This document shows positions 1-64,000 of a stretch of DNA of 64,000 nucleotides, piece by piece. The notes beneath the pieces were generated by a model. That model ran no database searches. It was given only the letters and a program-made list of their open reading frames with translations, and was not told the DNA's origin. A program made the translations under genes and the position numbers. The DNA comes from Actinomycetospora lemnae (GTDB lineage Bacteria > Actinomycetota > Actinomycetes > Mycobacteriales > Pseudonocardiaceae): assembly GCF_028737315.1 (NCBI RefSeq), contig NZ_JAQZAO010000006.1:124001-188000 (forward strand). The letters run 5' to 3'. The first letter of the stretch is position 1, and every line of letters starts with the position of its first letter.

Positions 1-1025
1 GCGCAGAGCAGGGCCACCGCGCCGACCTCGTCGAACAGCGTCACCGGCGGCGGTTCCCCACCGCCGGCGAGCGCGACGTCGCGGGCCCGGCGGGCCTGGT
101 CGTGCGTGGTGCGGAAGCCCTCGACCCCGCCCGCCGGTGACCCGGCCGCGACGCGCAGGCCCGGGTCGTGACGGGCGAGGACCCCGGCGACGACCTCCCG
201 CGACGGCGCCGCGTCGTCGCGACACGGCAGCCACGCCCAGGCGCTGTCGGCGTCCCACGGCACCACCAGCGGGCGGCCCGCGGCGCCCAGCGCCGTGCCG
301 ACGTCCAGGGCGACGCGCTCGAAGGTCCCGAAGCCGGCGCCGTCCGCGCCGCCCTCGCCCGGGTCGCGCCACACCACGAGCCCCAGGTGCACTGTCGAGA
401 AGCGGTAGCCCAGCGTCGACTCCACCGCGAGCCGGTCGTCGGGCGCGGTGGGGGCGCGGCCGGCGAGCACGTCGCGGACCCGCGCCACGCGCATCGCGTG
501 CCGGCCGCGGCGTCCGCGGTCCCGCTCGGCCTCGTAGGCCGCGACGACGTGCTGGGTGACGTGGTCGACGTACTCCATGACCACCAGCACGATGCGCTGC
601 GAGGCCGCCGCGGCCACGTCCCCGGGCCGTCGCGTGGCCTCGGCGAACGCCCACTCCATGAGGTGCGACTGCCCGACGCGGTAGGCGCGGATCAGCGCGT
701 TGACCGGCACCTCGTGCTGCGCGAGCCGCTGCGCGTACGCGATGGCCGCGGCCGGGGGATCGACGGCCCGCGGGTCGAGCTCGTGGCGCAGGATGTGCAG
801 GATCGTCTCGACGTTGCCCTCGACGCTCGCGCCGAGCAGGTCGCGCAGGGCGGGGTCGCCGCGCAGGTCGTCGATGCGGGTGGCGAGCACGTCGCTGATC
901 GAGGCACTGACCTCGCCGCGGCGCGGGGCGAGCGCGGCGGCGACCTCGGCGACCTCGCCGGCGACGTCGGTGGCGTCGGTCGCGGCGCCGTCGCGGGCCG
1001 GGGTCGCCGAGGGCTCGATCGTCAC
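1..1025 (-). CDS. PucR/CdaR-type transcriptional regulator, C-terminus cut off
   Basis: The frame reads leftward and leaves the window without a stop, so only the N-terminal ~341 residues are visible. The visible part fits the PucR/CdaR layout: a helical RsbR-like N-terminal domain (segments such as ILHILRHELD and VNALIRAYRVGQSHLMEW) followed by a GGDEF-like degenerate middle domain with a sensor-type beta/alpha pattern. The PucR-type C-terminal helix-turn-helix should lie beyond position 1 and cannot be checked. Start GTG at 1025 is chosen after a GAGG; a second GTG at 1028 is equally possible. It is divergent from the esterase/monooxygenase pair and is the natural candidate to control it; that is inference from position only. 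Confidence 0.75.
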   Translation of the reverse strand, partial: MTIEPSATPARDGAATDATDVAGEVAEVAAALAPRRGEVSASISDVLATRIDDLRGDPALRDLLGASVEGNVETILHILRHELDPRAVDPPAAAIAYAQRLAQHEVPVNALIRAYRVGQSHLMEWAFAEATRRPGDVAAAASQRIVLVVMEYVDHVTQHVVAAYEAERDRGRRGRHAMRVARVRDVLAGRAPTAPDDRLAVESTLGYRFSTVHLGLVVWRDPGEGGADGAGFGTFERVALDVGTALGAAGRPLVVPWDADSAWAWLPCRDDAAPSREVVAGVLARHDPGLRVAAGSPAGGVEGFRTTHDQARRARDVALAGGGEPPPVTLFDEVGAVALLC

Positions 1026-1247
1026 CACCTCGCGACCACCACCCGACGTCCCGACCGCCGCTGCCGGCCCTCCCGCGCGACGGTAGCCCTCCCGCGGTGT
1101 GGCGACCAGCACACGCTGTGCGACCGGGGTCGACCGACAGGGCGGGGACAAATCCGTGCGCGGCCTTCGTGCCGCGGGGACGAGGCGCGCCGCGTGTGTG
1201 ATCCGTCACGGTGACGTGGCAGCGTCGCCGACCCCACAGGAGCCCCC
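1026..1247. promoter_or_regulatory. Divergent intergenic region with two short palindromes
   Basis: This 222-bp gap separates the divergent PucR-like regulator and the esterase gene, so both promoters should be here. It contains GCACA-CGC-TGTGC at 1109-1121, flanked by direct copies of GCGACC, and CGTCAC-G-GTGACG at 1204-1216, only about 30 bp before the esterase start. Either could be an operator. No convincing -35/-10 pair was identified. Confidence 0.35.
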
Positions 1248-2192
1248 GTGCCCGTCCACCCCGAGGCCCAAGCACTGCTCGATGCGCTCGTCGAGCAGGG
1301 CATGCCGCCGATCGAGTGCATGACCGTGCCGCAGGCGCGCCAGGCCACCGCCGCGTTCGTCGACCTTCAGCCGCCGGCCGAGGACGTCGCGACCGTGAGC
1401 GACCGCGCGATCCCGGGCCCCGCCGGCGACATCCCGGTGCGGATCTACACGCCGTCCGGCGACCTCCCGCACGGGGTGCTCGTGTACTTCCACGGCGGCG
1501 GCTGGGTGATCGGCGACATCGAGACCGTCGACCGTCCGTGCCGCCAGATCGCCAACGCCGCGGGCGTCACCGTGGTGTCGGTCGACTACCGCCTCGCCCC
1601 CGAGCACGTGCAGCCCGCGGCCTTCGAAGACTGCTACGCGGCCACGTCGTGGGTCGCCGAGCACGCCGACGAGCTGGGTGTCGACGCCTCGCGCCTCGCG
1701 GTCGGCGGCGACTCCGCCGGCGGCCACCTCGCGGCGGCGGTCAGCCTCGCCGCGCGCGACCGCGGCGGCCCGGCGATCGCCTTCCAGCTGCTGATCTACC
1801 CGGTCGTCGACTTCGACTGGACGAGCCCCTCCATCAACGACAACGGCGAGGGCTACCTGCTCGGGCGCGCGACGATGCAGTGGTTCTGGGCGCACTACCT
1901 CGGCGCGACCGACCCGAGCGACGACCCGTACACGTTCCCGCTGCGCGCCCAGGACCTCACGAACCTGCCGCCCGCGTTCGTCGCGACCGCCGAGTACGAC
2001 CCGCTGCGCGACGAGGGCGAGGCCTACGCCCGCAAGCTCGAGGCGGCCGGCAACACCGTCACCGCCACCCGCTACGACGGCATGATCCACGGCTTCCTCT
2101 GGACGCTCGGCGCGACGCCGTCGGGCGCCCGGATGGTCGACGACGCCGTCGCCGCGATGCGACCCGTCCTGAGCGCCACCGTCAGCGCCTGA
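1248..2192 (+). CDS. Alpha/beta-hydrolase esterase, hormone-sensitive-lipase family
   Basis: 314-residue serine esterase of the HSL/AB_hydrolase_3 family. Visible marks are the oxyanion HGGG motif at 82-85, the nucleophile elbow GDSAGG with Ser156, the acid in DPLRDEG (Asp251) and the catalytic His in HGF (His281). There is no signal peptide, so it should be cytosolic. Start GTG follows an AGGAG at good spacing. The next gene, a Baeyer-Villiger-type monooxygenase, begins 11 bp after its stop, so the two are almost surely co-transcribed. That arrangement suggests it hydrolyses the ester product of the monooxygenase; the actual substrate is unknown. Confidence 0.9.
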   Translation: MPVHPEAQALLDALVEQGMPPIECMTVPQARQATAAFVDLQPPAEDVATVSDRAIPGPAGDIPVRIYTPSGDLPHGVLVYFHGGGWVIGDIETVDRPCRQIANAAGVTVVSVDYRLAPEHVQPAAFEDCYAATSWVAEHADELGVDASRLAVGGDSAGGHLAAAVSLAARDRGGPAIAFQLLIYPVVDFDWTSPSINDNGEGYLLGRATMQWFWAHYLGATDPSDDPYTFPLRAQDLTNLPPAFVATAEYDPLRDEGEAYARKLEAAGNTVTATRYDGMIHGFLWTLGATPSGARMVDDAVAAMRPVLSATVSA

Positions 2193-2203
2193 GAGGAGCA
2201 CCC

Positions 2204-3724
2204 GTGACCATCACCGAGAACGCCCCCGCGGGCGCCGCGTCCGAGTCCGGCGCCGTCGAGCACGTCGACGTCGTCGTCATCGGGGCTGGTGTGTCCGGCA
2301 TCGACGCCGGCCACCACTTGCGCGAGCGCTTCCCCGACAAGTCCTTCGTCATCCTCGAGAAGATGCCCGGACGGGGCGGGACGTGGTGGACCCACCGCTT
2401 CCCCGGCGCTCGTTCGGACTCGGACCTGTTCACCTACGGCTACGCCCACAAGCCGTGGCGCGGCCCGTCGATCGCCACCTCCGAGGAGATCACCAACTAC
2501 CTCGACGAGGTCATCGAGGAGGACGACCTCAAAGCGGCGATCCGCTACCGGCACGAGGTGACCGCGGCGTCCTGGTCGTCGTCCGAGCACCGCTGGACCC
2601 TCGACGTGCTCCGCGGGGACACCGGCGAGACCGTGCAGATGACCTGCGACTTCCTGTGGATGTGCCAGGGCTACTACAACCACCAGGACCCCTACCGCCC
2701 CGAGTGGCCGGGGACCGAGCGGTACATCGCCAACGGGGGGGTCATCGCCCACCCGCAGACCTGGCCCGAGGACCTCGACTGGGAGGGCAAGCGCGTCGTC
2801 GTCATCGGCAGCGGCGCGACGGCGGCGACGGTCGTCCCGGCGATGGCCGAGAAGGCCGCGCACGTGACGATGCTGCAGCGCACGCCGACGTTCGTCGCCG
2901 CGGTGCCGAAGACCCACGAGCTCGCGGTGCAGCTGCGCGCGCTCGACATCCCCGAGGACTGGACCCACGAGATCCTCCGGCGGGCCTACATCGAGCAGTT
3001 CAACGAGCTGACCCGGATGTGCCTGGAGACCCCGGACGAGGCGCGGGAGTTCCTGCTCGGGGAGATGCGCCCGCTGCTGCCCGAGGGCTACGACGTCGAG
3101 AAGCACTTCAACCCGAGCTACCGCCCCTGGCAGCAGCGGATCGCGGTCGTGCCCGACGGCGACATCTTCACCGCCATCAGCGAGGGCCGGGCCTCGGTGG
3201 TCACCGACACCATCGACACCTTCACCGAGACCGGCATCAGGACCTCGTCGGGCGAGGAGCTCGAGGCGGACATCGTCGTGTCGGCCACGGGGTTCAACCT
3301 CAGCGCGCTCGGCGACATCCCGTTCACGGTCGACGGCGAGCCGGTCGACGTGTCGCAGCAGATCACCTGGCGCGGGATCATGATCTCGGGCATCCCGAAC
3401 ATGGCCTACGTCTTCGGCTACTTCCGGCACAGCTGGACGCTGCGCGCCGACCTCGTCTCCGACCTGGTGTGCCGCCTCCTGGCGCACATGGAGGCCAAGG
3501 GGGCGACGACCGTGACGCCCACGCTGCGGCCCGAGGACGCCGACATGGAGATCCGGCCGTGGTCGGACCCGGAGAACTTCAACTCCGGCTACGTCATGCG
3601 CAGCCAGCACAAGATGTTCAAGCAGGGCGACCGCGCGCCCTGGACGCACATGCACGAGTACGCCGAGGAGCGGCACACGCTGCCCGCGGCCGACCTCGAC
3701 GACGGGTCCCTGCAGTACCGGTAG
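2204..3724 (+). CDS. FAD-dependent Baeyer-Villiger-type monooxygenase, EthA-like
   Basis: 506-residue flavin monooxygenase. An N-terminal FAD dinucleotide fold (GAGVSG, 27-32) is followed by the Baeyer-Villiger-like fingerprint GGVIAHPQTWP (178-188) and the NADPH-binding GSGATA (202-207). Many segments (RSDSDLFTYGY, HPQTWPEDLD, LPEGYDVEKHF, SGIPNMAY) match what I recall of mycobacterial EthA, including overall length. EthA oxidises ketones to esters and also activates thioamide prodrugs. Start GTG at 2204 follows GAGAGGAG. No EthR-type TetR gene is adjacent; the candidate regulator is the divergent PucR-like gene. Pairing with the esterase suggests a ketone-to-ester-to-acid-plus-alcohol route. 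Confidence 0.88.
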   Translation: MTITENAPAGAASESGAVEHVDVVVIGAGVSGIDAGHHLRERFPDKSFVILEKMPGRGGTWWTHRFPGARSDSDLFTYGYAHKPWRGPSIATSEEITNYLDEVIEEDDLKAAIRYRHEVTAASWSSSEHRWTLDVLRGDTGETVQMTCDFLWMCQGYYNHQDPYRPEWPGTERYIANGGVIAHPQTWPEDLDWEGKRVVVIGSGATAATVVPAMAEKAAHVTMLQRTPTFVAAVPKTHELAVQLRALDIPEDWTHEILRRAYIEQFNELTRMCLETPDEAREFLLGEMRPLLPEGYDVEKHFNPSYRPWQQRIAVVPDGDIFTAISEGRASVVTDTIDTFTETGIRTSSGEELEADIVVSATGFNLSALGDIPFTVDGEPVDVSQQITWRGIMISGIPNMAYVFGYFRHSWTLRADLVSDLVCRLLAHMEAKGATTVTPTLRPEDADMEIRPWSDPENFNSGYVMRSQHKMFKQGDRAPWTHMHEYAEERHTLPAADLDDGSLQYR

Positions 3725-3737
3725 CCGCGGTAGCTGC

Positions 3738-5207
3738 TCACTGCTGGTACGACGACCGCCGCACCTTGCCCGCGTCGTCGCGCAGCGGTCCCGCGGAGCG
3801 TCGCCACACCCGTGGCCGCTTCGCCCGGGACAGCCGCGCGGCGGCGTGGGCGTCGAGGTCGGCGTCGGTGACCTCACCGGCGGCCGGGTCGGTCTGCACG
3901 ATCGCGTGGGGGACCGCGCCCAGGTCGTCGTCGGGCGCCCCGACGACGACGCACGAGACCACCGCCGGGTGCTCGAGGACCGCGGCCTCGACCTCGGCGG
4001 GGTACACGTTCTGCCCGCCGACGACGATCATGTCGCCGGCCCGGTCGGCGAGGTAGAGGTAGCCCTCGGCGTCGAACCGGCCCATGTCGCCGAGCGACTC
4101 CCAGCCGCCCGGTCGGGTGCGGGGCTCCGCGCCGACGTAGCGGTAGGTGACCCGCCCCGGCTCCGGGCGCAGCCACAGCTCGCCGACCTCGTCGACCGCG
4201 CAGCGGCGGCTGCCGTCGAGCGTGCGGGCCTCGATCTCGCCGCCGGTGACCCGCCCGACCGAGCCCGGGTGCGCGAGCCACTCCCGACCCGTGATCGTCG
4301 TGCGCGCCTGCGCCTCGGTGGCCGCGTAGCCCTCGAGCACGCGGTCGGGGCCGAGCCAGTCGATCACCGCGCGCTTCACCGCGGGCGGGCACGGCGCGCC
4401 GATGTGGAACAGGGTGCGCAGGGCGGGCAGCTCCGGTAGCGGACCGGGCACGCGCACCATCCGCCCCATCATCGTCGGCACCGCGTAGATCCAGGTCGCG
4501 GCGTGCCGCTCGGCCAGCTCCAGGGCGCGGGCGGCGTCGAAACGGCCCATGAGGACGACGTGGTTGCCGGTCATGAGCCCGAGCAGGGAGAACAGGTACG
4601 GCGCGTTGTGGAACAGCGGCGCCGTGCACAGCAGCACGCCGTCCGGCTCGATGCGGTACACCGGCGCGCGGGTGGTGACCGACCCCGTCGTGCCCGGCTC
4701 GCCCGCGACGATGACCTTGGGGCGGCCGGTGGACCCGCCGGAGGTCGGTGCCTTCCAGGCGGGTGGGGCCGGCGCGGGCGGCGGTGGGGTGTCGGGACCC
4801 TCGGGCCGGTGCCCGAGCGGCAGGACGGCGGTGCCCGGTGGCGCGACGACCTCGGCCGACGGAGCCAGCCCGACGACGACGGGCGGGCGGACGACGTCGA
4901 GCACGGCGGCGAGCTCGCCCGGCGCGAGGCGGTGCGACACCGGCTGCGGGACGGCGCCGAGCTTCCACGCCGCGAGGGTCAGGGCGTAGTGCTCGGCGAC
5001 GTCGGGCAGGGCGATCGAGACGAAGTCGCCGGGGCCCACCCCGCGACCGGCGAGCTCGTGCGCCCACCGGTTGGCGTGCGCCTCGAGCTGCGCGGACGTC
5101 CAGGTCGCGGTGTCGTCGGTGACCGCGGGCCGGTCGGGGCGCTCGCCCGCCATCCGCGTGAACGCCTCGCCGAGGGGCTCGTCCGGTGAGGCCGTCCCGG
5201 TGGTCAT
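3738..5207 (-). CDS. AMP-binding acyl-CoA ligase (FadD/bile-acid-CoA-ligase-like)
   Basis: 489-residue member of the ANL adenylating superfamily. The P-loop-like TSGGSTGRPK lies at about 155-164, the A5-type EGYAATEAQ and A7-type LGDMGRFDAEGYLYLADR motifs follow, then the hinge and VVGGQNVYPAEVE, and the C-terminal catalytic Lys in the GKVRR segment. The double-Gly P-loop TSGGSTGRPK is the form I associate with steroid/bile-acid-type ligases, but substrate is not deducible. Its ATG overlaps the stop of the upstream carboxypeptidase gene (ATGA), so the two are translationally coupled despite unrelated functions. It converges on the monooxygenase gene with 13 bp between stops. Confidence 0.88.
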   Translation of the reverse strand: MTTGTASPDEPLGEAFTRMAGERPDRPAVTDDTATWTSAQLEAHANRWAHELAGRGVGPGDFVSIALPDVAEHYALTLAAWKLGAVPQPVSHRLAPGELAAVLDVVRPPVVVGLAPSAEVVAPPGTAVLPLGHRPEGPDTPPPPAPAPPAWKAPTSGGSTGRPKVIVAGEPGTTGSVTTRAPVYRIEPDGVLLCTAPLFHNAPYLFSLLGLMTGNHVVLMGRFDAARALELAERHAATWIYAVPTMMGRMVRVPGPLPELPALRTLFHIGAPCPPAVKRAVIDWLGPDRVLEGYAATEAQARTTITGREWLAHPGSVGRVTGGEIEARTLDGSRRCAVDEVGELWLRPEPGRVTYRYVGAEPRTRPGGWESLGDMGRFDAEGYLYLADRAGDMIVVGGQNVYPAEVEAAVLEHPAVVSCVVVGAPDDDLGAVPHAIVQTDPAAGEVTDADLDAHAAARLSRAKRPRVWRRSAGPLRDDAGKVRRSSYQQ

Positions 5208-6415
5208 CGGCGCCCGGCGCGCAGCGCGAACAGCCCCCCGACCCCGGCGACGACCGCGACGAGCAGCAGCGGCGTCCCCCAGGACGACGAGACCGCCCCC
5301 GACGAGGGCGCGACCGTGTCCTCGTCGCCGTCGTCCGGCGCGGACGCGAGCTCCGGGTCCGCCGGCTGCGCGTCGGTGAGCATGCCGATGCCCTGCGGGT
5401 CCGGCAGGGCGAAGCCGTGGTCGAGCAGGACCCGGGCCTGCTCGTACATCGGCACCGGGCGCTGCTCGCCGCGCATGAGCACCACCACCAGCCGCCGCCC
5501 GTTCTGCTCCGCGGCGCCGATGAACGTGTGCCGCGCGTCGTCGGTGAAGCCGGTCTTCCCGCCGATGTAGCCGGGATAGCCGGTCGTCAGGAGCTTGTTG
5601 TCGTTGACGACCTCGAACGGCGGGTTGTCGCCCCAGCCGGGGAACGGGATGCGCCGGGTGGTGACGGCTTGCGCGAACGGTTCCTCGCGCATGGCGACGC
5701 GGAAGATCGAGGCGAGGTCGTAGGCCGAGGTCTGCATGCCCGGGCCGTCGAGGCCCGACGGCGTCGCCGCGCGGGTGTCGAGGGCGCCGATCTCGCGGGC
5801 CGTGGTGTTCATGAGGTCGACGGTGGCCGGGACGCTGCCGGCGAGCCGGACCGCGAGCGCGTGGGCGGCGTCGTTGCCCGACGCGATCATCATCGAGTCG
5901 AAGACCTGGCGGATCGTGTACTGCCCGCCGGGCCCGATGCCGACGCGCGTGCCCTCCTGGTCGGCGTCCTCCTGCGTCCCGGTGATCGTCTCGTCGAGCG
6001 GGAGCTGCCGGGCCACGAGCAGGCCGGTGAGGGTCTTCATCAGCGACGCCGGGCGCAGGCGCGCGTGCGGGTTGCGGGCGGCGAGGACGGCGCCGGAGTC
6101 GAGGTCGGCGAGCACGTAGGACACGACACCGACCGCGGGCGCGGCCGGCGCGCCCGGGGCGACCACGTCGCCGCAGCTGCCCATCGCGGGACCGCCGACG
6201 GGCGGGTCCGGGACGGGGAGCGGGGTGGGCTGGGCCTGCCCGGGCTGCGGGACCTCCGAGTCGTCGACCGGCGGGCCGGGCGCGGTGCCGAAGGGGCAGT
6301 CGACGCCCGCCGGGGCGGCGCTCGCGGTGCCCGCCGTGCCCAGGAGGCCGGGCAGGGCGCCGAGGAGGAGCGCCACGAGCACCGTCAGGAGCGCGAGCGG
6401 CCGTCGGGAACGCAC
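5204..6415 (-). CDS. D-alanyl-D-alanine carboxypeptidase (penicillin-binding protein, DacB/DacC type)
   Basis: 403-residue exported serine D,D-carboxypeptidase that trims pentapeptide stems of peptidoglycan. It has an N-terminal signal peptide (hydrophobic 6-26, cleavage near AXA at 31-34), a Pro/Gly-rich linker of about 60 residues, and the three active-site motifs SLMK (124-127), SGN (179-181) and KTG (287-289). A C-terminal hydrophobic segment (about 375-395) followed by RAGRR anchors it in the membrane. It is the first gene of a two-gene unit with the acyl-CoA ligase, joined by an ATGA overlap. Confidence 0.93.
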   Translation of the reverse strand: MRSRRPLALLTVLVALLLGALPGLLGTAGTASAAPAGVDCPFGTAPGPPVDDSEVPQPGQAQPTPLPVPDPPVGGPAMGSCGDVVAPGAPAAPAVGVVSYVLADLDSGAVLAARNPHARLRPASLMKTLTGLLVARQLPLDETITGTQEDADQEGTRVGIGPGGQYTIRQVFDSMMIASGNDAAHALAVRLAGSVPATVDLMNTTAREIGALDTRAATPSGLDGPGMQTSAYDLASIFRVAMREEPFAQAVTTRRIPFPGWGDNPPFEVVNDNKLLTTGYPGYIGGKTGFTDDARHTFIGAAEQNGRRLVVVLMRGEQRPVPMYEQARVLLDHGFALPDPQGIGMLTDAQPADPELASAPDDGDEDTVAPSSGAVSSSWGTPLLLVAVVAGVGGLFALRAGRR

Positions 6416-6486
6416 CGGGGCGACAGTAGACGCCGGTCCCGCCCGGCCCGCGGGCGCCGGGCCGGGCGGGACACCCGGATGGGGAC

Positions 6487-7539
6487 TCAGCCCTCGGCGC
6501 CGGTGTTCTCCGCCGGCAGTTCGGCGCCGTTGACCTGGGTGTCGCGGGCGGCCGGCTTGCGGTTGCCGCGGCGGGCGGTCGGGCGCGGGGCGGGCATCGG
6601 GCCGGACGAGCCGCCGCCCGGGCCGAGGATGATCTCGGCGAAGGTCGCCATGGCCTCGTCGAGGTGCCCGGCGTTGCGGCGCTCGGACTCCTCGTTGGCC
6701 TGGCGGACCAGGGCGACGACGGCCTCGTGGTCCGGGCGGTTGACCAGGGTGCCGTCGAGGCGGTCGAGGCCGTTCTCGACCGAGGTCGACAGGGCACCGA
6801 CGCGCTCGCCGAGGCCGGACTCGACGCCGTCGATGCGGGTGCCGACCTGGTCGAGGCGAGAGGTCAGCGCCTCGAGGCGGCGGGCGAGGTCGCCGACCTG
6901 CTCCGCGGTCTCGGTGCGGGTGGTGGTCGCGTCGGTGCGCGCGGCCTCGCGGGTGCCGGTGAGCTCCTCGGACACGCCGCGGGCGAGGTCCTCGAGGCGG
7001 TCGCGCAGGCCGGCGTCGACGGCGTCGACGCGCTCGCGGACCGGGCCGGTGACCGCGGCGGGCAGCCCGTCGAGGCGCATCTCGTGGCGGTCGAGGCGGT
7101 TGTCGAGGTCGTCGAGGCGCTTGTGCAGGCCGGAGATCCGGTCCTCGAGCCCGTCCATGCGGCCCGCGACGCCCTCGAAGCGACCGGTCACACCGTCCAG
7201 ACGGCCGTCGAGCTGGGCGAAGGGGGTGGCGAGACGATCGGCCACCCGGTCCACGAGACCCTCGACCAGGCGGGCCAGCGAGGCGATCGACGACTCCTGG
7301 CTGTCGAGCTTCGCGACGGTCTCGTCGAGGCGCTCGGCGAGCACGCTCATCTCGGTGCGGTCCGGCACGTCGGAGAGGCGCTTGCGGATCGCGCCCAGCC
7401 CGTCGAGGGCCGCGAGGCGGCCGTGGATCTCGTCCAGCGAGTCGAAGATCTGCTGCTGTTCGCTGTCCCGGACCTCGGCCGCCCGCACCAGCATGCTGCG
7501 CATGCGGTCGAAGGACATGGTCTGGCTGTTGTCGATCAC
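6487..7539 (-). CDS. Long coiled-coil protein of unknown function
   Basis: 350 residues, with no family I recognise. Nearly the whole protein from about residue 15 to 290 is heptad-like: repeats such as LDGRLDGV, RMDGLEDRI, LHKRLDDLDNRL and RLDQVGTRIDGV form short hydrophobic-spaced units, as in apolipoprotein- or polar-growth-scaffold-like coiled coils. The last ~60 residues are Gly/Pro/Arg-rich and probably disordered. There is no signal peptide or membrane segment. The GTG at 7539 (VIDNSQT) is chosen because sequence before it does not look coding; ATG 7518 is a fallback. It sits 71 bp before the carboxypeptidase gene, so a cell-envelope scaffold role is possible but only guessed. Confidence 0.7.
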   Translation of the reverse strand: MIDNSQTMSFDRMRSMLVRAAEVRDSEQQQIFDSLDEIHGRLAALDGLGAIRKRLSDVPDRTEMSVLAERLDETVAKLDSQESSIASLARLVEGLVDRVADRLATPFAQLDGRLDGVTGRFEGVAGRMDGLEDRISGLHKRLDDLDNRLDRHEMRLDGLPAAVTGPVRERVDAVDAGLRDRLEDLARGVSEELTGTREAARTDATTTRTETAEQVGDLARRLEALTSRLDQVGTRIDGVESGLGERVGALSTSVENGLDRLDGTLVNRPDHEAVVALVRQANEESERRNAGHLDEAMATFAEIILGPGGGSSGPMPAPRPTARRGNRKPAARDTQVNGAELPAENTGAEG

Positions 7540-7690
7540 GCGGCGCCCAACTCTCTGCGACGGCTCCGGCCCCGGGGGCGGCCGGTCTCGGCGGTGCCGA
7601 AGCGTAAACACCCCCCGAGGGGCCACCCCATCCGGGTGATGGACAGGCAGGCTGTCCTCCACCACAGGGGCACCAGGGGTGCGCTGGGGT

Positions 7691-9076
7691 TCAGTGCCGC
7701 CGCAGACGTCCCAGGAAGCGGTCCTCGAGCGCGCGCCACGCCGCCGCCTCGCGGTCGAAGGGCGGCGAGGGCGTCAGACGGGTCGGATCGGGCCGGACCA
7801 CGAACGACACGAGCCAGCCCAGGCTCTCCGACGGCGCGAGGGCCTCGCGGGTGCGGGAGTCGCCCGCCCAGTCCGCGGCGTCGGTGACGAGCTCGACGGC
7901 GAGCTCGAGCTGCTCGGCGTCGACGACGTCGGGGCCCTCGCCGATGTCGTCGGCCAGCCCGGCGAGCACGTAGCGGTTCTCCGGCGCGACCTCGATCTCC
8001 AGGTCGCCGCCGGTCGCGGCGGACACCACCTCCTCCCAGGTGGTGACGGCGGCGAGGTCGTGGTCCTCGGCGCCCTCGCCGGCGATCCAGGACCGCAGGG
8101 CGCGCGCGGAGGAGAACGCCTCGATCGTCCCGCCGCGGCCGAGGAAGACCGGCTCGTCGTCGAGGTAGCACCGCAGCGTGATCACCTCGCCGTCGGGCGT
8201 GGTGATGCCGATGGGGTCGATGCCGACCTCCTCCCAGAAGCCCTCCTCGGGCTCCTCGGCGGCGTCGACGAGGTCGCTGCGCAGGGACTCGCCGGTGGTG
8301 TCCTCGCGGAGGTCCTCCGGGGCGTCAGCCAGAGGACCGGACGCAGCGGCGTCCTTCGGGTCGTCGACGACGGCCGCCGGGTCCGCGGGGTCGTTGTCCG
8401 CGTTCTCGGCGGGCGCGGCCTCCTCGCCGTCGGCGGGGTCGGGGTCGAGGTCACCGCCCTCGGTCGCCACCGGCGTCGCCGTCGCGCGCAGGCGGGCGGC
8501 ACGCTCCTCGTCGACCTCGGGCGTCGTGACCATCGCGTCGAGCGCGTCGACGACCTCGTCCCAGCGCTCGTCGACGACCTCGGCCAGCTCGGCCCACAGC
8601 GCCTGCCCGTCGCGCCCGGCGAAGGCGGGCGGCCCGGCGGTCAGCGCGGCGAAGGCGGGCGTCGCGTCGAGGACCTCGTGCACGACCTCGAGGTCGCAGA
8701 CGTCGGCGAGCGACCGGCACATCGCGGCGACCTCGGCGAGGTCGTCGAGGGTCCAGGTGTCGGGGTCGCCGGCCACGAGCTCGGGGACGCCGACGACGTC
8801 GTAGCGCTGCACGTCCTCGGGGGTCAGCTCGTCGACTGACAGCTTGACGACCACGGGCCAGGCGGGGTGGTCGGCGAGGTCGTGCTCCTGGCCGGACTCC
8901 TCGGCGGCCGCGACCCACGCGGCGAGGTCGGCGGCGTCGGCGAACGCGAAGAGCGCGTCGTCGTCGCCGAGGAACGCCTCCCACTCCTCGCCGTCCTGCC
9001 GCCACCGCGGCGCCCAGAGCGTGACGAGGTCGCCCGCGGTGAGCGCCAGCGTGATCGGGATGATGTCCTGCGCCAT
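7691..9076 (-). CDS. Acidic actinobacterial protein of unknown function ('primosomal protein' by name only)
   Basis: 461 residues. The N-terminal block MAQDIIPITLAL..GDLVTLWAPRWRQDGEEW is one I associate with a conserved actinobacterial family often labelled 'primosomal protein' without functional proof. The protein looks like two related halves, each with a WEAFLGDDDALFAF-like or CYLDDEPVFLGRG-like element, separated by a disordered Asp/Glu/Ala/Pro linker at about 205-275. It is strongly acidic, cytosolic and without catalytic motifs. It is transcribed toward the coiled-coil gene with a 151-bp gap and divergently from the dehalogenase. I would not assign a replication role from this sequence. 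Confidence 0.72.
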   Translation of the reverse strand: MAQDIIPITLALTAGDLVTLWAPRWRQDGEEWEAFLGDDDALFAFADAADLAAWVAAAEESGQEHDLADHPAWPVVVKLSVDELTPEDVQRYDVVGVPELVAGDPDTWTLDDLAEVAAMCRSLADVCDLEVVHEVLDATPAFAALTAGPPAFAGRDGQALWAELAEVVDERWDEVVDALDAMVTTPEVDEERAARLRATATPVATEGGDLDPDPADGEEAAPAENADNDPADPAAVVDDPKDAAASGPLADAPEDLREDTTGESLRSDLVDAAEEPEEGFWEEVGIDPIGITTPDGEVITLRCYLDDEPVFLGRGGTIEAFSSARALRSWIAGEGAEDHDLAAVTTWEEVVSAATGGDLEIEVAPENRYVLAGLADDIGEGPDVVDAEQLELAVELVTDAADWAGDSRTREALAPSESLGWLVSFVVRPDPTRLTPSPPFDREAAAWRALEDRFLGRLRRH

Positions 9077-9180
9077 GCCGGGCGGCCTCCGCGAGCGGGG
9101 GTGTGGGGGGTGCGCGGCGCACCCTATGACGGCGGCTGTGACCTGCTCGTACCGGTCGACCGCGTGACACCCTGCCCCGC

Positions 9181-10098
9181 ATGGACCTCCTGCGCACGCC
9201 GGACGAGCGCTTCGCCGACCTCACCGACCTGCCCGCCCCGACCTACGTCGAGGTCGACGACCCCGACGGTGGCGCCGCGGTGCGCGTCGCGACGTACGCG
9301 ACGGGGCCGGACGACGGGCCGGTGGTGCTGATGCTGCACGGCGAGCCGTCGTGGTCGTTCCTCTACCGCGACGTCATGGCCACGGTGGCCGCCGCCGGGG
9401 TGCGGGCGGTGGCGATCGACCTGGTCGGGTTCGGGCGCTCGGACAAGCCGGCGCGGGTCGCCGACCACAGCTACGCACGCCACGTCGCGTGGACCCAGCA
9501 GGCCGTCGACGCGCTGGGCCTGCGCGACGCGGTGCTGCTCGGGCAGGACTGGGGCGGGCTGATCGGCCTGCGGCTGGTGGCCGCGCAGCCGGAGCAGTGG
9601 GCCGCCGTCGTCGCCGCGAACACCGGCCTGCCGACCGGCGACCGCGACATGCCCGAGGTCTGGTGGCGGTTCCGGCGGGCGGTGGAGAAGGCCGAGCAGC
9701 TCGACGTCGGGCGCCTCGTCGCCTCGGGCTGCGCGCGGGGCCTGGGGGAGGCCGCGCGCGCGGCGTACGACGCCCCGTTCCCCGACGAGAGCTACAAGGC
9801 GGGACCGCGCGCGATGCCGCTGCTCGTGCCGACCCGTCCCGACGACCCCGAGAACGGCCCCAACCGCGAGGCCTGGGACGCGCTCGGACGCTACGAGCGC
9901 CCGTTCGTGTGCGCGTTCGGCGACTCCGACCCGATCACCGGCGCGATGTCGCCGATCCTGCAGCGCCACGTGCCCGGGGCCGCCGGCCGCGAGCACCCGG
10001 TGATCGCCGACGCGGGCCACTTCCTGCAGGAGGACGCGGGCGCCGAGCTGGGACGGGTCGTCGCGGACGTCGTCGCTAGCCTCCGCGCCCATGGCTGA
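9181..10098 (+). CDS. Haloalkane dehalogenase, subfamily I (DhlA/DhmA-like)
   Basis: 305-residue alpha/beta-hydrolase that would hydrolyse carbon-halogen bonds via an Asp nucleophile. It shows [11 protein letters not shown] (53-63, oxyanion and halide-contacting region), the nucleophile motif GQDWGG (121-126, Asp123 followed by Trp124), an acid in GDSD (Asp250) and the catalytic His in GHFLQED (His280). The Asp in place of Ser at the nucleophile elbow separates it from esterases; an epoxide hydrolase is the main alternative, but HGEPSWS and [11 protein letters not shown] favour dehalogenase-I. It overlaps the start of upp by 8 bp, so the genes share a transcript. Confidence 0.82.
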
Positions 10099-10720
10099 GC
10101 CGCAGGTCCTGCGCCACCCGCTCGTCGACGTCCGGATGACGACCCTGCGCGACGAGACCACCGACCGCGCCACGTTCCGCGCCGCGGTGCGCGAGCTGAC
10201 CGCGATGGTGGTCTACGAGGCGATGCGCGACGCCGCGACGACTCCGCTCGAGGTGCGGACCCCGGTCGCGACGACGACGGGGGCGCAGCTCGCGAACCCG
10301 CCGGTGCTCGTCCCGGTCCTGCGTGCCGGGCTGGGCATGGCCGAGGCCGCGCACGCGCAGGTGCCCGGCGCGGTGATGGGGTTCGTCGGCGTCGCCCGCG
10401 ACGAGGAGACGCTGCGCCCGACGCCGTACATGGAGTCGCTGCCGGCGAGCCTGGCCGGTCGGCCGGTGTTCGTGCTCGACCCGATGCTCGCCACCGGCGG
10501 GTCGATGGCCTACACGATCGACCTGCTCGCCGCCCGCGGCGCCGATGCCGTGCGCGCCATCTGCCTGCTCGCCGCGCCCGAGGGGGTCGAGCGCCTGGCG
10601 CAGGCCCACCCGAGCGTGCCGGTGTACACCGCCGCGATCGACGAGCGGCTCAACGAGCACGGCTACATCGTCCCGGGGCTCGGTGACGCGGGGGACCGGC
10701 AGTTCGGGGCGATGCCCTAG
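10091..10720 (+). CDS. upp: Uracil phosphoribosyltransferase
   Basis: 209 residues, the usual length. It converts uracil and PRPP to UMP in pyrimidine salvage. The type-I PRTase PRPP-binding loop is seen in [13 protein letters not shown], and the uracil-binding C-terminal [11 protein letters not shown] segment is intact. The start ATG lies inside the last codons of the dehalogenase gene. Its TAG stop overlaps, in the palindrome CTAG, the stop of a convergent HNH remnant on the other strand, leaving no spacer between the converging genes. Confidence 0.95.
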
Positions 10721-11136
10721 AAGGGCGGTGGGTCGTCGTCGGGGTGGACGGTGGGCGTGCTGGGGGGCGGCGCGGTGGCGAGTCCGGTACGGCGCAGGTA
10801 GCGGGCCCGCCAGTCGTGGTCGTCGTCGGTCCAGGCCGGCCGGTCGTCGGTGAGCGGTCGGGGTCGAGCGGCGGGTCGCGGCGCGACGGGCTGCTCGACG
10901 ATCTTCCTGGGGAGGGTGGCGTGGTGGACGCCGGCGCGGGTGCGCCACTCGAACCTGCCCGGTGACGGTTGGCGCAGGGTCCAGCCGCCGTGGTGCTTGG
11001 CGCGGTGGTGGTGGCGGTCGAGGACCCCGAGGTTCCCGTCCAGGCTGGGCCCCCCGAAGGCGTGGTCGAGGGTGTGGTCGAGGTCGATGCTCATGTCGAG
11101 GACGCTGTCCCCGACCCCCGACAACGCCGGGCCCAC
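10717..11136 (-). pseudogene. Decayed DUF222/13E12-type HNH endonuclease, 3' fragment
   Basis: The 139-residue frame keeps the C-terminal part of the DUF222-HNH endonuclease family: DLDHTLDHAFGGP, then NLGVLDRHHHRAKHHGGW, then a tail ending in WRTRAGVHH-like sequence. The N-terminal DUF222 domain (roughly 300 residues in intact members) is missing. In-frame codons continue upstream as far as a TGA near 11165 and still resemble the family (GLVRAFVG), but the expected Cys zinc ligands before DLDHT are gone. This looks like a degraded remnant of a multi-copy actinobacterial family rather than a working gene. Confidence 0.7.
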
Positions 11137-11198
11137 AAAGGCCCGAACGAGGCCCGCGGAAGGTCATGAAGAGGTAACGATCCCCTGCACGAGGCCTC

Positions 11199-11744
11199 CT
11201 AGCGAGCGAGGTGTTCCACCACCGTCAGCACCTGCGCGTGCTGCGGGAACAGGCCGCCGACGAGGGCGTCGTGCAGTCCGCGGTCCGGGTCGTCGACGGC
11301 GTCGGACAGGACGGTGAGGTCGAGGTCCTCGTCGGCGGCGGCGCACACGGTCGAGGCGACGACGCCGCTGGTGGAGACGCCCGTGAGCACCAGGGCGTCG
11401 ACGCCGAGGCCGCGCAGCACCGGCGCGAGGTCCGAACCGACGAACGGACCGGTGCGCCGGCGCGTCACCACGGGTTCGGCGGGCCGCGGCGCGAGGGCGT
11501 CGGGTACGGCGACGTCGTCGGACCCCTCGACCATGCGGCCCCGGAACTGCTGCCCGAACATCCGGTTCGCCGCCGGCACGGGCGCCCCGTCGGACGGGAA
11601 GGCGACGCGCAGGTGCACGACGGGCCGTGCCGCCGACCGTGCGGCGTCGAGGGCCACCGTGGCCCGCCCGATCACCGGTCCGGGATCGTCGAAGAGGCCC
11701 AGGAACCCGGCCTGGAAGTCCATCACCAGCAGTGCTGCGGGCAC
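11199..11744 (-). CDS. Isochorismatase-like cysteine-hydrolase-fold protein lacking the usual Cys
   Basis: 181 residues of the isochorismatase-like fold. The catalytic Asp is present (VMDFQAGF, Asp9). The position normally holding Lys reads RRR (95-97), and the motif normally GxxTxxCVxxT reads [11 protein letters not shown] (122-132), with Val128 at the nucleophile position. Nicotinamidase or N-carbamoylase chemistry is therefore unlikely; true isochorismatases such as PhzD also lack that Cys, so hydrolysis of a vinyl ether is one possibility. It is divergent from metG, with about 50 bp between the starts. Confidence 0.8.
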
Positions 11745-11794
11745 GGTGCCCTCCTCGTGACGATCGCGGTGGCGGCCCCGTGGAGGATGGAGGT

Positions 11795-13606
11795 ATGAGC
11801 GTTCCCGTGCTGACCGCCGTGGCGTGGCCCTACGCCAACGGCCCCCGGCACATCGGCCACGTGTCCGGCTTCGGTGTGCCCTCCGACGTCTTCTCGCGCT
11901 ACCAGCGGATGGTCGGCAACCGGGTGCTCATGGTCTCGGGCACCGACGAGCACGGCACGCCGATCCAGGTGCAGGCCGACGCCGAGGGGACGACGCCGCG
12001 CGAGCTCGTCGACCGGTACTCGCGGGTGATCCAGGACGACCTCGTCGGGCTCGGCCTGTCGTACGACCTGTTCACGCGCACGAGCACCGACAACCACCAC
12101 CGCGTCACCCAGGACCTCTTCACGGCGCTGTGGAACAACGGCTACGTGCGCACCGAGAAAGCCCTCGGCGCGATCAGCCCGTCCACCGGGCGCACGCTGC
12201 CCGACCGCTACATCGAGGGCACGTGCCCGATCTGCGGCTACCCGAGCGCGCGCGGCGACCAGTGCGACAACTGCGGCAACCAGCTCGACCCGGCCGACCT
12301 CATCAACCCGCGCAGCCGGATCAACGGCGAGACCCCGCAGTTCGTCGAGACCGAGCACCTGATGTTCGACCTGCCGGCGTTCTCGAAGTCGCTCGCCTCG
12401 TGGCTCGACACGCGCACGCAGTGGCGGCCGAACGTCCTGAACTTCAGCAAGCGCCTCGCCGACGACCTCAAGCCGCGGGCCATCAGCCGCGACCTCGACT
12501 GGGGCGTGCGGATCCCGCTCGAGGGCTGGCGCGACGCGCCGATGAAGCGCTTCTACGTCTGGTTCGACGCGGTGATCGGCTACCTGTCGGCGTCGGTCGA
12601 GTGGGCCCAGCGCACCGGTGACCCGGACGCCTGGAAGCAGTGGTGGTGCGACCCCGACGCGCAGGCCTACTACTTCATGGGCAAGGACAACATCACCTTC
12701 CACTCGGTGATGTGGCCCGCGATCCTGCTCGGGCACAACGGCGAGGGCGACCCTGCTGATGGACGAGGCGGCGAGGTCGGCTCGTTCGGGCACCTCAACC
12801 TGCCCACCGAGGTCGTCAGCTCCGAGTTCCTGACGATGAGCGGCTCGAAGTTCTCCACCAGCCGCGGCACCGTCATCTACGTCGGCGACTTCCTGCGCGA
12901 GTTCGGGCCGGACGCGCTGCGCTACTTCATCGCCGTGGCCGGCCCGGAGAACCAGGACACCGACTTCACCTGGGACGAGTTCGTCCGGCGCACCAACTTC
13001 GAGCTCGCCAACGAGTGGGGCAACCTCGTCAACCGCTCGGTGTCGATGGCGGCGAGGAACGTCGGCGCGGTCCCGGAGCCGACGTCGCCGGACCCGGCCG
13101 ACGACGCGCTGCTCGCGCAGTCCCGCGCGGCGTTCGACGTCGTCGGCGGGCACCTCGCGCACTCGCGGTTCAAGCAGGCGATCAGCGAGGCGATGCGGGT
13201 GGTGGGGGAGGCCAACGCCTACCTCAGCCACCAGGAGCCGTGGAAGCGCAAGGACGACCCGGCGCGCCGCGACACGATCCTGCACACCGCGCTGCAGGTC
13301 GTGCAGGACGCGAACACGCTGCTCACGCCGTTCCTGCCGCACGCGGCGCAGAAGGTGCACGAGGCGCTGGGCGGCACCGGGGTGTGGGCGGCGCAGCCGC
13401 ACCGCGAGGACGCGGGCACCTCCGGCGAGCTCGGCACCAGCCACTCCGTGCTCACCGGCGACTACGCCGGCGAGCAGGCCCGCTGGGCGTCGACGCCGAT
13501 CCCCGTCGGCCGCGCGCTGTCCCGGCCCACGCCGCTGTTCGCCAAGCTCGACCCGTCGCTGGGCGAGACCGGGCCGTCGTGGGCGCCGATCCAGCACGAG
13601 GGATGA
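11795..13606 (+). CDS. metG: Methionyl-tRNA synthetase
   Basis: 603-residue class I synthetase that charges tRNA-Met. It contains the HIGH signature (19-22), a zinc knuckle with Cys144, Cys147, Cys157 and Cys160, and a KMSKS-equivalent KFSTS at 352-356 (within [12 protein letters not shown]), then the anticodon-binding helical domain. The KFSTS form is one I have seen in other actinobacterial MetRS. Start ATG at 11795 follows GGAGG closely. It overlaps tatD by ATGA, giving a metG-tatD unit. Confidence 0.96.
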
Positions 13607-14535
13607 GCAAGGGCAAGTCGGACCGCAACGTCCCGCCGCCGGTGCCCGAGCCCATCAGGGCCGCGGGGGACGGCGCCTGCGGAGCTCGACCCGAGGTGGG
13701 CGTGGTCGACGCCCACACGCACCTCGACGCGTGCGGGGCGACGGAGCCCGAGGTCCTCGCGCAGGTCCTCGACCGCGCCACGGCCGCCGGGGTCGAGGCC
13801 GTCGTCACCACCGCCGACGACCTCGACTCCGCGCGCTGGGCGGCGTGGGCGGCCGACACCGACCCGCGGGTGTTCGCCGCGGTCGGGCTGCACCCCACGC
13901 GCTCGAACGACCTCACCGACGACGCGCGGCGCGCCATCGAGGAGCTGACGGCGCTGCCGCGCGTCGTCGCGGTCGGCGAGTCCGGGATGGACGACTACTG
14001 GACGACGCGGCGCGAGGACTGCGCCCCGCTCGACGTCCAGCGCGAGGCCTTCGCCTGGCACATCGACCTCGCGAAGCGCACCGGGCTGCCGCTCGTCGTC
14101 CACGACCGCGACGCCCACGACCCGATCCTCGACGTGCTCGCGGCGGAGGGTGCGCCGCCGACCGTCGTCTTCCACTGCTTCTCCGGGGGCCTCGAGCTGG
14201 CGCGCCGCTGCGCCGACGAGGGCTGGTACGCGTCGCTGTCGGGCACCGCGACGTTCCGGAACGCGAACGCCGCCGAGCTGCGCCGAGCGGCGCAGTGGAT
14301 GCCCGCCGAGCTGGTCCTCGTCGAGACCGACGCCCCGTTCCTGACTCCGCACCCGTACCGCGGTCGGCCGAACGAGCCCTACGTCGTCCCCCACACGGTG
14401 CGCGACCTCGCGGAGCTCCGTGACGAGCCGGCCGAGCGGTTGGCCGCGACGAGCGCCGAGAACGCCCGGCGGGCATTCGGGCTCGCCGAACAGCCTCAAC
14501 CTTCACGCTCCGTGGAACGAGGGCGCACGCAGTGA
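13603..14535 (+). CDS. tatD: TatD-family metal-dependent deoxyribonuclease
   Basis: 310-residue TIM-barrel hydrolase. Metal ligands of the family are all visible: DAHTHLD near the N-terminus, [10 protein letters not shown] (Glu), VVHDRDAHD (His), VFHCFSGG (His) and VETDAPFL (Asp). It carries an extra ~30-residue N-terminal stretch before VVDAHTHLD, whose coding DNA at 13665-13697 contains a GCGGAGCTCGACC element also seen elsewhere in this window. The ATG overlaps the metG stop. TatD proteins act as 3'-5' exonucleases or DNases in DNA repair and turnover. Confidence 0.93.
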
Positions 14536-16376
<1,841 letters not shown>

Positions 16377-16419
16377 TCCCCGCCGGGACGCCGCCACCCC
16401 GACGGGCAGAATCGTCGGG

Positions 16420-17322
16420 GTGAGCGCTCCCGCCCCGCGGCTCCTCGGGCCCGCCGACGTGCGCGCCCTGGCCGCCGAGCTGGACCTGCGGCCGACCAAG
16501 CGCCTGGGCCAGAACTTCGTCCACGACGCCAACACCGTGCGCCGCATCGTCCGCCTCGCGGGCGTGGGCCCCGACGACGTGGTGCTCGAGGTCGGCCCGG
16601 GCCTCGGGTCGCTGACGCTGCCGCTGCTCGAGGTGGCGGCGGGCGTCGTCGCGGTGGAGATCGACCCGGTGCTCGCGGGCCGGCTCCCGGCGACGGCGAC
16701 CGAGCGCGCGCCCGGCCGTGAGCTGCGGGTCGTCACCGCCGACGCGCTGCGGCTCGCGCCCGGCGACCTGCCGCTCGCCCCGGACGTGCTCGTCGCGAAC
16801 CTGCCCTACAACGTCGCCGTGCCCGTGGTGCTGCACCTGCTCGCGGTGCTGCCCGGCCTGCGCCGGGGCCTGGTGATGGTCCAGGCCGAGGTCGCCGAGC
16901 GGCTCGCCGCGCGGCCCGGCGAGAAGGCCTACGGCGCACCGTCGGTGAAGCTCGCCTGGTACGCCGACGCGCGCCGGGCCGGGCCGGTCCCGCGTGCGGT
17001 GTTCTGGCCGGTGCCGGGCGTCGACTCGGGGCTCGTGGCCTTCACGCGCCACGACGAGGAGCTCGCGGGCGACGTCGAGCGCCGCGAGGTGTTCGCGGTC
17101 GTCGACGCCGCGTTCGCCCAGCGCCGCAAGTCGTTGCGGGCCGCGCTCGCCGGGTGGGCGGGGTCGGCGCCCGACGCCGAGGCGGTGCTGCGGGCGGCCG
17201 GCGTGGACCCGGGAGCCCGCGGCGAGTCGCTGGGCGTGACGGCGTTCACCGCGATCGCGCGGGCCGCCGGGAGACGGAGCGTCGAACGGAGCACGCCGAC
17301 GGGGGAGCTCGACCATCGATGA
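16420..17322 (+). CDS. rsmA: 16S rRNA (adenine1518-N6/adenine1519-N6)-dimethyltransferase
   Basis: 300-residue KsgA/RsmA methyltransferase that dimethylates two adenines of helix 45 during small-subunit maturation. The substrate-loop GQNF, SAM-binding [10 protein letters not shown] and catalytic NLPYNV motifs are all present. Start GTG at 16420. The C-terminal tail ([15 protein letters not shown]) is encoded by DNA (17269-17314) that resembles a dispersed repeat of this genome, so this tail is probably a late addition. It lies between rpfB and ispE in the order known from mycobacteria. Confidence 0.95.
17269..17314 (+). repeat. Dispersed GGGAGACGGAGC / GAGCTCGACC element in the rsmA 3' end
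   Basis: GGGAGACGGAGC at 17269-17280 and GGGGAGCTCGACC ending at 17314 match the two halves of the 36-bp unit amplified in the cyclase gene, with a diverged middle. Related copies lie at 13665-13697 (tatD), 18746-18773 (ABC-F gene) and 61551-61575 (dehydrogenase gene, minus strand). Confidence 0.55.
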
Positions 17323-17374
17323 GGCGGACCCCGACGCCCTGAGCTCAGGTCGCGCCGGTCCGTACGCTGGACGG

Positions 17375-18376
17375 GTGCTCTCCGCCGTCGGACCGCCGGT
17401 CACCGCCCGCGTCCCGGCCAAGATCAATCTCCACTTGGCCGTCGGCGACCTGCGCCCCGACGGCTACCACGACCTCGTCACCGTCTTCCAGGCCCTGAGC
17501 ATGACCGACGAGGTCACCGTGACCTCCGCGGTGCCCGGCGCCATCGAGCCGGGGGTGTCGGTCAGCGCCGTCGACGGCGTCGACGCCACCGACGTCCCGG
17601 CCGACACCACGAACCTCGCCTGGCGCGCCGTCGAGGCCCTGGGCCGGCGGGTCGACCGCACCCCCGACGTCCGCGTGGGGCTGCGCAAGGCCATCCCGGT
17701 CGCGGGCGGCATGGCCGGCGGCAGCGCGGACGCCGCCGGCGCCCTCCTCGCCACCGCCGGGCTCTGGCGCCTCGACCTCGGGCGCGACGCGCTCATGGAG
17801 GTCGCGGCGGAGGTCGGCTCGGACGTCGCGTTCGCCCTGCACGGCGGCACGGCGCTGGGGACCGGGCGCGGCGAGCGCCTCGTGCCGGTGCTCACGCGGC
17901 ACACGTTCCACTGGGTCGTCGCGGTCGCCGACCACGGCCTGTCCACCCCGACCGTGTTCGGCGAGCTCGACCGGCTGCGCGCCCGCCCCGAGGCGCCCCG
18001 GCGGGTGGGCGACGTCGAGCCGGTCCTCGAGGCGCTCGCGTCGGGGGAGGCCCGCTCGCTCGCCCTGCTGCTCGGCAACGACCTGCAGGCCGCGGCCGTG
18101 AGCCTCGACCCGGGGCTGCGCCGCACCCTGCGCGGCGGCGTCGACGCGGGCGCGCTCGCCGGCGTCGTGTCCGGCTCCGGGCCGACCTGCGTCTTCCTGT
18201 GCGACGGTCACGACGCCGCGGTACGCGTGGCCGCCGAGCTCGCCGGCGTCGGGGTGTGCCGCACCGTGCGCGTCGCCCACGGCCCGGTCCCCGGCGCCCG
18301 GGTGGTCGACGGCGACGGCGGCTCCACCGGCCCGCCCCCACGCCCCGTCGACCCCGGTCCCGGCGCCTACGCCTGA
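17375..18376 (+). CDS. ispE: 4-diphosphocytidyl-2-C-methyl-D-erythritol kinase
   Basis: 333-residue GHMP kinase of the non-mevalonate (MEP) isoprenoid pathway. The N-terminal PAKINLHL substrate motif, the GHMP ATP loop [14 protein letters not shown] and the C-terminal GSGPTCVF motif are present. Start GTG at 17375. The last ~30 residues ([16 protein letters not shown]) form a Pro/Gly tail beyond the usual fold. It lies 52 bp after rsmA and 94 bp before the ABC-F gene, in a likely common operon. Confidence 0.95.
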
Positions 18377-18470
18377 CCCCCCCTCGTCCCGCCCCTTCCG
18401 CAGCGAACGGGTATCTCGCTGCTTCTATGCGTCGGAAGTCCCCGTTCGCTCCCGGCTGTGAGAGGACGCT

Positions 18471-20300
<1,830 letters not shown>

Positions 20301-20408
20301 GCCGCACGCCCAGGGCGCACGGTGGTGCTGCCGCGCCGCCGACCTCGACCGCGGAGCCGACCAGCGGCCGCGTGGGACGACGAGGCGTGCCCGACCGCTG
20401 ACCGGGTG

Positions 20409-20999
20409 CTAGTGGAAGCGGTTCTGGGCCGGTTCGAGGCCCTCGGCGGCCAGCGCCTCGACGGCGTCGGCGGCCAGCTCGACGGAGACGTCGAGCTCCT
20501 TGCGCTCGGCCGACGACCAGCGCTTGAGCACGTAGTCGGCGGGGTCCTGGCGCCCGGGCGGGCGGCCGATGCCGAAGCGGACCCGCAGGTAGTCCTTGGT
20601 GGCGAGCGACTTCGAGATCGAGCGCAGCCCGTTGTGGCCGCCCTCGCCGCCGCCGCGCTTGAGGCGGACGACGCCGAACTCGAGGTCGAGGTCGTCGTGG
20701 ACGACGATGACGTCGGTCGGCGCGACGGAGAAGAAGCGGGCGGCGCCGGCGACCGGCCCGCCCGAGAGGTTCATGTAGCCGCGGGGCTTGGCGAGCACGA
20801 TGCGGCGCCCGGCGAGGCGTCCCTCGGCGACGTCCGCCCCGGAGCGCTTGTGCGCCGAGAACCGCGCGCCGAGGCGTCCCGCGAGGACGTCGGCGACGAC
20901 GAACCCGACGTTGTGCCGGGTGCCCTCGTAGTCGGGGCCCGGGTTGCCCAGCCCGACGACCAGCAGGGGGCCGTCGGGCCGGGCAGCGGGGGAGCTCAC
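20409..20999 (-). CDS. pth: Peptidyl-tRNA hydrolase
   Basis: 196 residues. It releases peptides from tRNA after ribosome drop-off. The family marks are GLGNPG near the N-terminus, the catalytic His in TRHNVGF (His29), YMNLSG, the conserved HDDLDLEFG and [12 protein letters not shown]. Start GTG at 20999 is only 9 bp after the rplY stop, so rplY-pth is an operon. It converges on the ABC-F gene across a 108-bp gap in which no clear terminator was seen. Confidence 0.95.
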
Positions 21000-21008
21000 G
21001 GAGGCGTG

Positions 21009-21722
21009 TCAGCTCTCGTCGGAGGACCCGGCAGCCCCCGAAGCGCCGCCCGCGGCGGGCTGGTCGCCGGAGGCGGCCTCGGAGGACTCGCCGGTCTCGG
21101 CGGCCTCCGACTCGGGGACGTCCTCCTCGACGCCGGCGCCCTCGGTGTCGATCTCCTCCTCCATGGCGTCCTCGGTCGGCGCCTCGGTGACGTTGACGAC
21201 CAGGAGCTCGGGGTCGGAGACCAGCTCGGCGCCGTCGGGCAGGCGGATCTCCCCGGCGAGGAACTGGGTGTTCATCTCGGCGTCCTCGATGACGACCGTG
21301 ATCTCCTCGGGGATGTTGGTCGCGTCGGCCTCGATGGTGAGCGTGTCCTCGTTCTGGAACACCAGCGTGCCGGAGGCGGGCTCGCCCATCGTGACGACGG
21401 GGACGTCGACCTGGACCTTCTCGCCGCGCCGGACGAGGACGAGGTCGACGTGCTCGAAGAAGCCCTTGATCGGGTCGCGGGCGATGCTCTTGGTCAGCGC
21501 GAGCTGCGGCTGCCCGCCGAGCCCGGTGACGGTGAGGAGGGCGTTGCGCCCGTTCTCGCGCATCACCGCGGCGAACTCGACGGTGTCGAACGCGAGGTGC
21601 ACGGGGTCGGTGCCGTGCCCGTAGAGCACGCCGGGGACCTTGCCGGCGCGACGCGTCCGGCGCGCGGCGCCCTTGCCGAACTCGGTGCGGGCCTCTGCCG
21701 CGATGCGGATCTCGTCGGCCAT
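21009..21722 (-). CDS. rplY: 50S ribosomal protein L25, general-stress (Ctc) long form
   Basis: 237 residues: the L25 5S-rRNA-binding domain (about 1-95, starting MADEIRIAAEAR), then the TL5/Ctc C-terminal beta domain (about 100-185), then a disordered acidic Glu/Ser/Ala/Gly tail of about 45 residues. The ATG at 21722 follows AGGAGAG at good spacing, so the open frame further upstream is not used. It forms an operon with pth, as in mycobacteria. Confidence 0.93.
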   Translation of the reverse strand: MADEIRIAAEARTEFGKGAARRTRRAGKVPGVLYGHGTDPVHLAFDTVEFAAVMRENGRNALLTVTGLGGQPQLALTKSIARDPIKGFFEHVDLVLVRRGEKVQVDVPVVTMGEPASGTLVFQNEDTLTIEADATNIPEEITVVIEDAEMNTQFLAGEIRLPDGAELVSDPELLVVNVTEAPTEDAMEEEIDTEGAGVEEDVPESEAAETGESSEAASGDQPAAGGASGAAGSSDES

Positions 21723-21877
21723 GGTGTCTCTCTCCTGCGGTCGTCCCGGGGTCGGCGCGCCGCGCGCGGCCGGCCCGGAGCACCGGGAGGCCGCACCGCG
21801 TCGATCACGGCCGGTCGGGACCGGCCCTCGCCGAAGTGCGTGTCCCACGATACCGGGCGGGCCTACGCTGCCGGGTC

Positions 21878-22528
21878 GTGGGCCGGGTCGTGGGTGAGCC
21901 GCCGGACCGGTCGGCCACACGCGCGGGCTACGACGCCATCGCCGAGCCCTACGCCGCGACCTTCCGCGACGAGCTCGACCGCGCCCCCCTCGACCGCGCG
22001 GTGCTCGCCGCCTTCGCCGAGCTGGTGGGTCCGGACGCGGAGGTCGTCGACGCCGGCAGCGGGCCCGGCGGCGTCACCGCCCACCTGCGCGACCTCGGTC
22101 TGCGGGTCCGTGGCGTCGACCTCTCGCCGGGCATGGTCGCCCTCGCCCGCCGCGAGCACCCCGACCTCGCCTTCGACGTCGGTGACCTCGCCGACCTCGA
22201 CGTGACGGGACTCGGCGGGATCGTCGCCTGGTACTCGCTCATCCACGTGCCGCCCGCGCAGCTGCCCGGCGTCCTCGCCGGGTTCCACCGGGCGCTGCGC
22301 CCGGGCGGGCAGCTGCTGCTCGGGTTCCAGGTCGGCGACGACGTCTCGCACCACGACGAGGCCTTCGGCCACCGCGTCGACCTCGACTTCCGCCGCCTGC
22401 GCCCCGACGCCGTCGCCACGCTGCTCGCGGAGGCGGGGTTCGCCGTCACCGCCCGCGCCGTCCGCGAGCCCGTCGCCGGCAGCCGCGCCGCGGCCCTGCC
22501 CCAGGCGTTCCTGATGGCGCAGCGGTGA
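21878..22528 (+). CDS. Class I SAM-dependent methyltransferase, substrate unknown
   Basis: About 216 residues. A Rossmann-type SAM site is clear (VVDAGSGPGGVTAHL, motif I; GVDLSPGMVALAR), followed by LRPGGQLLLGF (post-motif III). There are no substrate-defining features. GTG at 21878 is preceded about 12 bp upstream by a TACGCT -10-like hexamer, so the mRNA may be leaderless; the GTG at 21890 is an alternative. It is inserted in opposite orientation between rplY and the prs/glmU unit, where mycobacteria carry lpqT. Confidence 0.8.
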   Translation: MGRVVGEPPDRSATRAGYDAIAEPYAATFRDELDRAPLDRAVLAAFAELVGPDAEVVDAGSGPGGVTAHLRDLGLRVRGVDLSPGMVALARREHPDLAFDVGDLADLDVTGLGGIVAWYSLIHVPPAQLPGVLAGFHRALRPGGQLLLGFQVGDDVSHHDEAFGHRVDLDFRRLRPDAVATLLAEAGFAVTARAVREPVAGSRAAALPQAFLMAQR

Positions 22529-22532
22529 GCGC

Positions 22533-23144
22533 TCAGGGGGTCGCGGCGCCGAGGTAGAGGTGCGCCATCGGGCCGGGGGCGCGCAGGCTCGGGTGCGCGA
22601 CGTCGGTGACCGTCAGTCCGGCGTCGCGGACGAGGCCGTCGACGGACCGGGTGAGGTGGCACCCACCGGCGAGGCGCTGCTGGAGCCCGTCGAGGCGGTG
22701 CTGCCAGCGGGCGGTGCGGGCGTCCGGGGACAGGCCGTGCTCGAGGAAGAGCAGCTGCCCGCCCGGGCGCAGGACCCGGCGGACCTCACGCAGCGCGCGG
22801 TCGACGTCCGGGATGGTGCACAGGGTGAAGGTGCTGACGACGGTGTCGGCGGAGTCGTCGGGCAGGTCGAGGTCCGCGCCGTCGAGGCCCACGTGCTCGA
22901 CCGGGATCGGCGCCGCCGCGATCCGGCGGGCACCGCGCCGCCGGGCCACGGTGGAGGGCTCGACGGCGCGCACCGACGTCACCGCCGCGGGGTAGAGCGG
23001 CAGCGTCGGCCCGCTGCCGAACCCGAGCTCGACGACCTCGCCACGGGCCCGGGCGACGGCCTGCTCGCGCAGGGCGCGGACGTCCTCGCCGCCGAGCGCG
23101 ACGTCGACGATCCGGGGGACGACGTGCTCGGTCCAGAGGCCCAC
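22533..23144 (-). CDS. Class I SAM-dependent methyltransferase, UbiE/phospholipid-methyltransferase-like
   Basis: 203 residues. SAM motif I is VVELGFGSGPTLPLYP; later motifs are STFTLCTIPDVDRALREVRRVLRPGG and LFLEHG, a pattern found in UbiE-like and phosphatidylethanolamine-methyltransferase-like proteins. A CPXXW-type or other substrate motif is not evident. The gene lies 10 bp downstream of the prs stop on the same strand, so it probably shares the glmU-prs transcript. Start GTG at 23144. Confidence 0.8.
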   Translation of the reverse strand: MGLWTEHVVPRIVDVALGGEDVRALREQAVARARGEVVELGFGSGPTLPLYPAAVTSVRAVEPSTVARRRGARRIAAAPIPVEHVGLDGADLDLPDDSADTVVSTFTLCTIPDVDRALREVRRVLRPGGQLLFLEHGLSPDARTARWQHRLDGLQQRLAGGCHLTRSVDGLVRDAGLTVTDVAHPSLRAPGPMAHLYLGAATP

Positions 23145-23154
23145 GCGGTCCAGG

Positions 23155-24138
23155 TTAGGCGTTGCCGTCGAAGAGGTTGGTGACCGAGCCGTCCTCGAAG
23201 ACCTCGCGCACGGCGCGGGCGATCACCGGGGCGATCGAGAGCACGGTGAGCTGCGGGAAGCGCTTCTCGTCCGGGATCGGCAGCGTGTTGGTGATGATGA
23301 CCTCGCGCGCCCCGCACGTCGAGAGCCGCTCGACCGCCGGGCCGGACAGCACGCCGTGGGTGGCGGCGATGACGACGTCCGACGCGCCGTCGGCGAGCAG
23401 CGCCTCGGTGGCCTTGGCGATCGTGCCGCCGGTGTCGATCATGTCGTCGACGAGGATGCAGCAGCGGCCGGAGACCTCACCGACGACGCGGTTGGCGGCC
23501 ACCTCGTTGGGGCGGGTCTTGTCGCGGGTCTTGTGGATGAAGGCCAGCGGGACGCCGCCCATCATGTCGGCCCACTTCTCGGCGACGCGCACGCGCCCGG
23601 AGTCCGGGGCGACGACGGCGAGGTCGTGGTCGGCGTAGGTGTCGCGCAGGTGCTCGGCGAGGACCTTGTTGGCCAGCAGGTGGTCGACGGGACCGTCGAA
23701 GAAGCCCTGGATCTGGTCGGTGTGCAGGTCGATCGTCATGATCCGGTGCGCGCCGGCGGTCTTGAGCATGTCCGCGACGAGGCGCGCCGAGATGGGCTCG
23801 CGGCCGCGGTGCTTCTTGTCCTGGCGGGCGTAGCCGTAGAACGGCACGACGGCGGTGATCCGCTTGGCCGACGCCCGCTTCAGGGCGTCGATCATGATGA
23901 GCTGCTCCATGATCCACTGGTTGATCGGGGAGGTGTGGCTCTGGATCACGAATGCGTCGGAGCCGCGGACCGACTCCTCGAAGCGGACGAAGATCTCCCC
24001 GTTGGCGAAGTCGTACGCCGCCTGCGGGGTGATCGTGACGTCGAGCTCCTTGGCGATCTCCTCGGCGAGCTCGGGGTGGGCCCGTCCGGAGAAGAGCATG
24101 AGGCTCTTCTTCGGGGTCGACGACATGCTCACGGTCAC
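23155..24138 (-). CDS. prs: Ribose-phosphate pyrophosphokinase (PRPP synthetase)
   Basis: About 327 residues. It makes PRPP from ribose-5-phosphate and ATP for nucleotides, His, Trp and, in actinobacteria, arabinan precursors. The signature is seen in the [12 protein letters not shown] region, the flexible loop [16 protein letters not shown] and the PRPP-binding [18 protein letters not shown] at 24138 overlaps the glmU stop (GTGA) and is chosen for coupling; GTG 24132 and ATG 24126 downstream of an AGGAGG are alternatives that shorten it by 2-4 residues. Confidence 0.95.
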
Positions 24139-25622
24139 GGGTCCTCCTGCATGGTCTGCTCCTCGGCGTCCGCCGCCTTCTGCGCGGCCTCGGCCGCCTG
24201 GGCCGCCGCCGTCCCGGGCCGCTTGCGCGCCACCCAGCCCTCGACGTTGCGCTGCGGGCCCGAGGACACCGCGAGGGCCCCGGGCGGGACGTCCTCGCGC
24301 ACCACGGTGCCCGCGCCGGTGTAGGCGCCGTCCCCGACCGTCACCGGCGCGACGAACGTGTTGTCCGAGCCGGTGCGGACGTGCGACCCCACGACCGTAC
24401 GGTGCTTGGTGACGCCGTCGTAGTTGACGAACACCGACGACGCCCCGATGTTGCTGCCCTCGCCGATCTCCGCGTCGCCGACGTAGGTCAGGTGCGGGAC
24501 CTTGCTGCCCTCGCCGATGTGGGCGTTCTTCACCTCGACGAACGTCCCGATCTTGCCACGGGCGTCGAGCTCCACGCCGGGACGCAGGTAGGCGAACGGC
24601 CCCACCGACGTCTCGGGGCCGACGCGCGACGACGACCCGTGCGTGCGCACGACGGTGGCCCGCGCCCCGACGGTGACGTCGGTGAGCGTGGTGTCCGGGC
24701 CGATGGCCGCGCCCTCGGCGACCGTCGTCGACCCGTGCAGCTGCGTGCCGGGGTGCAGCGTCACGTCGCGCTCGAGGCGGACGCCGACGTCGACCCAGGT
24801 GGAGCGCGGGTCGACCACCGTGACGCCCGCGCGCATCCAGCGCTCGAGCAGGCGGCGGTTGAGCTCGGCGCCGAGGTCGGCCATCTGGACCCGGTCGTTG
24901 ACGCCCGCGACCAGCCACGGGTCGGCGGTCTCGACGGCGCCGACCCCGCGCCCCTCGCCGGCGGCGATCGCGACGACGTCGGTGAGGTAGAGCTCGCCCT
25001 GGGAGTTGTGGGTGGTCAGCCGGCCCAGCGCCTCGCGCAGGAACGCCAGGTCGAACGCGTAGACCCCCGAGTTGACCTCGTTGATCGCGAGCTGCTCGAG
25101 CGTGGCGTCGCGGTGCTCGACGATCGCGGTGACCTGGTTGGCGTCGTCGCGGACCACGCGGCCGTAGCCGCGGGGGTCGTCGAGCTCGGCGGTCAGCAGC
25201 GTCACCGCGTAGCCGCCGTCGGCGTGCTCGGCGACCAGTGCGCGCAGCGTCGCGGCGTCGAGCAGCGGGACGTCGCCGTAGGAGACCAGGACCGTGCCGG
25301 TGAGGTCGGCGGGCAGCCGCGCGACGCCGCAGGACACGGCGTGGCCGGTGCCCCGCCGGCGGTCCTGCACGGCGGTCAGGACCTCGCGGTCGAGCTCGGC
25401 GGCGAGCCCGAGGGTGTGGGTGCCGACCTGCTCGCGCTCGTGCCCGACGACGACCACCAGGTGCTCCGGCGTCGCGCCGGCGGCCGCGTGCACCGCGTGG
25501 CCGAGCAGGCTGCGCCCACCGACGGGGTGGAGCACCTTCGGCGTCGCGGAGTGCATCCGGGTGCCCTCACCGGCGGCGAGGACGACGACGGCGGTCGGGC
25601 TCGCGGTCGGGCTCGGCGGCAT
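24135..25622 (-). CDS. glmU: Bifunctional N-acetylglucosamine-1-phosphate uridyltransferase / glucosamine-1-phosphate acetyltransferase
   Basis: About 495 residues. It makes UDP-GlcNAc for peptidoglycan and other glycans. The N-terminal nucleotidyltransferase has [13 protein letters not shown] and the Lys of PKVLHPVGG. The C-terminal left-handed beta-helix has hexapeptide repeats ([25 protein letters not shown]), ending in a ~30-residue Ala-rich tail. ATG 25622 follows GGGAG at reasonable spacing; GTG 25640 would add six residues. It is the first gene of the glmU-prs unit. Confidence 0.95.
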
Positions 25623-25760
25623 CGGTGGCGTGACTCCCACTCGGGTGGCGGGCCGGCCCCGGGTCCGGGGCTCGTCGGGGCCGATCCTACGACCGGGGTC
25701 CGGACGCCCGGTCGGGGTGTGCGGCGGGACGGCCGGGGACGGGGCTCACGAGCGGCCGAC

Positions 25761-25795
25761 GGGCGGGCTCACGGGCGGGCTCACGGGCGGGCACG
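25761..25795. repeat. 12-bp tandem repeat at the 3' end of the cyclase gene
   Basis: GGGCGGGCTCAC is repeated at 25761 and 25773 with a degenerate third copy from 25785. The array overlaps the last codons and stop of the diguanylate cyclase gene. It may simply reflect slippage; no hairpin of terminator quality was seen. Confidence 0.7.
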
Positions 25796-27625
25796 GGTGG
25801 CGGACGCGTCGTGCGTGCGCACGGCGTCGCCCCCGGCCCGCTTGGCGGCGTACATGGCGGCGTCGGCGCGGGCGAGGACCTCGGCAGGCCCCTCGCCGTC
25901 CCGGGCCGCGACCACGCCGACCGACAGCGTCACCGGCCCGGACACCGCGCCCGCGCCCGGCAGTGCCGCCACCGCGGCCCGGGCCCGGCCCAGCGCGGCG
26001 GCCGCGTCACCGACGGCGGTGTCGGGCAGCACGACGACGAACTCGTCGCCGCCGTAGCGGGCCACCAGGTCCGGGGCGCGCAGCGACGACCGCAGCGCCG
26101 TCGCCACCCCGCGCAGGACCTCGTCGCCGCGGGCGTGGGACGCCGTGTCGTTGATCTGCTTGAAGCGGTCGACGTCGACCATGGCCACCGCGACCCCGAC
26201 GGGTGTCGCGTCGCTCCGTCTCCCGTCCACCCGGTCGAGCTCCGCTGCGCTCCGTCTCCCGTCCACCCGGTCGAGCTCCGCTGCGCTCCGTCTCCCGTCC
26301 ACCCGGTCGAGCTCCGCTGCGCTCCGTCTCCCGAGCACCTCCTCCAGGTGCCGGTCCAGCGCGCGGCGGTTGGGCAGGCCGGTCAGGGGGTCGGCGAGGG
26401 CGAGGGCGGTGACCTGGCCGTGCTCGCGGCGCAGGCGGTCGTGGGCGAGCCCCGTGCGCAGCGACAGCGCCCGCGCCCGGTGCAGGGCCCACAGCTCGGC
26501 CTCGAGGTCGGCGACGTAGTCGCCCAGCGCCGCCTCGGCCGCCCGGCGCCCGTGCACGGCGACGCGGGTGCGCAGCCGCGCCAGCTCCCGGGTCACCGAC
26601 AGCATGAGGCTCGCCTCGCCCCGTGGCGGGTGGGCCCGGCGGGCGGCGAGCACCGCGACCGCGGCGTCGTCCTCGCCCGCGCGCTCCAGGGCCCGCGAGC
26701 GGGCGAGCTCGACGAGCAGCCGGTCGTGCTGCGAGGGGACCGGGTCCCCGCGCCCGAGCACCGCGGCGTCGCGGCGGGCGCGCTCCCGCTCGGCGTCGGT
26801 GGGGGCGGGGCCGCGGGCCGGGTCGGCGAGCACCGCGGCGGCGACGAGGAGGGGCTGCTGGTCGGGCGTCGCGGGCCGCAGGGTCGCCGCAACGGCCGCG
26901 GCGGTGGCGAGGCGGTCGCCGCCGGGCCGCCCCGCACGCTCGAGGCGCAGGCCCCACGAGATGCCCAGGCGCACGCGGTCGTAGCCGCACGGGGAGGCAC
27001 CGTCGATCTCGGTGGGCGTGGATCCCCAGGCCTGGTCGACGAGCGTGCCGGCGAGGTCGTGCAGTCCCAGCGTCACCAGCGTGCCCGCGGCGAGGCGGCG
27101 GGCGCAGCGCACGTTGTGGCGGTGCTCGGCGGCGGTCGGGGCGTGGTCGACGAGGACCGGCTCCTCGAGGTGGGCGAGGCCCGTGGCCACCGCGGTGAGC
27201 GCCGCGTCCTCGTCGTCGACGAGCAGGGCGCGCCGGGCCCGCAGCATCTGGGCGTCGGCGGCGAACAGCGACAGCCCGTGCTCGGTGGCCAGGGCGAGCA
27301 GCTCGTCGAGCTGGTCGTCGAGGGGCGCCGGCGGGACGGGCGGGGAGCCCGGCTCGGCGGCGAGCAGCACCCGCGCGACGAGGCTCTGGCGCAGCAGGAG
27401 GGCGCGCGTGCCGGGCGCGCTCTCGCGGGCGGCGGGGGTGTCGAGCACGGCGTCGAGCTCGCGGGTGCTGCCCACCGGGTCGGGGGAGGGGACGAGGCCG
27501 GCCGCCCGGACCGCGGCGCCCGTCCGGGCGAGGAGGGCGGCGCGGGCGTCGGCGCGGGCCCCGGCGTCGGCGTCGAGCGCCAGCGGGAGCACCTGCGTGC
27601 GTGCTCGACCGTGATCCGCGGGCAT
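25781..27625 (-). CDS. GGDEF diguanylate cyclase with a helical N-terminal domain
   Basis: 614 residues. The C-terminal GGDEF domain (about 430-610) has an intact active site, RYGGDEFVVVLPD, and an inhibitory-site RAPD five residues upstream, so it should make cyclic di-GMP under product inhibition. The N-terminal ~400 residues are Ala/Leu/Arg-rich helices with TPR-like character and no membrane segment. Early in the GGDEF domain a 12-residue unit, RRSAAELDRVDG, is repeated three times in frame. ATG 27625 follows GGAGGTGG. It is divergent from the PAP2 gene. It could regulate the downstream polysaccharide locus, but nothing in the sequence proves this. Confidence 0.88.
   Translation of the reverse strand: MPADHGRARTQVLPLALDADAGARADARAALLARTGAAVRAAGLVPSPDPVGSTRELDAVLDTPAARESAPGTRALLLRQSLVARVLLAAEPGSPPVPPAPLDDQLDELLALATEHGLSLFAADAQMLRARRALLVDDEDAALTAVATGLAHLEEPVLVDHAPTAAEHRHNVRCARRLAAGTLVTLGLHDLAGTLVDQAWGSTPTEIDGASPCGYDRVRLGISWGLRLERAGRPGGDRLATAAAVAATLRPATPDQQPLLVAAAVLADPARGPAPTDAERERARRDAAVLGRGDPVPSQHDRLLVELARSRALERAGEDDAAVAVLAARRAHPPRGEASLMLSVTRELARLRTRVAVHGRRAAEAALGDYVADLEAELWALHRARALSLRTGLAHDRLRREHGQVTALALADPLTGLPNRRALDRHLEEVLGRRSAAELDRVDGRRSAAELDRVDGRRSAAELDRVDGRRSDATPVGVAVAMVDVDRFKQINDTASHARGDEVLRGVATALRSSLRAPDLVARYGGDEFVVVLPDTAVGDAAAALGRARAAVAALPGAGAVSGPVTLSVGVVAARDGEGPAEVLARADAAMYAAKRAGGDAVRTHDASATRARP
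26212..26333 (-). repeat. 36-bp in-frame tandem repeat, 3.4 copies, inside the GGDEF domain
   Basis: Perfect 36-bp units lie at 26212-26247, 26248-26283 and 26284-26319, with a 14-bp partial fourth unit at 26320-26333. Read on the minus strand each full unit encodes RRSAAELDRVDG. Because 36 is a multiple of three, gain or loss of units leaves the cyclase frame intact. The core GCAGCGGAGCTCGACC (minus strand) recurs in other genes of the window. There are no spacers, so it is not CRISPR. Confidence 0.95.
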
Positions 27626-27794
27626 GACCCACCTCCGGCGCCGCACCGGTTCCCTCCCGGGGGGAGCCGGCTCGGACGATCGAGCGGTCGACACCGCCAG
27701 GGGGTTGACGGAGCGCCGATCGTCGGGATGCCAGTCTGCCCCGTCCCGGGGAGCCTCCCTGACCCACCCCGGACGTCGGGCATCCTGTCGCGCC

Positions 27795-28571
27795 ATGGCG
27801 CGCTCGACGACGGGCACGACTCCCGTGCCGACCCCCGCGCTCGCGGGGCCCACGTCCCTCCCCGACCGGCGCTCCCGCCTCGTGCGGCCCGCCGCCCGCG
27901 GCCGCGTGGCGGTGATCGCGCTGGCGGCGGCGCTCGTCACCGCCGTCCTCGCCGGGCGCTACGCCGGGGACACCAGGGCGGGGCGCACCGACCGCTCGCT
28001 CGCGGACCTGGTCGACGTCCAGCACGGGGCGGCACGGCTGCTCGCGCAGGCCTTCGCCGCGCTGGGCGGGCCGCTGCCGGTGGCCGTCGCCCTGCTCGTC
28101 CTCGCGCCGCTGGCGTGGGTGCTCCGGGGTGGGCGCGGCCTCGGGCTGGTGCTCGCCGGCCCGCCGACGGCGATGGTCACGACGTCGCTGGTGCTCAAGC
28201 CGCTCGTCGAGCGCACGCGCGGGGGCGAGCTCGCGTTCCCCAGCGGGCACACGACCTCGGTCGCCTCGCTGGCCGTGACGTGCGGGGTGCTGGTGCTGGG
28301 CCTGACCGCGGTGCCCCGCGCCGTGCGGCTGCTCGCCGTCGCCGGGCTCGCGGGCCTCGTCGTCGCCGTCTGCGCCGGGCTCGTCGTGCGCGGCTACCAC
28401 TACCCGACCGACACCCTCGGTGCCCTCGGCGTCGCCGTGGCCGTCGTGCTCGGCGTCGCCCTGGCCGTGGACGCGTGGGCCGACGTCGTCGCCGACCCGG
28501 GCCCCGACCCGCGCGCCTTCGACCCCGGCGAGCGGCCCACCGACGTCCTGCCCCGGGCCTCCGAGGGCTGA
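27795..28571 (+). CDS. PAP2-family membrane phosphatase
   Basis: 258 residues with about five to six hydrophobic segments. The tripartite phosphatase signature is present: LKPLVERTR (motif 1), FPSGHTTS (motif 2) and RGYHYPTD (motif 3 with His and Asp). Such enzymes dephosphorylate lipid pyrophosphates, including undecaprenyl or decaprenyl diphosphate, at the outer face of the membrane. ATG 27795 is preferred over upstream in-frame starts because the preceding codons look non-coding. A lipid-carrier recycling role would fit the nearby polysaccharide locus but is inferred. Confidence 0.88.
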   Translation: MARSTTGTTPVPTPALAGPTSLPDRRSRLVRPAARGRVAVIALAAALVTAVLAGRYAGDTRAGRTDRSLADLVDVQHGAARLLAQAFAALGGPLPVAVALLVLAPLAWVLRGGRGLGLVLAGPPTAMVTTSLVLKPLVERTRGGELAFPSGHTTSVASLAVTCGVLVLGLTAVPRAVRLLAVAGLAGLVVAVCAGLVVRGYHYPTDTLGALGVAVAVVLGVALAVDAWADVVADPGPDPRAFDPGERPTDVLPRASEG

Positions 28572-28616
28572 GCCCCCAGCGCCCCCAGCGCCCCCAGCGC
28601 CCCCAGCGCCCTCAGT
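28572..28616. repeat. 9-bp tandem repeat filling the gap between convergent genes
   Basis: GCCCCCAGC is present in four perfect copies (28572-28607) followed by a degenerate copy GCCCTCAGT (28608-28616). It occupies the entire gap between the PAP2 stop and the transporter stop, and the last copy includes the transporter stop codon. No hairpin is formed, so it is not an obvious terminator. Confidence 0.95.
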
Positions 28617-30018
28617 GCGCCGCGGCCATCTCGCGCGCCTCCTCGTCCGACGCCGCCGCGGGATTCGAGCCGGGCAGCGGCTGACTGCCCGGTTCGCGCA
28701 GGTACCGCACCGCGACGAGGCCGACCACGGCCGCGAGCATCAGGTAGACCGCCGGCATGACCAGCACCCCGGTCAGCGCGATCAGTCCTTCGACGATCAC
28801 CGAGGTGGTGCCGCCGAACACCGAGACCGCGATGTTGAAGGTGATCGCGAGCGACCCGTAGCGCACGCCGGTGTGGAACAGCGAGGGCAGCGTCGAGGGC
28901 ATGGTCGCGTTGAAGCAGACCATGGTCAGGCCGAGCAGGAAGAGGCCCGCGAGGACGCCGGGGATCGATCCGGTGCGCATCAGCAGGAACGCCGGCAGGG
29001 CCAGCACCACGAGCATGATGCAGCCGGTGAGGATGATCGGCCGGCGGCCCACCCGGTCACTGAGCTTGCCGAGCACGGGCACGACGGCCAGGAGCGCGGC
29101 GAGCAGGATGATCTGCAGGACGTGCGAGGTCGTCGTCGTCAGTGTCGGGGCGCCGTACTGCCCGAGCGTCTCGGTCAGGTAGGTGGGCACGACGGTGGTC
29201 AGCGTGTAGTTGGTGACGTTGAAGACGATCACCAGGCCGCCGCAGACGAGCACCGGGCGCCAGCCGTGGCGGGCCGCGGCGCGGAAGAACTCGCGGAAGC
29301 CCTGCCGGCCCTGGTCCTCCGACGACGAGGAGAGCTGGCTGAACGCCGGCGTCTCCTCGAGGCGGTAGCGCAGGTAGAGCCCGATCATGCCCATCGGCAG
29401 GGCGATGAGGAACGGGATGCGCCAGCCCCAGCTCAGGAGCTCGGGGGAGTCCTCGCCGAGGACGGCCTGCAGCACGGTGACGACGGCGGCCCCGAGCAGG
29501 TAGCCGGTGATCGTGCCGAACTCCAGGAAGCTGGCCAGGAAGCCGCGGCGCCGGTCGGGCGCGTACTCGGCGACGAACGTCATCGCCCCGGCGTACTCAC
29601 CGCCGGTGGAGAAGCCCTGCAGCAACCGGCACAGGAGCAGCAGGAGCGGCGCCGCCAGCCCGATGGAGGCGTAGGTGGGCAGCACGCCGATCCCGAAGGT
29701 GGCCACCGCCATGAGCAGCATGGTCGTCGCGAGCGTCTTCGTGCGGCCGATGCGGTCGGCCAGCGGCCCGAAGAACAGCCCGCCGAAGGGCCGCGCCACG
29801 AACGACGCGGCGAACAGCGCGGCGGTGATGACCGGCCCGCCCGCCGTGCCCGGCGGCAGGAACACCACCTGGATCGTCGTCTCCAGGTAGGCGTAGACAC
29901 CGAAGTCGTACCACTCGGTGACGTTGCCGATGCCCGACGCGGTGACGGCCCGCCGCACCAGGCTCGGCGGTGTCACCGTGACGCCGTCGACGGTGTGCGG
30001 GCCGCTCTCCTCGCCCAT
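28612..30018 (-). CDS. Major facilitator transporter, metabolite:H+ symporter (MHS/ProP-like) family
   Basis: 468 residues with about 12 membrane segments. The first helix region GIGNVTEWYDFGVYAY and the loop GPLADRIGRTKTL are typical of the ProP/KgtP/ShiA (MHS) family, and FSTGGEYAGAMTFVAEYAP is a family hallmark. Typical substrates are proline/betaine, alpha-ketoglutarate, citrate or shikimate; this one cannot be named. ATG 30018 is chosen because AGGGGG precedes it; ATG 30045 would add nine residues without a visible ribosome site. Confidence 0.9.
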   Translation of the reverse strand: MGEESGPHTVDGVTVTPPSLVRRAVTASGIGNVTEWYDFGVYAYLETTIQVVFLPPGTAGGPVITAALFAASFVARPFGGLFFGPLADRIGRTKTLATTMLLMAVATFGIGVLPTYASIGLAAPLLLLLCRLLQGFSTGGEYAGAMTFVAEYAPDRRRGFLASFLEFGTITGYLLGAAVVTVLQAVLGEDSPELLSWGWRIPFLIALPMGMIGLYLRYRLEETPAFSQLSSSSEDQGRQGFREFFRAAARHGWRPVLVCGGLVIVFNVTNYTLTTVVPTYLTETLGQYGAPTLTTTTSHVLQIILLAALLAVVPVLGKLSDRVGRRPIILTGCIMLVVLALPAFLLMRTGSIPGVLAGLFLLGLTMVCFNATMPSTLPSLFHTGVRYGSLAITFNIAVSVFGGTTSVIVEGLIALTGVLVMPAVYLMLAAVVGLVAVRYLREPGSQPLPGSNPAAASDEEAREMAAAH

Positions 30019-30109
30019 GGCGTCCCCCTCGTTCGTGCTCGCCATGGCGGCGGGGCTACCCGGCGGGGCAGCTCCGCCAACGCGCCGGCGCCGCCGGTCG
30101 GCGAGGGTC

Positions 30110-31321
30110 TCAGCGCACGCCGGCGCCGGCACGCACCGGGAGGGGGTCCGGCCCGAGGCGCTGGCGGGTGCGGGCGACGAACGGCCCGGGGTCGCGGGCG
30201 TCGAACGTCGCGAACACCCGCGACGAGAGGTACGGCCGCGTGCCGCCGAGCCACGGGAGCCGGCCGCCGCGCCAGCGCCCGAGCAGGATCGACGGGTCCT
30301 TGAACTCGTTGACCCAGTGCACGCCCTCCCGCCACGGGGTCGCGACGGGCAGCTCGCCGTGGACGAGGTGGCGGTAGGTCAGCAGCGGGAAGTCGACGCC
30401 GCAGCGCGGGGCGAGCCGGCCGGACATGTTCGGCCGCCCGTTGACCTCCATGAGCTTGTAGCGCCCGTCGCGCTCGTCCTGCTTGAACTCGACGTTGGCG
30501 AAGCCCTCGACGCCCATCGCGGCGAGGATCGCCCGCCCCGGCTCGACGACCTCGGGCACGCGGCCGCTGACGACCGCGCACGGGTAGCCGAAGTCGGGCG
30601 GCGAGAGGCGCAGCTTGCGGGAGGTCATCTCGACGCGGACCTCGCCGTCGACGACGTAGGCGTTGTAGTTGACGCCGCCGGTCTCGGGGCCCGGGATGAG
30701 CTCCTGCACCATCGTGACGATGCCCAGCGCGTGCGCCTCGCCCCACGCGGCGCGCAGCTCGCCGGTGGTGTGGACGCGCTTCATCTTGACGCCGAACGCG
30801 CGGTTGTAGCGGTAGCTCTCGGCGGGCTTGACCAGACACGGGAAGCGCAGGCGGTCGACGAGCGCCTCGAGCTCGTCGGGCGAGCCCGGCGACACGGTGC
30901 GCGGGGCCTCGACGCCGGCGCGGTCGGCGATCTCGCTGGTGATGCGCTTGTCGAGGAAGCGCTGGGCGACGACGTCGTCGGCGCACGCGACCGTGTGGCG
31001 CGCGGCGAGCACGTCACGGTGGGCGGCGACCGCCTCGAGGCCCTCGTCCGTGGTGGGCACGACCAGGCCCGGACCGTGGGTGTCGGCGAGCCGCAGGAGC
31101 GCCTCGACGTACTCGGTGGTCCGGTCGGCCGGGTCGGGGACGGTGACGCAGGTGGTGGCGTACCGGGAGTGCCGGGTCGACTCGCGCGGCGAGGAGACCA
31201 CGGACACCACGGGCACCCCCGCGCGGCCCAGCGACCCAACCACGGCCAGCCCGGCCTCGTACCCGCCGAGGACGTAGGCGGGGACGGCGGCGGCCACACC
31301 CCCGGTGTGGTGCGTGCTCAT
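30110..31321 (-). CDS. ATP-grasp carboxylate-amine ligase-like protein
   Basis: 403 residues. After a Rossmann-like pre-ATP-grasp part (VLGGYEAGLAVVGSLGRAGVPVV) comes an ATP-grasp domain with the FPCLVKPAE lysine segment, VQELIPGPE and the metal-binding FANVEFKQDERDGRYKLMEVNGRPNMSG. This sub-group is often found beside polysaccharide and cell-surface loci, where it may ligate an amino acid or amine to a carboxylate; the true substrate is unknown. Start ATG at 31321. A uronic-acid polymer made by the adjacent locus would offer carboxylates, which is speculation. Confidence 0.85.
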   Translation of the reverse strand: MSTHHTGGVAAAVPAYVLGGYEAGLAVVGSLGRAGVPVVSVVSSPRESTRHSRYATTCVTVPDPADRTTEYVEALLRLADTHGPGLVVPTTDEGLEAVAAHRDVLAARHTVACADDVVAQRFLDKRITSEIADRAGVEAPRTVSPGSPDELEALVDRLRFPCLVKPAESYRYNRAFGVKMKRVHTTGELRAAWGEAHALGIVTMVQELIPGPETGGVNYNAYVVDGEVRVEMTSRKLRLSPPDFGYPCAVVSGRVPEVVEPGRAILAAMGVEGFANVEFKQDERDGRYKLMEVNGRPNMSGRLAPRCGVDFPLLTYRHLVHGELPVATPWREGVHWVNEFKDPSILLGRWRGGRLPWLGGTRPYLSSRVFATFDARDPGPFVARTRQRLGPDPLPVRAGAGVR

Positions 31322-31362
31322 GGCGGGCAGCGTAGAGACGGCCCGTGACCACGTCCGAGCGA

Positions 31363-31378
31363 CCCGGGAACACCCGGG
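31363..31378 (-). terminator. Small hairpin downstream of tRNA-Gln
   Basis: CCCGGG-AACA-CCCGGG forms a 6-bp stem with a four-base loop 8 bp after the tRNA 3' end on the minus strand. It has no T-tract, so it is only a candidate transcription end or RNA-processing feature. Confidence 0.3.
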
Positions 31379-31385
31379 GACACCG

Positions 31386-31456
31386 CTCCGCCGCCTGGAT
31401 TCGAACCAGGATCATCGGAACCAAAATCCGAGGTGTTGCCCTTACACCACGGCGGA
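31386..31456 (-). tRNA. tRNA-Gln (anticodon TTG)
   Basis: A full cloverleaf can be drawn: acceptor TCCGCCG paired with CGGCGGA and discriminator G, D-stem GTGT/ACAC, anticodon stem TCGGA/TCCGA with loop TTTTGGT, variable TGAT, and T-arm CCTGG-TTCGAAT-CCAGG. The loop places TTG at 34-36, reading CAA. The 3' CCA is not encoded. The polysaccharide locus begins just past its 5' end. Confidence 0.95.
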
Positions 31457-31524
31457 CCGTCACCGCAGCGGCGACGGTGACCATGGTGACACGCGGGCCC
31501 GGCGGTGGGCCTCGCGGTGCGCCG

Positions 31525-32481
31525 TCAGCGCCGCGCGCGCCGCCGGGTCATCGCGAGGACGGCCGCGCCGCCGACGAGGACGAGGAGCGCGCCGGCCGCC
31601 CAGGTCAGCGAGCCGGACGACGACGAGGAGGAGCCGGGCGCCGCGGTGGTCTCGTCCTCGACCGGGGCGGCGGTCGACGCCGTCGCGGGGGAGCGCACCG
31701 ACGCCAGGGTGGGGCCGATCCGCAGGTCCTCGAGCCAGAGACGCCCGTCCTCGTCGATGCCGTCGTCGCGGTAGAGCCCGACCTTCATGTAGTTGGCCTC
31801 GTCGAGCAGCGTGCCGCCCTCCGGGCGGTAGGCGCTCAGGACGTGGTCGGCGCCCCGCCAGACGTCGACGGCGCCGCGGCTCGGGTCGCGCGAGAACGCG
31901 ATGCGCATCGTCACCTCGATCCGGTCGCCACCGCGCAGCGGGCCGAGGTCCTGGAGGTCCTCGCCCTCGGCCGCGAGCATGAGGCGGTTGCCCCGCGCCT
32001 GGAGCGCCACCGGCGGGGAGCCGGAGTCGCCCTGGTGGTGCCACTGGAGCAGGAGCTGCCAGGTGTTCGCGTCCGTCGGGAAGTCGTCCGCGAGCTTGGC
32101 GACGTACGTGTAGTACTGCACGTCGCCCTCGCGCTCCTGGGGGACCCGGGGCTCGACCTCGGTGCGCGTGTCGCCGCCCTCGAGGGTGAACTGCAGCGCC
32201 TGGCGGGCCGGCGCGTCCGGCGAGGCGACCTGCTGGGGCGTGCCGTCCTGCTCGTTGTACTCGGTGCGGTTGAACGCGGCGAGCATGTTCCCGCTCTCGG
32301 GGAGCACCCACAGCGGGCGGTCCCCGGACGGCGCCGGGGACCCCGGAGCCGTCTCGGCCGTGGCGACGGGCGCCGCGACCAGCGGGACCACGAGCGCCGC
32401 CAGCGCGAGGACGACGGCGAGCGCGCCGCTCCTCCCGCGGCGCGCTCGGAGCGGCCGTCGGCTGACGACGTCGTTGGGCAT
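31525..32481 (-). CDS. Secreted, membrane-anchored polysaccharide lyase-like protein (PF14099 type)
   Basis: 318 residues. A signal peptide (hydrophobic 20-42) leads into a beta-jelly-roll-like domain whose landmarks (RTEVEPR, WQLLLQWHHQGDSGSPPVAL, YMKVGLYRDDGIDEDGRLWLEDL) fit the heparin-lyase-I/alginate-lyase-like polysaccharide lyase fold. A Ser/Thr/Ala stretch, a membrane helix (LTWAAGALLVLVGGAAVLA) and a basic RRRARR tail follow, so the enzyme should stay displayed at the surface. Start ATG at 32481. A paralogue without the C-terminal anchor is found at 50268-51161. It is divergent from the priming transferase across 540 bp. Confidence 0.78.
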   Translation of the reverse strand: MPNDVVSRRPLRARRGRSGALAVVLALAALVVPLVAAPVATAETAPGSPAPSGDRPLWVLPESGNMLAAFNRTEYNEQDGTPQQVASPDAPARQALQFTLEGGDTRTEVEPRVPQEREGDVQYYTYVAKLADDFPTDANTWQLLLQWHHQGDSGSPPVALQARGNRLMLAAEGEDLQDLGPLRGGDRIEVTMRIAFSRDPSRGAVDVWRGADHVLSAYRPEGGTLLDEANYMKVGLYRDDGIDEDGRLWLEDLRIGPTLASVRSPATASTAAPVEDETTAAPGSSSSSSGSLTWAAGALLVLVGGAAVLAMTRRRARR

Positions 32482-33021
32482 CGACGGCTCTCCTCGTCCT
32501 GGACGGTCTGCCGACCTCTGCCGGCGGCCCCGGGCGCCGGGCGGACCCGGGCGGGGTCTCGCCGGCTCGTGCTGCAGGTCGACGACGTCGACGATACCGA
32601 TCGCCGAGGTGAGGACCGCGTTGGTGTCGCGGCGCCCGCGGCCGTGACCTCGATCATCACGGCGAGCGACGGCGCCGGCCGCCGGGCCGGTCCCGTTCGG
32701 CCCACCAGCGACGATCCCGCGGCCCTCGGCCGCCGCAGGGGCTGTCGGACCCGGCACGTACCGTGCTCACGGACGGATCGGGCGCCGCGGCCCCGACCCG
32801 TCCGGCCGAGCCACGAACGGGTCCGGCGCGTGACCTCCCCGGCGACGCCCTCGTTGATCGCGCAGGCGGCGGGGGGTCCGAGCGGGTCCGGAATCCGCGC
32901 GGTCACGGAGGCAACCGGATCGGCTCCGAGACGTCCCACGTCCCGGAGAGGTGTCCATGGCCGACGAGGTGTCGCGGGGAGAGGACTCTCCCCGCGCGAT
33001 CGAGGACGCGGGGGCGACCAC
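32482..33021. promoter_or_regulatory. 540-bp divergent region before the priming glycosyltransferase
   Basis: The gap separates the anchored lyase (minus) and the priming transferase (plus). Structured elements seen are GCACG-TAC-CGTGC near 32755-32767, GCGGCC-CTC-GGCCGC at 32719-32733, and a strong 10-bp hairpin at 32973-32996 that lies inside a short leader ORF. Divergent promoters must lie here, but no confident -35/-10 boxes were identified. Confidence 0.4.
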
Positions 33022-33025
33022 GTGA
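32957..33025 (+). CDS. Putative 22-residue leader peptide coupled to the priming transferase
   Basis: ATG at 32957 follows GGAGAGG at good spacing and opens a 22-codon frame (MADEVSRGED... ending AGATT) whose TGA at 33023-33025 overlaps the GTG start of the next gene as GTGA. A 10-bp hairpin with loop GGAC (stem 32973-32982 with 32987-32996) sits in the middle of it. It could be a translated attenuator or a coupling peptide. The alternative is that it is the true N-terminus of the transferase, joined by a frameshift or sequence error. No similar peptide is known to me. Confidence 0.45.
   Translation: MADEVSRGEDSPRAIEDAGATT
32973..32996 (+). promoter_or_regulatory. Hairpin in the leader of the priming glycosyltransferase
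   Basis: CGCGGGGAGA pairs perfectly with TCTCCCCGCG around a GGAC loop, inside the putative leader peptide and 25 bp before the downstream GTG. Translation of the leader would unfold it, which would make downstream initiation depend on leader translation. Confidence 0.5.
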
Positions 33026-34746
33026 GGAACGGACGAGTCGAGGCGGAGCGGGCCGACGTGCCCGCCGGGGGCGGCGTGCCCACCGACCCGCCGATGTCGG
33101 ACGTCGCACGGGCCGAGGTGCCACTGACCGGGGTACCGGCCGCCGAGATGGGCCCGGAGACGGCTCCACCGCTCGACGCGGCCACGCGCGACGCGATCGC
33201 CCGCGAGGCGGCCGCCGCGCGGGAGGCGGAGCTGACCGCGCAGGGCCGCGACGTGTTCGTCGAGCCGGCCCCGACCGCGCCCGGCTTCGTCCGCATCTGG
33301 GAGGACGAGGGGCCGGAGCAGCCGGGCAGCGTCGCCACGGCCACGAGCTGGCAGCGCAAGTTCGCGCTCGCGGTGGCCGCCTCGGACCTCGCCACGCTCG
33401 CCGTGTGCATCCTGCTGGGCGCGCTCATCGGCTTCGGTGACGGCACCGGCCCGCAGAGCTCCGACCCGTGGAACCTGGCGGCGGGGGTGGCGATCCTCGT
33501 GCCGCTCGCGCTCGTCGCGTGCCGCGCCTGGGACCCCCGCACCCTCGGCCAGGGCGCCGAGGAGTGGAGCCGGCTGATCCGCGCCTTCGTCTCCGCGGCG
33601 ATCGTCCTGGGTCTCGGCGGCCTCGCGGTCGAGCGCCTGGGCGTGCGGCCGTGGGTGTTCGGCGTGCTGCCGGTCGCGGGCCTCGCCGCCATGGCCGGCC
33701 GCTACCTGCTGCGCCGCTGGCTGCACCAGGCCCGCAAGCGCGGGCGCGGGATGCTGCCGGTCCTCGCGGTCGGCACCGAGCAGGCGCTGCGCGACCTCAT
33801 CGAGCGCACCCGCCGCGTGCCGCACATGGGCTGGGTCGTCGTCGCGGCCTGCACCCCGACCGGTCTCGGCGAGGAGGGCCAGGGCCACGTCGCCGGGGTC
33901 CCGGTCATCGGTGACCTCGACGACCTGTCCACCAGCGTGGGCAGCGGGCGCTACGGCGTCGTCGCCGTCGCCCCGACGCCGGGCTGGAGCCCGAAGCGCC
34001 TGCAGCGCCTCGCGTGGGACCTCGAGGGCACCGGCTCCGAGCTGGTCGTCGACCCGGGCCTCATGGAGGTCGCCGGGCCGCGCCTGCACGTCGCGCCGGT
34101 CGACGGCCTGCCGCTGCTGCGCCTGACCGAGCCGCGCCTCTCGGGTGTGCCGCGGGTCTTCAAGCTCATGTTCGACCGCGTCACCACCGCGGCGATCCTG
34201 CTGCTCCTGCTGCCGGTCTTCGCGGTCATCGCGTTCGTCGTCAAGCTCGACGGCGGCCCGGTGTTCTACCGGCAGACGCGCGTCGGGCAGCGCGGCAAGA
34301 CCTTCAAGATGATCAAGTTCCGGTCGATGGTGCCGGACGCGGACAAGATGCGTGACGCCCTGCTCGCCGGCACGAACGACGGCTCCGGGCCGCTGTTCAA
34401 GCTGCGCCGGGACCCGCGCGTCACCCGCATCGGGCAGCTGCTGCGCCGCTACTCGCTCGACGAGCTCCCGCAGCTGCTCAACGTCCTCGGCGGCTCGATG
34501 TCGCTGGTCGGGCCGCGCCCGCCGCTGCCCGGCGAGATCGAGGCGTACACCGACGCGGCGAAGCGCAAGTTCCTCGTGCGCCCCGGCATGACCGGGCTCT
34601 GGCAGGTCAGCGGCCGCTCCGACCTGTCGTGGGAGGAGTCGGTCCGGCTGGACCTGCGCTACGTGGAGAACTGGTCGCCGGCGATGGACCTGGTGATCAT
34701 GTGGAAGACGGTCTCCGCGGTGTTCCGCGGCGACGGCGCCTACTAG
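33022..34746 (+). CDS. Polyprenyl-phosphate hexose-1-phosphate transferase (priming glycosyltransferase, WbaP/CpsE type)
   Basis: About 574 residues. It should transfer a sugar-1-phosphate from an NDP-sugar to the lipid carrier, starting repeat-unit synthesis. A disordered ~110-residue N-terminus precedes four hydrophobic segments and a CoA-binding-3-like domain; the C-terminal catalytic Bac_transf domain starts with FKLMFDRVTTAAILLLLLP and has GPVFYRQTRVGQRGKTF, KFRSMVPDAD, YSLDELPQLLNVL and SLVGPRP. GTG 33022 is preferred because codons after it have strong GC3 bias and it overlaps the leader ORF; ATG 33094 is the shorter alternative. The C-methyltransferase gene starts 11 bp after its stop. 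Confidence 0.93.
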   Translation: MRNGRVEAERADVPAGGGVPTDPPMSDVARAEVPLTGVPAAEMGPETAPPLDAATRDAIAREAAAAREAELTAQGRDVFVEPAPTAPGFVRIWEDEGPEQPGSVATATSWQRKFALAVAASDLATLAVCILLGALIGFGDGTGPQSSDPWNLAAGVAILVPLALVACRAWDPRTLGQGAEEWSRLIRAFVSAAIVLGLGGLAVERLGVRPWVFGVLPVAGLAAMAGRYLLRRWLHQARKRGRGMLPVLAVGTEQALRDLIERTRRVPHMGWVVVAACTPTGLGEEGQGHVAGVPVIGDLDDLSTSVGSGRYGVVAVAPTPGWSPKRLQRLAWDLEGTGSELVVDPGLMEVAGPRLHVAPVDGLPLLRLTEPRLSGVPRVFKLMFDRVTTAAILLLLLPVFAVIAFVVKLDGGPVFYRQTRVGQRGKTFKMIKFRSMVPDADKMRDALLAGTNDGSGPLFKLRRDPRVTRIGQLLRRYSLDELPQLLNVLGGSMSLVGPRPPLPGEIEAYTDAAKRKFLVRPGMTGLWQVSGRSDLSWEESVRLDLRYVENWSPAMDLVIMWKTVSAVFRGDGAY

Positions 34747-34757
34747 GACAGACACCC

Positions 34758-36029
34758 TTGGACAATCCAGCCAGCAAGATCATCTGCCGGCTCTGCGGAT
34801 CCGCCGACCTGGCGAGCTTCGTCGACCTCGGGGCCACCCCGCCCTGCGAGCTCTTCCTCACCGCCGAGGCGCTCGAGGCGCCCGAGCCGACGTTCCCGCT
34901 CCACCCGCGGGTCTGCCGCTCGTGCCTGCTCGTGCAGCTGCCGCCCCTCATCGACCCGGACGAGACGTTCACGGAGTACGCGTACTTCTCGTCGTTCTCG
35001 ACGTCCTGGGTCGAGCACGCGCGCCGCTTCGTCACCGCCGCCACCGAGCGCGCCGGCCTGACGCGCGACTCGCTGGTGGTCGAGGCGGCGAGCAACGACG
35101 GCTACCTGCTCCAGCACGTCGTCGCCGACGGGATGCGCGCCGTGGGTGTGGAGCCGAGCGCCAACGTCGGCCAGGCCGCCCGCGACAAGGGCGTGCCGAC
35201 GATCACGGCGTTCCTCTCCCCGGAGACGGGCGCGGCCGTGCGGGAGGAGCACGGCCCGGCCGCGCTCGTCGTCGCCAACAACGTCTACGCGCACATCCCC
35301 GACGTCGTGGGCTTCACCCGCGGCCTGCGGGCGATGGTGGCCGACGACGGCTGGGTGTCGATCGAGGTGCAGCACCTGCTCACGCTGATGCGCCACCGGC
35401 AGTTCGACACGATCTACCACGAGCACTTCCAGTACTACACGCTCGCGACCGCGCAGAAGGCGCTGCGCTCGGGCGGGCTCGAGCTGGTCGACGTCGAGCT
35501 GCTGCCGACCCACGGCGGGTCGATCCGGTGCTGGGCGCGCCCCACCGAACTGGGCCTGGGGCCGTCGCAGGCCGTCGCCGACGTGCTCGCCGAGGAGGCC
35601 GCGGCCGGGCTCGACACCGTCGAGGGCCACGCCGGCTTCGCCGGGGAGGTCTCGCGCATCCGCAACGACCTGGTGCGGTTCCTCATCGACGCCGCGGACG
35701 CGGGGAAGTCGGTCGTCGGCTACGGCGCGCCGGGCAAGGGCAACACGCTGCTGAACTACTGCGGCATCCGCCCCGACCTGCTCGCGTACACCGTCGACCG
35801 CAACCCGTACAAGCACGGCCGGTACACGCCGGGCACGCGCATCCCGATCCACCCGCCGGACCGGATCGACGCCGACCGCCCGGACTACGTCCTCGTCCTG
35901 CCGTGGAACCTGCGGGAGGAGATCACCGCGCAGCTCGCCCACGTGGCGGACTGGGGCGGGTCACTCGTCTTCCCGATCCCCTCGCTGCAGGTGGTCGAAC
36001 CCGGGTCTGGCAAGGTCCACCGATCGTGA
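34758..36029 (+). CDS. Zinc-finger SAM C-methyltransferase for nucleotide sugars (TylC3/NovU-like)
   Basis: 423 residues in the three-part layout of sugar C-methyltransferases: an N-terminal zinc-binding domain (ICRLCGSADL, later CRSCLLVQLP), a SAM domain (VVEAASNDGYLLQ, motif I; GVEPSANV; VVANNVYAHIPD) and a C-terminal Methyltransf_14-type domain (VVGYGAPGKGNTLLNYCG). It would add a branching methyl to a 4-keto sugar. The only in-frame start is TTG at 34758, after AGGACA. Its stop overlaps the next gene's GTG (GTGA). Neighbours encode a cytidylyltransferase, deacetylase and SDR, so the substrate may be CDP-linked. Confidence 0.9.
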   Translation: MDNPASKIICRLCGSADLASFVDLGATPPCELFLTAEALEAPEPTFPLHPRVCRSCLLVQLPPLIDPDETFTEYAYFSSFSTSWVEHARRFVTAATERAGLTRDSLVVEAASNDGYLLQHVVADGMRAVGVEPSANVGQAARDKGVPTITAFLSPETGAAVREEHGPAALVVANNVYAHIPDVVGFTRGLRAMVADDGWVSIEVQHLLTLMRHRQFDTIYHEHFQYYTLATAQKALRSGGLELVDVELLPTHGGSIRCWARPTELGLGPSQAVADVLAEEAAAGLDTVEGHAGFAGEVSRIRNDLVRFLIDAADAGKSVVGYGAPGKGNTLLNYCGIRPDLLAYTVDRNPYKHGRYTPGTRIPIHPPDRIDADRPDYVLVLPWNLREEITAQLAHVADWGGSLVFPIPSLQVVEPGSGKVHRS

Positions 36030-36847
36030 AGGTCGTCCTCTTCTGCGGTGGCTACGGCATGCGGATGCGCAACGGCGACTCCGATGCCCCGAAGCCGATG
36101 CAGATGGTCGGGCCACGCCCGCTCATCTGGCACGTGATGCGCTACTACGCGCATTTCGGGCACAAGGAGTTCATCCTCTGCCTGGGCTACGGAGCCCACC
36201 ACGTCAAGAACTACTTCCTCGACTACCACGAGACCGAGTCGAACGACTTCGTCATGCGTCGCGGCGAGGTCGAGCTGCTCGGCTCGGACATCGCCGACTG
36301 GACGATCCACTTCGTCCACACCGGGCTCGAGTCGCCGATCGGCGAGCGCCTGCGGCGGGTGCGTCACCTGGTGGAGGACGAGGAGATCTTCCTCGCCAAC
36401 TACGCCGACGTGCTCACCGACGCCCCGCTCGACGACATGATCGACCGGTTCAAGGCCTCGGACGCGTCGGCGTCGCTGCTCGCGGTCCCGCCGCAGGCGG
36501 TGTTCCACATCGTGGACATCGACCCGGGCGAGCGGGTCAACTCGATCTACCCCGTCACCGACATGCGGATCCGCGAGAACGGCGGGTACTTCGCGCTGCG
36601 GCCCGAGACGATCGACTACATCCCCGAGAACGGCGACCTCGTCGGCGACGCCTGCACCGCGCTGGCGAAGGAGGGCAAGCTGCTCTCCTACACCTACGAC
36701 GGTTTCTGGCAGCCCGCGGACACCCTCAAGGAACGCAACGCCCTCGAGGCGGCGTACCGCGCCGGCACCCGGCCGTGGATGGTGTGGGAGCGGGAGCCCG
36801 AGCGCTCGCCGCTGGAGGGCCTCGTCGACGAGGCCCTCGGCCGCTGA
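36026..36847 (+). CDS. Glucose-1-phosphate cytidylyltransferase-like nucleotidyltransferase
   Basis: 273 residues, close to RfbF. The nucleotide loop appears as FCGGYGMRMRN, followed by PKPMQMVGPRPLIWHVMRYYAHFGHKEFILCLGY, which is the pattern of CTP:glucose-1-phosphate cytidylyltransferases rather than dTTP- or UTP-using enzymes. The C-terminal FWQPADTLKERNALE also fits. It would supply a CDP-sugar, the entry to branched or deoxy sugars. GTG start overlaps the methyltransferase stop. Confidence 0.85.
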   Translation: MKVVLFCGGYGMRMRNGDSDAPKPMQMVGPRPLIWHVMRYYAHFGHKEFILCLGYGAHHVKNYFLDYHETESNDFVMRRGEVELLGSDIADWTIHFVHTGLESPIGERLRRVRHLVEDEEIFLANYADVLTDAPLDDMIDRFKASDASASLLAVPPQAVFHIVDIDPGERVNSIYPVTDMRIRENGGYFALRPETIDYIPENGDLVGDACTALAKEGKLLSYTYDGFWQPADTLKERNALEAAYRAGTRPWMVWEREPERSPLEGLVDEALGR

Positions 36848-36850
36848 GCC

Positions 36851-37507
36851 GTGCGCGCGCTGCTCCCGGAGGCGCTCGACGAGCTGGTCCTGCTCGCCGC
36901 GCACTGCGACGACGTCCCGATCGGCGCGGGCGGCACGGTGCTGACGCTCTGCCGCGCGCGGCCGGGCCTGCGGGTCCGCGCGCTCGTCCTGTCCGGCGGG
37001 GGCACGCCGCGCGAGGACGAGGAGCGCGCCGCGCTGGCGGCGTTCTGCCCGGGCGCGGACCTCGCCGTCACCGTCCTCGACATGGCCGACGGTCGGCTCC
37101 CGACGCACTGGGAGTGGGCGAAGGAGCAGCTCGAGGCGTTCCGGCGGACCTGCGAGCCCGACCTCGTGCTCGTCGGGCACCGCGGTGACGACCACCAGGA
37201 CCACCGCGAGCTCGCCCGCCTGGTGCCCACGGTGTTCCGCGACCACCTGGCGCTGGGCTACGAGATCCTCAAGGCCGAGCCGGACCTCGCGCAGCCGCCG
37301 CTGCTCATGCCCCTCGAGGCCGACGTCGTCGCGGACAAGGTCCGCCTGCTGCACGAGCACTACCCGTCCCAGGTGGCCCGCGCCTGGTTCGACGAGGAGA
37401 CGTTCCGGGGCCTCGCCCGCGTGCGCGGGGTGCAGGCGGGCGTGCGCTACGCGGAGGGGTTCCACCTGACGCGGGCGCTGCTCGGGGCACCCGTACCGTC
37501 AGCCTGA
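36851..37507 (+). CDS. PIG-L/LmbE-family deacetylase
   Basis: 218 residues. The zinc site of the family is recognisable as AAHCDDVPIGAGG (normally AHPDDE..GCGG) with His18, Asp20 and Asp21, and as HRGDDHQDHR further on. Pro-to-Cys and Glu-to-Val substitutions in the first motif are unusual. Members remove acetyl groups from GlcNAc-type sugars or small amino sugars. It starts 3 bp after the cytidylyltransferase stop. Activity on a CDP- or lipid-linked amino sugar is inferred. Confidence 0.82.
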   Translation: MRALLPEALDELVLLAAHCDDVPIGAGGTVLTLCRARPGLRVRALVLSGGGTPREDEERAALAAFCPGADLAVTVLDMADGRLPTHWEWAKEQLEAFRRTCEPDLVLVGHRGDDHQDHRELARLVPTVFRDHLALGYEILKAEPDLAQPPLLMPLEADVVADKVRLLHEHYPSQVARAWFDEETFRGLARVRGVQAGVRYAEGFHLTRALLGAPVPSA

Positions 37508-37548
37508 AGCACCGTCACAGGAAGCCACACGAAGGGGGGAGCGTTCCC

Positions 37549-38580
37549 ATGCGCGTCCTGCTCACCGGCCACCAGGGCTACCTCGGCACCCTGATGGCGC
37601 CGCAGCTCACCGAGGCGGGGCACGAGGTCACCGGCCTCGACTCGGGCCTCTACGCCGACTGCGTGCTCGGCGAGCTGCCCGCCCCCGAGCCGCCGGCGCT
37701 GGCCGTCGACCTGCGCGACGTCACCGTCGACCAGCTCGCCGGCTTCGACGCCGTCGTGCACCTCGCGGCGCTGTCGAACGACCCGCTCGGCGCGCTGGCG
37801 CCCCAGCACACCTACGACATCAACCACCACGCCTCCACCCGCCTGGCGCGTCTGGCGAAGGAAGCCGGGGTCGGTCGCTTCGTCTACGCCTCGACCTGCT
37901 CGGTGTACGGCGCCTCGGGCACCGAGGACGTGCTCGACGAGGAGGCGCCGATGAAGCCGGTGACGCCCTACGCCGAGTCGAAGGTGCGCGTCGAGGCCGA
38001 CCTCGTCGACATGGCCGACGACGACTTCGTGCCGGTCTCGATGCGCAACGCCACCGCGTTCGGGTTCTCGCCGCGGCTGCGCGCCGACATCGTGCTCAAC
38101 AACCTCGTCGGGCACGCGCTGCTGTCGAACCGCATCCTCGTCATGAGCGACGGCACGCCCTGGCGCCCGCTCGCCCACGCCCGCGACATCGGCGGCGCCG
38201 TGGTCGCGGCGCTGGCGGCCCCGGCGGACGCCGTGCGCGCGCAGGCGTTCAACGTGGGCTCGACGGAGAACAACGTGCAGGTCCGCGACATCGCCGACGC
38301 CGTCAAGGTCGCGGTGCCCGAGGCCGAGCTCGTCATCACCGGCGAGACCGGCGGTGACCCCCGCTCCTACCGGGTCGACTTCACCAAGATCGGCAAGTTC
38401 CTGCCCGACTTCCGCGCCGGCTGGACGGTGGCCGACGGGGCCGCGGAGCTGGTCCGGGAGTACCGCGCCCGCGGGCTGACCCAGGAGGCGTTCGACCGGC
38501 GCTTCACCCGCCTCGCCGTCCTCAAGGACCGCCAGGCGGCCGGCTCCCTCGACGCGACGCTGCGCCCCGCCGGCGGCTGA
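37549..38580 (+). CDS. Extended SDR: NAD-dependent nucleotide-sugar epimerase/dehydratase
   Basis: 343 residues. The N-terminal NAD motif is TGHQGYLG, the active-site serine/threonine region is YASTCSVYG and the catalytic pair is YAESK. It falls in the extended SDR class of NDP-sugar epimerases/dehydratases. With no other 4,6-dehydratase in the module, this gene is the candidate to create the 4-keto group needed by the C-methyltransferase. A ribosome-binding AAGGGGGGAG lies just before its ATG. A strong terminator-like hairpin includes its stop codon. Confidence 0.88.
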   Translation: MRVLLTGHQGYLGTLMAPQLTEAGHEVTGLDSGLYADCVLGELPAPEPPALAVDLRDVTVDQLAGFDAVVHLAALSNDPLGALAPQHTYDINHHASTRLARLAKEAGVGRFVYASTCSVYGASGTEDVLDEEAPMKPVTPYAESKVRVEADLVDMADDDFVPVSMRNATAFGFSPRLRADIVLNNLVGHALLSNRILVMSDGTPWRPLAHARDIGGAVVAALAAPADAVRAQAFNVGSTENNVQVRDIADAVKVAVPEAELVITGETGGDPRSYRVDFTKIGKFLPDFRAGWTVADGAAELVREYRARGLTQEAFDRRFTRLAVLKDRQAAGSLDATLRPAGG

Positions 38581-38595
38581 GCGGCCGCCGGCGGG
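38566..38595. terminator. Bidirectional terminator hairpin spanning the SDR stop codon
   Basis: CCCGCCGGCGGC and GCCGCCGGCGGG form a perfect 12-bp stem around a TGAGCG loop that contains the SDR TGA stop. It lies between convergent genes and could serve both. No T-tract is present, as is common in high-GC actinobacteria. Confidence 0.65.
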
Positions 38596-38608
38596 ACGGC
38601 GAGGCATC

Positions 38609-39874
38609 TCAGCCGAGGACGAGCCGCGCCACGGCCGGCCACTCGGCCGGACGCGGGGGAGGCGGGACGCCGGGCCCGAGCACCACCGTGCGGCGCCAGT
38701 CGCGGCCGACCGCCTCCCACCGGTAGCGCTCCTGGACCAGGGCGTGCGCGGCGACCCGCAGCCGCTCCCGCCGGGCGTCGTCGTCGAGCAGGGCGAGGAC
38801 CGTCGCGGCGAACCCGGCACCGTCCCGGGCGCAGGCGACGTGCTCCCCGTCCCGGGCCTGCGGCAGCGCCTCGACGCCCAGCGGCGTGGAGACGACGGCG
38901 AGACCGAGCCCGAAGGCCTCGAGGACCTTGTTCTTCAGGCCGCTCCCGCTGCGCATCGGGTTGATCATGATCGGGTAGTCGGTCACCGTGGCCGCGAGGT
39001 CCTCGACGTAGCCGGTGAGCCGGATCCCGGGGTCGTCGGCCGCGAGGTCGACGAGCCACCGGGGCGCGTCGGCGCCGATGATGCAGACCTCGACGCCCTG
39101 GTCGCGCAGCCACGGCCGGTAGACCTCGTCGAGGAAGAAGCGCAGCGCGTCGCGGTTGGGCCCGAACGCGAGGTTGCCCCAGAAGACGACGCCGCGCCGC
39201 CGTCCCGCCGCGGGGAGCGGGCGGACGTAGGTCTCGTCCAGCCCGTTCGGGATCGTGACGACGCTCCCGGAGGGCTGCCGGCCCTCGACCGCGCGGGAGT
39301 CCGCGTCGCTGATCGTCGTGACGAGGTCGAAGCCGTCGACGAACCGCGTCTCCGTGCGCCGCTTGCGGGCGACGTCCAGGTGCTCCTTGGCCCGCCGCGC
39401 CAGGCACGACGGCGCGGTGCCGGTCGTGCGCGCCCGGTCGGCGGTCAGGGCGGTGCTGTCGCAGACGTCGAGCACGACGCGCGGGCCGCCCGGGATGTCG
39501 AGGCCGGCGACGAGCTCCGCGATCTCGCCCCCGAACACCACGACGTGGGTGATCTCGCGCTCGCGGATGACCTCGAGGAGGCGCGCGCGGGCCGCGGCGA
39601 AGGCGCGCGGGCGGCTCAGCTCGAGGAAGTGCTCGTTGGACAGGCGGAAGTGGCGCCGGAGGAGGGGCGCCTCGGCCCGCAGCGGGGCCAGCTCCTCGAC
39701 CGAGTCGAAGACCCCCTCCAGCGGGAGACCGGGGCGGGCCTCACCCGGCGGGCGGTAGGGCGCCACGACGAGGTGCACCTCCCCGGGCAGGTGCGCGCAG
39801 AGGTTCGCGACCCGCAGGTCGTAGCCGCTCTGGCGGGACTCGATGTGGCGCGTCGTCAGGGCCAGGAATCGCAT
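38609..39874 (-). CDS. Glycosyltransferase family 4-type enzyme
   Basis: 421 residues, GT-B fold. The C-terminal donor-binding half is clear: VVFWGNLAFGPNRDALRFF, then MINPMRSGSGLKNKVLEAFGLGLAVVSTPLGVEAL, which is the family-4 Glu-containing donor motif variant (SGLKNKVLEA). No signal peptide or membrane segments, so it acts at the cytosolic membrane face. ATG start at 39874. It is transcribed against the neighbouring sugar module. Confidence 0.88.
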   Translation of the reverse strand: MRFLALTTRHIESRQSGYDLRVANLCAHLPGEVHLVVAPYRPPGEARPGLPLEGVFDSVEELAPLRAEAPLLRRHFRLSNEHFLELSRPRAFAAARARLLEVIREREITHVVVFGGEIAELVAGLDIPGGPRVVLDVCDSTALTADRARTTGTAPSCLARRAKEHLDVARKRRTETRFVDGFDLVTTISDADSRAVEGRQPSGSVVTIPNGLDETYVRPLPAAGRRRGVVFWGNLAFGPNRDALRFFLDEVYRPWLRDQGVEVCIIGADAPRWLVDLAADDPGIRLTGYVEDLAATVTDYPIMINPMRSGSGLKNKVLEAFGLGLAVVSTPLGVEALPQARDGEHVACARDGAGFAATVLALLDDDARRERLRVAAHALVQERYRWEAVGRDWRRTVVLGPGVPPPPRPAEWPAVARLVLG

Positions 39875-40106
39875 CGCACCTCATAGTCGTCGCGAAGTCG
39901 CTCGACCGCGCCGGCGTCGCGCGTCAGGACTGGTCGGTCGTCCCGCGACGGTGCGGGACGGGTCACTTCCGGCCGGTTTGCGGTCTCCTGACCCGATCAA
40001 CGGGTCCCTGCGGCGTCATGTTGAGGGCCGACCGCGCGGAGTACACGATGGAGTACTTCCCGTCATTTCGGGCATGACGCGGGGCACGGGCCGCTTGAGA
40101 GCATGA
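39875..40106. promoter_or_regulatory. AT-richer intergenic region with repeated motifs
   Basis: This 232-bp gap lies upstream of the GT4 gene on the minus strand. It contains an inverted repeat CGTCAT-N7-ATGACG (40061-40079), another CGTCATG at 40014, and two GGAGTAC heptamers at 40038 and 40050 exactly 12 bp apart. A third GGAGTAC occurs at 40703, before the divergent sugar genes. These may be regulator sites for the locus. Confidence 0.35.
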
Positions 40107-40673
40107 TCACGCGTCGGGGCGCGCGACCAGCTCCCGCCAGGCACCGGCCGTCCGGTCCCGCTCCGAGATCGCCGTCACCGGCAGGGGCCAGCGGATCGCG
40201 AGGTCGGGGTCGTCGTGCGCGACGGCGAGGTCCTCCCCGGGCGCGTGCGGGCGGTCGATGCGGTAGCAGACGTCGGCGACCTCGGTCAGGGCCTGGAACC
40301 CGTGCAGGAGCCCCGGCGGCACGTACAGGTGGTGGAAGTCCTGGTCGTCGAGGTGGAAGGTCGCGACCTCGCCGAAGGTCGCCGACCCGGGACGGGCGTC
40401 GACGAGGACGTCGAGGACCGCGCCGTGGGCGACGCGCACGAGCTTCGCCTCGCCGCGGCCCCGGCGCCCGTGCATGCCGCGCACCGTGCCCAGGCGGGAG
40501 CGGGACTGGCTGTCCTGGGCCTCCGGCCCCAGGTCGACGCCGTGGGCGAGACCCACCGCGGTGTCGAACGTGCGGGTGAACAGGCCCCGGTCGTCGCGAT
40601 GGGGTGTCGGGACGAAGACCAGGACGCCGTCGATCGTGCTCGTGCGGACCTCCACGGACCCGCACCATGCCAC
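40107..40673 (-). CDS. RmlC-like dTDP-4-dehydro-6-deoxy-sugar 3,5-epimerase
   Basis: About 188 residues, cupin fold. The family's catalytic His is kept in VRGMHGRRG, the substrate-base region reads KLVRVAHGAVLDVLVDARPGSATFGE, and LYVPPGLLHGFQALTEVADVCYR keeps the conserved HGF and active-site Tyr. It should epimerise a 4-keto sugar at C3 and/or C5. GTG 40673 gives the longest product; GTG 40655 (six residues shorter) is also possible. It is divergent from a C-methyltransferase-like gene with only 46 bp between starts, a pairing typical of branched deoxysugar pathways. Confidence 0.85.
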   Translation of the reverse strand: MAWCGSVEVRTSTIDGVLVFVPTPHRDDRGLFTRTFDTAVGLAHGVDLGPEAQDSQSRSRLGTVRGMHGRRGRGEAKLVRVAHGAVLDVLVDARPGSATFGEVATFHLDDQDFHHLYVPPGLLHGFQALTEVADVCYRIDRPHAPGEDLAVAHDDPDLAIRWPLPVTAISERDRTAGAWRELVARPDA

Positions 40674-40719
40674 CCCCCGGTCGGACGTTCCCGCACCCCC
40701 CTGGAGTACAAGAAGGGCC

Positions 40720-41904
40720 GTGGACGCCGCACCCTCTGCGCTCGGTCACCCTCGTGACATCCCGGTCCGGTGCCGGTGGTGCCGTGCGGACCAGGGCACG
40801 GTGGTGCTCGACCTCGGGGACCAGCCCGCCGCCGACCACTTCCCGCCGGTGGACGACCCGGGTCCGGACCCGGTCCACCCGCTGCGGATGTGGCTGTGCG
40901 GCGGGTGCGGGCTCGCCCAGCTGGCCGAGGACCCGACCACCCCCGAGGAGCCGCGCGGCGCCGAGCCCGCGGCGATGGTCGCGCAGGCGAAGGACGCGGT
41001 GGCCCGGGTCCTCGCCGCGGGCCTGCTGCCCGCGGGCGGCGGCTCGATCACCGAGTTCGGCAGCCCGCACGGCGGCTCCTGGCTCGACCTGCTCGGCGCC
41101 GCCGGGCTCACCGAGGCGACACCGGGGACACCGGCCGACGTGGTCGTCGACTGCTTCGGGCTGATGCACGCCGCCGACCAGGCGGCCGGGCTCGCCGAGC
41201 GGGTGGAGGCGGTCGCCGAGGACGGGGTCCTGCTCCTGCAGTTCCACACCCTCGCGGCCATCGTCGCCGACGGGAGCTGGAACTCGCTGCGGCACGGCCA
41301 CTTCGCCTACTACTCGGTGCCGGTGCTCGAACGGATGCTCGACGCCGTCGGGTTCGAGGTCGTCCACGCGTTCCTGTTCGACCTCTACGGCGGCACCGTG
41401 CTCCTCGCGGCCCGCCGTCGCGGGGCGCCCGGGCCCGCCGACCCCGTGTCCGTGGGCAGCATGCGCGACCGCGAGGTGTCCGCCGGCGTCACCGACCCCG
41501 CCGTGGTGGGCCGCCTCGAGGAGGCGACGCGGGCGAGCGCCGACGCCCTGCGCGAGCGGCTCACCGAGCTCCGCGACCGCGGACGGTCGGTGCTCGGGTA
41601 CGCCGCGGCCTCCCGCGCGGTGCCGCTGCTCAACCGCGCCGGCATCGGCGCCGACCTGCTGCCCGCGGTGGCCGACGGCTCCCCGGGCAAGCAGGGCCGC
41701 CGCGTCCCCGGCGTCGGCGTCCCGATCATCGCCGTCGACGAGGTCGAGGAGCGGCACCCCGACGAGGTCGTCCTCTTCGTCACCGACCTCCTCGACGAGG
41801 TGCGCGGCCGGCTCCCCGGCGTGGAGGCGGGCGGCGGGCAGTGGGTCGTCGTCGACCCGGTGGTGCGGGTCGTGACGCCGCTCGGTGGGTCCGCGTCCGT
41901 CTGA
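40720..41904 (+). CDS. Zinc-finger C-methyltransferase-like protein with degenerate SAM site
   Basis: 394 residues. It has the N-terminal zinc domain (RCRWCRADQG, CGGCGLAQL) and the C-terminal Methyltransf_14-like domain ([18 protein letters not shown]) of sugar C-methyltransferases, as in the paralogue at 34758-36029. But the central motif I, EAASNDGYLL in that paralogue, reads EFGSPHGGSWLDLL, and the spacing to VVDCFGLMHAAD is altered. Methyl transfer may be lost or changed. GTG at 40720 follows AAGGG. The C-terminal ~30 residues drift from the family. Confidence 0.75.
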   Translation: MDAAPSALGHPRDIPVRCRWCRADQGTVVLDLGDQPAADHFPPVDDPGPDPVHPLRMWLCGGCGLAQLAEDPTTPEEPRGAEPAAMVAQAKDAVARVLAAGLLPAGGGSITEFGSPHGGSWLDLLGAAGLTEATPGTPADVVVDCFGLMHAADQAAGLAERVEAVAEDGVLLLQFHTLAAIVADGSWNSLRHGHFAYYSVPVLERMLDAVGFEVVHAFLFDLYGGTVLLAARRRGAPGPADPVSVGSMRDREVSAGVTDPAVVGRLEEATRASADALRERLTELRDRGRSVLGYAAASRAVPLLNRAGIGADLLPAVADGSPGKQGRRVPGVGVPIIAVDEVEERHPDEVVLFVTDLLDEVRGRLPGVEAGGGQWVVVDPVVRVVTPLGGSASV

Positions 41905-42077
41905 GGCGGTCTGAGGCGGTCCGGGGGGGCTGAGCCGGGCCGAGCTCCCCCCTCGCCCGGATCCCGACGCCGCACGATCGGCGACTTCCCGCGCACTGCG
42001 CCGAATGGTCTTCTTCGTGCGCCGAACGGCGAGATCGTTCGGCGAACGGGTCGACGAGCGGTAGGGGAGCTGGGCGG
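41905..42077 (+). promoter_or_regulatory. Promoter region with clustered inverted repeats before a secreted protein gene
   Basis: CGCCGAACG (42020-42028) and CGTTCGGCG (42036-42044) are perfect 9-bp inverted copies 7 bp apart. A third, near-perfect half-site CGCCGAATG lies at 41999-42007, exactly 21 bp (two helical turns) upstream of the first, and GTTCGGCGAAC (42037-42047) is itself palindromic. This looks like a multi-site operator for a dimeric regulator. Confidence 0.5.
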
Positions 42078-43160
42078 ATGCGGGCGCGCCGGTGGCGGAG
42101 GGACTCCTGCGGGCGGGGCACCGGGGTGACGGCGGTGACGGTCGTGCTCCTGGTGACGGTGCTCCTGGGCGTCGGCGGGCTCGCGGGACCGGCGGCCGTC
42201 GCCGACGACCGGGACGGCGGGGCCGCCGGTGACGTCGGTGACGTCCGTGCCGTCGGTGACGTGTATGCCCAGCCCTTCGCCTGGGACTCGCCGTGGAACC
42301 TGCCGCTGGCGCGCTCGGCCGCCTACGAGCGGTTCGACACCCGGGCGAAGCGCGTCTACCTCGACATCGAGGACATCAGCGTCGACCCGGCCTTCCCCGT
42401 CCGCGACCTCGACGCCGACGGGACGGACGTGCGCGTGCACGTCGACCCGGACCTGACCGCCGACGGGTCGTGGAACCACTGCTCGACCTTCCTCGTCGAC
42501 TCACCCGACCGGCGCACGGTGGTCCAGGGGCAGCCCCTGCGGCTCTCTCGCGGCGGCGACCCGTCGTACCGGTACGCGTGGGACCCGCTCCCGCTGACCG
42601 GGCCCGGTCTGCTCGGCTGCCACGGGGGGTCGAACCTCTCCGGGATCGGCGGGACCGTGCGCGTCGGGGAGATGTCGGCGCCGGGACCGCTGCGGCACGC
42701 GCTGAAGATCAGCCTCAACTGCGAGCTGTCGTGCAGCAGCACCGACGGTGGGTTCCGCTGGCCGGCGTCGAAGGCCGACTCGGGCTTCGAGGAGGTGTAC
42801 CGGGGCTCGAACCCGCAGGTGAAGATGGGGTCGCTCATGGCGCTGCCGCCGTCGGTCGACCCGGCGCGGTTCGAGCGGCCGGACGTCCGGAAGATCGCCG
42901 TCGCGCTGCGCGACTACGGGGCCTACGTCGTCGACAAGACCGGTGGGCCGAGCACGAACTCGCTGTCGGTCCAGGCGGGGGCGCAGGACGAGCTCCCCGG
43001 CGTGGGCTCCGACGAGATGGTGGAGCTGTTCCGCTCGCTGGCGGTGGTGACCACCAGCGCTCCCGGGACACCGGGCGGGGGGCCGCTCGGCGGGCCGCGC
43101 CGGGCCGCGTGCGCCGGGCCGTTCGCCGACGGCACCGGCGGCGCGCCGCCCGGCTGCTGA
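42078..43160 (+). CDS. Secreted protein of uncharacterised actinobacterial family
   Basis: 360 residues, no function known to me. A Sec-type signal peptide (hydrophobic 17-41) is followed by a mature domain with recognisable family blocks: WDSPWNLPLA near 69-78, HGGSNLSGIGGTVRVGE (182-198), LRHALKISL (205-213), GGFRWPASKAD (224-234) and MGSLMALPP (250-258), then LRDYGAYVVD. Six Cys after the signal (135, 181, 215, 219, 345, 360) could form disulfides. The strict His-Gly-Gly and Arg-His blocks suggest an enzyme or glycan-binding site. ATG 42078 follows GGGGAGC. Position inside the polysaccharide locus suggests action on that polymer. Confidence 0.8.
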   Translation: MRARRWRRDSCGRGTGVTAVTVVLLVTVLLGVGGLAGPAAVADDRDGGAAGDVGDVRAVGDVYAQPFAWDSPWNLPLARSAAYERFDTRAKRVYLDIEDISVDPAFPVRDLDADGTDVRVHVDPDLTADGSWNHCSTFLVDSPDRRTVVQGQPLRLSRGGDPSYRYAWDPLPLTGPGLLGCHGGSNLSGIGGTVRVGEMSAPGPLRHALKISLNCELSCSSTDGGFRWPASKADSGFEEVYRGSNPQVKMGSLMALPPSVDPARFERPDVRKIAVALRDYGAYVVDKTGGPSTNSLSVQAGAQDELPGVGSDEMVELFRSLAVVTTSAPGTPGGGPLGGPRRAACAGPFADGTGGAPPGC

Positions 43161-43182
43161 CCGTTCCCGGGCGGTCGGGCCG

Positions 43183-44229
43183 TCAGGGGCGGCCGGTGCC
43201 GGTGATCGACCGGGCCAGGTGGCGCAGCCCCGCGGCCGCGCGCTGCTTGAGCGACCACACCTGACGCATCACCGAGGGGGGCACGCGGGTGGCCGCGGCG
43301 ACGGCGAGGCTGCGGGGCCGGACGCGCTGGGCGAGGGCGTCGTCGGCCTCCGCCCGCGCCCGGGCGGCGTCGCCGGTGAGCATCGCGGTGCGGGCGCGGC
43401 CGAGGGCCTCGTGGTAGCGCAGCCGGCGCAGGCGGCGGGCGAGCGCCTCGTGGACGGCCGGGTCGCTGGAGCCCTCCGCGCCGTCCACCCAGGCCCGGAC
43501 CTGGAGGGCCTGGTAGGTGCCGAGGGACTCCGGGTTGCGCGAGAGTGAGTCGGCGCGCCAGAGGTAGCGCCCGAGCTTGTCGGGGATGACCCGGACGTCG
43601 GCCCCCTGCCGCAGCAGGCGGATCCAGAGGGCCGCGTCGCACATGCCGACGTCCTTGCGGTACCCGCCGGCCGCGAACCACGCCTCGCGGCGGACCGCCG
43701 ACGAGTAGTACAGGGTCGCGTCCTCGATGAACTCGGCGAGCGTCACCGAGTGCTCGAACCGCGGGTGCCGGGGCGCGCCGGCGAACGCGAACCAGGAGGG
43801 GCTGCGCGGCTCCCCGGTGGCGTCGTCGACCACGACGGCGTCGCAGCCCAGCACGTCGATCTCGGGGTGGGCGTCGAGCACCCCGGCGACGCGCTCGACG
43901 TAGTCGGGGGTCACCTGGTCGTCGCTGTTGAGGACCGCGAAGTAGCGCCCGGTCGCCACCGTCGCCGCCGCGGTGACGCCGCCCTCGACGCCGTCGTTCT
44001 CCTGCCGGAGCAGGACGATGCGCGGATCGTCGTGGGCCAGCACGATGTCGCGGATCGCGTCGTCCATGCCGTTGTCGACGACGACGAGCTGCCAGTCGGG
44101 GCGGGTCTGGGCCAGCACCGAGGCGATCGTGCCGGGCAGGTACGCCTCGGTCCGGTAGGCGGAGCAGAGGAAGGACACCGCGGGGGCGTCCACCGCGTCC
44201 CCCTCCGTGCTCGCGACGGGGTTGCTCAT
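43183..44229 (-). CDS. Family 2 glycosyltransferase
   Basis: 348 residues. The GT-A N-terminal half has VSFLCSAYRTEAYLPGTIASVL, LVVVDNGMDDAIRD and the metal-binding LNSDDQV; the C-terminal ~100 residues are a helical Arg/Ala-rich extension (RRLRRLRYHEALGRARTAML) shared with the next gene upstream. ATG 44229 is chosen because its distance to the VSFLC strand matches the paralogue; GTG 44274, which overlaps the upstream stop as GTGA, would add 15 residues. It is clearly a duplicate of the neighbouring GT2. Confidence 0.88.
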   Translation of the reverse strand: MSNPVASTEGDAVDAPAVSFLCSAYRTEAYLPGTIASVLAQTRPDWQLVVVDNGMDDAIRDIVLAHDDPRIVLLRQENDGVEGGVTAAATVATGRYFAVLNSDDQVTPDYVERVAGVLDAHPEIDVLGCDAVVVDDATGEPRSPSWFAFAGAPRHPRFEHSVTLAEFIEDATLYYSSAVRREAWFAAGGYRKDVGMCDAALWIRLLRQGADVRVIPDKLGRYLWRADSLSRNPESLGTYQALQVRAWVDGAEGSSDPAVHEALARRLRRLRYHEALGRARTAMLTGDAARARAEADDALAQRVRPRSLAVAAATRVPPSVMRQVWSLKQRAAAGLRHLARSITGTGRP

Positions 44230-44270
44230 GGCTGCGCTGTCGACCTCCGTACCGAGCTCGAGCTGGGTGA

Positions 44271-45356
44271 TCACGTCGGCTGTCGCTCGCCGGACGGGGC
44301 CGTCGCCGACTCCTCCTTCTGCGTGCGGCCGCGCAGCGTGGCGACGGCCCGTTTCCCGGAGGTGGTGACGCGTTGCTTGAGGGGCCAGAGGCCCGCGACC
44401 GCGTGCGGCGCGACCCGGACCGCGCCGGCGACGGCGAGGCTGCGCGGGCGGGTCCGCATCTGCAGGGCCTCGTCGGCGCGGGCCCGTGCCTCGCCCGCGT
44501 CGCCGTTGAGCAGGGCGTTGCGGGCGTGGCGGAGGGCCTCGAAGTAGCGCAGGCGGCGCAGGCGGCGGGCGAGCGCCTCGTGGACCGCGGGGTCGGCCGA
44601 GCCGGTCGCGGCGTCGAGGTAGGCCTGCTCCTGGAACCGCTGGAACGCCGCGATCGACTCGGGGTTCCGGGACAGCGAGTCGTCGCGGATCATGTAGATC
44701 CCGAGCCGGTCGGGGATCGTCCGGACGTCGGCGCCCGAGCCCACGATGCGCAGCCACATCGGCAGGTCGCCGAGCCCGTCGATGCCGCCGGCGCGCTCCC
44801 ACACCTCCCGGCGCACGATCGCCGTGTAGTAGATGACCCGGCCGTCGATCAGCTGGGGGAGCGTGAGCCGGTCGGTGAAGCGGAGGCGCCCGCGCACGCC
44901 GTGCTGCTGGAAGAACGAGCGGGGCCGGTAGGAGTTCGTGCGCTCGTCGAGCACGAGCGCGTCGCACACCACCGCGTCGACCTCGGGATGGGCCTCGAGG
45001 AGCCCGGCCATGCGCTCGACGTACTCGGGCACGATCCGGTCGTCGCTGTTGAGCTGGGCGAAGTTGCGGCCCGACGCCGCGGCGACCGCCGCCCCGACGC
45101 CACCGGCGAAGCCCGCGTTCTCCTGGCGCACCAGCACGACGCGCGGGTCGTCCGCCGCCTCGACGATGTCGCGGATCGCGTCGGACATCCCGTTGTCGAC
45201 GACGACGAGCTCCCAGTCCGTCCGCGTCTGGGCGAGCACCGACGCGATCGTGCCCGGGAGGTACCGCTCGGTCTTGTAGGCGGGACACAGGAAGGACACC
45301 ACCGGGCGGTCGTCGGCCCGGCTGTCGGGGACGGCTCCGTCCTCCGTCGTGGACAC
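44271..45356 (-). CDS. Family 2 glycosyltransferase, paralogue of the next gene
   Basis: 361 residues. It has VSFLCPAYKTERYLPGTIASVL, LVVVDNGMSDAIRDIV and LNSDDRIVPEYVERM, the same architecture as the downstream GT2 and the same helical C-terminal extension (RRLRRLRYFEALRHARNALL). GTG 45356 is chosen for a strong AGGGGGG at 9-bp spacing; a GTG at 45428 is possible. The two genes probably arose by tandem duplication and add two residues of the repeat unit. Confidence 0.88.
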   Translation of the reverse strand: MSTTEDGAVPDSRADDRPVVSFLCPAYKTERYLPGTIASVLAQTRTDWELVVVDNGMSDAIRDIVEAADDPRVVLVRQENAGFAGGVGAAVAAASGRNFAQLNSDDRIVPEYVERMAGLLEAHPEVDAVVCDALVLDERTNSYRPRSFFQQHGVRGRLRFTDRLTLPQLIDGRVIYYTAIVRREVWERAGGIDGLGDLPMWLRIVGSGADVRTIPDRLGIYMIRDDSLSRNPESIAAFQRFQEQAYLDAATGSADPAVHEALARRLRRLRYFEALRHARNALLNGDAGEARARADEALQMRTRPRSLAVAGAVRVAPHAVAGLWPLKQRVTTSGKRAVATLRGRTQKEESATAPSGERQPT

Positions 45357-45495
45357 GTCGTCCGACCCCCCTGCGATCGACCCCGTCACATCCTGTGCAG
45401 CGCTCGCCGGACGCTCCACCGGCCGCACTGTACAACCACCCTTTCGGGGGCCCGCTGCGTCGTCCCTGCTGGTGCTGCGCGGCGGGGCGAGCAGC

Positions 45496-47775
45496 TCAGC
45501 GTCGTCGTCGGCTCGGCGGGTGCTGCGTCATCGGCACCAGCCGGCGCCCCCCGGACGGCGGCGCTCCGGGCGGCCCGTCGCCGTCCCCGTCGGGGCCGTC
45601 ATCCGCAGGCCCGTCGTCCGCAGGCCCGTCAGCCGTGTGCCCGTTGCCGGTGTGCCCGTTGGCGGTGTGCCCGTCCCCCGCGTGGCCGTTGGTGTGCCCG
45701 TGGCCGGTGTGCCCGTTCTGGCCGGTGCCCGCGTGGCCGTTCCGGCCGGTGCCGTTCTCCGCCGACCAGGCGCCCTCGGGGCGCAGCGTCTCGGTGGGCG
45801 CCGGCTCGACGGGCGCCAGGACCGTGGTCCTCGCGTCGATCGCGGGCGGCGGCACCGACGGCGGTCGCGCCGGACGGGCCGGCGGCTCGCCCGGTGGCGG
45901 CCCCGGGCGCGATGCCCGCAGCGCGACCATGCGCTGGGTCTCGGGGTTGTCCCACAGGGCGAGGATGACCGTGGGGGCGTCGAGGAGGTCGTCCTCGCCC
46001 CGCCGGGCACGGGCCCCGTCCGGGTCCTGCGGGTCGTCCGGTGTCTCGGTGCGGTCGCCCGACGGCTCCCCGCCGCCCCCGGAGCGACGGCGGCGGAACT
46101 TGACGAGGAGGTCGCGGAGCTCGCGGACCGTCGCCGGCGCCGTGAAGGACAGCACCAGCAGGTAGAGCCCGAGGAAGACGAGGAAGTCGAGGGCCAGGAA
46201 GAGCAGGCCGACCGGGACCGAGCGGCTCGCGGAGTGCAGGAGCCCGTGCTCGAGGACGGCCACGGCGGCACCGGCCACCACCGAGCTGACGAGCGGCGGG
46301 ACCATGACGCGCCCGAGCTCGCCCCAGCTGACGCCGACCAGGGGACGCGCCAGCGCGAGGGTGACGAGCCCCGCGACGAGGCCCTCGAGCGAGACGGCCA
46401 GACCGACGCCCAGCAGGCCCATGCCGAGCCAGATGAGCAGGAACAGGCCGCCGATGCCGATGACGAGCGACGTGATCGTCACGCGGTGCAGGAGCCGGCT
46501 GTGGCCGGCGCCCTTGATCGACTCGCCGCTGACCGCGTTCAGCGCCGTGCCGGGACCGAAGCCGGCCATGGCGGCGACGAACACGCCGGCGGGGGCCCAC
46601 TCCGGGCCGAGCAGCACCACGATGGCCGGCCCGCCGATGGTGGCGAGCAGCACGCCCAGCGGCAGCGTCGCCGTCCAGAGGAGCCGCAGCGCACGGAGGA
46701 AGCCGCGGCGGAAGCGGGCCGCGTCGTCGGCGATGCGGGAGAAGGCCGGGAACAGGACGTAGGAGGCGATCTGGATGATCGCCTGCCCGGGCAGGATGCC
46801 GATGCGCTTGCCGTACCGGAACTGACCGGCGGGGTCGGCGCCGAGGAGCCGGCCGACGATCGCGGGCTGGGCGCTCTCGCGCAGGTTCTGCGAGACGCCC
46901 TGGACGATGAGCGGGAAGGAGAACTTCGCCATCTCGCGCCAGATGCCGTAGCGCGGGCGGCCCTTGCCCGGGCGCCAGCCCGCGAGGGTCCAGGAGGCGA
47001 TGAGCGTCGCGATCTGCGACGCGTAGAGGGCGGCGACCAGGCCCCAGACGCCGTACCCCATCAGCGCGCCGACGATCGCGACGAGGGCGAAGGACCCCGA
47101 GGTGATGGGGTCGACGATCAGCTTGCGCTTGAAGTTGAAGCGCCGCTGCATCAGCGCCTCGGGCACGTTCAGCAGCGCGTGGACCAGCAGCGTGCCGCAC
47201 GTGGCGGCCGCGATGAGGCCGACCATCTGGTCGTCGAAGAACATCCCCAGCAGCGGCGCCGACGCCAGGGCGATCGTGGCCATCGCGACGCCCGTCAGGA
47301 CGCTCGCCCAGAACGCGGTGTTGGCCGCGTCCTCGATGTCCTCGCCGCGCTGGATGAGCGCGGCCTTCATCCCGCCGCCGGCCATGGTGACGAGGTAGTT
47401 CGAGAACATCGTCCCGAGCGTGAAGACGCCGATCTCGGCCGGGCTCAGGAGCCGGGCGACGACGATGGTCTGCGAGAGCGCGATGACCTGGGTGACGAAG
47501 AGCATCGCCGCGGAGATGGTCGCGCCGCGACGCAGCGTCTTGCCCAGACCGTTGAGCGAGGGGTTGTGCTCGGCGTCGGTGACCTTCGGCGCCGGCTCCG
47601 GGTCGGACGCGTTGCCCGGACCCGCGACCGGCTCCTCGCTGACGAGCCGCATGGTGCCGTCGGGGTCGACACCGCTGTCACCGGGACGGCCCTCGTCCGG
47701 GCGCCCGGCACGCCCCGGGCCGGGTCGGCCCGGGTCGGCATCGGACGGCTCACGACCGTCGGGTGGTGGGGTCAT
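45496..47775 (-). CDS. Wzx-type polysaccharide flippase (MOP superfamily) with long cytosolic tail
   Basis: 759 residues. After a ~75-residue disordered N-terminus come about 12-14 membrane segments typical of WzxC-like lipid-linked oligosaccharide flippases (LRRGATISAAMLFVTQV, then MAGGGMKAALIQRG). From about residue 540 the chain is cytosolic and disordered, ending in an Asn-Gly-His-Thr repeat region (NGHAGTGQNGHTGHGHTNGH and onward) and an Arg-rich end. Standard flippases of this family are about 450-500 residues, so the tail adds over 200. ATG 47775 start. It lies 57 bp after the heparinase-like gene. Confidence 0.9.
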   Translation of the reverse strand: MTPPPDGREPSDADPGRPGPGRAGRPDEGRPGDSGVDPDGTMRLVSEEPVAGPGNASDPEPAPKVTDAEHNPSLNGLGKTLRRGATISAAMLFVTQVIALSQTIVVARLLSPAEIGVFTLGTMFSNYLVTMAGGGMKAALIQRGEDIEDAANTAFWASVLTGVAMATIALASAPLLGMFFDDQMVGLIAAATCGTLLVHALLNVPEALMQRRFNFKRKLIVDPITSGSFALVAIVGALMGYGVWGLVAALYASQIATLIASWTLAGWRPGKGRPRYGIWREMAKFSFPLIVQGVSQNLRESAQPAIVGRLLGADPAGQFRYGKRIGILPGQAIIQIASYVLFPAFSRIADDAARFRRGFLRALRLLWTATLPLGVLLATIGGPAIVVLLGPEWAPAGVFVAAMAGFGPGTALNAVSGESIKGAGHSRLLHRVTITSLVIGIGGLFLLIWLGMGLLGVGLAVSLEGLVAGLVTLALARPLVGVSWGELGRVMVPPLVSSVVAGAAVAVLEHGLLHSASRSVPVGLLFLALDFLVFLGLYLLVLSFTAPATVRELRDLLVKFRRRRSGGGGEPSGDRTETPDDPQDPDGARARRGEDDLLDAPTVILALWDNPETQRMVALRASRPGPPPGEPPARPARPPSVPPPAIDARTTVLAPVEPAPTETLRPEGAWSAENGTGRNGHAGTGQNGHTGHGHTNGHAGDGHTANGHTGNGHTADGPADDGPADDGPDGDGDGPPGAPPSGGRRLVPMTQHPPSRRRR
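45636..45770 (-). repeat. Low-complexity repeat encoding the Asn-Gly-His tail of the flippase
   Basis: Near-repeats of GTGCCCGTT(G)GCGGT- and CGCGTGGCCGTT-type units (plus-strand reading) run through this stretch. On the coding strand they encode alternating NGH, GHT and GDG triplets. The repeat is degenerate but clearly periodic at 9-15 bp. Confidence 0.8.
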
Positions 47776-47832
47776 CGCTCCGTGGGGCAGGGGGCGGCGG
47801 GCGCGCGGTCCCGTCGGAGGCCGTGGTCCATC

Positions 47833-50046
47833 CTAGTACCGCGGCGACGCGGCACCGGGGTCGACGACCGTCTCGCGCCCGCCGGTGCGGGCCTGCCAGC
47901 GCACCCGCACCCGTGCCCCCTCGACGCTGACCTGCGGCGCCGCCGGCACACCGGCGGCACCGCCGCCCGTGCGCAGCACGGTGGCGAGCACCGTCGGGGC
48001 CGTGCCGTCGACGGTGGCCTCGCTCCCGACCAGCCACGACCGGCGACGGCCCTCGAGCCGCTCCGACCACCAGCCGAGCTCGCTCCCGCCCTCGTCCCCG
48101 CCCCGCAGCCGCCACGGCGTCGTCGGGACGCTCGCCCCCGTCGCGAGGGCGAGGACCGGGTCGCCGTCGCGGCGCACGACGAGGCCGGTCCCGTCCGCGG
48201 CACCGGGGTCGGGGTCGGGCACGAGGTCGGGGTGCAGCGGCCAGGTGGTGCGGACCCGATGGCTCCCGCCGGTCGCCGTGAGGACGTCGACGACGAGCAC
48301 CGTGTCCTCCCCGGGCGGGGCCTCGACGACCCGACGGTGCGTCACCGGGCCGTCGAGCCGCGCGTAGCCGTCGTGCTCGGCGTCCACCCGCCCCGCCGCG
48401 AGGTCGACCTCGCGGACGGTGGTCCGCGCGTGCTCGGTCCACAGGAACGCGCCGCCGGGGACGGACTGGTCGAGGTCGTCGACCGCGACCGTGGCGTGCG
48501 CCCTGGTGCTGCGGTGGGCCGCCCTCCAGTCGGGGTGCACGAAGTAGCTGCCCGTCCCGGGGTCACCGACGAGCTCGTGGCCGTCGACGGCGAGCCCGAC
48601 GGCCAGCGCGTCCGCGTGGCCGTGCGCGGCGATCGACAGGTAGCCCAGCGGGCCGACGTCGACGAGCACGCGCCGGGCACCGTCGCGCAGCACGACGACC
48701 CCGCCGTCGGGGGCGTACGCGGAGTGCGGCTCCCCGCTGCCGCTCTCGGTACCGCCCTCGGTGCTCCCGATGCCCCCGATGCCCTCGCCGAGGCGCGCGG
48801 CGACCCAGGCGGCCGTGAGGTCCTCGCGGCCGCAGCGCCGGGCGGCGGGCTCGCCGGTGAGGACGGCCGCCAGCGCGAGGTGCTCGCGGACCTCCCGGAC
48901 CGGCGCCGGGTCCAGGCGCAGCGCGAAGCCCTCGTCGTCGTCACCGGTGCGCGGCACCGGGTCGCCGTCGCCGACCAGGTCCGCGAGGTGCCCCGCGGAC
49001 CGCCCGACGGCGGCGAGCAGGGCCGCGTCGTCGGCGGTCGGGGCGTGTCCGGGGCGCAGGCGCCGCAGCAGGGCGACGACGCCCAGGAGCTCGGCGGTGA
49101 AGACCTGGTAGCCGACGGCCTGCTCGGCGCCGACCCCGTCGGGGAGGATCTGGCGCCGGGCCTCGACCGCGAGCGCGGCCAGGGCGTCGCGCTCCCACCG
49201 GCGGGCCCGCGCGAGCTCGGGGAACGCCATCGCGACCGCGGCGAGGCCCGCGAGCTCGCCGACGAGGTGGTTGTTGGCCGAGCTGTGCCGCGAGCGGTCG
49301 CGCCAGCAGCGCCGGGCACCGGCGGCGAGCATCCGCACCGCGCGGCGGTAGCGCTGCGCGTCGAGGTCCGGGTGGTCGGCGAGGCCCTGCAGCGCCACCG
49401 TCACCGACAGGGCCCGCACGCCGGCCTCGAACGCGCCGCGCCAGGCGATGCCGCGCCCGGGCGGGTTGGCCTCGATCCAGGAGTCGAGCTGGTCGAGCGC
49501 CTCGCGGCCGTACCGGTCGTCGCCGGTGACGAGCCACGCCTGCGCGAGCCAGGGGAGGTGCTGCAGGCGGTTGAGCTCCCAGATCCACTTCGGGTCGCCG
49601 TGCCCGCTGCGGTGGTTGATCTCGTCCGCCGGGCGGTCCGGCCAGCGGAACCCGGCGAGCGGGTCGTACCACCAGTCGATCGGGCCGTCGTAGCGCGCCT
49701 CGGGGTGCGCGAAGTAGGTGAAGCGGTGCTCGAGCACCCGGTCGGCCGCCGCGACGAGGGCCGCGGTCGCCTCCGGGCGCTCGGTGGCCATCCGTAGCGC
49801 GGTCGCCCGGTCGAGGAGCACCGGGCGTCCCGTGCCCGCCCGGAAGTCCTCCCGCAGCGCCGCCCAGTCGACCGTCTCGGCACCGAACAGCTTGGCGTCG
49901 GTGGGCTCGGCGTCGCCGGTGACCCGCCGGGCGACCGATCCGCCGACGGTGGCCGCGCGGTGCGCGATCTCCTGCGGACTCATGGAGCGGAGCCGCCGCG
50001 CGTACCAGGTCAGGGCGGAGCGGGTCGGCGCTCCGGGGCGGGCCAT
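47833..50046 (-). CDS. Heparinase II/III-family polysaccharide lyase
   Basis: 737 residues. The N-terminal alpha/alpha toroid (Hepar_II_III_N-like: ARRLRSMSPQEIAHR, then WWYDPLAGFRWPDRPADEIN, KWIWELNRLQHL, SSANNHLVGELAGL) precedes a beta-sandwich C-terminal domain containing HGHADALAVGLAVDG and GSYFVHPDW. Such enzymes cleave uronic-acid glycans by beta-elimination; members are common in bacterial polysaccharide loci. No signal peptide is evident at MARPGAPTRSALTWYARR, so location is uncertain. ATG 50046; the flippase follows 57 bp downstream in the same orientation. Confidence 0.88.
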   Translation of the reverse strand: MARPGAPTRSALTWYARRLRSMSPQEIAHRAATVGGSVARRVTGDAEPTDAKLFGAETVDWAALREDFRAGTGRPVLLDRATALRMATERPEATAALVAAADRVLEHRFTYFAHPEARYDGPIDWWYDPLAGFRWPDRPADEINHRSGHGDPKWIWELNRLQHLPWLAQAWLVTGDDRYGREALDQLDSWIEANPPGRGIAWRGAFEAGVRALSVTVALQGLADHPDLDAQRYRRAVRMLAAGARRCWRDRSRHSSANNHLVGELAGLAAVAMAFPELARARRWERDALAALAVEARRQILPDGVGAEQAVGYQVFTAELLGVVALLRRLRPGHAPTADDAALLAAVGRSAGHLADLVGDGDPVPRTGDDDEGFALRLDPAPVREVREHLALAAVLTGEPAARRCGREDLTAAWVAARLGEGIGGIGSTEGGTESGSGEPHSAYAPDGGVVVLRDGARRVLVDVGPLGYLSIAAHGHADALAVGLAVDGHELVGDPGTGSYFVHPDWRAAHRSTRAHATVAVDDLDQSVPGGAFLWTEHARTTVREVDLAAGRVDAEHDGYARLDGPVTHRRVVEAPPGEDTVLVVDVLTATGGSHRVRTTWPLHPDLVPDPDPGAADGTGLVVRRDGDPVLALATGASVPTTPWRLRGGDEGGSELGWWSERLEGRRRSWLVGSEATVDGTAPTVLATVLRTGGGAAGVPAAPQVSVEGARVRVRWQARTGGRETVVDPGAASPRY

Positions 50047-50267
50047 GCGGCGACTGTACGGGGCCTCGACAGGGCTCCCCGGCCCGCCCGGGTCGCCCAG
50101 ATGGACCTGCAAGGTTCCCACCACATGCGTCACATCAGTCTCACCAGTCCGTGCAGTTGTCACCTGTCACGACAAGTGGTCGGATCACTGCGACAAACGG
50201 TCGACGACGGCGGCGCCGCCACGGTGCGCGGTCGACCCGGCTCGACGAACGGCGGGAGCAGGGCGGC
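50047..50267. promoter_or_regulatory. Divergent promoter region between two polysaccharide lyase genes
   Basis: The 221-bp gap is noticeably less GC-rich than flanking genes around 50110-50200. It carries TTGTC-N9-GACAA (50157-50175) enclosing two GTCAC units 7 bp apart. One shared regulator could control both divergent lyases; no -10/-35 pair was assigned. Confidence 0.35.
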
Positions 50268-51161
50268 ATGCAGACGAACGGTCGCGGGGGGTCGCGGAGA
50301 GCATCGCGGGGTGCGTCGCGGCGAGCGGTGGTCGGCGCGGTCCTCGGCGCGGGGCTCGCCCTCGGCAGCGGGGTCGGCGGGGCCGCCCCGGCCGCGGAGG
50401 CGGGGACGGCCGGGCCGGAGGGGACGGGCACGACAGCCACCACGGCGAGCCGGGCCACCGCCGCCGCGCCCGCCCGCGTCCCGGTCGGCAGCCGGGAGCT
50501 CTTCGTCGGCGACTTCGAGACCGGCGACTTCTCGCAGTGGGGGCAGTGCCAGGCGAAGAACCTCAACAAGCGGTGCCGCACGATCGGCGCCGGCAACGAC
50601 CAGATGCGGATCGTCCCGGCGCCGGACGCGCGCCAGGGGCAGTACGCGGCGCGGTTCAACATCCGTCCCGGCGACGTCCCCCCGTTCGGCGGGGGCGAGC
50701 GGTCCGAGGTCCAGTCCAACGCCGCCGGCGCCCTGGTCCACGAGGGCGACGAGCGGTGGTACGAGTGGTCGATGAAGTTCCCCGAGGACTTCGAGAACCC
50801 GCGGGGTGTCTGGTTCATCGTCCTGCAGTGGCACAGCTCGTCGGGCTCGCCGCCGCTGGCGATCAACGTCGAGCGCAACGGCGACATCATGATCGGCGGG
50901 GACGGGCTCAAGGGCGAGCCCCGGCGCTCGCTGGGCAAGGTGCGGCGCGGCGAGTGGGTGGACTACGTCCTGCACGTCAAGTTCTCGCAGGACCGGGACA
51001 CAGGGTTCATCGAGGGCTGGGAGAACGGTGTCCAGACCGTGCCGCGCTACAACCGCGCGGCGATGAAGGACGACGAGAACTACCTCAAGCAGGGCGTCTA
51101 CCGCGACAACGGCCCGGCGACCTGGGTGATGCAGGACGGGCTGCGGGTCACCGCGCCGTGA
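50268..51161 (+). CDS. Secreted polysaccharide lyase-like protein (PF14099 type)
   Basis: 297 residues. A twin-Arg-rich N-terminus (SRRASRGASRRAVVGAVLG) and hydrophobic core end at an Ala-rich cleavage region (about 45-50). The mature part has GDFETGDFSQWGQCQ, GGGERSEVQSN, WSMKFPEDFENPRGVWFIVLQWH, then YLKQGVYRDNGP, the jelly-roll landmarks of the heparin-lyase-I/alginate-lyase-like family. Unlike its paralogue at 31525-32481 it lacks a C-terminal membrane anchor and should be released. ATG 50268 follows GGGAGCAGGG. Substrate is probably the polymer made by this locus. Confidence 0.82.
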   Translation: MQTNGRGGSRRASRGASRRAVVGAVLGAGLALGSGVGGAAPAAEAGTAGPEGTGTTATTASRATAAAPARVPVGSRELFVGDFETGDFSQWGQCQAKNLNKRCRTIGAGNDQMRIVPAPDARQGQYAARFNIRPGDVPPFGGGERSEVQSNAAGALVHEGDERWYEWSMKFPEDFENPRGVWFIVLQWHSSSGSPPLAINVERNGDIMIGGDGLKGEPRRSLGKVRRGEWVDYVLHVKFSQDRDTGFIEGWENGVQTVPRYNRAAMKDDENYLKQGVYRDNGPATWVMQDGLRVTAP

Positions 51162-51185
51162 TCAGCACCCCGATCCGCACCCTGG

Positions 51186-53588
51186 TCAGCGGGCGGTCGC
51201 GTAGTCCCGTCCGGTCACCGACTCCGCGAGCCGCGTGAACGCCTCGGCCGTGCCCTCGATGGTGAAGTCGCGCCGGGCCCGCTCCCGCGCCCGCTCACCC
51301 ATCGTGCGGCGCAGGTCCGGGTCGTCGGCGAGCTTGCGCAGGCGGGCCCCGAGGGCGGCGGCGTCGCCGCGCTCCACGAGGTAGCCCTCCTCGCCGTCGG
51401 AGACCAGGTCGGCCACGGCGCCGACGTCGGTGGAGACCACCGGCAGGCCCTGGGCCATCGCCTCCATGATGGAGATCGGCACGCCCTCGTGGTCGGAGGA
51501 CAGCGCGAACACGTCGGAGCCGGCGAGCAGGCGCACCACGTCGCGGCGCTGGCCGAGGAACGTCACCGTCCGCTCCAGACCCCGCGAGGCGACGACGTCC
51601 TCGAGCTCCGCGCGCCGCGGCCCGTCGCCGACGACGGCGACGTGCAGGCGGGGGTCGTGGAGGTCGGCGACGGCCTCGAAGAGCACCTGGTGGGCCTTCG
51701 CCGCGGTCAGCCGGGCCAGGACGACGACGACCACGTGCCCGTCGTCGACGCCGAGCTCGGCGCGTGCGGACGCCCGGTCGGCGTCGGTGCGCGGTGGCGG
51801 CATCAGGATCCCGTTGGGCACCAGGTACTCGCGGACGCGGCTCAGCGGCCCGCGGTTCACGCCCTCCTCGTCGTGCAGGTAGCGGCCCTGCGACGGCGAG
51901 AGCAGGGCGAGGCCCCGCGACAGGAACAGCGTGTTGACCGCCCAGCGCGGCAGCACGCGGCTGCCGACGACGGTCCGGTCCATGTTGTGGGCGGCGACCA
52001 CCGAGACCGGGCCGCCGGCCAGCACCGCGGCCAGACGCCCGAACAGCAGCGACGCCTTGTGGTAGTTGGCGACGAGCACGACGTCGGTGCGGACCCGCCG
52101 CAGGTGGCGCACGAGACGCGGGAGCGTGGAGGGGTCCCACCGGCCCGAGCGCTCGAGCACCGTGACCGGCACGCCGCCGGCGCGGAAGTCGCCCGCCAGC
52201 GGGCCCTCCTCGCGCAGGCAGACGACGTCGGTGACGACGCGGTCCGGGTCGAGGTGGGCGAAGGTGTTGCGCAGCACCGTCTCGGCCCCGCCGTGCGCGG
52301 CGACGTCGAGCACGAGCGTGACGTGCAGGGGCCGGCGGTCGATGACGTCGGTGCGCGGGCCCGGCCAGGCGAGCTCGGGGGCGTCCTCGTCGCGGCGCGG
52401 CAGCACCGGGGTGCGGGCCTCGCGGCCGGCGGTCTCCTCGAACGCGTTCTGCGCCTCGGTGACCGAGCGGTCGAGCGTGAACACCTCGTTCACCCGGCGA
52501 CGACCGGCGGCGCCCATCGCGCGGGCGGCCTCGGGGTCGGCGAGCAGCTCGAGGAAGCCGGCGGCCAGTGCGGCCGGGTCCTCGGCGGGCACCACGCGGC
52601 CGGTGACCCCGTTGACGATCATCTCGGGGACGCCGCCGACCGCGGTGCACACCGCGGGCTTGCCGGCGCTCATGGCCTCGAGCAGCGAGTTCGGGCAGGC
52701 CTCGACCGTGCGCGAGCTGAGGGTGAACACGTCGAACACCCGGTGCAGGCGGCGCGGGTCGTTCTGGTGGCCGAGCAGCAGCACGCGGTCGGAGAGGTCG
52801 AGCTCGTCGATGAGCGCCTCGAGGTTCGCGCGCTCCGGGCCGTCGCCGACGAGCAGCAGACGGGCGTCCGGGCGCTGGTCGGCGACGCGGCGGAAGGCGC
52901 GCAGGAGCGTCGGGTGGTCCTTCTCCCGGCGCATGACGGCCACCGTGCCGATGACCGTGTGCTCGTCGGTGAGCCCGAGCTCGCGGCGCGTGGCGGCGGG
53001 GTCGTCGCCGGCCGCCGCCATCCACGTGGGGTCGATGCCGTTGTAGACGATGCGCAGCTTGCGGGCGTCGTAGCCGAGCTCGCCGGTGATGTAGGGCAGC
53101 TGGCCCCACGCCACGCCGTAGACCTCGTCGGCGGTGCGGGCGAGCTGCTTGTTGATCCAGCGCCGCCGGCGCCCGGCCGGGACGACGTCGCCGCAGTTGC
53201 GGACCCACACCAGGATCCGCGGCACCCCCGTCAGGATGCCGGCGACGCGGCCGAGGATCTCGGCGTTGAACCCGCGCAGCACGACGATGTCCGGCTGCTG
53301 CGCACGCATCTCGCGGACCAGCGCGCGGACGGTGCCGACGACGTCGCGCTTGCCACGCCGCAGCTCGGTGCGCGGGACGTCGGCAGCCTCGAGGCGCGCC
53401 CAGTTCGCCGTCGACCCCACGTTCCCGCGGTCCTGCAGGCAGACGATCGAGCCGCGGACCCGCTCGGGGTCCATCGAGGCGAGCAACGTGGACGCGTGGC
53501 GCTCCGCGCCGCCCACCATCATGTTGGGGACGACGAACATGACCCGCAGCGGCCCTTCCGCCGTCACGGGTCGGCGGGGGCGCCTCAC
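51186..53588 (-). CDS. Tandem fusion of two GT4 glycosyltransferases
   Basis: 800 residues containing two complete GT-B enzymes. Unit 1 (about 15-390) has VPNMMVGGAERHASTLL and the donor motif SSRTVEACPNSLLEAMSAGKPAV; unit 2 (about 425-790) has VLDVAAHGGAETVLRNTF and SSDHEGVPISIMEAMAQGLPVV. A charged linker (about 390-425, RREDEDAPELAWPGPR-like) joins them. Both Glu-rich active-site motifs look intact, so the protein may add two residues in sequence. GTG 53588 overlaps the stop of the upstream GT4 gene (GTGA). Confidence 0.9.
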   Translation of the reverse strand: MRRPRRPVTAEGPLRVMFVVPNMMVGGAERHASTLLASMDPERVRGSIVCLQDRGNVGSTANWARLEAADVPRTELRRGKRDVVGTVRALVREMRAQQPDIVVLRGFNAEILGRVAGILTGVPRILVWVRNCGDVVPAGRRRRWINKQLARTADEVYGVAWGQLPYITGELGYDARKLRIVYNGIDPTWMAAAGDDPAATRRELGLTDEHTVIGTVAVMRREKDHPTLLRAFRRVADQRPDARLLLVGDGPERANLEALIDELDLSDRVLLLGHQNDPRRLHRVFDVFTLSSRTVEACPNSLLEAMSAGKPAVCTAVGGVPEMIVNGVTGRVVPAEDPAALAAGFLELLADPEAARAMGAAGRRRVNEVFTLDRSVTEAQNAFEETAGREARTPVLPRRDEDAPELAWPGPRTDVIDRRPLHVTLVLDVAAHGGAETVLRNTFAHLDPDRVVTDVVCLREEGPLAGDFRAGGVPVTVLERSGRWDPSTLPRLVRHLRRVRTDVVLVANYHKASLLFGRLAAVLAGGPVSVVAAHNMDRTVVGSRVLPRWAVNTLFLSRGLALLSPSQGRYLHDEEGVNRGPLSRVREYLVPNGILMPPPRTDADRASARAELGVDDGHVVVVVLARLTAAKAHQVLFEAVADLHDPRLHVAVVGDGPRRAELEDVVASRGLERTVTFLGQRRDVVRLLAGSDVFALSSDHEGVPISIMEAMAQGLPVVSTDVGAVADLVSDGEEGYLVERGDAAALGARLRKLADDPDLRRTMGERARERARRDFTIEGTAEAFTRLAESVTGRDYATAR

Positions 53589-54748
53589 GAGCCGGTGCGG
53601 GTGTCGGGGTCCGTCACGGTCACCGACGGTACCGACGCCGCGCCGTGGGTCGGGGACGCGGAGGGGTGGCGTCGGGCCAGCACCTCGTGGTAGAGGCCCT
53701 CGATCCGCTCGGCGACCGCCTCGGCGAGGAACTCGGAGCGGGCGCGGGCGAGTGCCGCCTCCCCGAGGGCGCGCCGCCGGTCGGGGTCGGCGAGGAGCTC
53801 GCCGAGGGCGTCGGCGAGCGCGGGCACGTCGTGCGGCGGGACGAGCAGGCCCTCGGTGCCGGACGCGACGAGCTCGGGGATGCCGCCGACCTCGGTGGCC
53901 AGCACGGCGACGCCCCGGGACATGGCCTCGAGCACGACCATCGGCTGGCCCTCGTTCTCCGAGGGCAGCGCGAGCACGTCGGCGTCGGCGAGCAGGGCGG
54001 CGACCTCGTCACCGCGCAGCCAGTCGTGCACGGTGACCGAGCCGCCGACGCCGAGCTCGTCGGCGAGGGCGCGGGCCCGGTCGTGCTCGCCGTCGCCGGC
54101 GAGGGTGAGGCGCGGGCCCGGTGTGGCAATCGCGGTCCCGCCCACGACCTTGGCCCAGGCCTCGACCAGGTCGAACGCGCCCTTCTTCGCCCAGATGCGG
54201 CCGAGGAAGACGACGTGGGGCGCCGCGCCGGGCGCGCGCCGCGTGGCCGGGGCGACGGGCACCGGATTGGGCAGCGACGTCAGCACGGCGTCGGGAGCGA
54301 TCCGGGCGAGACGCTCGCGCATCAGCCCGCCGAGGGCGACGACGACGTCCGCGCGGGTCAGCGTGGACCGGATGACGCGCTGCAGCGGAGCCGGCGCCCG
54401 GTCGTGGAACAGGTGGAACCGGCCGCTGTGCACGTGGAGCACCACGGGCACGCGCAGCGCGTACGCCGCCCAGCAGACGACGGCCTTGCGTACGAAGCTG
54501 CCCGCGGCCGACATGTGCACGTGCACCAGGTCCGGCCGGCGCGCGACGAACTCGACCAGCACGCGGGCGAGGCCGCCGGCGAACGTCGCCGCCTTCGCCG
54601 CGGCGCCGCCGTCGCGGTGGGTGGCGACGTGGCGCACGCCCCACCGCGCCCACAGCCCGGTGGCGGCGAGCGTGCGCACGCACGTCGCGATCCCGCCCTG
54701 CGTGGTGGTGCTCGTCGAGACCCAGAGGGTCCGAGGGCTGCGGGTCAC
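53585..54748 (-). CDS. Family 4 glycosyltransferase
   Basis: 387 residues. N-terminal STSTTTQGGIATCVRTLAATG resembles the acceptor-side Gly-rich loop of GT4 enzymes; the C-terminal donor site is PSENEGQPMVVLEAMSRGVAVLATEVGGIPEL. The body includes VHVHMSAAGSFVRKAVV, similar to WsaF/CapM-type enzymes. GTG 54748 overlaps the stop of the Wzy-type gene as GTGA, and its own stop overlaps the next gene the same way. Confidence 0.9.
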   Translation of the reverse strand: MTRSPRTLWVSTSTTTQGGIATCVRTLAATGLWARWGVRHVATHRDGGAAAKAATFAGGLARVLVEFVARRPDLVHVHMSAAGSFVRKAVVCWAAYALRVPVVLHVHSGRFHLFHDRAPAPLQRVIRSTLTRADVVVALGGLMRERLARIAPDAVLTSLPNPVPVAPATRRAPGAAPHVVFLGRIWAKKGAFDLVEAWAKVVGGTAIATPGPRLTLAGDGEHDRARALADELGVGGSVTVHDWLRGDEVAALLADADVLALPSENEGQPMVVLEAMSRGVAVLATEVGGIPELVASGTEGLLVPPHDVPALADALGELLADPDRRRALGEAALARARSEFLAEAVAERIEGLYHEVLARRHPSASPTHGAASVPSVTVTDPDTRTGS

Positions 54749-56334
54749 CGCGCGCCCAGCGGTCGGCCGGTGATGATCGGGGCACCGGCCGGGACGGCCT
54801 GCCGCGTGCCCTCCCGCGTGCGGCCCTCCTCGGCCCACGCGACCTGGTCGGCCGTCGTCATGCCCCCCGGCAGGCCGGCGCCGGGCGTGCCCGGACGGGG
54901 CGCGGGGCGCGTGTCGCGGAAGCGTTCGAGCTGGCCGACGACCACGCCGGCGTAGAGGAAGCACAGCAGGCCGGCGAAGTCGAGGATGCGCAGGTCCACG
55001 GTCAGGCCGTTGGCGACGAGCATGACCATGGCGATCGCCCCGAGGACCGCGAGCGGGCGTCCGAGGAACGTGCCCTCGGGCAGCTCCCGCAGGGCCCGGT
55101 AGAGCAGGAACAGGACCCCGACGAGCACCGAGATCCAGAGCAGGACCCCCGGGAGGCCGAGCTCGGCGGCGATCCCGAGCTCGTTCTGGTGCGAGATGAT
55201 CCCGAGGCCGCGGTTCCAGTCGATCTCCTGGGACCACGAGACGTGCTGGTGGGTGTTGTAGGCCCGGAACTGCCCGATCCCGATGCCGAGGAACGGGTGC
55301 TCGGCGAGCGCCTTGAGCGACGTCGCCATGATGTTGAGCCGGTCGTAGATCTCGTTCGACGACCCGATGCCGCCCTCGGACCGGTCGGAGGAGAAGAACG
55401 TCGACGCGTTGGCCGCCACGCCGGCCGCCCCGAGCGCGAGGTAGACGACGAAGGGCCGGCGCCACCCCTTGGCGAGGACCGCCCCGAGGAGCAGGGCGAC
55501 GACGAGCGAGAGCAGCGCGGACCGCGTGTGGGTCAGGTACACCGCGTAGGCCATCGGGAGGGTGAGGGCGTAGAGCGCCCACCGCAGCCGCCGACCGGTG
55601 CCCGGCCGCGTCGCGAGGAACAGGCACACGACGAAGCCCATGACGAGCACCATCCCGTTGACCACGGGCTGGTTGAACACGCCGACGGCGCGCCCCTCCC
55701 AGTTCGGGGCCTCGACGATGAAGCGCGGCCACACGAGCCGCCGCGGGCCGTGGAACTGGATGATGCTGACCCAGGCCGAGTAGGCCGCCATGCCGATCGT
55801 CGTCCACAGCAGCCAGCGGACGGCCTTCTCGGTGTCGAACACCGACTTGGCGACCACGTACACCACGAACGGCAGGATCGTGCCGCTGAAGATCCAGCGG
55901 TAGACCTCGGCGGTCTGCTCGGTGATGGGGTCGACCTCGGGGTGGGGCAGGAGCGCCGAGATGATGTTCCAGACCAGGTAGGTCGTCATCAGCCACTCGA
56001 CGGTCCCGAGCCGGGGCATCTCCTTGGCCCGGCGGGCCACCGCGAGCGCCAGCGCGAGGACCATGGCGTAGAAGAGCGGCGTCAGCGCCTCGGCCGAGAC
56101 GATCTCCTTCTGCGCGGTGCGGCCGAAGCTCGCCAGCACCACGAGCAGGAGCGCGACCAGCGGGTTGTTGAGGGCGAGTGCGAACACCGCCGCGCCCACC
56201 CCGATCGCGGCGAGCAGGAGCCCCGCCTGGCCGGGGGCGACGAAGGCGATGCCGGCGACGACCACGACGACGACCGCGCCGATCACGTACTCGCCGCGGG
56301 ACCGGTCGCGCACGCCACCGGGGAGCAGGCTCAC
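54745..56334 (-). CDS. O-antigen ligase/polymerase (Wzy-like) membrane protein
   Basis: 529 residues with about 11-12 membrane helices. The Wzy_C domain is placed by the large outside loop between HTRSALLSLVVALLLG and AEHPFLGIGIGQFRAYNTHQH, containing conserved Arg and His residues, followed by SHQNELGIAAELGLPGVLLWI. It would polymerise repeat units or ligate the glycan outside the membrane. GTG 56334 start. The last ~60 residues are a disordered cytosolic Pro/Gly tail. It heads a GTGA-coupled three-gene unit with two GT4 genes. Confidence 0.88.
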   Translation of the reverse strand: MSLLPGGVRDRSRGEYVIGAVVVVVVAGIAFVAPGQAGLLLAAIGVGAAVFALALNNPLVALLLVVLASFGRTAQKEIVSAEALTPLFYAMVLALALAVARRAKEMPRLGTVEWLMTTYLVWNIISALLPHPEVDPITEQTAEVYRWIFSGTILPFVVYVVAKSVFDTEKAVRWLLWTTIGMAAYSAWVSIIQFHGPRRLVWPRFIVEAPNWEGRAVGVFNQPVVNGMVLVMGFVVCLFLATRPGTGRRLRWALYALTLPMAYAVYLTHTRSALLSLVVALLLGAVLAKGWRRPFVVYLALGAAGVAANASTFFSSDRSEGGIGSSNEIYDRLNIMATSLKALAEHPFLGIGIGQFRAYNTHQHVSWSQEIDWNRGLGIISHQNELGIAAELGLPGVLLWISVLVGVLFLLYRALRELPEGTFLGRPLAVLGAIAMVMLVANGLTVDLRILDFAGLLCFLYAGVVVGQLERFRDTRPAPRPGTPGAGLPGGMTTADQVAWAEEGRTREGTRQAVPAGAPIITGRPLGAR

Positions 56335-56561
56335 CGCGTCCCACCCGGCGCTGGTGCCGGAACTGCGGCCGGGGCTCCCGGGGTCGGGGTCATCGGCGCC
56401 CTCTCGTCTCCGGTCGGCAGACCGACGCCGCGGACGGGCGCCGGGATCGCGCCGGTCCAGGATATCGGGCTGCGCGAGGGGCGCGGACGGGGCCGTCGCG
56501 GGCAGCGGCGGACGACCGGGTTCGATGGGCGGGACCGCACCACGGCGACGGGGGAGAAGAC

Positions 56562-57518
56562 ATGTCCGACAGGTATCTCGTGACGGGCGCCGCGGGCTTC
56601 GTCGGCAGCACGATCTGCCGCCGGCTCGCCGCCGCCGGGATCGAGACGGTGGGCGTCGACTGCTTCACCGACTACTACGACACCACGCAGAAGAAGGACA
56701 ACCTCGCGACGATCGCGGGCGGCTCCTTCCGGTTCGTCGAGGCCGACCTGACCGCCACCGACCTGCCCGCGCTGCTCGAGGGCGTCACGCACGTCGTCCA
56801 CCAGGCCGGCCAGCCGGGGGTGCGCAGCAGCTGGGGCGAGGAGTTCGCGGTCTACACCCGCAACAACGTCGAGCTCACCCAGCGCCTCCTCGAGGTCGCG
56901 CGGGCCTCGGACACGCTGCAGCGGTTCGTCTACGCCAGCTCGTCGTCGGTCTACGGCGACGCCGAGCGCTACCCGACCCTCGAGACCGACCTCCCCCGCC
57001 CGGTCAGCCCGTACGGCGTCACGAAGCTCGCCGCGGAGCACCTCTGCACGCTCTACGCGTCGAACTTCGGCGTGCCGACGGTCTCGCTGCGCTACTTCAC
57101 CGTGTACGGCCCGCGCCAGCGCCCCGACATGGCGTTCACCCGGTTCGTGCGCGCGGGCCTGCTGGGCGAGCCCATCAACGTCTTCGGCACGGGCGAGCAG
57201 GTCCGCGACTTCACCTACGTCGACGACATCGTCGAGGCGAACCTGCTGGCCGCCGACCGGCCGAGCCCGCCCGGCACGGTCCTCAACATCTCGGGTGGCA
57301 GCAGCGTCTCGCTCAACGAGGCGCTCGCGGTGCTCGAGCGGGTCGTCGGGCGGGAGCTGCGGATCGTGCGCCACGACCGGACCGCGGGCGACGTCTTCCG
57401 CACCGGCGGCGACGCCTCCCGCGCGGCCGAGGTCCTCGGGTGGCGTCCCGCCGTCACGCTCGAGGAGGGCCTGGCCGCGCAGGCGGAGTGGATGCGCGGG
57501 GTGCTCGGCACGTCCTGA
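56562..57518 (+). CDS. Extended SDR: nucleotide-sugar epimerase, UDP-glucuronate 4-epimerase-like
   Basis: 318 residues. NAD motif TGAAGFVGS, a Ser/Thr active-site region YASSSSVYGDAE, the YGVTK catalytic pair, and LRYFTVYGPRQRPDMAF, which is the signature I associate with UDP-glucuronate/galacturonate 4-epimerases and close relatives. ATG 56562 follows GGGGAG. The gene stands alone between oppositely transcribed neighbours and ends at a very strong terminator. With the nearby 6-dehydrogenase it implies uronic acids in the product. Confidence 0.88.
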   Translation: MSDRYLVTGAAGFVGSTICRRLAAAGIETVGVDCFTDYYDTTQKKDNLATIAGGSFRFVEADLTATDLPALLEGVTHVVHQAGQPGVRSSWGEEFAVYTRNNVELTQRLLEVARASDTLQRFVYASSSSVYGDAERYPTLETDLPRPVSPYGVTKLAAEHLCTLYASNFGVPTVSLRYFTVYGPRQRPDMAFTRFVRAGLLGEPINVFGTGEQVRDFTYVDDIVEANLLAADRPSPPGTVLNISGGSSVSLNEALAVLERVVGRELRIVRHDRTAGDVFRTGGDASRAAEVLGWRPAVTLEEGLAAQAEWMRGVLGTS

Positions 57519-57543
57519 GCCGCTCGACCGGCCCCGGAACGAC

Positions 57544-57576
57544 GACGGCGGGAGGGCCCGTGGCCCTCCCGCCGTC
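57544..57576. terminator. Perfect 15-bp bidirectional terminator hairpin
   Basis: The arms 57544-57558 and 57562-57576 are perfectly complementary (GACGGCGGGAGGGCC-like, 15 bp) around a three-base loop. It sits between the converging epimerase (+) and Wzc-like (-) genes, 26 bp after the first stop and 26 bp before the second gene's stop. No U-tract. It is the strongest hairpin I saw in the window. Confidence 0.85.
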
Positions 57577-57601
57577 CGTGCTCTCGGCGACTGCTCGGTC
57601 C

Positions 57602-60121
57602 TTACTTCTCCGTGCGCAGGGTCACCGTCGGCGCCGACAGGTTGCCCTGCCCCGCGTCGGCGGCGCCGCCGTCCTTGCTGCTCGCACCGGACCCCGAGCT
57701 GGTCGGGGCGGCGCTGCGCGAGAACCGCGCGGTGCCGACCCGCTTGGCCCCGGGGGGCGAGCTCGGCGACGCGGACGCGGTGTCGGCCTTCCCCGCGGGC
57801 TTCGCGGACCCGCCCTGCGTCCCGTTGGCCGGGCCGCCGGTGGGACGGGCCGAGGGGCCGCCCGCCGGTCCGGACGAGGCGCCGGGACCACCGGGGCCAC
57901 CGGGCTGCGGGCCGGACGGCTGGGGACCGCTGCCGGGCGTGGGCTTGGGGCTCGGCGACGGCTTGGCCCCCGAGGTGCGGCGGGTGTGCACGCTGACCCC
58001 GGGTGCCTCACCGGCGGGGCCGCCGGGGGCACCGGGGCCGGGGTTGCCGGACGGCGCCCCGGCCGCCGACCCCGCGGCGGGCTTGGGGGCCGCGCCCGCG
58101 GGCTTGGGGGTGGCGGGCTTGCCGGCGGCCGTGGCGCCCCCGGAGGGGGACGGAGCCGACGGTGCCGACGGTGCCGACGGAGCCGACGCTCCGGCCTGCG
58201 CGGTCGGGCCGCCGGTGCCGCCCTGCCCGCCGGTGCCGCCGGCCGGCGGCTTGGCGCCGGACCCGCCCTGCGGGGAACCGCCGGGCGAGGGCTTCGCGCC
58301 CGGGGACGGCTTGGCGGCCGACGCGCCCTGCGGCGTCGCCCCGGGCGAGGGCTTCGCGCCCGGACGGGCCGCCGGGTCCTCGCGGCGCGGGGCGGCGCTG
58401 CCGTTGGCGGGCTGACCGGAGCCGGAGGAGCCGGACGAGCCCGACCCCGAGGACGACGTCCCGCCGCGCACCGCGCTGCCGTTGGTGGGCTTGGCGACGC
58501 CGTTCACCGGCGCGCCGTTGGCGTTGTCGGAGCCCGCGGCGGCGCCGGCGGCGGCACCGGTCGCGCTGCCCGCGCCCATCGCGGCGCGGGCCTCCTCGAG
58601 CTTCTCGCGGGAGATCGGGGCGGTGCGGTCGGCCGGCGGGACCTGTGCCGGACGCGACGGGGCCGGGGCACCCGGGCCACCGGGGCCACCCGGGCCGGCG
58701 GGCCCGCCACCAGGCACCGGCGGCCCGGCCGGCAGGCGCGCCGGCGTCCAGGACCGCTCGGCGAGGAAGCCGGGGTCGGCGAGCTGAGCGGGGTTGCGCA
58801 CCAGCACCACGCCGAGCGCGGTGCCGCCGGAGCGGGCCAGCGCGTCGAGCGCCGCGGAGGCGTCGCGCGAGCGGGTCTGGCCCTCCTCGACGACGATCAG
58901 CGCGCGGTCCGCGGCCGAGCAGACGACCTGGCCCTCGACGCTCTCGGCGGGCGGGGCGTCGACGATGACGAGGTCGGCGAGCATCCGGCCCTGCGCGAGC
59001 AGGCGCGAGACGTGCGAGCGCGAGAACAGCGCGAACAGGTCGTCGCGCTTGCTGCCGCGCGGCGACACCAGCAGGGCGCGCCCGTTCGAGAACACCTTGC
59101 CGTCGATGCGGCTGTCGCCGCGCTCGGCGAGGAAGTCGGCGACGCCGGACATCGACGCGAGCTCCGACGAGCCGCCGGCGTCGCTCTCGAGGTCGGCCTG
59201 GACCAGCAGCGTGGTCTGGCCCTGCAGGGCGCGCAGCCCGGCGAGCGCGACCGCGATCCGCGTCTTCGAGGCGCGGGCGGTGGTCGGGCCGGTGATCGCG
59301 AGCGAGCCCGGGACCGGCATGCCGTGGGCGTTGGTCAGGCCCATGAGCGCCCGCAGCATCTCGTTGCGGGCGTTCTCCCCGGAGCGGCGCTTGCCGCCGA
59401 CCACCGCGAGGACCTGCAGACCCAGGCGGTCGCGGACCTCGCTCGGGGTGACGATGCGGTTCTCGAAGCGCCCGAGCGCCATGGCGAGCAGGGCGCCGAG
59501 GAGCAGGCCACCGACCAGGGCGGCGCCGGCGTTGCGGCCCGCGTTGGTGGGGTTCGAGACGACACCGGCGTTGAGCTGCAGGTCCTGCAGCTGGTTGGTG
59601 GTGCTGCTCAGGTCGTCGATCTGGTCCTGGAGCCGGTTGGCCTCGGAGGTGTTGCCGGCCGTCCGCGCCGCGTCGCGCTGCTGGGTGAGGTTCTCGACCT
59701 GCTGCCGCTGGGCCTCGCCGCCGCCGAGGCTGGAGTTGACGTCGTCCCGCAGCGTGACGGCCATCTTCGTGGCCGAGTCGGAGGCGACCTCCGGGCTGTC
59801 GGCGACCGCCTCGATGTAGACGATGGGGCTCGCCGCGGCGATGCGGGCGTTGAGGGTGACCGAGTCGGGCACGCCCGCCGTCTGGCGCAGCTGCTGCTGC
59901 GACGACGCCTGGTTGAAGTAGTCGGCGTAGCCCTGGGCCAGGACGGTGTCCTGCTCGGGGGCACGGTCCTGCGACACGATGGTCAGCGCCGACCGACCGG
60001 TGTAGGTCGACCCCTGCAGGAGCGAGGCCCCCAGGGAGCCGACCGCTGCCACGATGCCGATGACGAGGATCAGCACCCACCGGCGGCGGATGCGATCCCA
60101 CTGGATCTGGAGCGGGCTCAT
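57602..60121 (-). CDS. Wzz/Wzc-like polysaccharide co-polymerase with degenerate P-loop and long disordered tail
   Basis: 839 residues. A Wzz-type membrane hairpin (helices about 15-35 and 198-216, coiled coil between) precedes a BY-kinase-like domain (about 225-450). There the Walker A site reads GPTTARASKT (278-287) instead of GxxxxGKT, Walker A' is LLVQADLESDAGG and Walker B LVIVDAPP (384-391). The final ~380 residues are almost only Pro, Gly, Ser, Ala, Lys and Thr (AKPSPGAKPSPG, APSAPSAPSAPS). No C-terminal Tyr cluster is present. It should control chain length, but kinase activity is doubtful. ATG follows AAAGG. Confidence 0.88.
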   Translation of the reverse strand: MSPLQIQWDRIRRRWVLILVIGIVAAVGSLGASLLQGSTYTGRSALTIVSQDRAPEQDTVLAQGYADYFNQASSQQQLRQTAGVPDSVTLNARIAAASPIVYIEAVADSPEVASDSATKMAVTLRDDVNSSLGGGEAQRQQVENLTQQRDAARTAGNTSEANRLQDQIDDLSSTTNQLQDLQLNAGVVSNPTNAGRNAGAALVGGLLLGALLAMALGRFENRIVTPSEVRDRLGLQVLAVVGGKRRSGENARNEMLRALMGLTNAHGMPVPGSLAITGPTTARASKTRIAVALAGLRALQGQTTLLVQADLESDAGGSSELASMSGVADFLAERGDSRIDGKVFSNGRALLVSPRGSKRDDLFALFSRSHVSRLLAQGRMLADLVIVDAPPAESVEGQVVCSAADRALIVVEEGQTRSRDASAALDALARSGGTALGVVLVRNPAQLADPGFLAERSWTPARLPAGPPVPGGGPAGPGGPGGPGAPAPSRPAQVPPADRTAPISREKLEEARAAMGAGSATGAAAGAAAGSDNANGAPVNGVAKPTNGSAVRGGTSSSGSGSSGSSGSGQPANGSAAPRREDPAARPGAKPSPGATPQGASAAKPSPGAKPSPGGSPQGGSGAKPPAGGTGGQGGTGGPTAQAGASAPSAPSAPSAPSPSGGATAAGKPATPKPAGAAPKPAAGSAAGAPSGNPGPGAPGGPAGEAPGVSVHTRRTSGAKPSPSPKPTPGSGPQPSGPQPGGPGGPGASSGPAGGPSARPTGGPANGTQGGSAKPAGKADTASASPSSPPGAKRVGTARFSRSAAPTSSGSGASSKDGGAADAGQGNLSAPTVTLRTEK

Positions 60122-60255
60122 GACGTGCCTTTCGTCCGATCGTCGGCGTGTCGCCCCCGGGGGACGCCGGAGGGCATCCTACTGTGGTGGTCCAAGGCGA
60201 CCGCCGTGCTGCGCTCGCCGGTCCGCCCGTGGGCGGCGCCGATGGCGCGGGTCAT
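60118..60255 (-). CDS. Possible 45-codon leader ORF coupled to the Wzc-like gene
   Basis: ATG at 60255 (MTRAIGAAHG...) is preceded by GAGGGA and opens a 45-codon frame whose TGA overlaps the Wzc-like ATG as ATGA. It is basic and without motifs. The arrangement mirrors the leader before the priming transferase, but in GC-rich DNA open frames of this size are frequent, and the Wzc-like gene has its own AAAGG, so this is only a candidate. Confidence 0.25.
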   Translation of the reverse strand: MTRAIGAAHGRTGERSTAVALDHHSRMPSGVPRGRHADDRTKGTS

Positions 60256-60268
60256 CGCTGCGGGTCCC

Positions 60269-61465
60269 TCAGCGTCCCTGCATGGCCGACTCGTAGGCCG
60301 CCAGCAGTTCCTTCTCGGAGTTCGTCCAGGAGAGTGGCCCGGAGACGCGCTCCGTGCCGATCTCGCCCATCGCCCGCCGACGACGGGGGTCGTCGAGCAG
60401 CTCGGACACGAGGCCCGCGAACTCGCCGACGTCGTTGGGGCGGGCGTAGACCGCCGCCTCCCCGGCCGAGACACGGGCCTCGACCAGGTCGAACGACACC
60501 ACCGGCCGCCCCATCGCCATGTACTCCATGATCTTGTTCATGGTGGACACGTCGTTGAGCGGGTTGCGCGGGTCCGGCGCGAGGCAGACCGACGCGGTGG
60601 ACAGGTGACGCAGCACCTCCTCGTCGGAGATGCGGCCGGTGAAGGTCACCCGGTCGTCGAGCCCGTAGGCGTGCGACAGGGCGACGACGTCGTCGAAGGC
60701 GTCGCCGGTGCCCATGAAGACCGCGTGCCAGTCGTCGCGGCGCTCGGCGAGCTGCGCGAGCGCGCGGATCGCGTAGTCGACGCCGTCCTGGGGGCCCATG
60801 ACGCCGAGGTAGCAGAGCAGGTGCTCCTTGCCCCGCGCCAGCGCCGGCTCGGGCTCGCCGAGGCGGAAGCGCTCGATGGCGGGCGCGCTGCGCACGACGA
60901 ACGTGTCCTCGACGGGCACCCGCCCGCGGCCGGTGGCCACGGCGCGGTAGCTCTCGTTGGTGGCGATGACCGTGTCCGCGGTGCGGTAGGTCGCCCACTC
61001 GAGCAGCCGCATGCCCCAGTACATCGAGTCCTTCTTCTCGCGGAAGCGCGAGAGGTAGAGCTCGGGGACGAGGTCGTGCTGGTCGAAGATGACCCGCGCA
61101 CCGCGCGCCTTGGCCCGCAGCGCGGGCAGGAACAGCAGGTCCGGCGGGTTGCACAGGTGCACGACGTCGACCGGCGCGCGCTTCTGGATGCGCTTGAGCA
61201 GCCGGTTGGTGTGCCAGAGGGCGGTGCCGTACTCCTTGAGGTAGCCCTGGGGCCCCCCGGTCGCCGCCTCGAGCGGGTAGCGGTGGATCCGCACCCCGTC
61301 GATGACGACCTCGGTCTCGGTGTCCCGCTTCGTGCCCTGCGGGCAGATCACCTCGACCTCCCACCCGTGCCCGGTGAGGGTCTGGCACTCCTGCCAGACC
61401 CGCCGGTCGAAGGGGACCGAGAGGTTCTCGACGATGATCAGGGCTCTACCAGGCAAGGCCGACAT
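60269..61465 (-). CDS. Family 4 glycosyltransferase
   Basis: 398 residues. Its start, RALIIVENLSVPFDRRVWQECQTLTGHGWEV, is the pattern of GT4 enzymes in exopolysaccharide and O-antigen loci (WbuB/WcaI-like, with the FDRRVW block). Donor-binding half: LAPDPRNPLNDVSTMNKIMEYMAMGRPVVSFDL, where NKIMEYMAMG replaces the common E-x7-E arrangement. ATG 61465 lies inside the end of the dehydrogenase gene (20-bp overlap), so the two are co-transcribed. Confidence 0.9.
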   Translation of the reverse strand: MSALPGRALIIVENLSVPFDRRVWQECQTLTGHGWEVEVICPQGTKRDTETEVVIDGVRIHRYPLEAATGGPQGYLKEYGTALWHTNRLLKRIQKRAPVDVVHLCNPPDLLFLPALRAKARGARVIFDQHDLVPELYLSRFREKKDSMYWGMRLLEWATYRTADTVIATNESYRAVATGRGRVPVEDTFVVRSAPAIERFRLGEPEPALARGKEHLLCYLGVMGPQDGVDYAIRALAQLAERRDDWHAVFMGTGDAFDDVVALSHAYGLDDRVTFTGRISDEEVLRHLSTASVCLAPDPRNPLNDVSTMNKIMEYMAMGRPVVSFDLVEARVSAGEAAVYARPNDVGEFAGLVSELLDDPRRRRAMGEIGTERVSGPLSWTNSEKELLAAYESAMQGR

Positions 61466-62813
61466 ATCCCTCCTGTTGGCGACGCGACGCCGCGTCGGGC
61501 AGCCGGACGAGGTCGATCACCGGGACGGTGGTCCCGTGTGCATCCGATGGCCCAGCTCCGCTGCGCCCCGTGTCCGCGAGGGCGGCGCGGACGTCCGCGT
61601 CCGCCTTCCCCACGACCAGGACCTCGGCGTGGTCCGTGACCTCGGCGACGCTGTCGACGAGCAGGTCGCGCAGGTGCGGGAGGCGGGCCTCGATGAAGGC
61701 CCGGTTGGCCCCGAGCAGCGCGGACTCGACGACGGCGGGGTCGTAGATCCGCAGGTCGAAGCCCTTGCCGAGCATCCGCTCGCACAGCTCCACGAGCGGG
61801 CTCTCCCGCAGGTCGTCGGTGCCGCCCTTGAACGCGAGGCCGAAGACGCCGACCCGGCGCTTCCCGGTGGCGGCGACGTGCTCGAACGCGCGCTGGATGT
61901 GCTCGTCGTTCGACGGCAGCACGTTCTCCAGGATCGGCACGCGCACGTCGTGGCGGCGCGCGGCGTGCACCAGGCCCCGCAGGTCCTTGGGCAGGCAGGA
62001 GCCGCCGAACGCGAAGCCCGGTCGCAGGTAGGCCGGGCTGATGTTCAGCTTCGTGTCGGACAGGAAGATCTCCATGACGTCGTGGGAGTCGACGCCGAGC
62101 TCGCGGGCCAGCGCCCCGATCTCGTTCGCGAAGCCGATCTTGAGCCCGTGGAAGGTGTTGTCCACGTACTTGGTCATCTCCGCCACCGGCGGCTCGACCC
62201 GGAACTCCGGGGCGCCCAGGCCGGCGTAGAGGGAGAGGACCGCGTCGCCGCTGGCCGGGTCGAGCTCGCCGACCACGGTCTTGGGCGGGTCGTAGAAGTC
62301 CTTGACGCTGGAGCCCTCGCGGAGGAACTCCGGGTTGACCGCCACGCCGAAGTCCTGGCCGGCGACGAGGCCCGAGGCCTCCTCGAGCAGCGGGACCAGG
62401 ACGCCCAGGCAGGTGCCCGGCAGCATCGTCGAGCGGAAGACGACCGTGTGCCGGCCGGCGGTGTCCTCGGGGTCGCGGGAGCCCAGCGCCTCGCCGATCT
62501 CGCGGGCGGCGCGCTGGAGGTAGGTGGTGTCCAGGCTGCCGTTGGGCGCGGACGGCGTGCCGACGCACACGAGGGAGAGGTCGGTCCCGTGGATCGCCGC
62601 CGTCACGTCGTCGGTGACGGTGAGGCGGCCGGCGGCGACGACCTCGGTGACGATGTCACCGATGCGCTCCTCCACCACGGGCGTACGGCCCTCGCCGATC
62701 ATCGCGAGCTTGGCGGGGTTGACGTCGACACCGACGACGTCGTGGCCCTCCGTGGCCAGGCACGCGGCGCTCACCGTGCCGACGTAGCCGAGACCGAAGA
62801 CACTGACCTTCAT
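61446..62813 (-). CDS. NDP-sugar 6-dehydrogenase, closest to GDP-mannose 6-dehydrogenase (AlgD)
   Basis: 455 residues. NAD fold at the N-terminus (VFGLGYVGTVSAACLA), central NPEFLREGSSVKDFYDPP, catalytic Cys273 in GGSCLPKDLRGLVHAARR, and C-terminal GLAFKGGTDDLRESPLVEL. The block after the Cys, the segment GANRAFIEARLPHLRDLL and the ending GYVGLAW resemble Pseudomonas AlgD more than UDP-glucose dehydrogenases as I recall them. It oxidises C6 twice to make an NDP-uronate. ATG 62813 is chosen over an upstream extension because KVSVFGLGYVG must start near residue 2. A dispersed-repeat-like segment lies near 61551-61575. Confidence 0.88.
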   Translation of the reverse strand: MKVSVFGLGYVGTVSAACLATEGHDVVGVDVNPAKLAMIGEGRTPVVEERIGDIVTEVVAAGRLTVTDDVTAAIHGTDLSLVCVGTPSAPNGSLDTTYLQRAAREIGEALGSRDPEDTAGRHTVVFRSTMLPGTCLGVLVPLLEEASGLVAGQDFGVAVNPEFLREGSSVKDFYDPPKTVVGELDPASGDAVLSLYAGLGAPEFRVEPPVAEMTKYVDNTFHGLKIGFANEIGALARELGVDSHDVMEIFLSDTKLNISPAYLRPGFAFGGSCLPKDLRGLVHAARRHDVRVPILENVLPSNDEHIQRAFEHVAATGKRRVGVFGLAFKGGTDDLRESPLVELCERMLGKGFDLRIYDPAVVESALLGANRAFIEARLPHLRDLLVDSVAEVTDHAEVLVVGKADADVRAALADTGRSGAGPSDAHGTTVPVIDLVRLPDAASRRQQEGYVGLAW

Positions 62814-63034
62814 CGCAGGGAGTCCTCGCAGGAGGGTCGGGGTCGCGGCGGTCGATGGGGAGCGGGACCGCACGCCGGGTCCCGGTCACGGTACCGACGG
62901 CATCCGGCCGCACCGCCGTCGGGCAGTCGGCCGGGACACGACGCTGAGGATCCACTCACCGATACGGAGGACGTCCGGGAGGCGGCGAGGTTGGCCCCGG
63001 ACGGACGAGAAACCCGACCGATAGCCTCGGGCGG

Positions 63035-64000
63035 GTGAGCCGTGACGTCGAGGTCCTCGCCGATCCCGCCGACGAGCCCGGGCTGGTCGACGAGTGGCGC
63101 GCCCTGGCCGAGGCCGCGGGCAACGCGTTCGTGTCCCCCGAGTGGTACGGCGCCTACGCCCGTCACTACGGCGCCGACGCTCCCCCGTTCGTGGTGCGGG
63201 TGCGCGACGCCGACGGCTCGCTCGCGGGGCTGCTGCCGCTCTGCCGGGACGCGAAGCGCCGGGGAGCCGGGCGCACCGTGCGCTTCGCGGGCGCGAACGT
63301 CGGCGACCGCTTCGCCCCGGTCGCCGCGGCGGGCCGCGAGGCCGAGGTCGCGCGGGCGGCCGCGGGGGCGCTGGGCCGCGAGGCCGTGGTGCTGCACAAC
63401 GTCGACGCCGGCGCGGCGTGGATCCCGGCGCTGGGCGAGGGCCTGCGCGGGCGGGTCGCCGCGACGCGGCTGCGCGGCGGCGTCATGCCCTACGTCCCGC
63501 TGACCGGGCACACGTGGGACACGTTCCTCGGCGCCCGCAGCCGCAACTTCCGCCAGCAGGTGCGGCGCAAGGAGCGGGCGCTGGTCGACGGCCTGGGCGC
63601 CAAGGTGCGCGCGACGTCGTCGCCCGGCGAGGTCGTCGGCGACGTCGGCGAGTTCTTCCGGCTGCACGCCCTGCGGTGGGACGAGCGCGAGGGCGGGTCG
63701 ACGATCACGAGCCCCACCGTGCGCGCCTTCCACGAGGACTTCGCCGCCGCGGCGCTCGGGCGGGGGTGGCTGCGCATGTCGTTCCTGGAGATCGACGGGA
63801 CCGCGGTGGCGGCGCTGTACGGGTGGCGCATCGGCGGGCGGTACGCGTACTTCCAGGCCGGCTTCGACCCCGCGTGGGCGGAGAAGAGCGTCGGCCTGGT
63901 GCTCATGGCCCACACCGTCCGCGAGGCCATCGAGGAGGGCGCCGACGAGTACGACCTGCTCCTCGGCGACGAGACCTACAAGGCCCGCTTCGCCACCGAC
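63035..64000 (+). CDS. FemAB/CelD-like GNAT-fold acyltransferase, cut by the window end
   Basis: The first 322 residues are visible and the frame runs off the right edge. It matches the Acetyltransf_6 (BioF2-like/CelD) group: FVSPEWYGAYARHYG, then a central RSRNFRQQVRRKERAL and FFRLHALRWDEREGG, then YGWRIGGRYAYFQAGFDPAWAEKSVGLVL and YDLLLGDETYKARF. Such proteins acylate polysaccharides or transfer amino acids in cell-wall synthesis. GTG 63035 is preceded 8 bp upstream by a TAGCCT -10-like hexamer, suggesting a leaderless transcript. It is divergent from the 6-dehydrogenase gene. Confidence 0.85.
   Translation, partial: MSRDVEVLADPADEPGLVDEWRALAEAAGNAFVSPEWYGAYARHYGADAPPFVVRVRDADGSLAGLLPLCRDAKRRGAGRTVRFAGANVGDRFAPVAAAGREAEVARAAAGALGREAVVLHNVDAGAAWIPALGEGLRGRVAATRLRGGVMPYVPLTGHTWDTFLGARSRNFRQQVRRKERALVDGLGAKVRATSSPGEVVGDVGEFFRLHALRWDEREGGSTITSPTVRAFHEDFAAAALGRGWLRMSFLEIDGTAVAALYGWRIGGRYAYFQAGFDPAWAEKSVGLVLMAHTVREAIEEGADEYDLLLGDETYKARFATD

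Follow-up and report, generated by a model that had tools for sequence, protein, structure and literature searches.

A conserved hairpin in a putative structured leader of the Actinomycetospora priming sugar transferase gene, with fused and split leader frames among sister species

Whether a short open reading frame that carries a perfect hairpin and closes exactly on the start codon of a sugar transferase gene takes part in the expression of that gene, or merely precedes it, is the question raised by a locus of Actinomycetospora lemnae contained in our window, i.e. the whole 64-kb stretch of DNA that was analysed and to which all positions refer. The leader ORF (32957-33025, + strand) starts at an ATG (32957), comprises 22 sense codons (MADEVSRGEDSPRAIEDAGATT) and terminates at a TGA (33023-33025) that overlaps the transferase GTG (33022-33024) in the tetranucleotide GTGA. 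The leader Shine-Dalgarno sequence, GGAGAGG (32945-32951, +), lies 5 nt ahead of the ATG, and four of the nine close relatives carry GGAAAGG at this position. Inside the leader there is a perfect 10-bp hairpin (CGCGGGGAGA-GGAC-TCTCCCCGCG, loop GGAC; 32973-32996, +), enlarged by the pairing of GGT (32968-32970) with ATC (32999-33001) to the conserved stem (32968-33001, +) identified by unsupervised consensus folding and pair counts. The 22-codon frame with its ribosome site and the hairpin, both reported in a preliminary description of this sequence, were confirmed. The same description envisaged a +1 shift joining the leader to the transferase; the two start codons are 65 nt apart (65 mod 3 = 2), so that joining both frames takes a -1 (or +2) shift. 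The overlap itself calls for caution: the transferase start stands in an xTGA context in 18/18 genus genomes and 82% (7532/9134) of the 22-codon stretches sampled from the window contain no stop codon, hence about one third of upstream frames would end on the overlap. The GTGA arrangement is therefore weaker evidence than its appearance suggests.

Pfam identified the downstream gene (33022-34746, +) as a priming-type sugar transferase by the Bac_transf domain (PF02397) over residues 381-568 (E 1.3e-66). Its frame encodes 574 amino acids, ending at 34743 with the stop codon extending to 34746, and was found in 18 of 18 Actinomycetospora genomes. The tblastn matches to relatives begin at residue 76-79 in 13 out of 17 cases and at residue 32-50 in the other 4. 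The first ~76 residues (33022-33249) are hypervariable in length and sequence, the rest of the protein being 92-99% identical among the same species, and the N-terminus of the sister species resembles that of the window transferase in little past the first few codons. Immediately upstream, a G-run at 33010-33014 (+), located 7 nt before the GTG, is the candidate Shine-Dalgarno of the transferase; a G-rich GGGG(G)CGA stretch precedes the GTG or ATG start in all 18 genomes, including L005, where the GTG has been lost and the following codon is ATG. As the GTG thus has a usable G-run of its own, coupling to the leader is not required for its use.

The relation between the two frames was followed on a tree of the transferase core, which separates 10 close species (that of the window included) from 8 distant ones, both groups with 100/100 support, and places the window beside A. 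straminea (L002), which is also the nearest named species in the sequence search, at 99% in the matched core. In all 18 genomes, one or more start codons lie between the promoter motif and the GTG. All nine other close species (9/9) have an upstream start, the one nearest the hairpin, that shares the reading frame of the transferase and adds an N-terminal extension, in most cases ...(H)DGGDVxNGR/Q; five of them (L005, L006, L008, L009 and L010) retain the ATG of the window's leader in this frame. This ATG is missing from L002 and L007; that of L004 stands in another frame and opens 19 aa that terminate on the GTGA overlap, and L003 has an ATG at a comparable position, also out of frame, which opens 14 codons with the stop 20 nt before the GTG. 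Frames from other starts end on the overlap in L002 (18, 8 and 5 codons) and L003 (5 codons). On the other side of the tree, seven of the eight distant species possess a separate leader of 45-52 codons with a GGAGGTG-type Shine-Dalgarno ending exactly on GTGA, the leader of the eighth (L011, a 59%-complete genome) being in frame with the transferase. The leader frame relation is therefore not conserved across the genus, and the coupling leader postulated beforehand is plausible and unproven, the separate GTGA leaders of 7/8 distant species speaking for it and the fused frames of the nine nearest relatives against it.

What distinguishes the window from its relatives is a net 5-nt insertion near the G-run and the GTG, in our reading +2 on the 5' side of the G-run and +3 on its 3' side, ahead of the GTG. 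The insertion moved the leader frame onto the TGA and gave the G-run its 7-nt spacing to the GTG. The split leader is most simply explained as a derived state within the fused clade that reverted to the layout of the distant one. The idea that the leader is the real N-terminus of the transferase would accordingly hold for its origin, most simply an in-frame extension, and not for its present state, as the insertion has split the frames and a restart at the GTG suffices. A hypervariable tail covering the first ~75 residues would tolerate such a switch between fused and split forms, either outcome being harmless. A sequencing error was considered as the source of the split frame and is unlikely in view of the net +5 together with the many substitutions relative to the sister species. 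Nine indel events were counted from the leader start to the GTG, 7 of them without effect on the frame (binomial 0.008 against 1/3), a rough figure from a hand count of few events.

The hairpin was first compared with chance expectations in the window itself. A stem as long and perfect did not arise in any of 400 dinucleotide shuffles made from the 62 nt that precede the GTG. Nevertheless, perfect stems of at least 10 bp number 9 in the 64-kb window, against a mean of ~3 in 20 Markov copies, so that they are not rare in it, and the folding stability of the 121-nt stretch 32940-33060 does not exceed that of its shuffles (z +0.67, 149/200 shuffles as good). More informative were the covariation alignments (A2 and A5), made of 7 of the 10 close species with a gap-free stem region and excluding L004, L005 and L007, whose indels kept MAFFT from lining up the stems. 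Over 13 stem pairs in the 7 species, 92.3% of the cells pair and 6 pairs carry changes in both partners (9 cells in total), values that 0/500 shuffles attain; sliding the stem partner by 1-3 columns left 0-3 doubly changed pairs. RNAalifold recovered the same fold when no structure was given (12 pairs, 6 of them doubly changed). Among 2000 column permutations, one matched the fold energy and 13 reached 6 doubly changed pairs, and among 407 gap-free windows of coding alignments of the same species 26 reached the energy and none reached 6 such pairs, the latter being a lenient control with a mean identity of 94% versus 80% in the leader and up to 5 doubly changed pairs in its most divergent windows. 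A covariance model built from the seven sequences recovered the three left-out close species as best matches (E 2.7e-15, 3.5e-12 and 1.1e-9). Folded singly, 10/10 close species form a stem-loop around the same hairpin and 9/10 z-scores are negative, that of L008 giving no folding signal by itself (z +0.12); a perfect stem longer than expected at the 5% level appears in only three of the ten taken one by one. Judged from these comparisons among 7 related sequences, the hairpin of the close relatives is a conserved, covarying structure, with compensatory changes above the controls in 7 of 10 species. The alignment of orthologues, advised in advance as a check, spoke in both directions: it returned the leader fused in frame in the nine nearest relatives, an outcome named beforehand as refuting, and the hairpin conserved and covarying in close ones.

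GAGGT and a GTG or ATG start fall inside the stem in most close relatives; the 5' arm of the window hairpin is without a start codon. In the distant clade a 9-pair stem enclosing the leader's Shine-Dalgarno can form in 8/8 species with all 9 pairs made, and a single pair varies, in a compensatory manner (L012), with 67/500 shuffles scoring as high; this outer stem is only suggestive of a conserved structure. Rfam returned no match at gathering score in 32200-33700 and only three sub-threshold ones, among them Acido-1 at 32937-32996 (18.4 bits versus 50, E 1.1). Taken together, the leader stretch with its hairpin is probably a real RNA control element.

Further copies of this element were sought with the covariance model R1. 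In the 18 genomes of the genus, with the 150 best first-look candidates scored in each, clear matches were obtained only at the transferase locus of the 10 close species, the next ones being weak (E ~0.001 or worse), and the transferase locus of the distant clade was not recovered. In 150 genomes of the family, with 31 candidates scored in each, 35 had matches with E values of 0.05 or lower; outside the orthologues, none was stronger than E 3.5e-5. Three non-orthologue matches of the family were inspected and are probably chance; two lie within long open frames, one of which we take to be glmS from the way it reads. Within the genomes searched, the element appears confined to the transferase gene and to Actinomycetospora. 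The third of the inspected matches, a weak one (E 2e-4) from another genus of the family (L098:1501-1569), covers the initial codons of a frame with a GTG that likewise overlaps the stop of the preceding frame (GTGA).

If the leader is translated, does its peptide matter? The four distant leaders of equal length differ at codon positions 1, 2 and 3 by 48, 52 and 50 substitutions (summed over 6 pairs, the last 24 nt omitted), and seven leaders compared in 21 pairs by 185, 232 and 215, the latter from a rough gapless comparison. The compared substitutions thus lack an excess at the third position, and translation of the leader is for this reason not evident at the protein level. No peptide shared between the leaders of the close and distant clades was seen. 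The leader peptide therefore does not show clear selection and looks unimportant, as far as these substitutions tell. The lack of codon-position bias, together with the frame-keeping indels, fits a role of translation in cis better than a sensing peptide. No T run follows the hairpin (the sequence beyond 32996 is CGATCGAGGACGC), so it is not an intrinsic terminator, and the translated attenuator suggested in the preliminary description finds backing neither here nor in the codon positions. In the distant leaders (L011-L018) about 30 nt are nearly invariant, third codon positions included (CGCACGGGCGACGATCGACGTCGGGCGACGG in L015, L015:3175-3273), which suggests a separate RNA or DNA element.

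On the other side of the leader, the motif GGCAACC (32910-32916), 15 nt, CGTC (32932-32935) forms a putative ECF-sigma-like promoter (32910-32935, +) that ends ~20 nt ahead of the leader ATG. Promoters of this class follow a rule of AAC at -35 and CGTC/TC at -10 with a spacing of ~16 nt. CAACC-N15/16-CGTC occurs upstream of the transferase orthologue in 18/18 genus genomes. The short pattern alone has 64 sites in the genome versus 48 for the reversed control; being so common, it supports a promoter through its conserved position. The pattern GCAACC-N14-17-CGT(C/T) was absent from up to 700 nt before the match start in 26 loci of in-genus paralogues or other genera, a set that includes one gene fetched twice (L019 = L093). 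The motif resembles ECF-sigma promoters and would presumably be used as one. One gene set under such control is cwg, the cell-wall glycan operon. In Streptomyces, the targets of the ECF factor sigma-E such as cwg show AAC within their -35 and TC within their -10 element (PMC6767563), as does the putative leader promoter; unlike those promoters, the latter is assigned from its motif and conserved position.

The explanation that we favour, and to which we would give an even chance, is a structured leader that loads ribosomes and couples its own translation to that of the transferase. An ECF-sigma-type promoter would make the priming-transferase mRNA with a 5' end close to the leader Shine-Dalgarno; ribosomes would enter at this upstream site, translate the short leader and melt the conserved hairpin. 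In the window strain they would terminate at the TGA (33023) and reinitiate at the GTG (33022) that it overlaps, assisted by the G-run 7 nt ahead of this start; in the close relatives, the frame opened upstream would continue straight into the transferase. The leader would thus work in cis through its position and structure and not through its peptide. Promoter use, leader translation, coupled restart and a regulatory role of the hairpin are what we infer from the genomes compared.

The nearest tested parallel that we found is ppe2 of Mycobacterium tuberculosis, whose expression requires translation of a uORF with an AUGA overlap; termination-reinitiation is the main route, and there are signs of a minor frameshifted fusion (PMC11260477). 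Both are actinobacterial structured leaders in which the stop of a short ORF lies over the gene start (NUGA) and the downstream gene uses another frame. A B12 riboswitch accompanies the ppe2 uORF, and dependence on translation of this uORF was demonstrated with reporters (PMC11260477); by contrast, the Actinomycetospora leader has no Rfam match at threshold, its putative coupling is deduced from sequence and its frame relation differs from one species to another. Overlaps of stop and start codons are widespread, and for the ATGA/TGATG gene pairs tested coupling has been demonstrated (PMC6728339). These pairs share with our locus the overlap and an SD-like stretch inside the upstream frame, and differ in being pairs of genes, whereas the upstream frame here is a short peptide of no visible conservation. 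A report of the Actinomycetospora transferase leader was not found in the open-licence PMC literature. From the comparison it would be an ordinary kind of conserved structured leader, the uncommon twist being the coexistence of fused and split frames among sister species.

The main rival to the coupling reading is an independent start of the transferase at GTG 33022, with an incidental leader ORF and a hairpin serving as a 5' UTR element for stability or protein binding, an explanation that we regard as possible, if somewhat unlikely. It would account for the xTG start and the G-run kept in 18/18 genomes regardless of the upstream frame, for the 7-nt spacing of the G-run in the window and for a leader devoid of codon-position bias, but it leaves aside the strong leader Shine-Dalgarnos of the distant clade, the mostly frame-keeping indels (in our rough count) and the ATG that is in frame in five close relatives, four times preceded by GGAAAGG. 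It is also tempting to think of a genus-specific RNA switch, a doubtful and rather unlikely proposal in which the stem-loop over the leader Shine-Dalgarno and start would gate ribosome entry upon a signal, be it temperature, a protein or a metabolite, and so gate the first committed step of polymer synthesis. In most close relatives the stem-loop lies over, e.g., GAGGT and, in its 5' arm, GTGG or ATGG, and on this reading the fused tail and the split leader with its GTGA restart would interchange freely, as only the passage of ribosomes would count. An attenuator sensing its peptide or codons, in which a ribosome stalled on the leader alters the fold further downstream, would match the layout of short ORF, hairpin and structural gene as well as the RTGD-RRR stretch conserved in distant leaders; the equal distribution of changes over the three codon positions, the lack of a peptide seen in common between the two clades, the missing T run and the fused frame of nine relatives make it very unlikely.

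The remaining alternatives concern the nature of the hairpin and of the junction. Template switching perfects imperfect inverted repeats and mimics compensatory change, and the hairpin might be its functionless product: the stem of the window is fully paired and the most different in letters from the other six, and perfect stems are ~3 times commoner in the window than in its Markov copies. Such an origin is nonetheless distinctly unlikely, since the close species share the position of the stem with differing letters and G-U pairs, and the outer GGT/ACC pairs are present too. An inverted repeat situated ~40 nt past the -10 of the window, just 3' of the promoter, could equally be a palindromic DNA operator; we consider this highly improbable, as the letters of the arms vary between species and the pairing is kept, which suits RNA better than a protein reading letters. 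The most improbable of all is a programmed -1 frameshift providing a leader-transferase fusion in the window strain. Relatives are indeed fused in frame, the leader frame crosses a GGGGG tract and a minor frameshifted fusion is reported for ppe2 (PMC11260477), but the hairpin stands upstream and not downstream of the tract, and a start codon in the right frame makes the shift unnecessary.

Should the coupling reading be right, Actinomycetospora would offer a small natural series of species that carry one and the same leader either as an extension of the transferase N-terminus or as a coupled ORF of its own, and the step between fused and split leaders would become open to study. It would also provide a handle on the control of polysaccharide synthesis in this genus, and the annotation of start sites would differ among sister species.

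Other features of the window deserve mention. A perfect 12-bp stem with a loop of 7 (32418-32448) lies early in a divergent polysaccharide-lyase frame (- strand), near its probable start, in a placement similar to that of the leader hairpin; DNA similarity to A. straminea stops at 32445. Other perfect stems of 10-15 bp were located at 3924-3950, 6436-6472, 16395-16422, 36815-36838, 38566-38595, 57544-57576 and 61378-61401; together with the leader hairpin and the 12-bp stem they make up the nine of the window. Finally, a tRNA-Gln (TTG) occupies 31385-31456 (- strand), and the open frames listed over it are likely artefacts.
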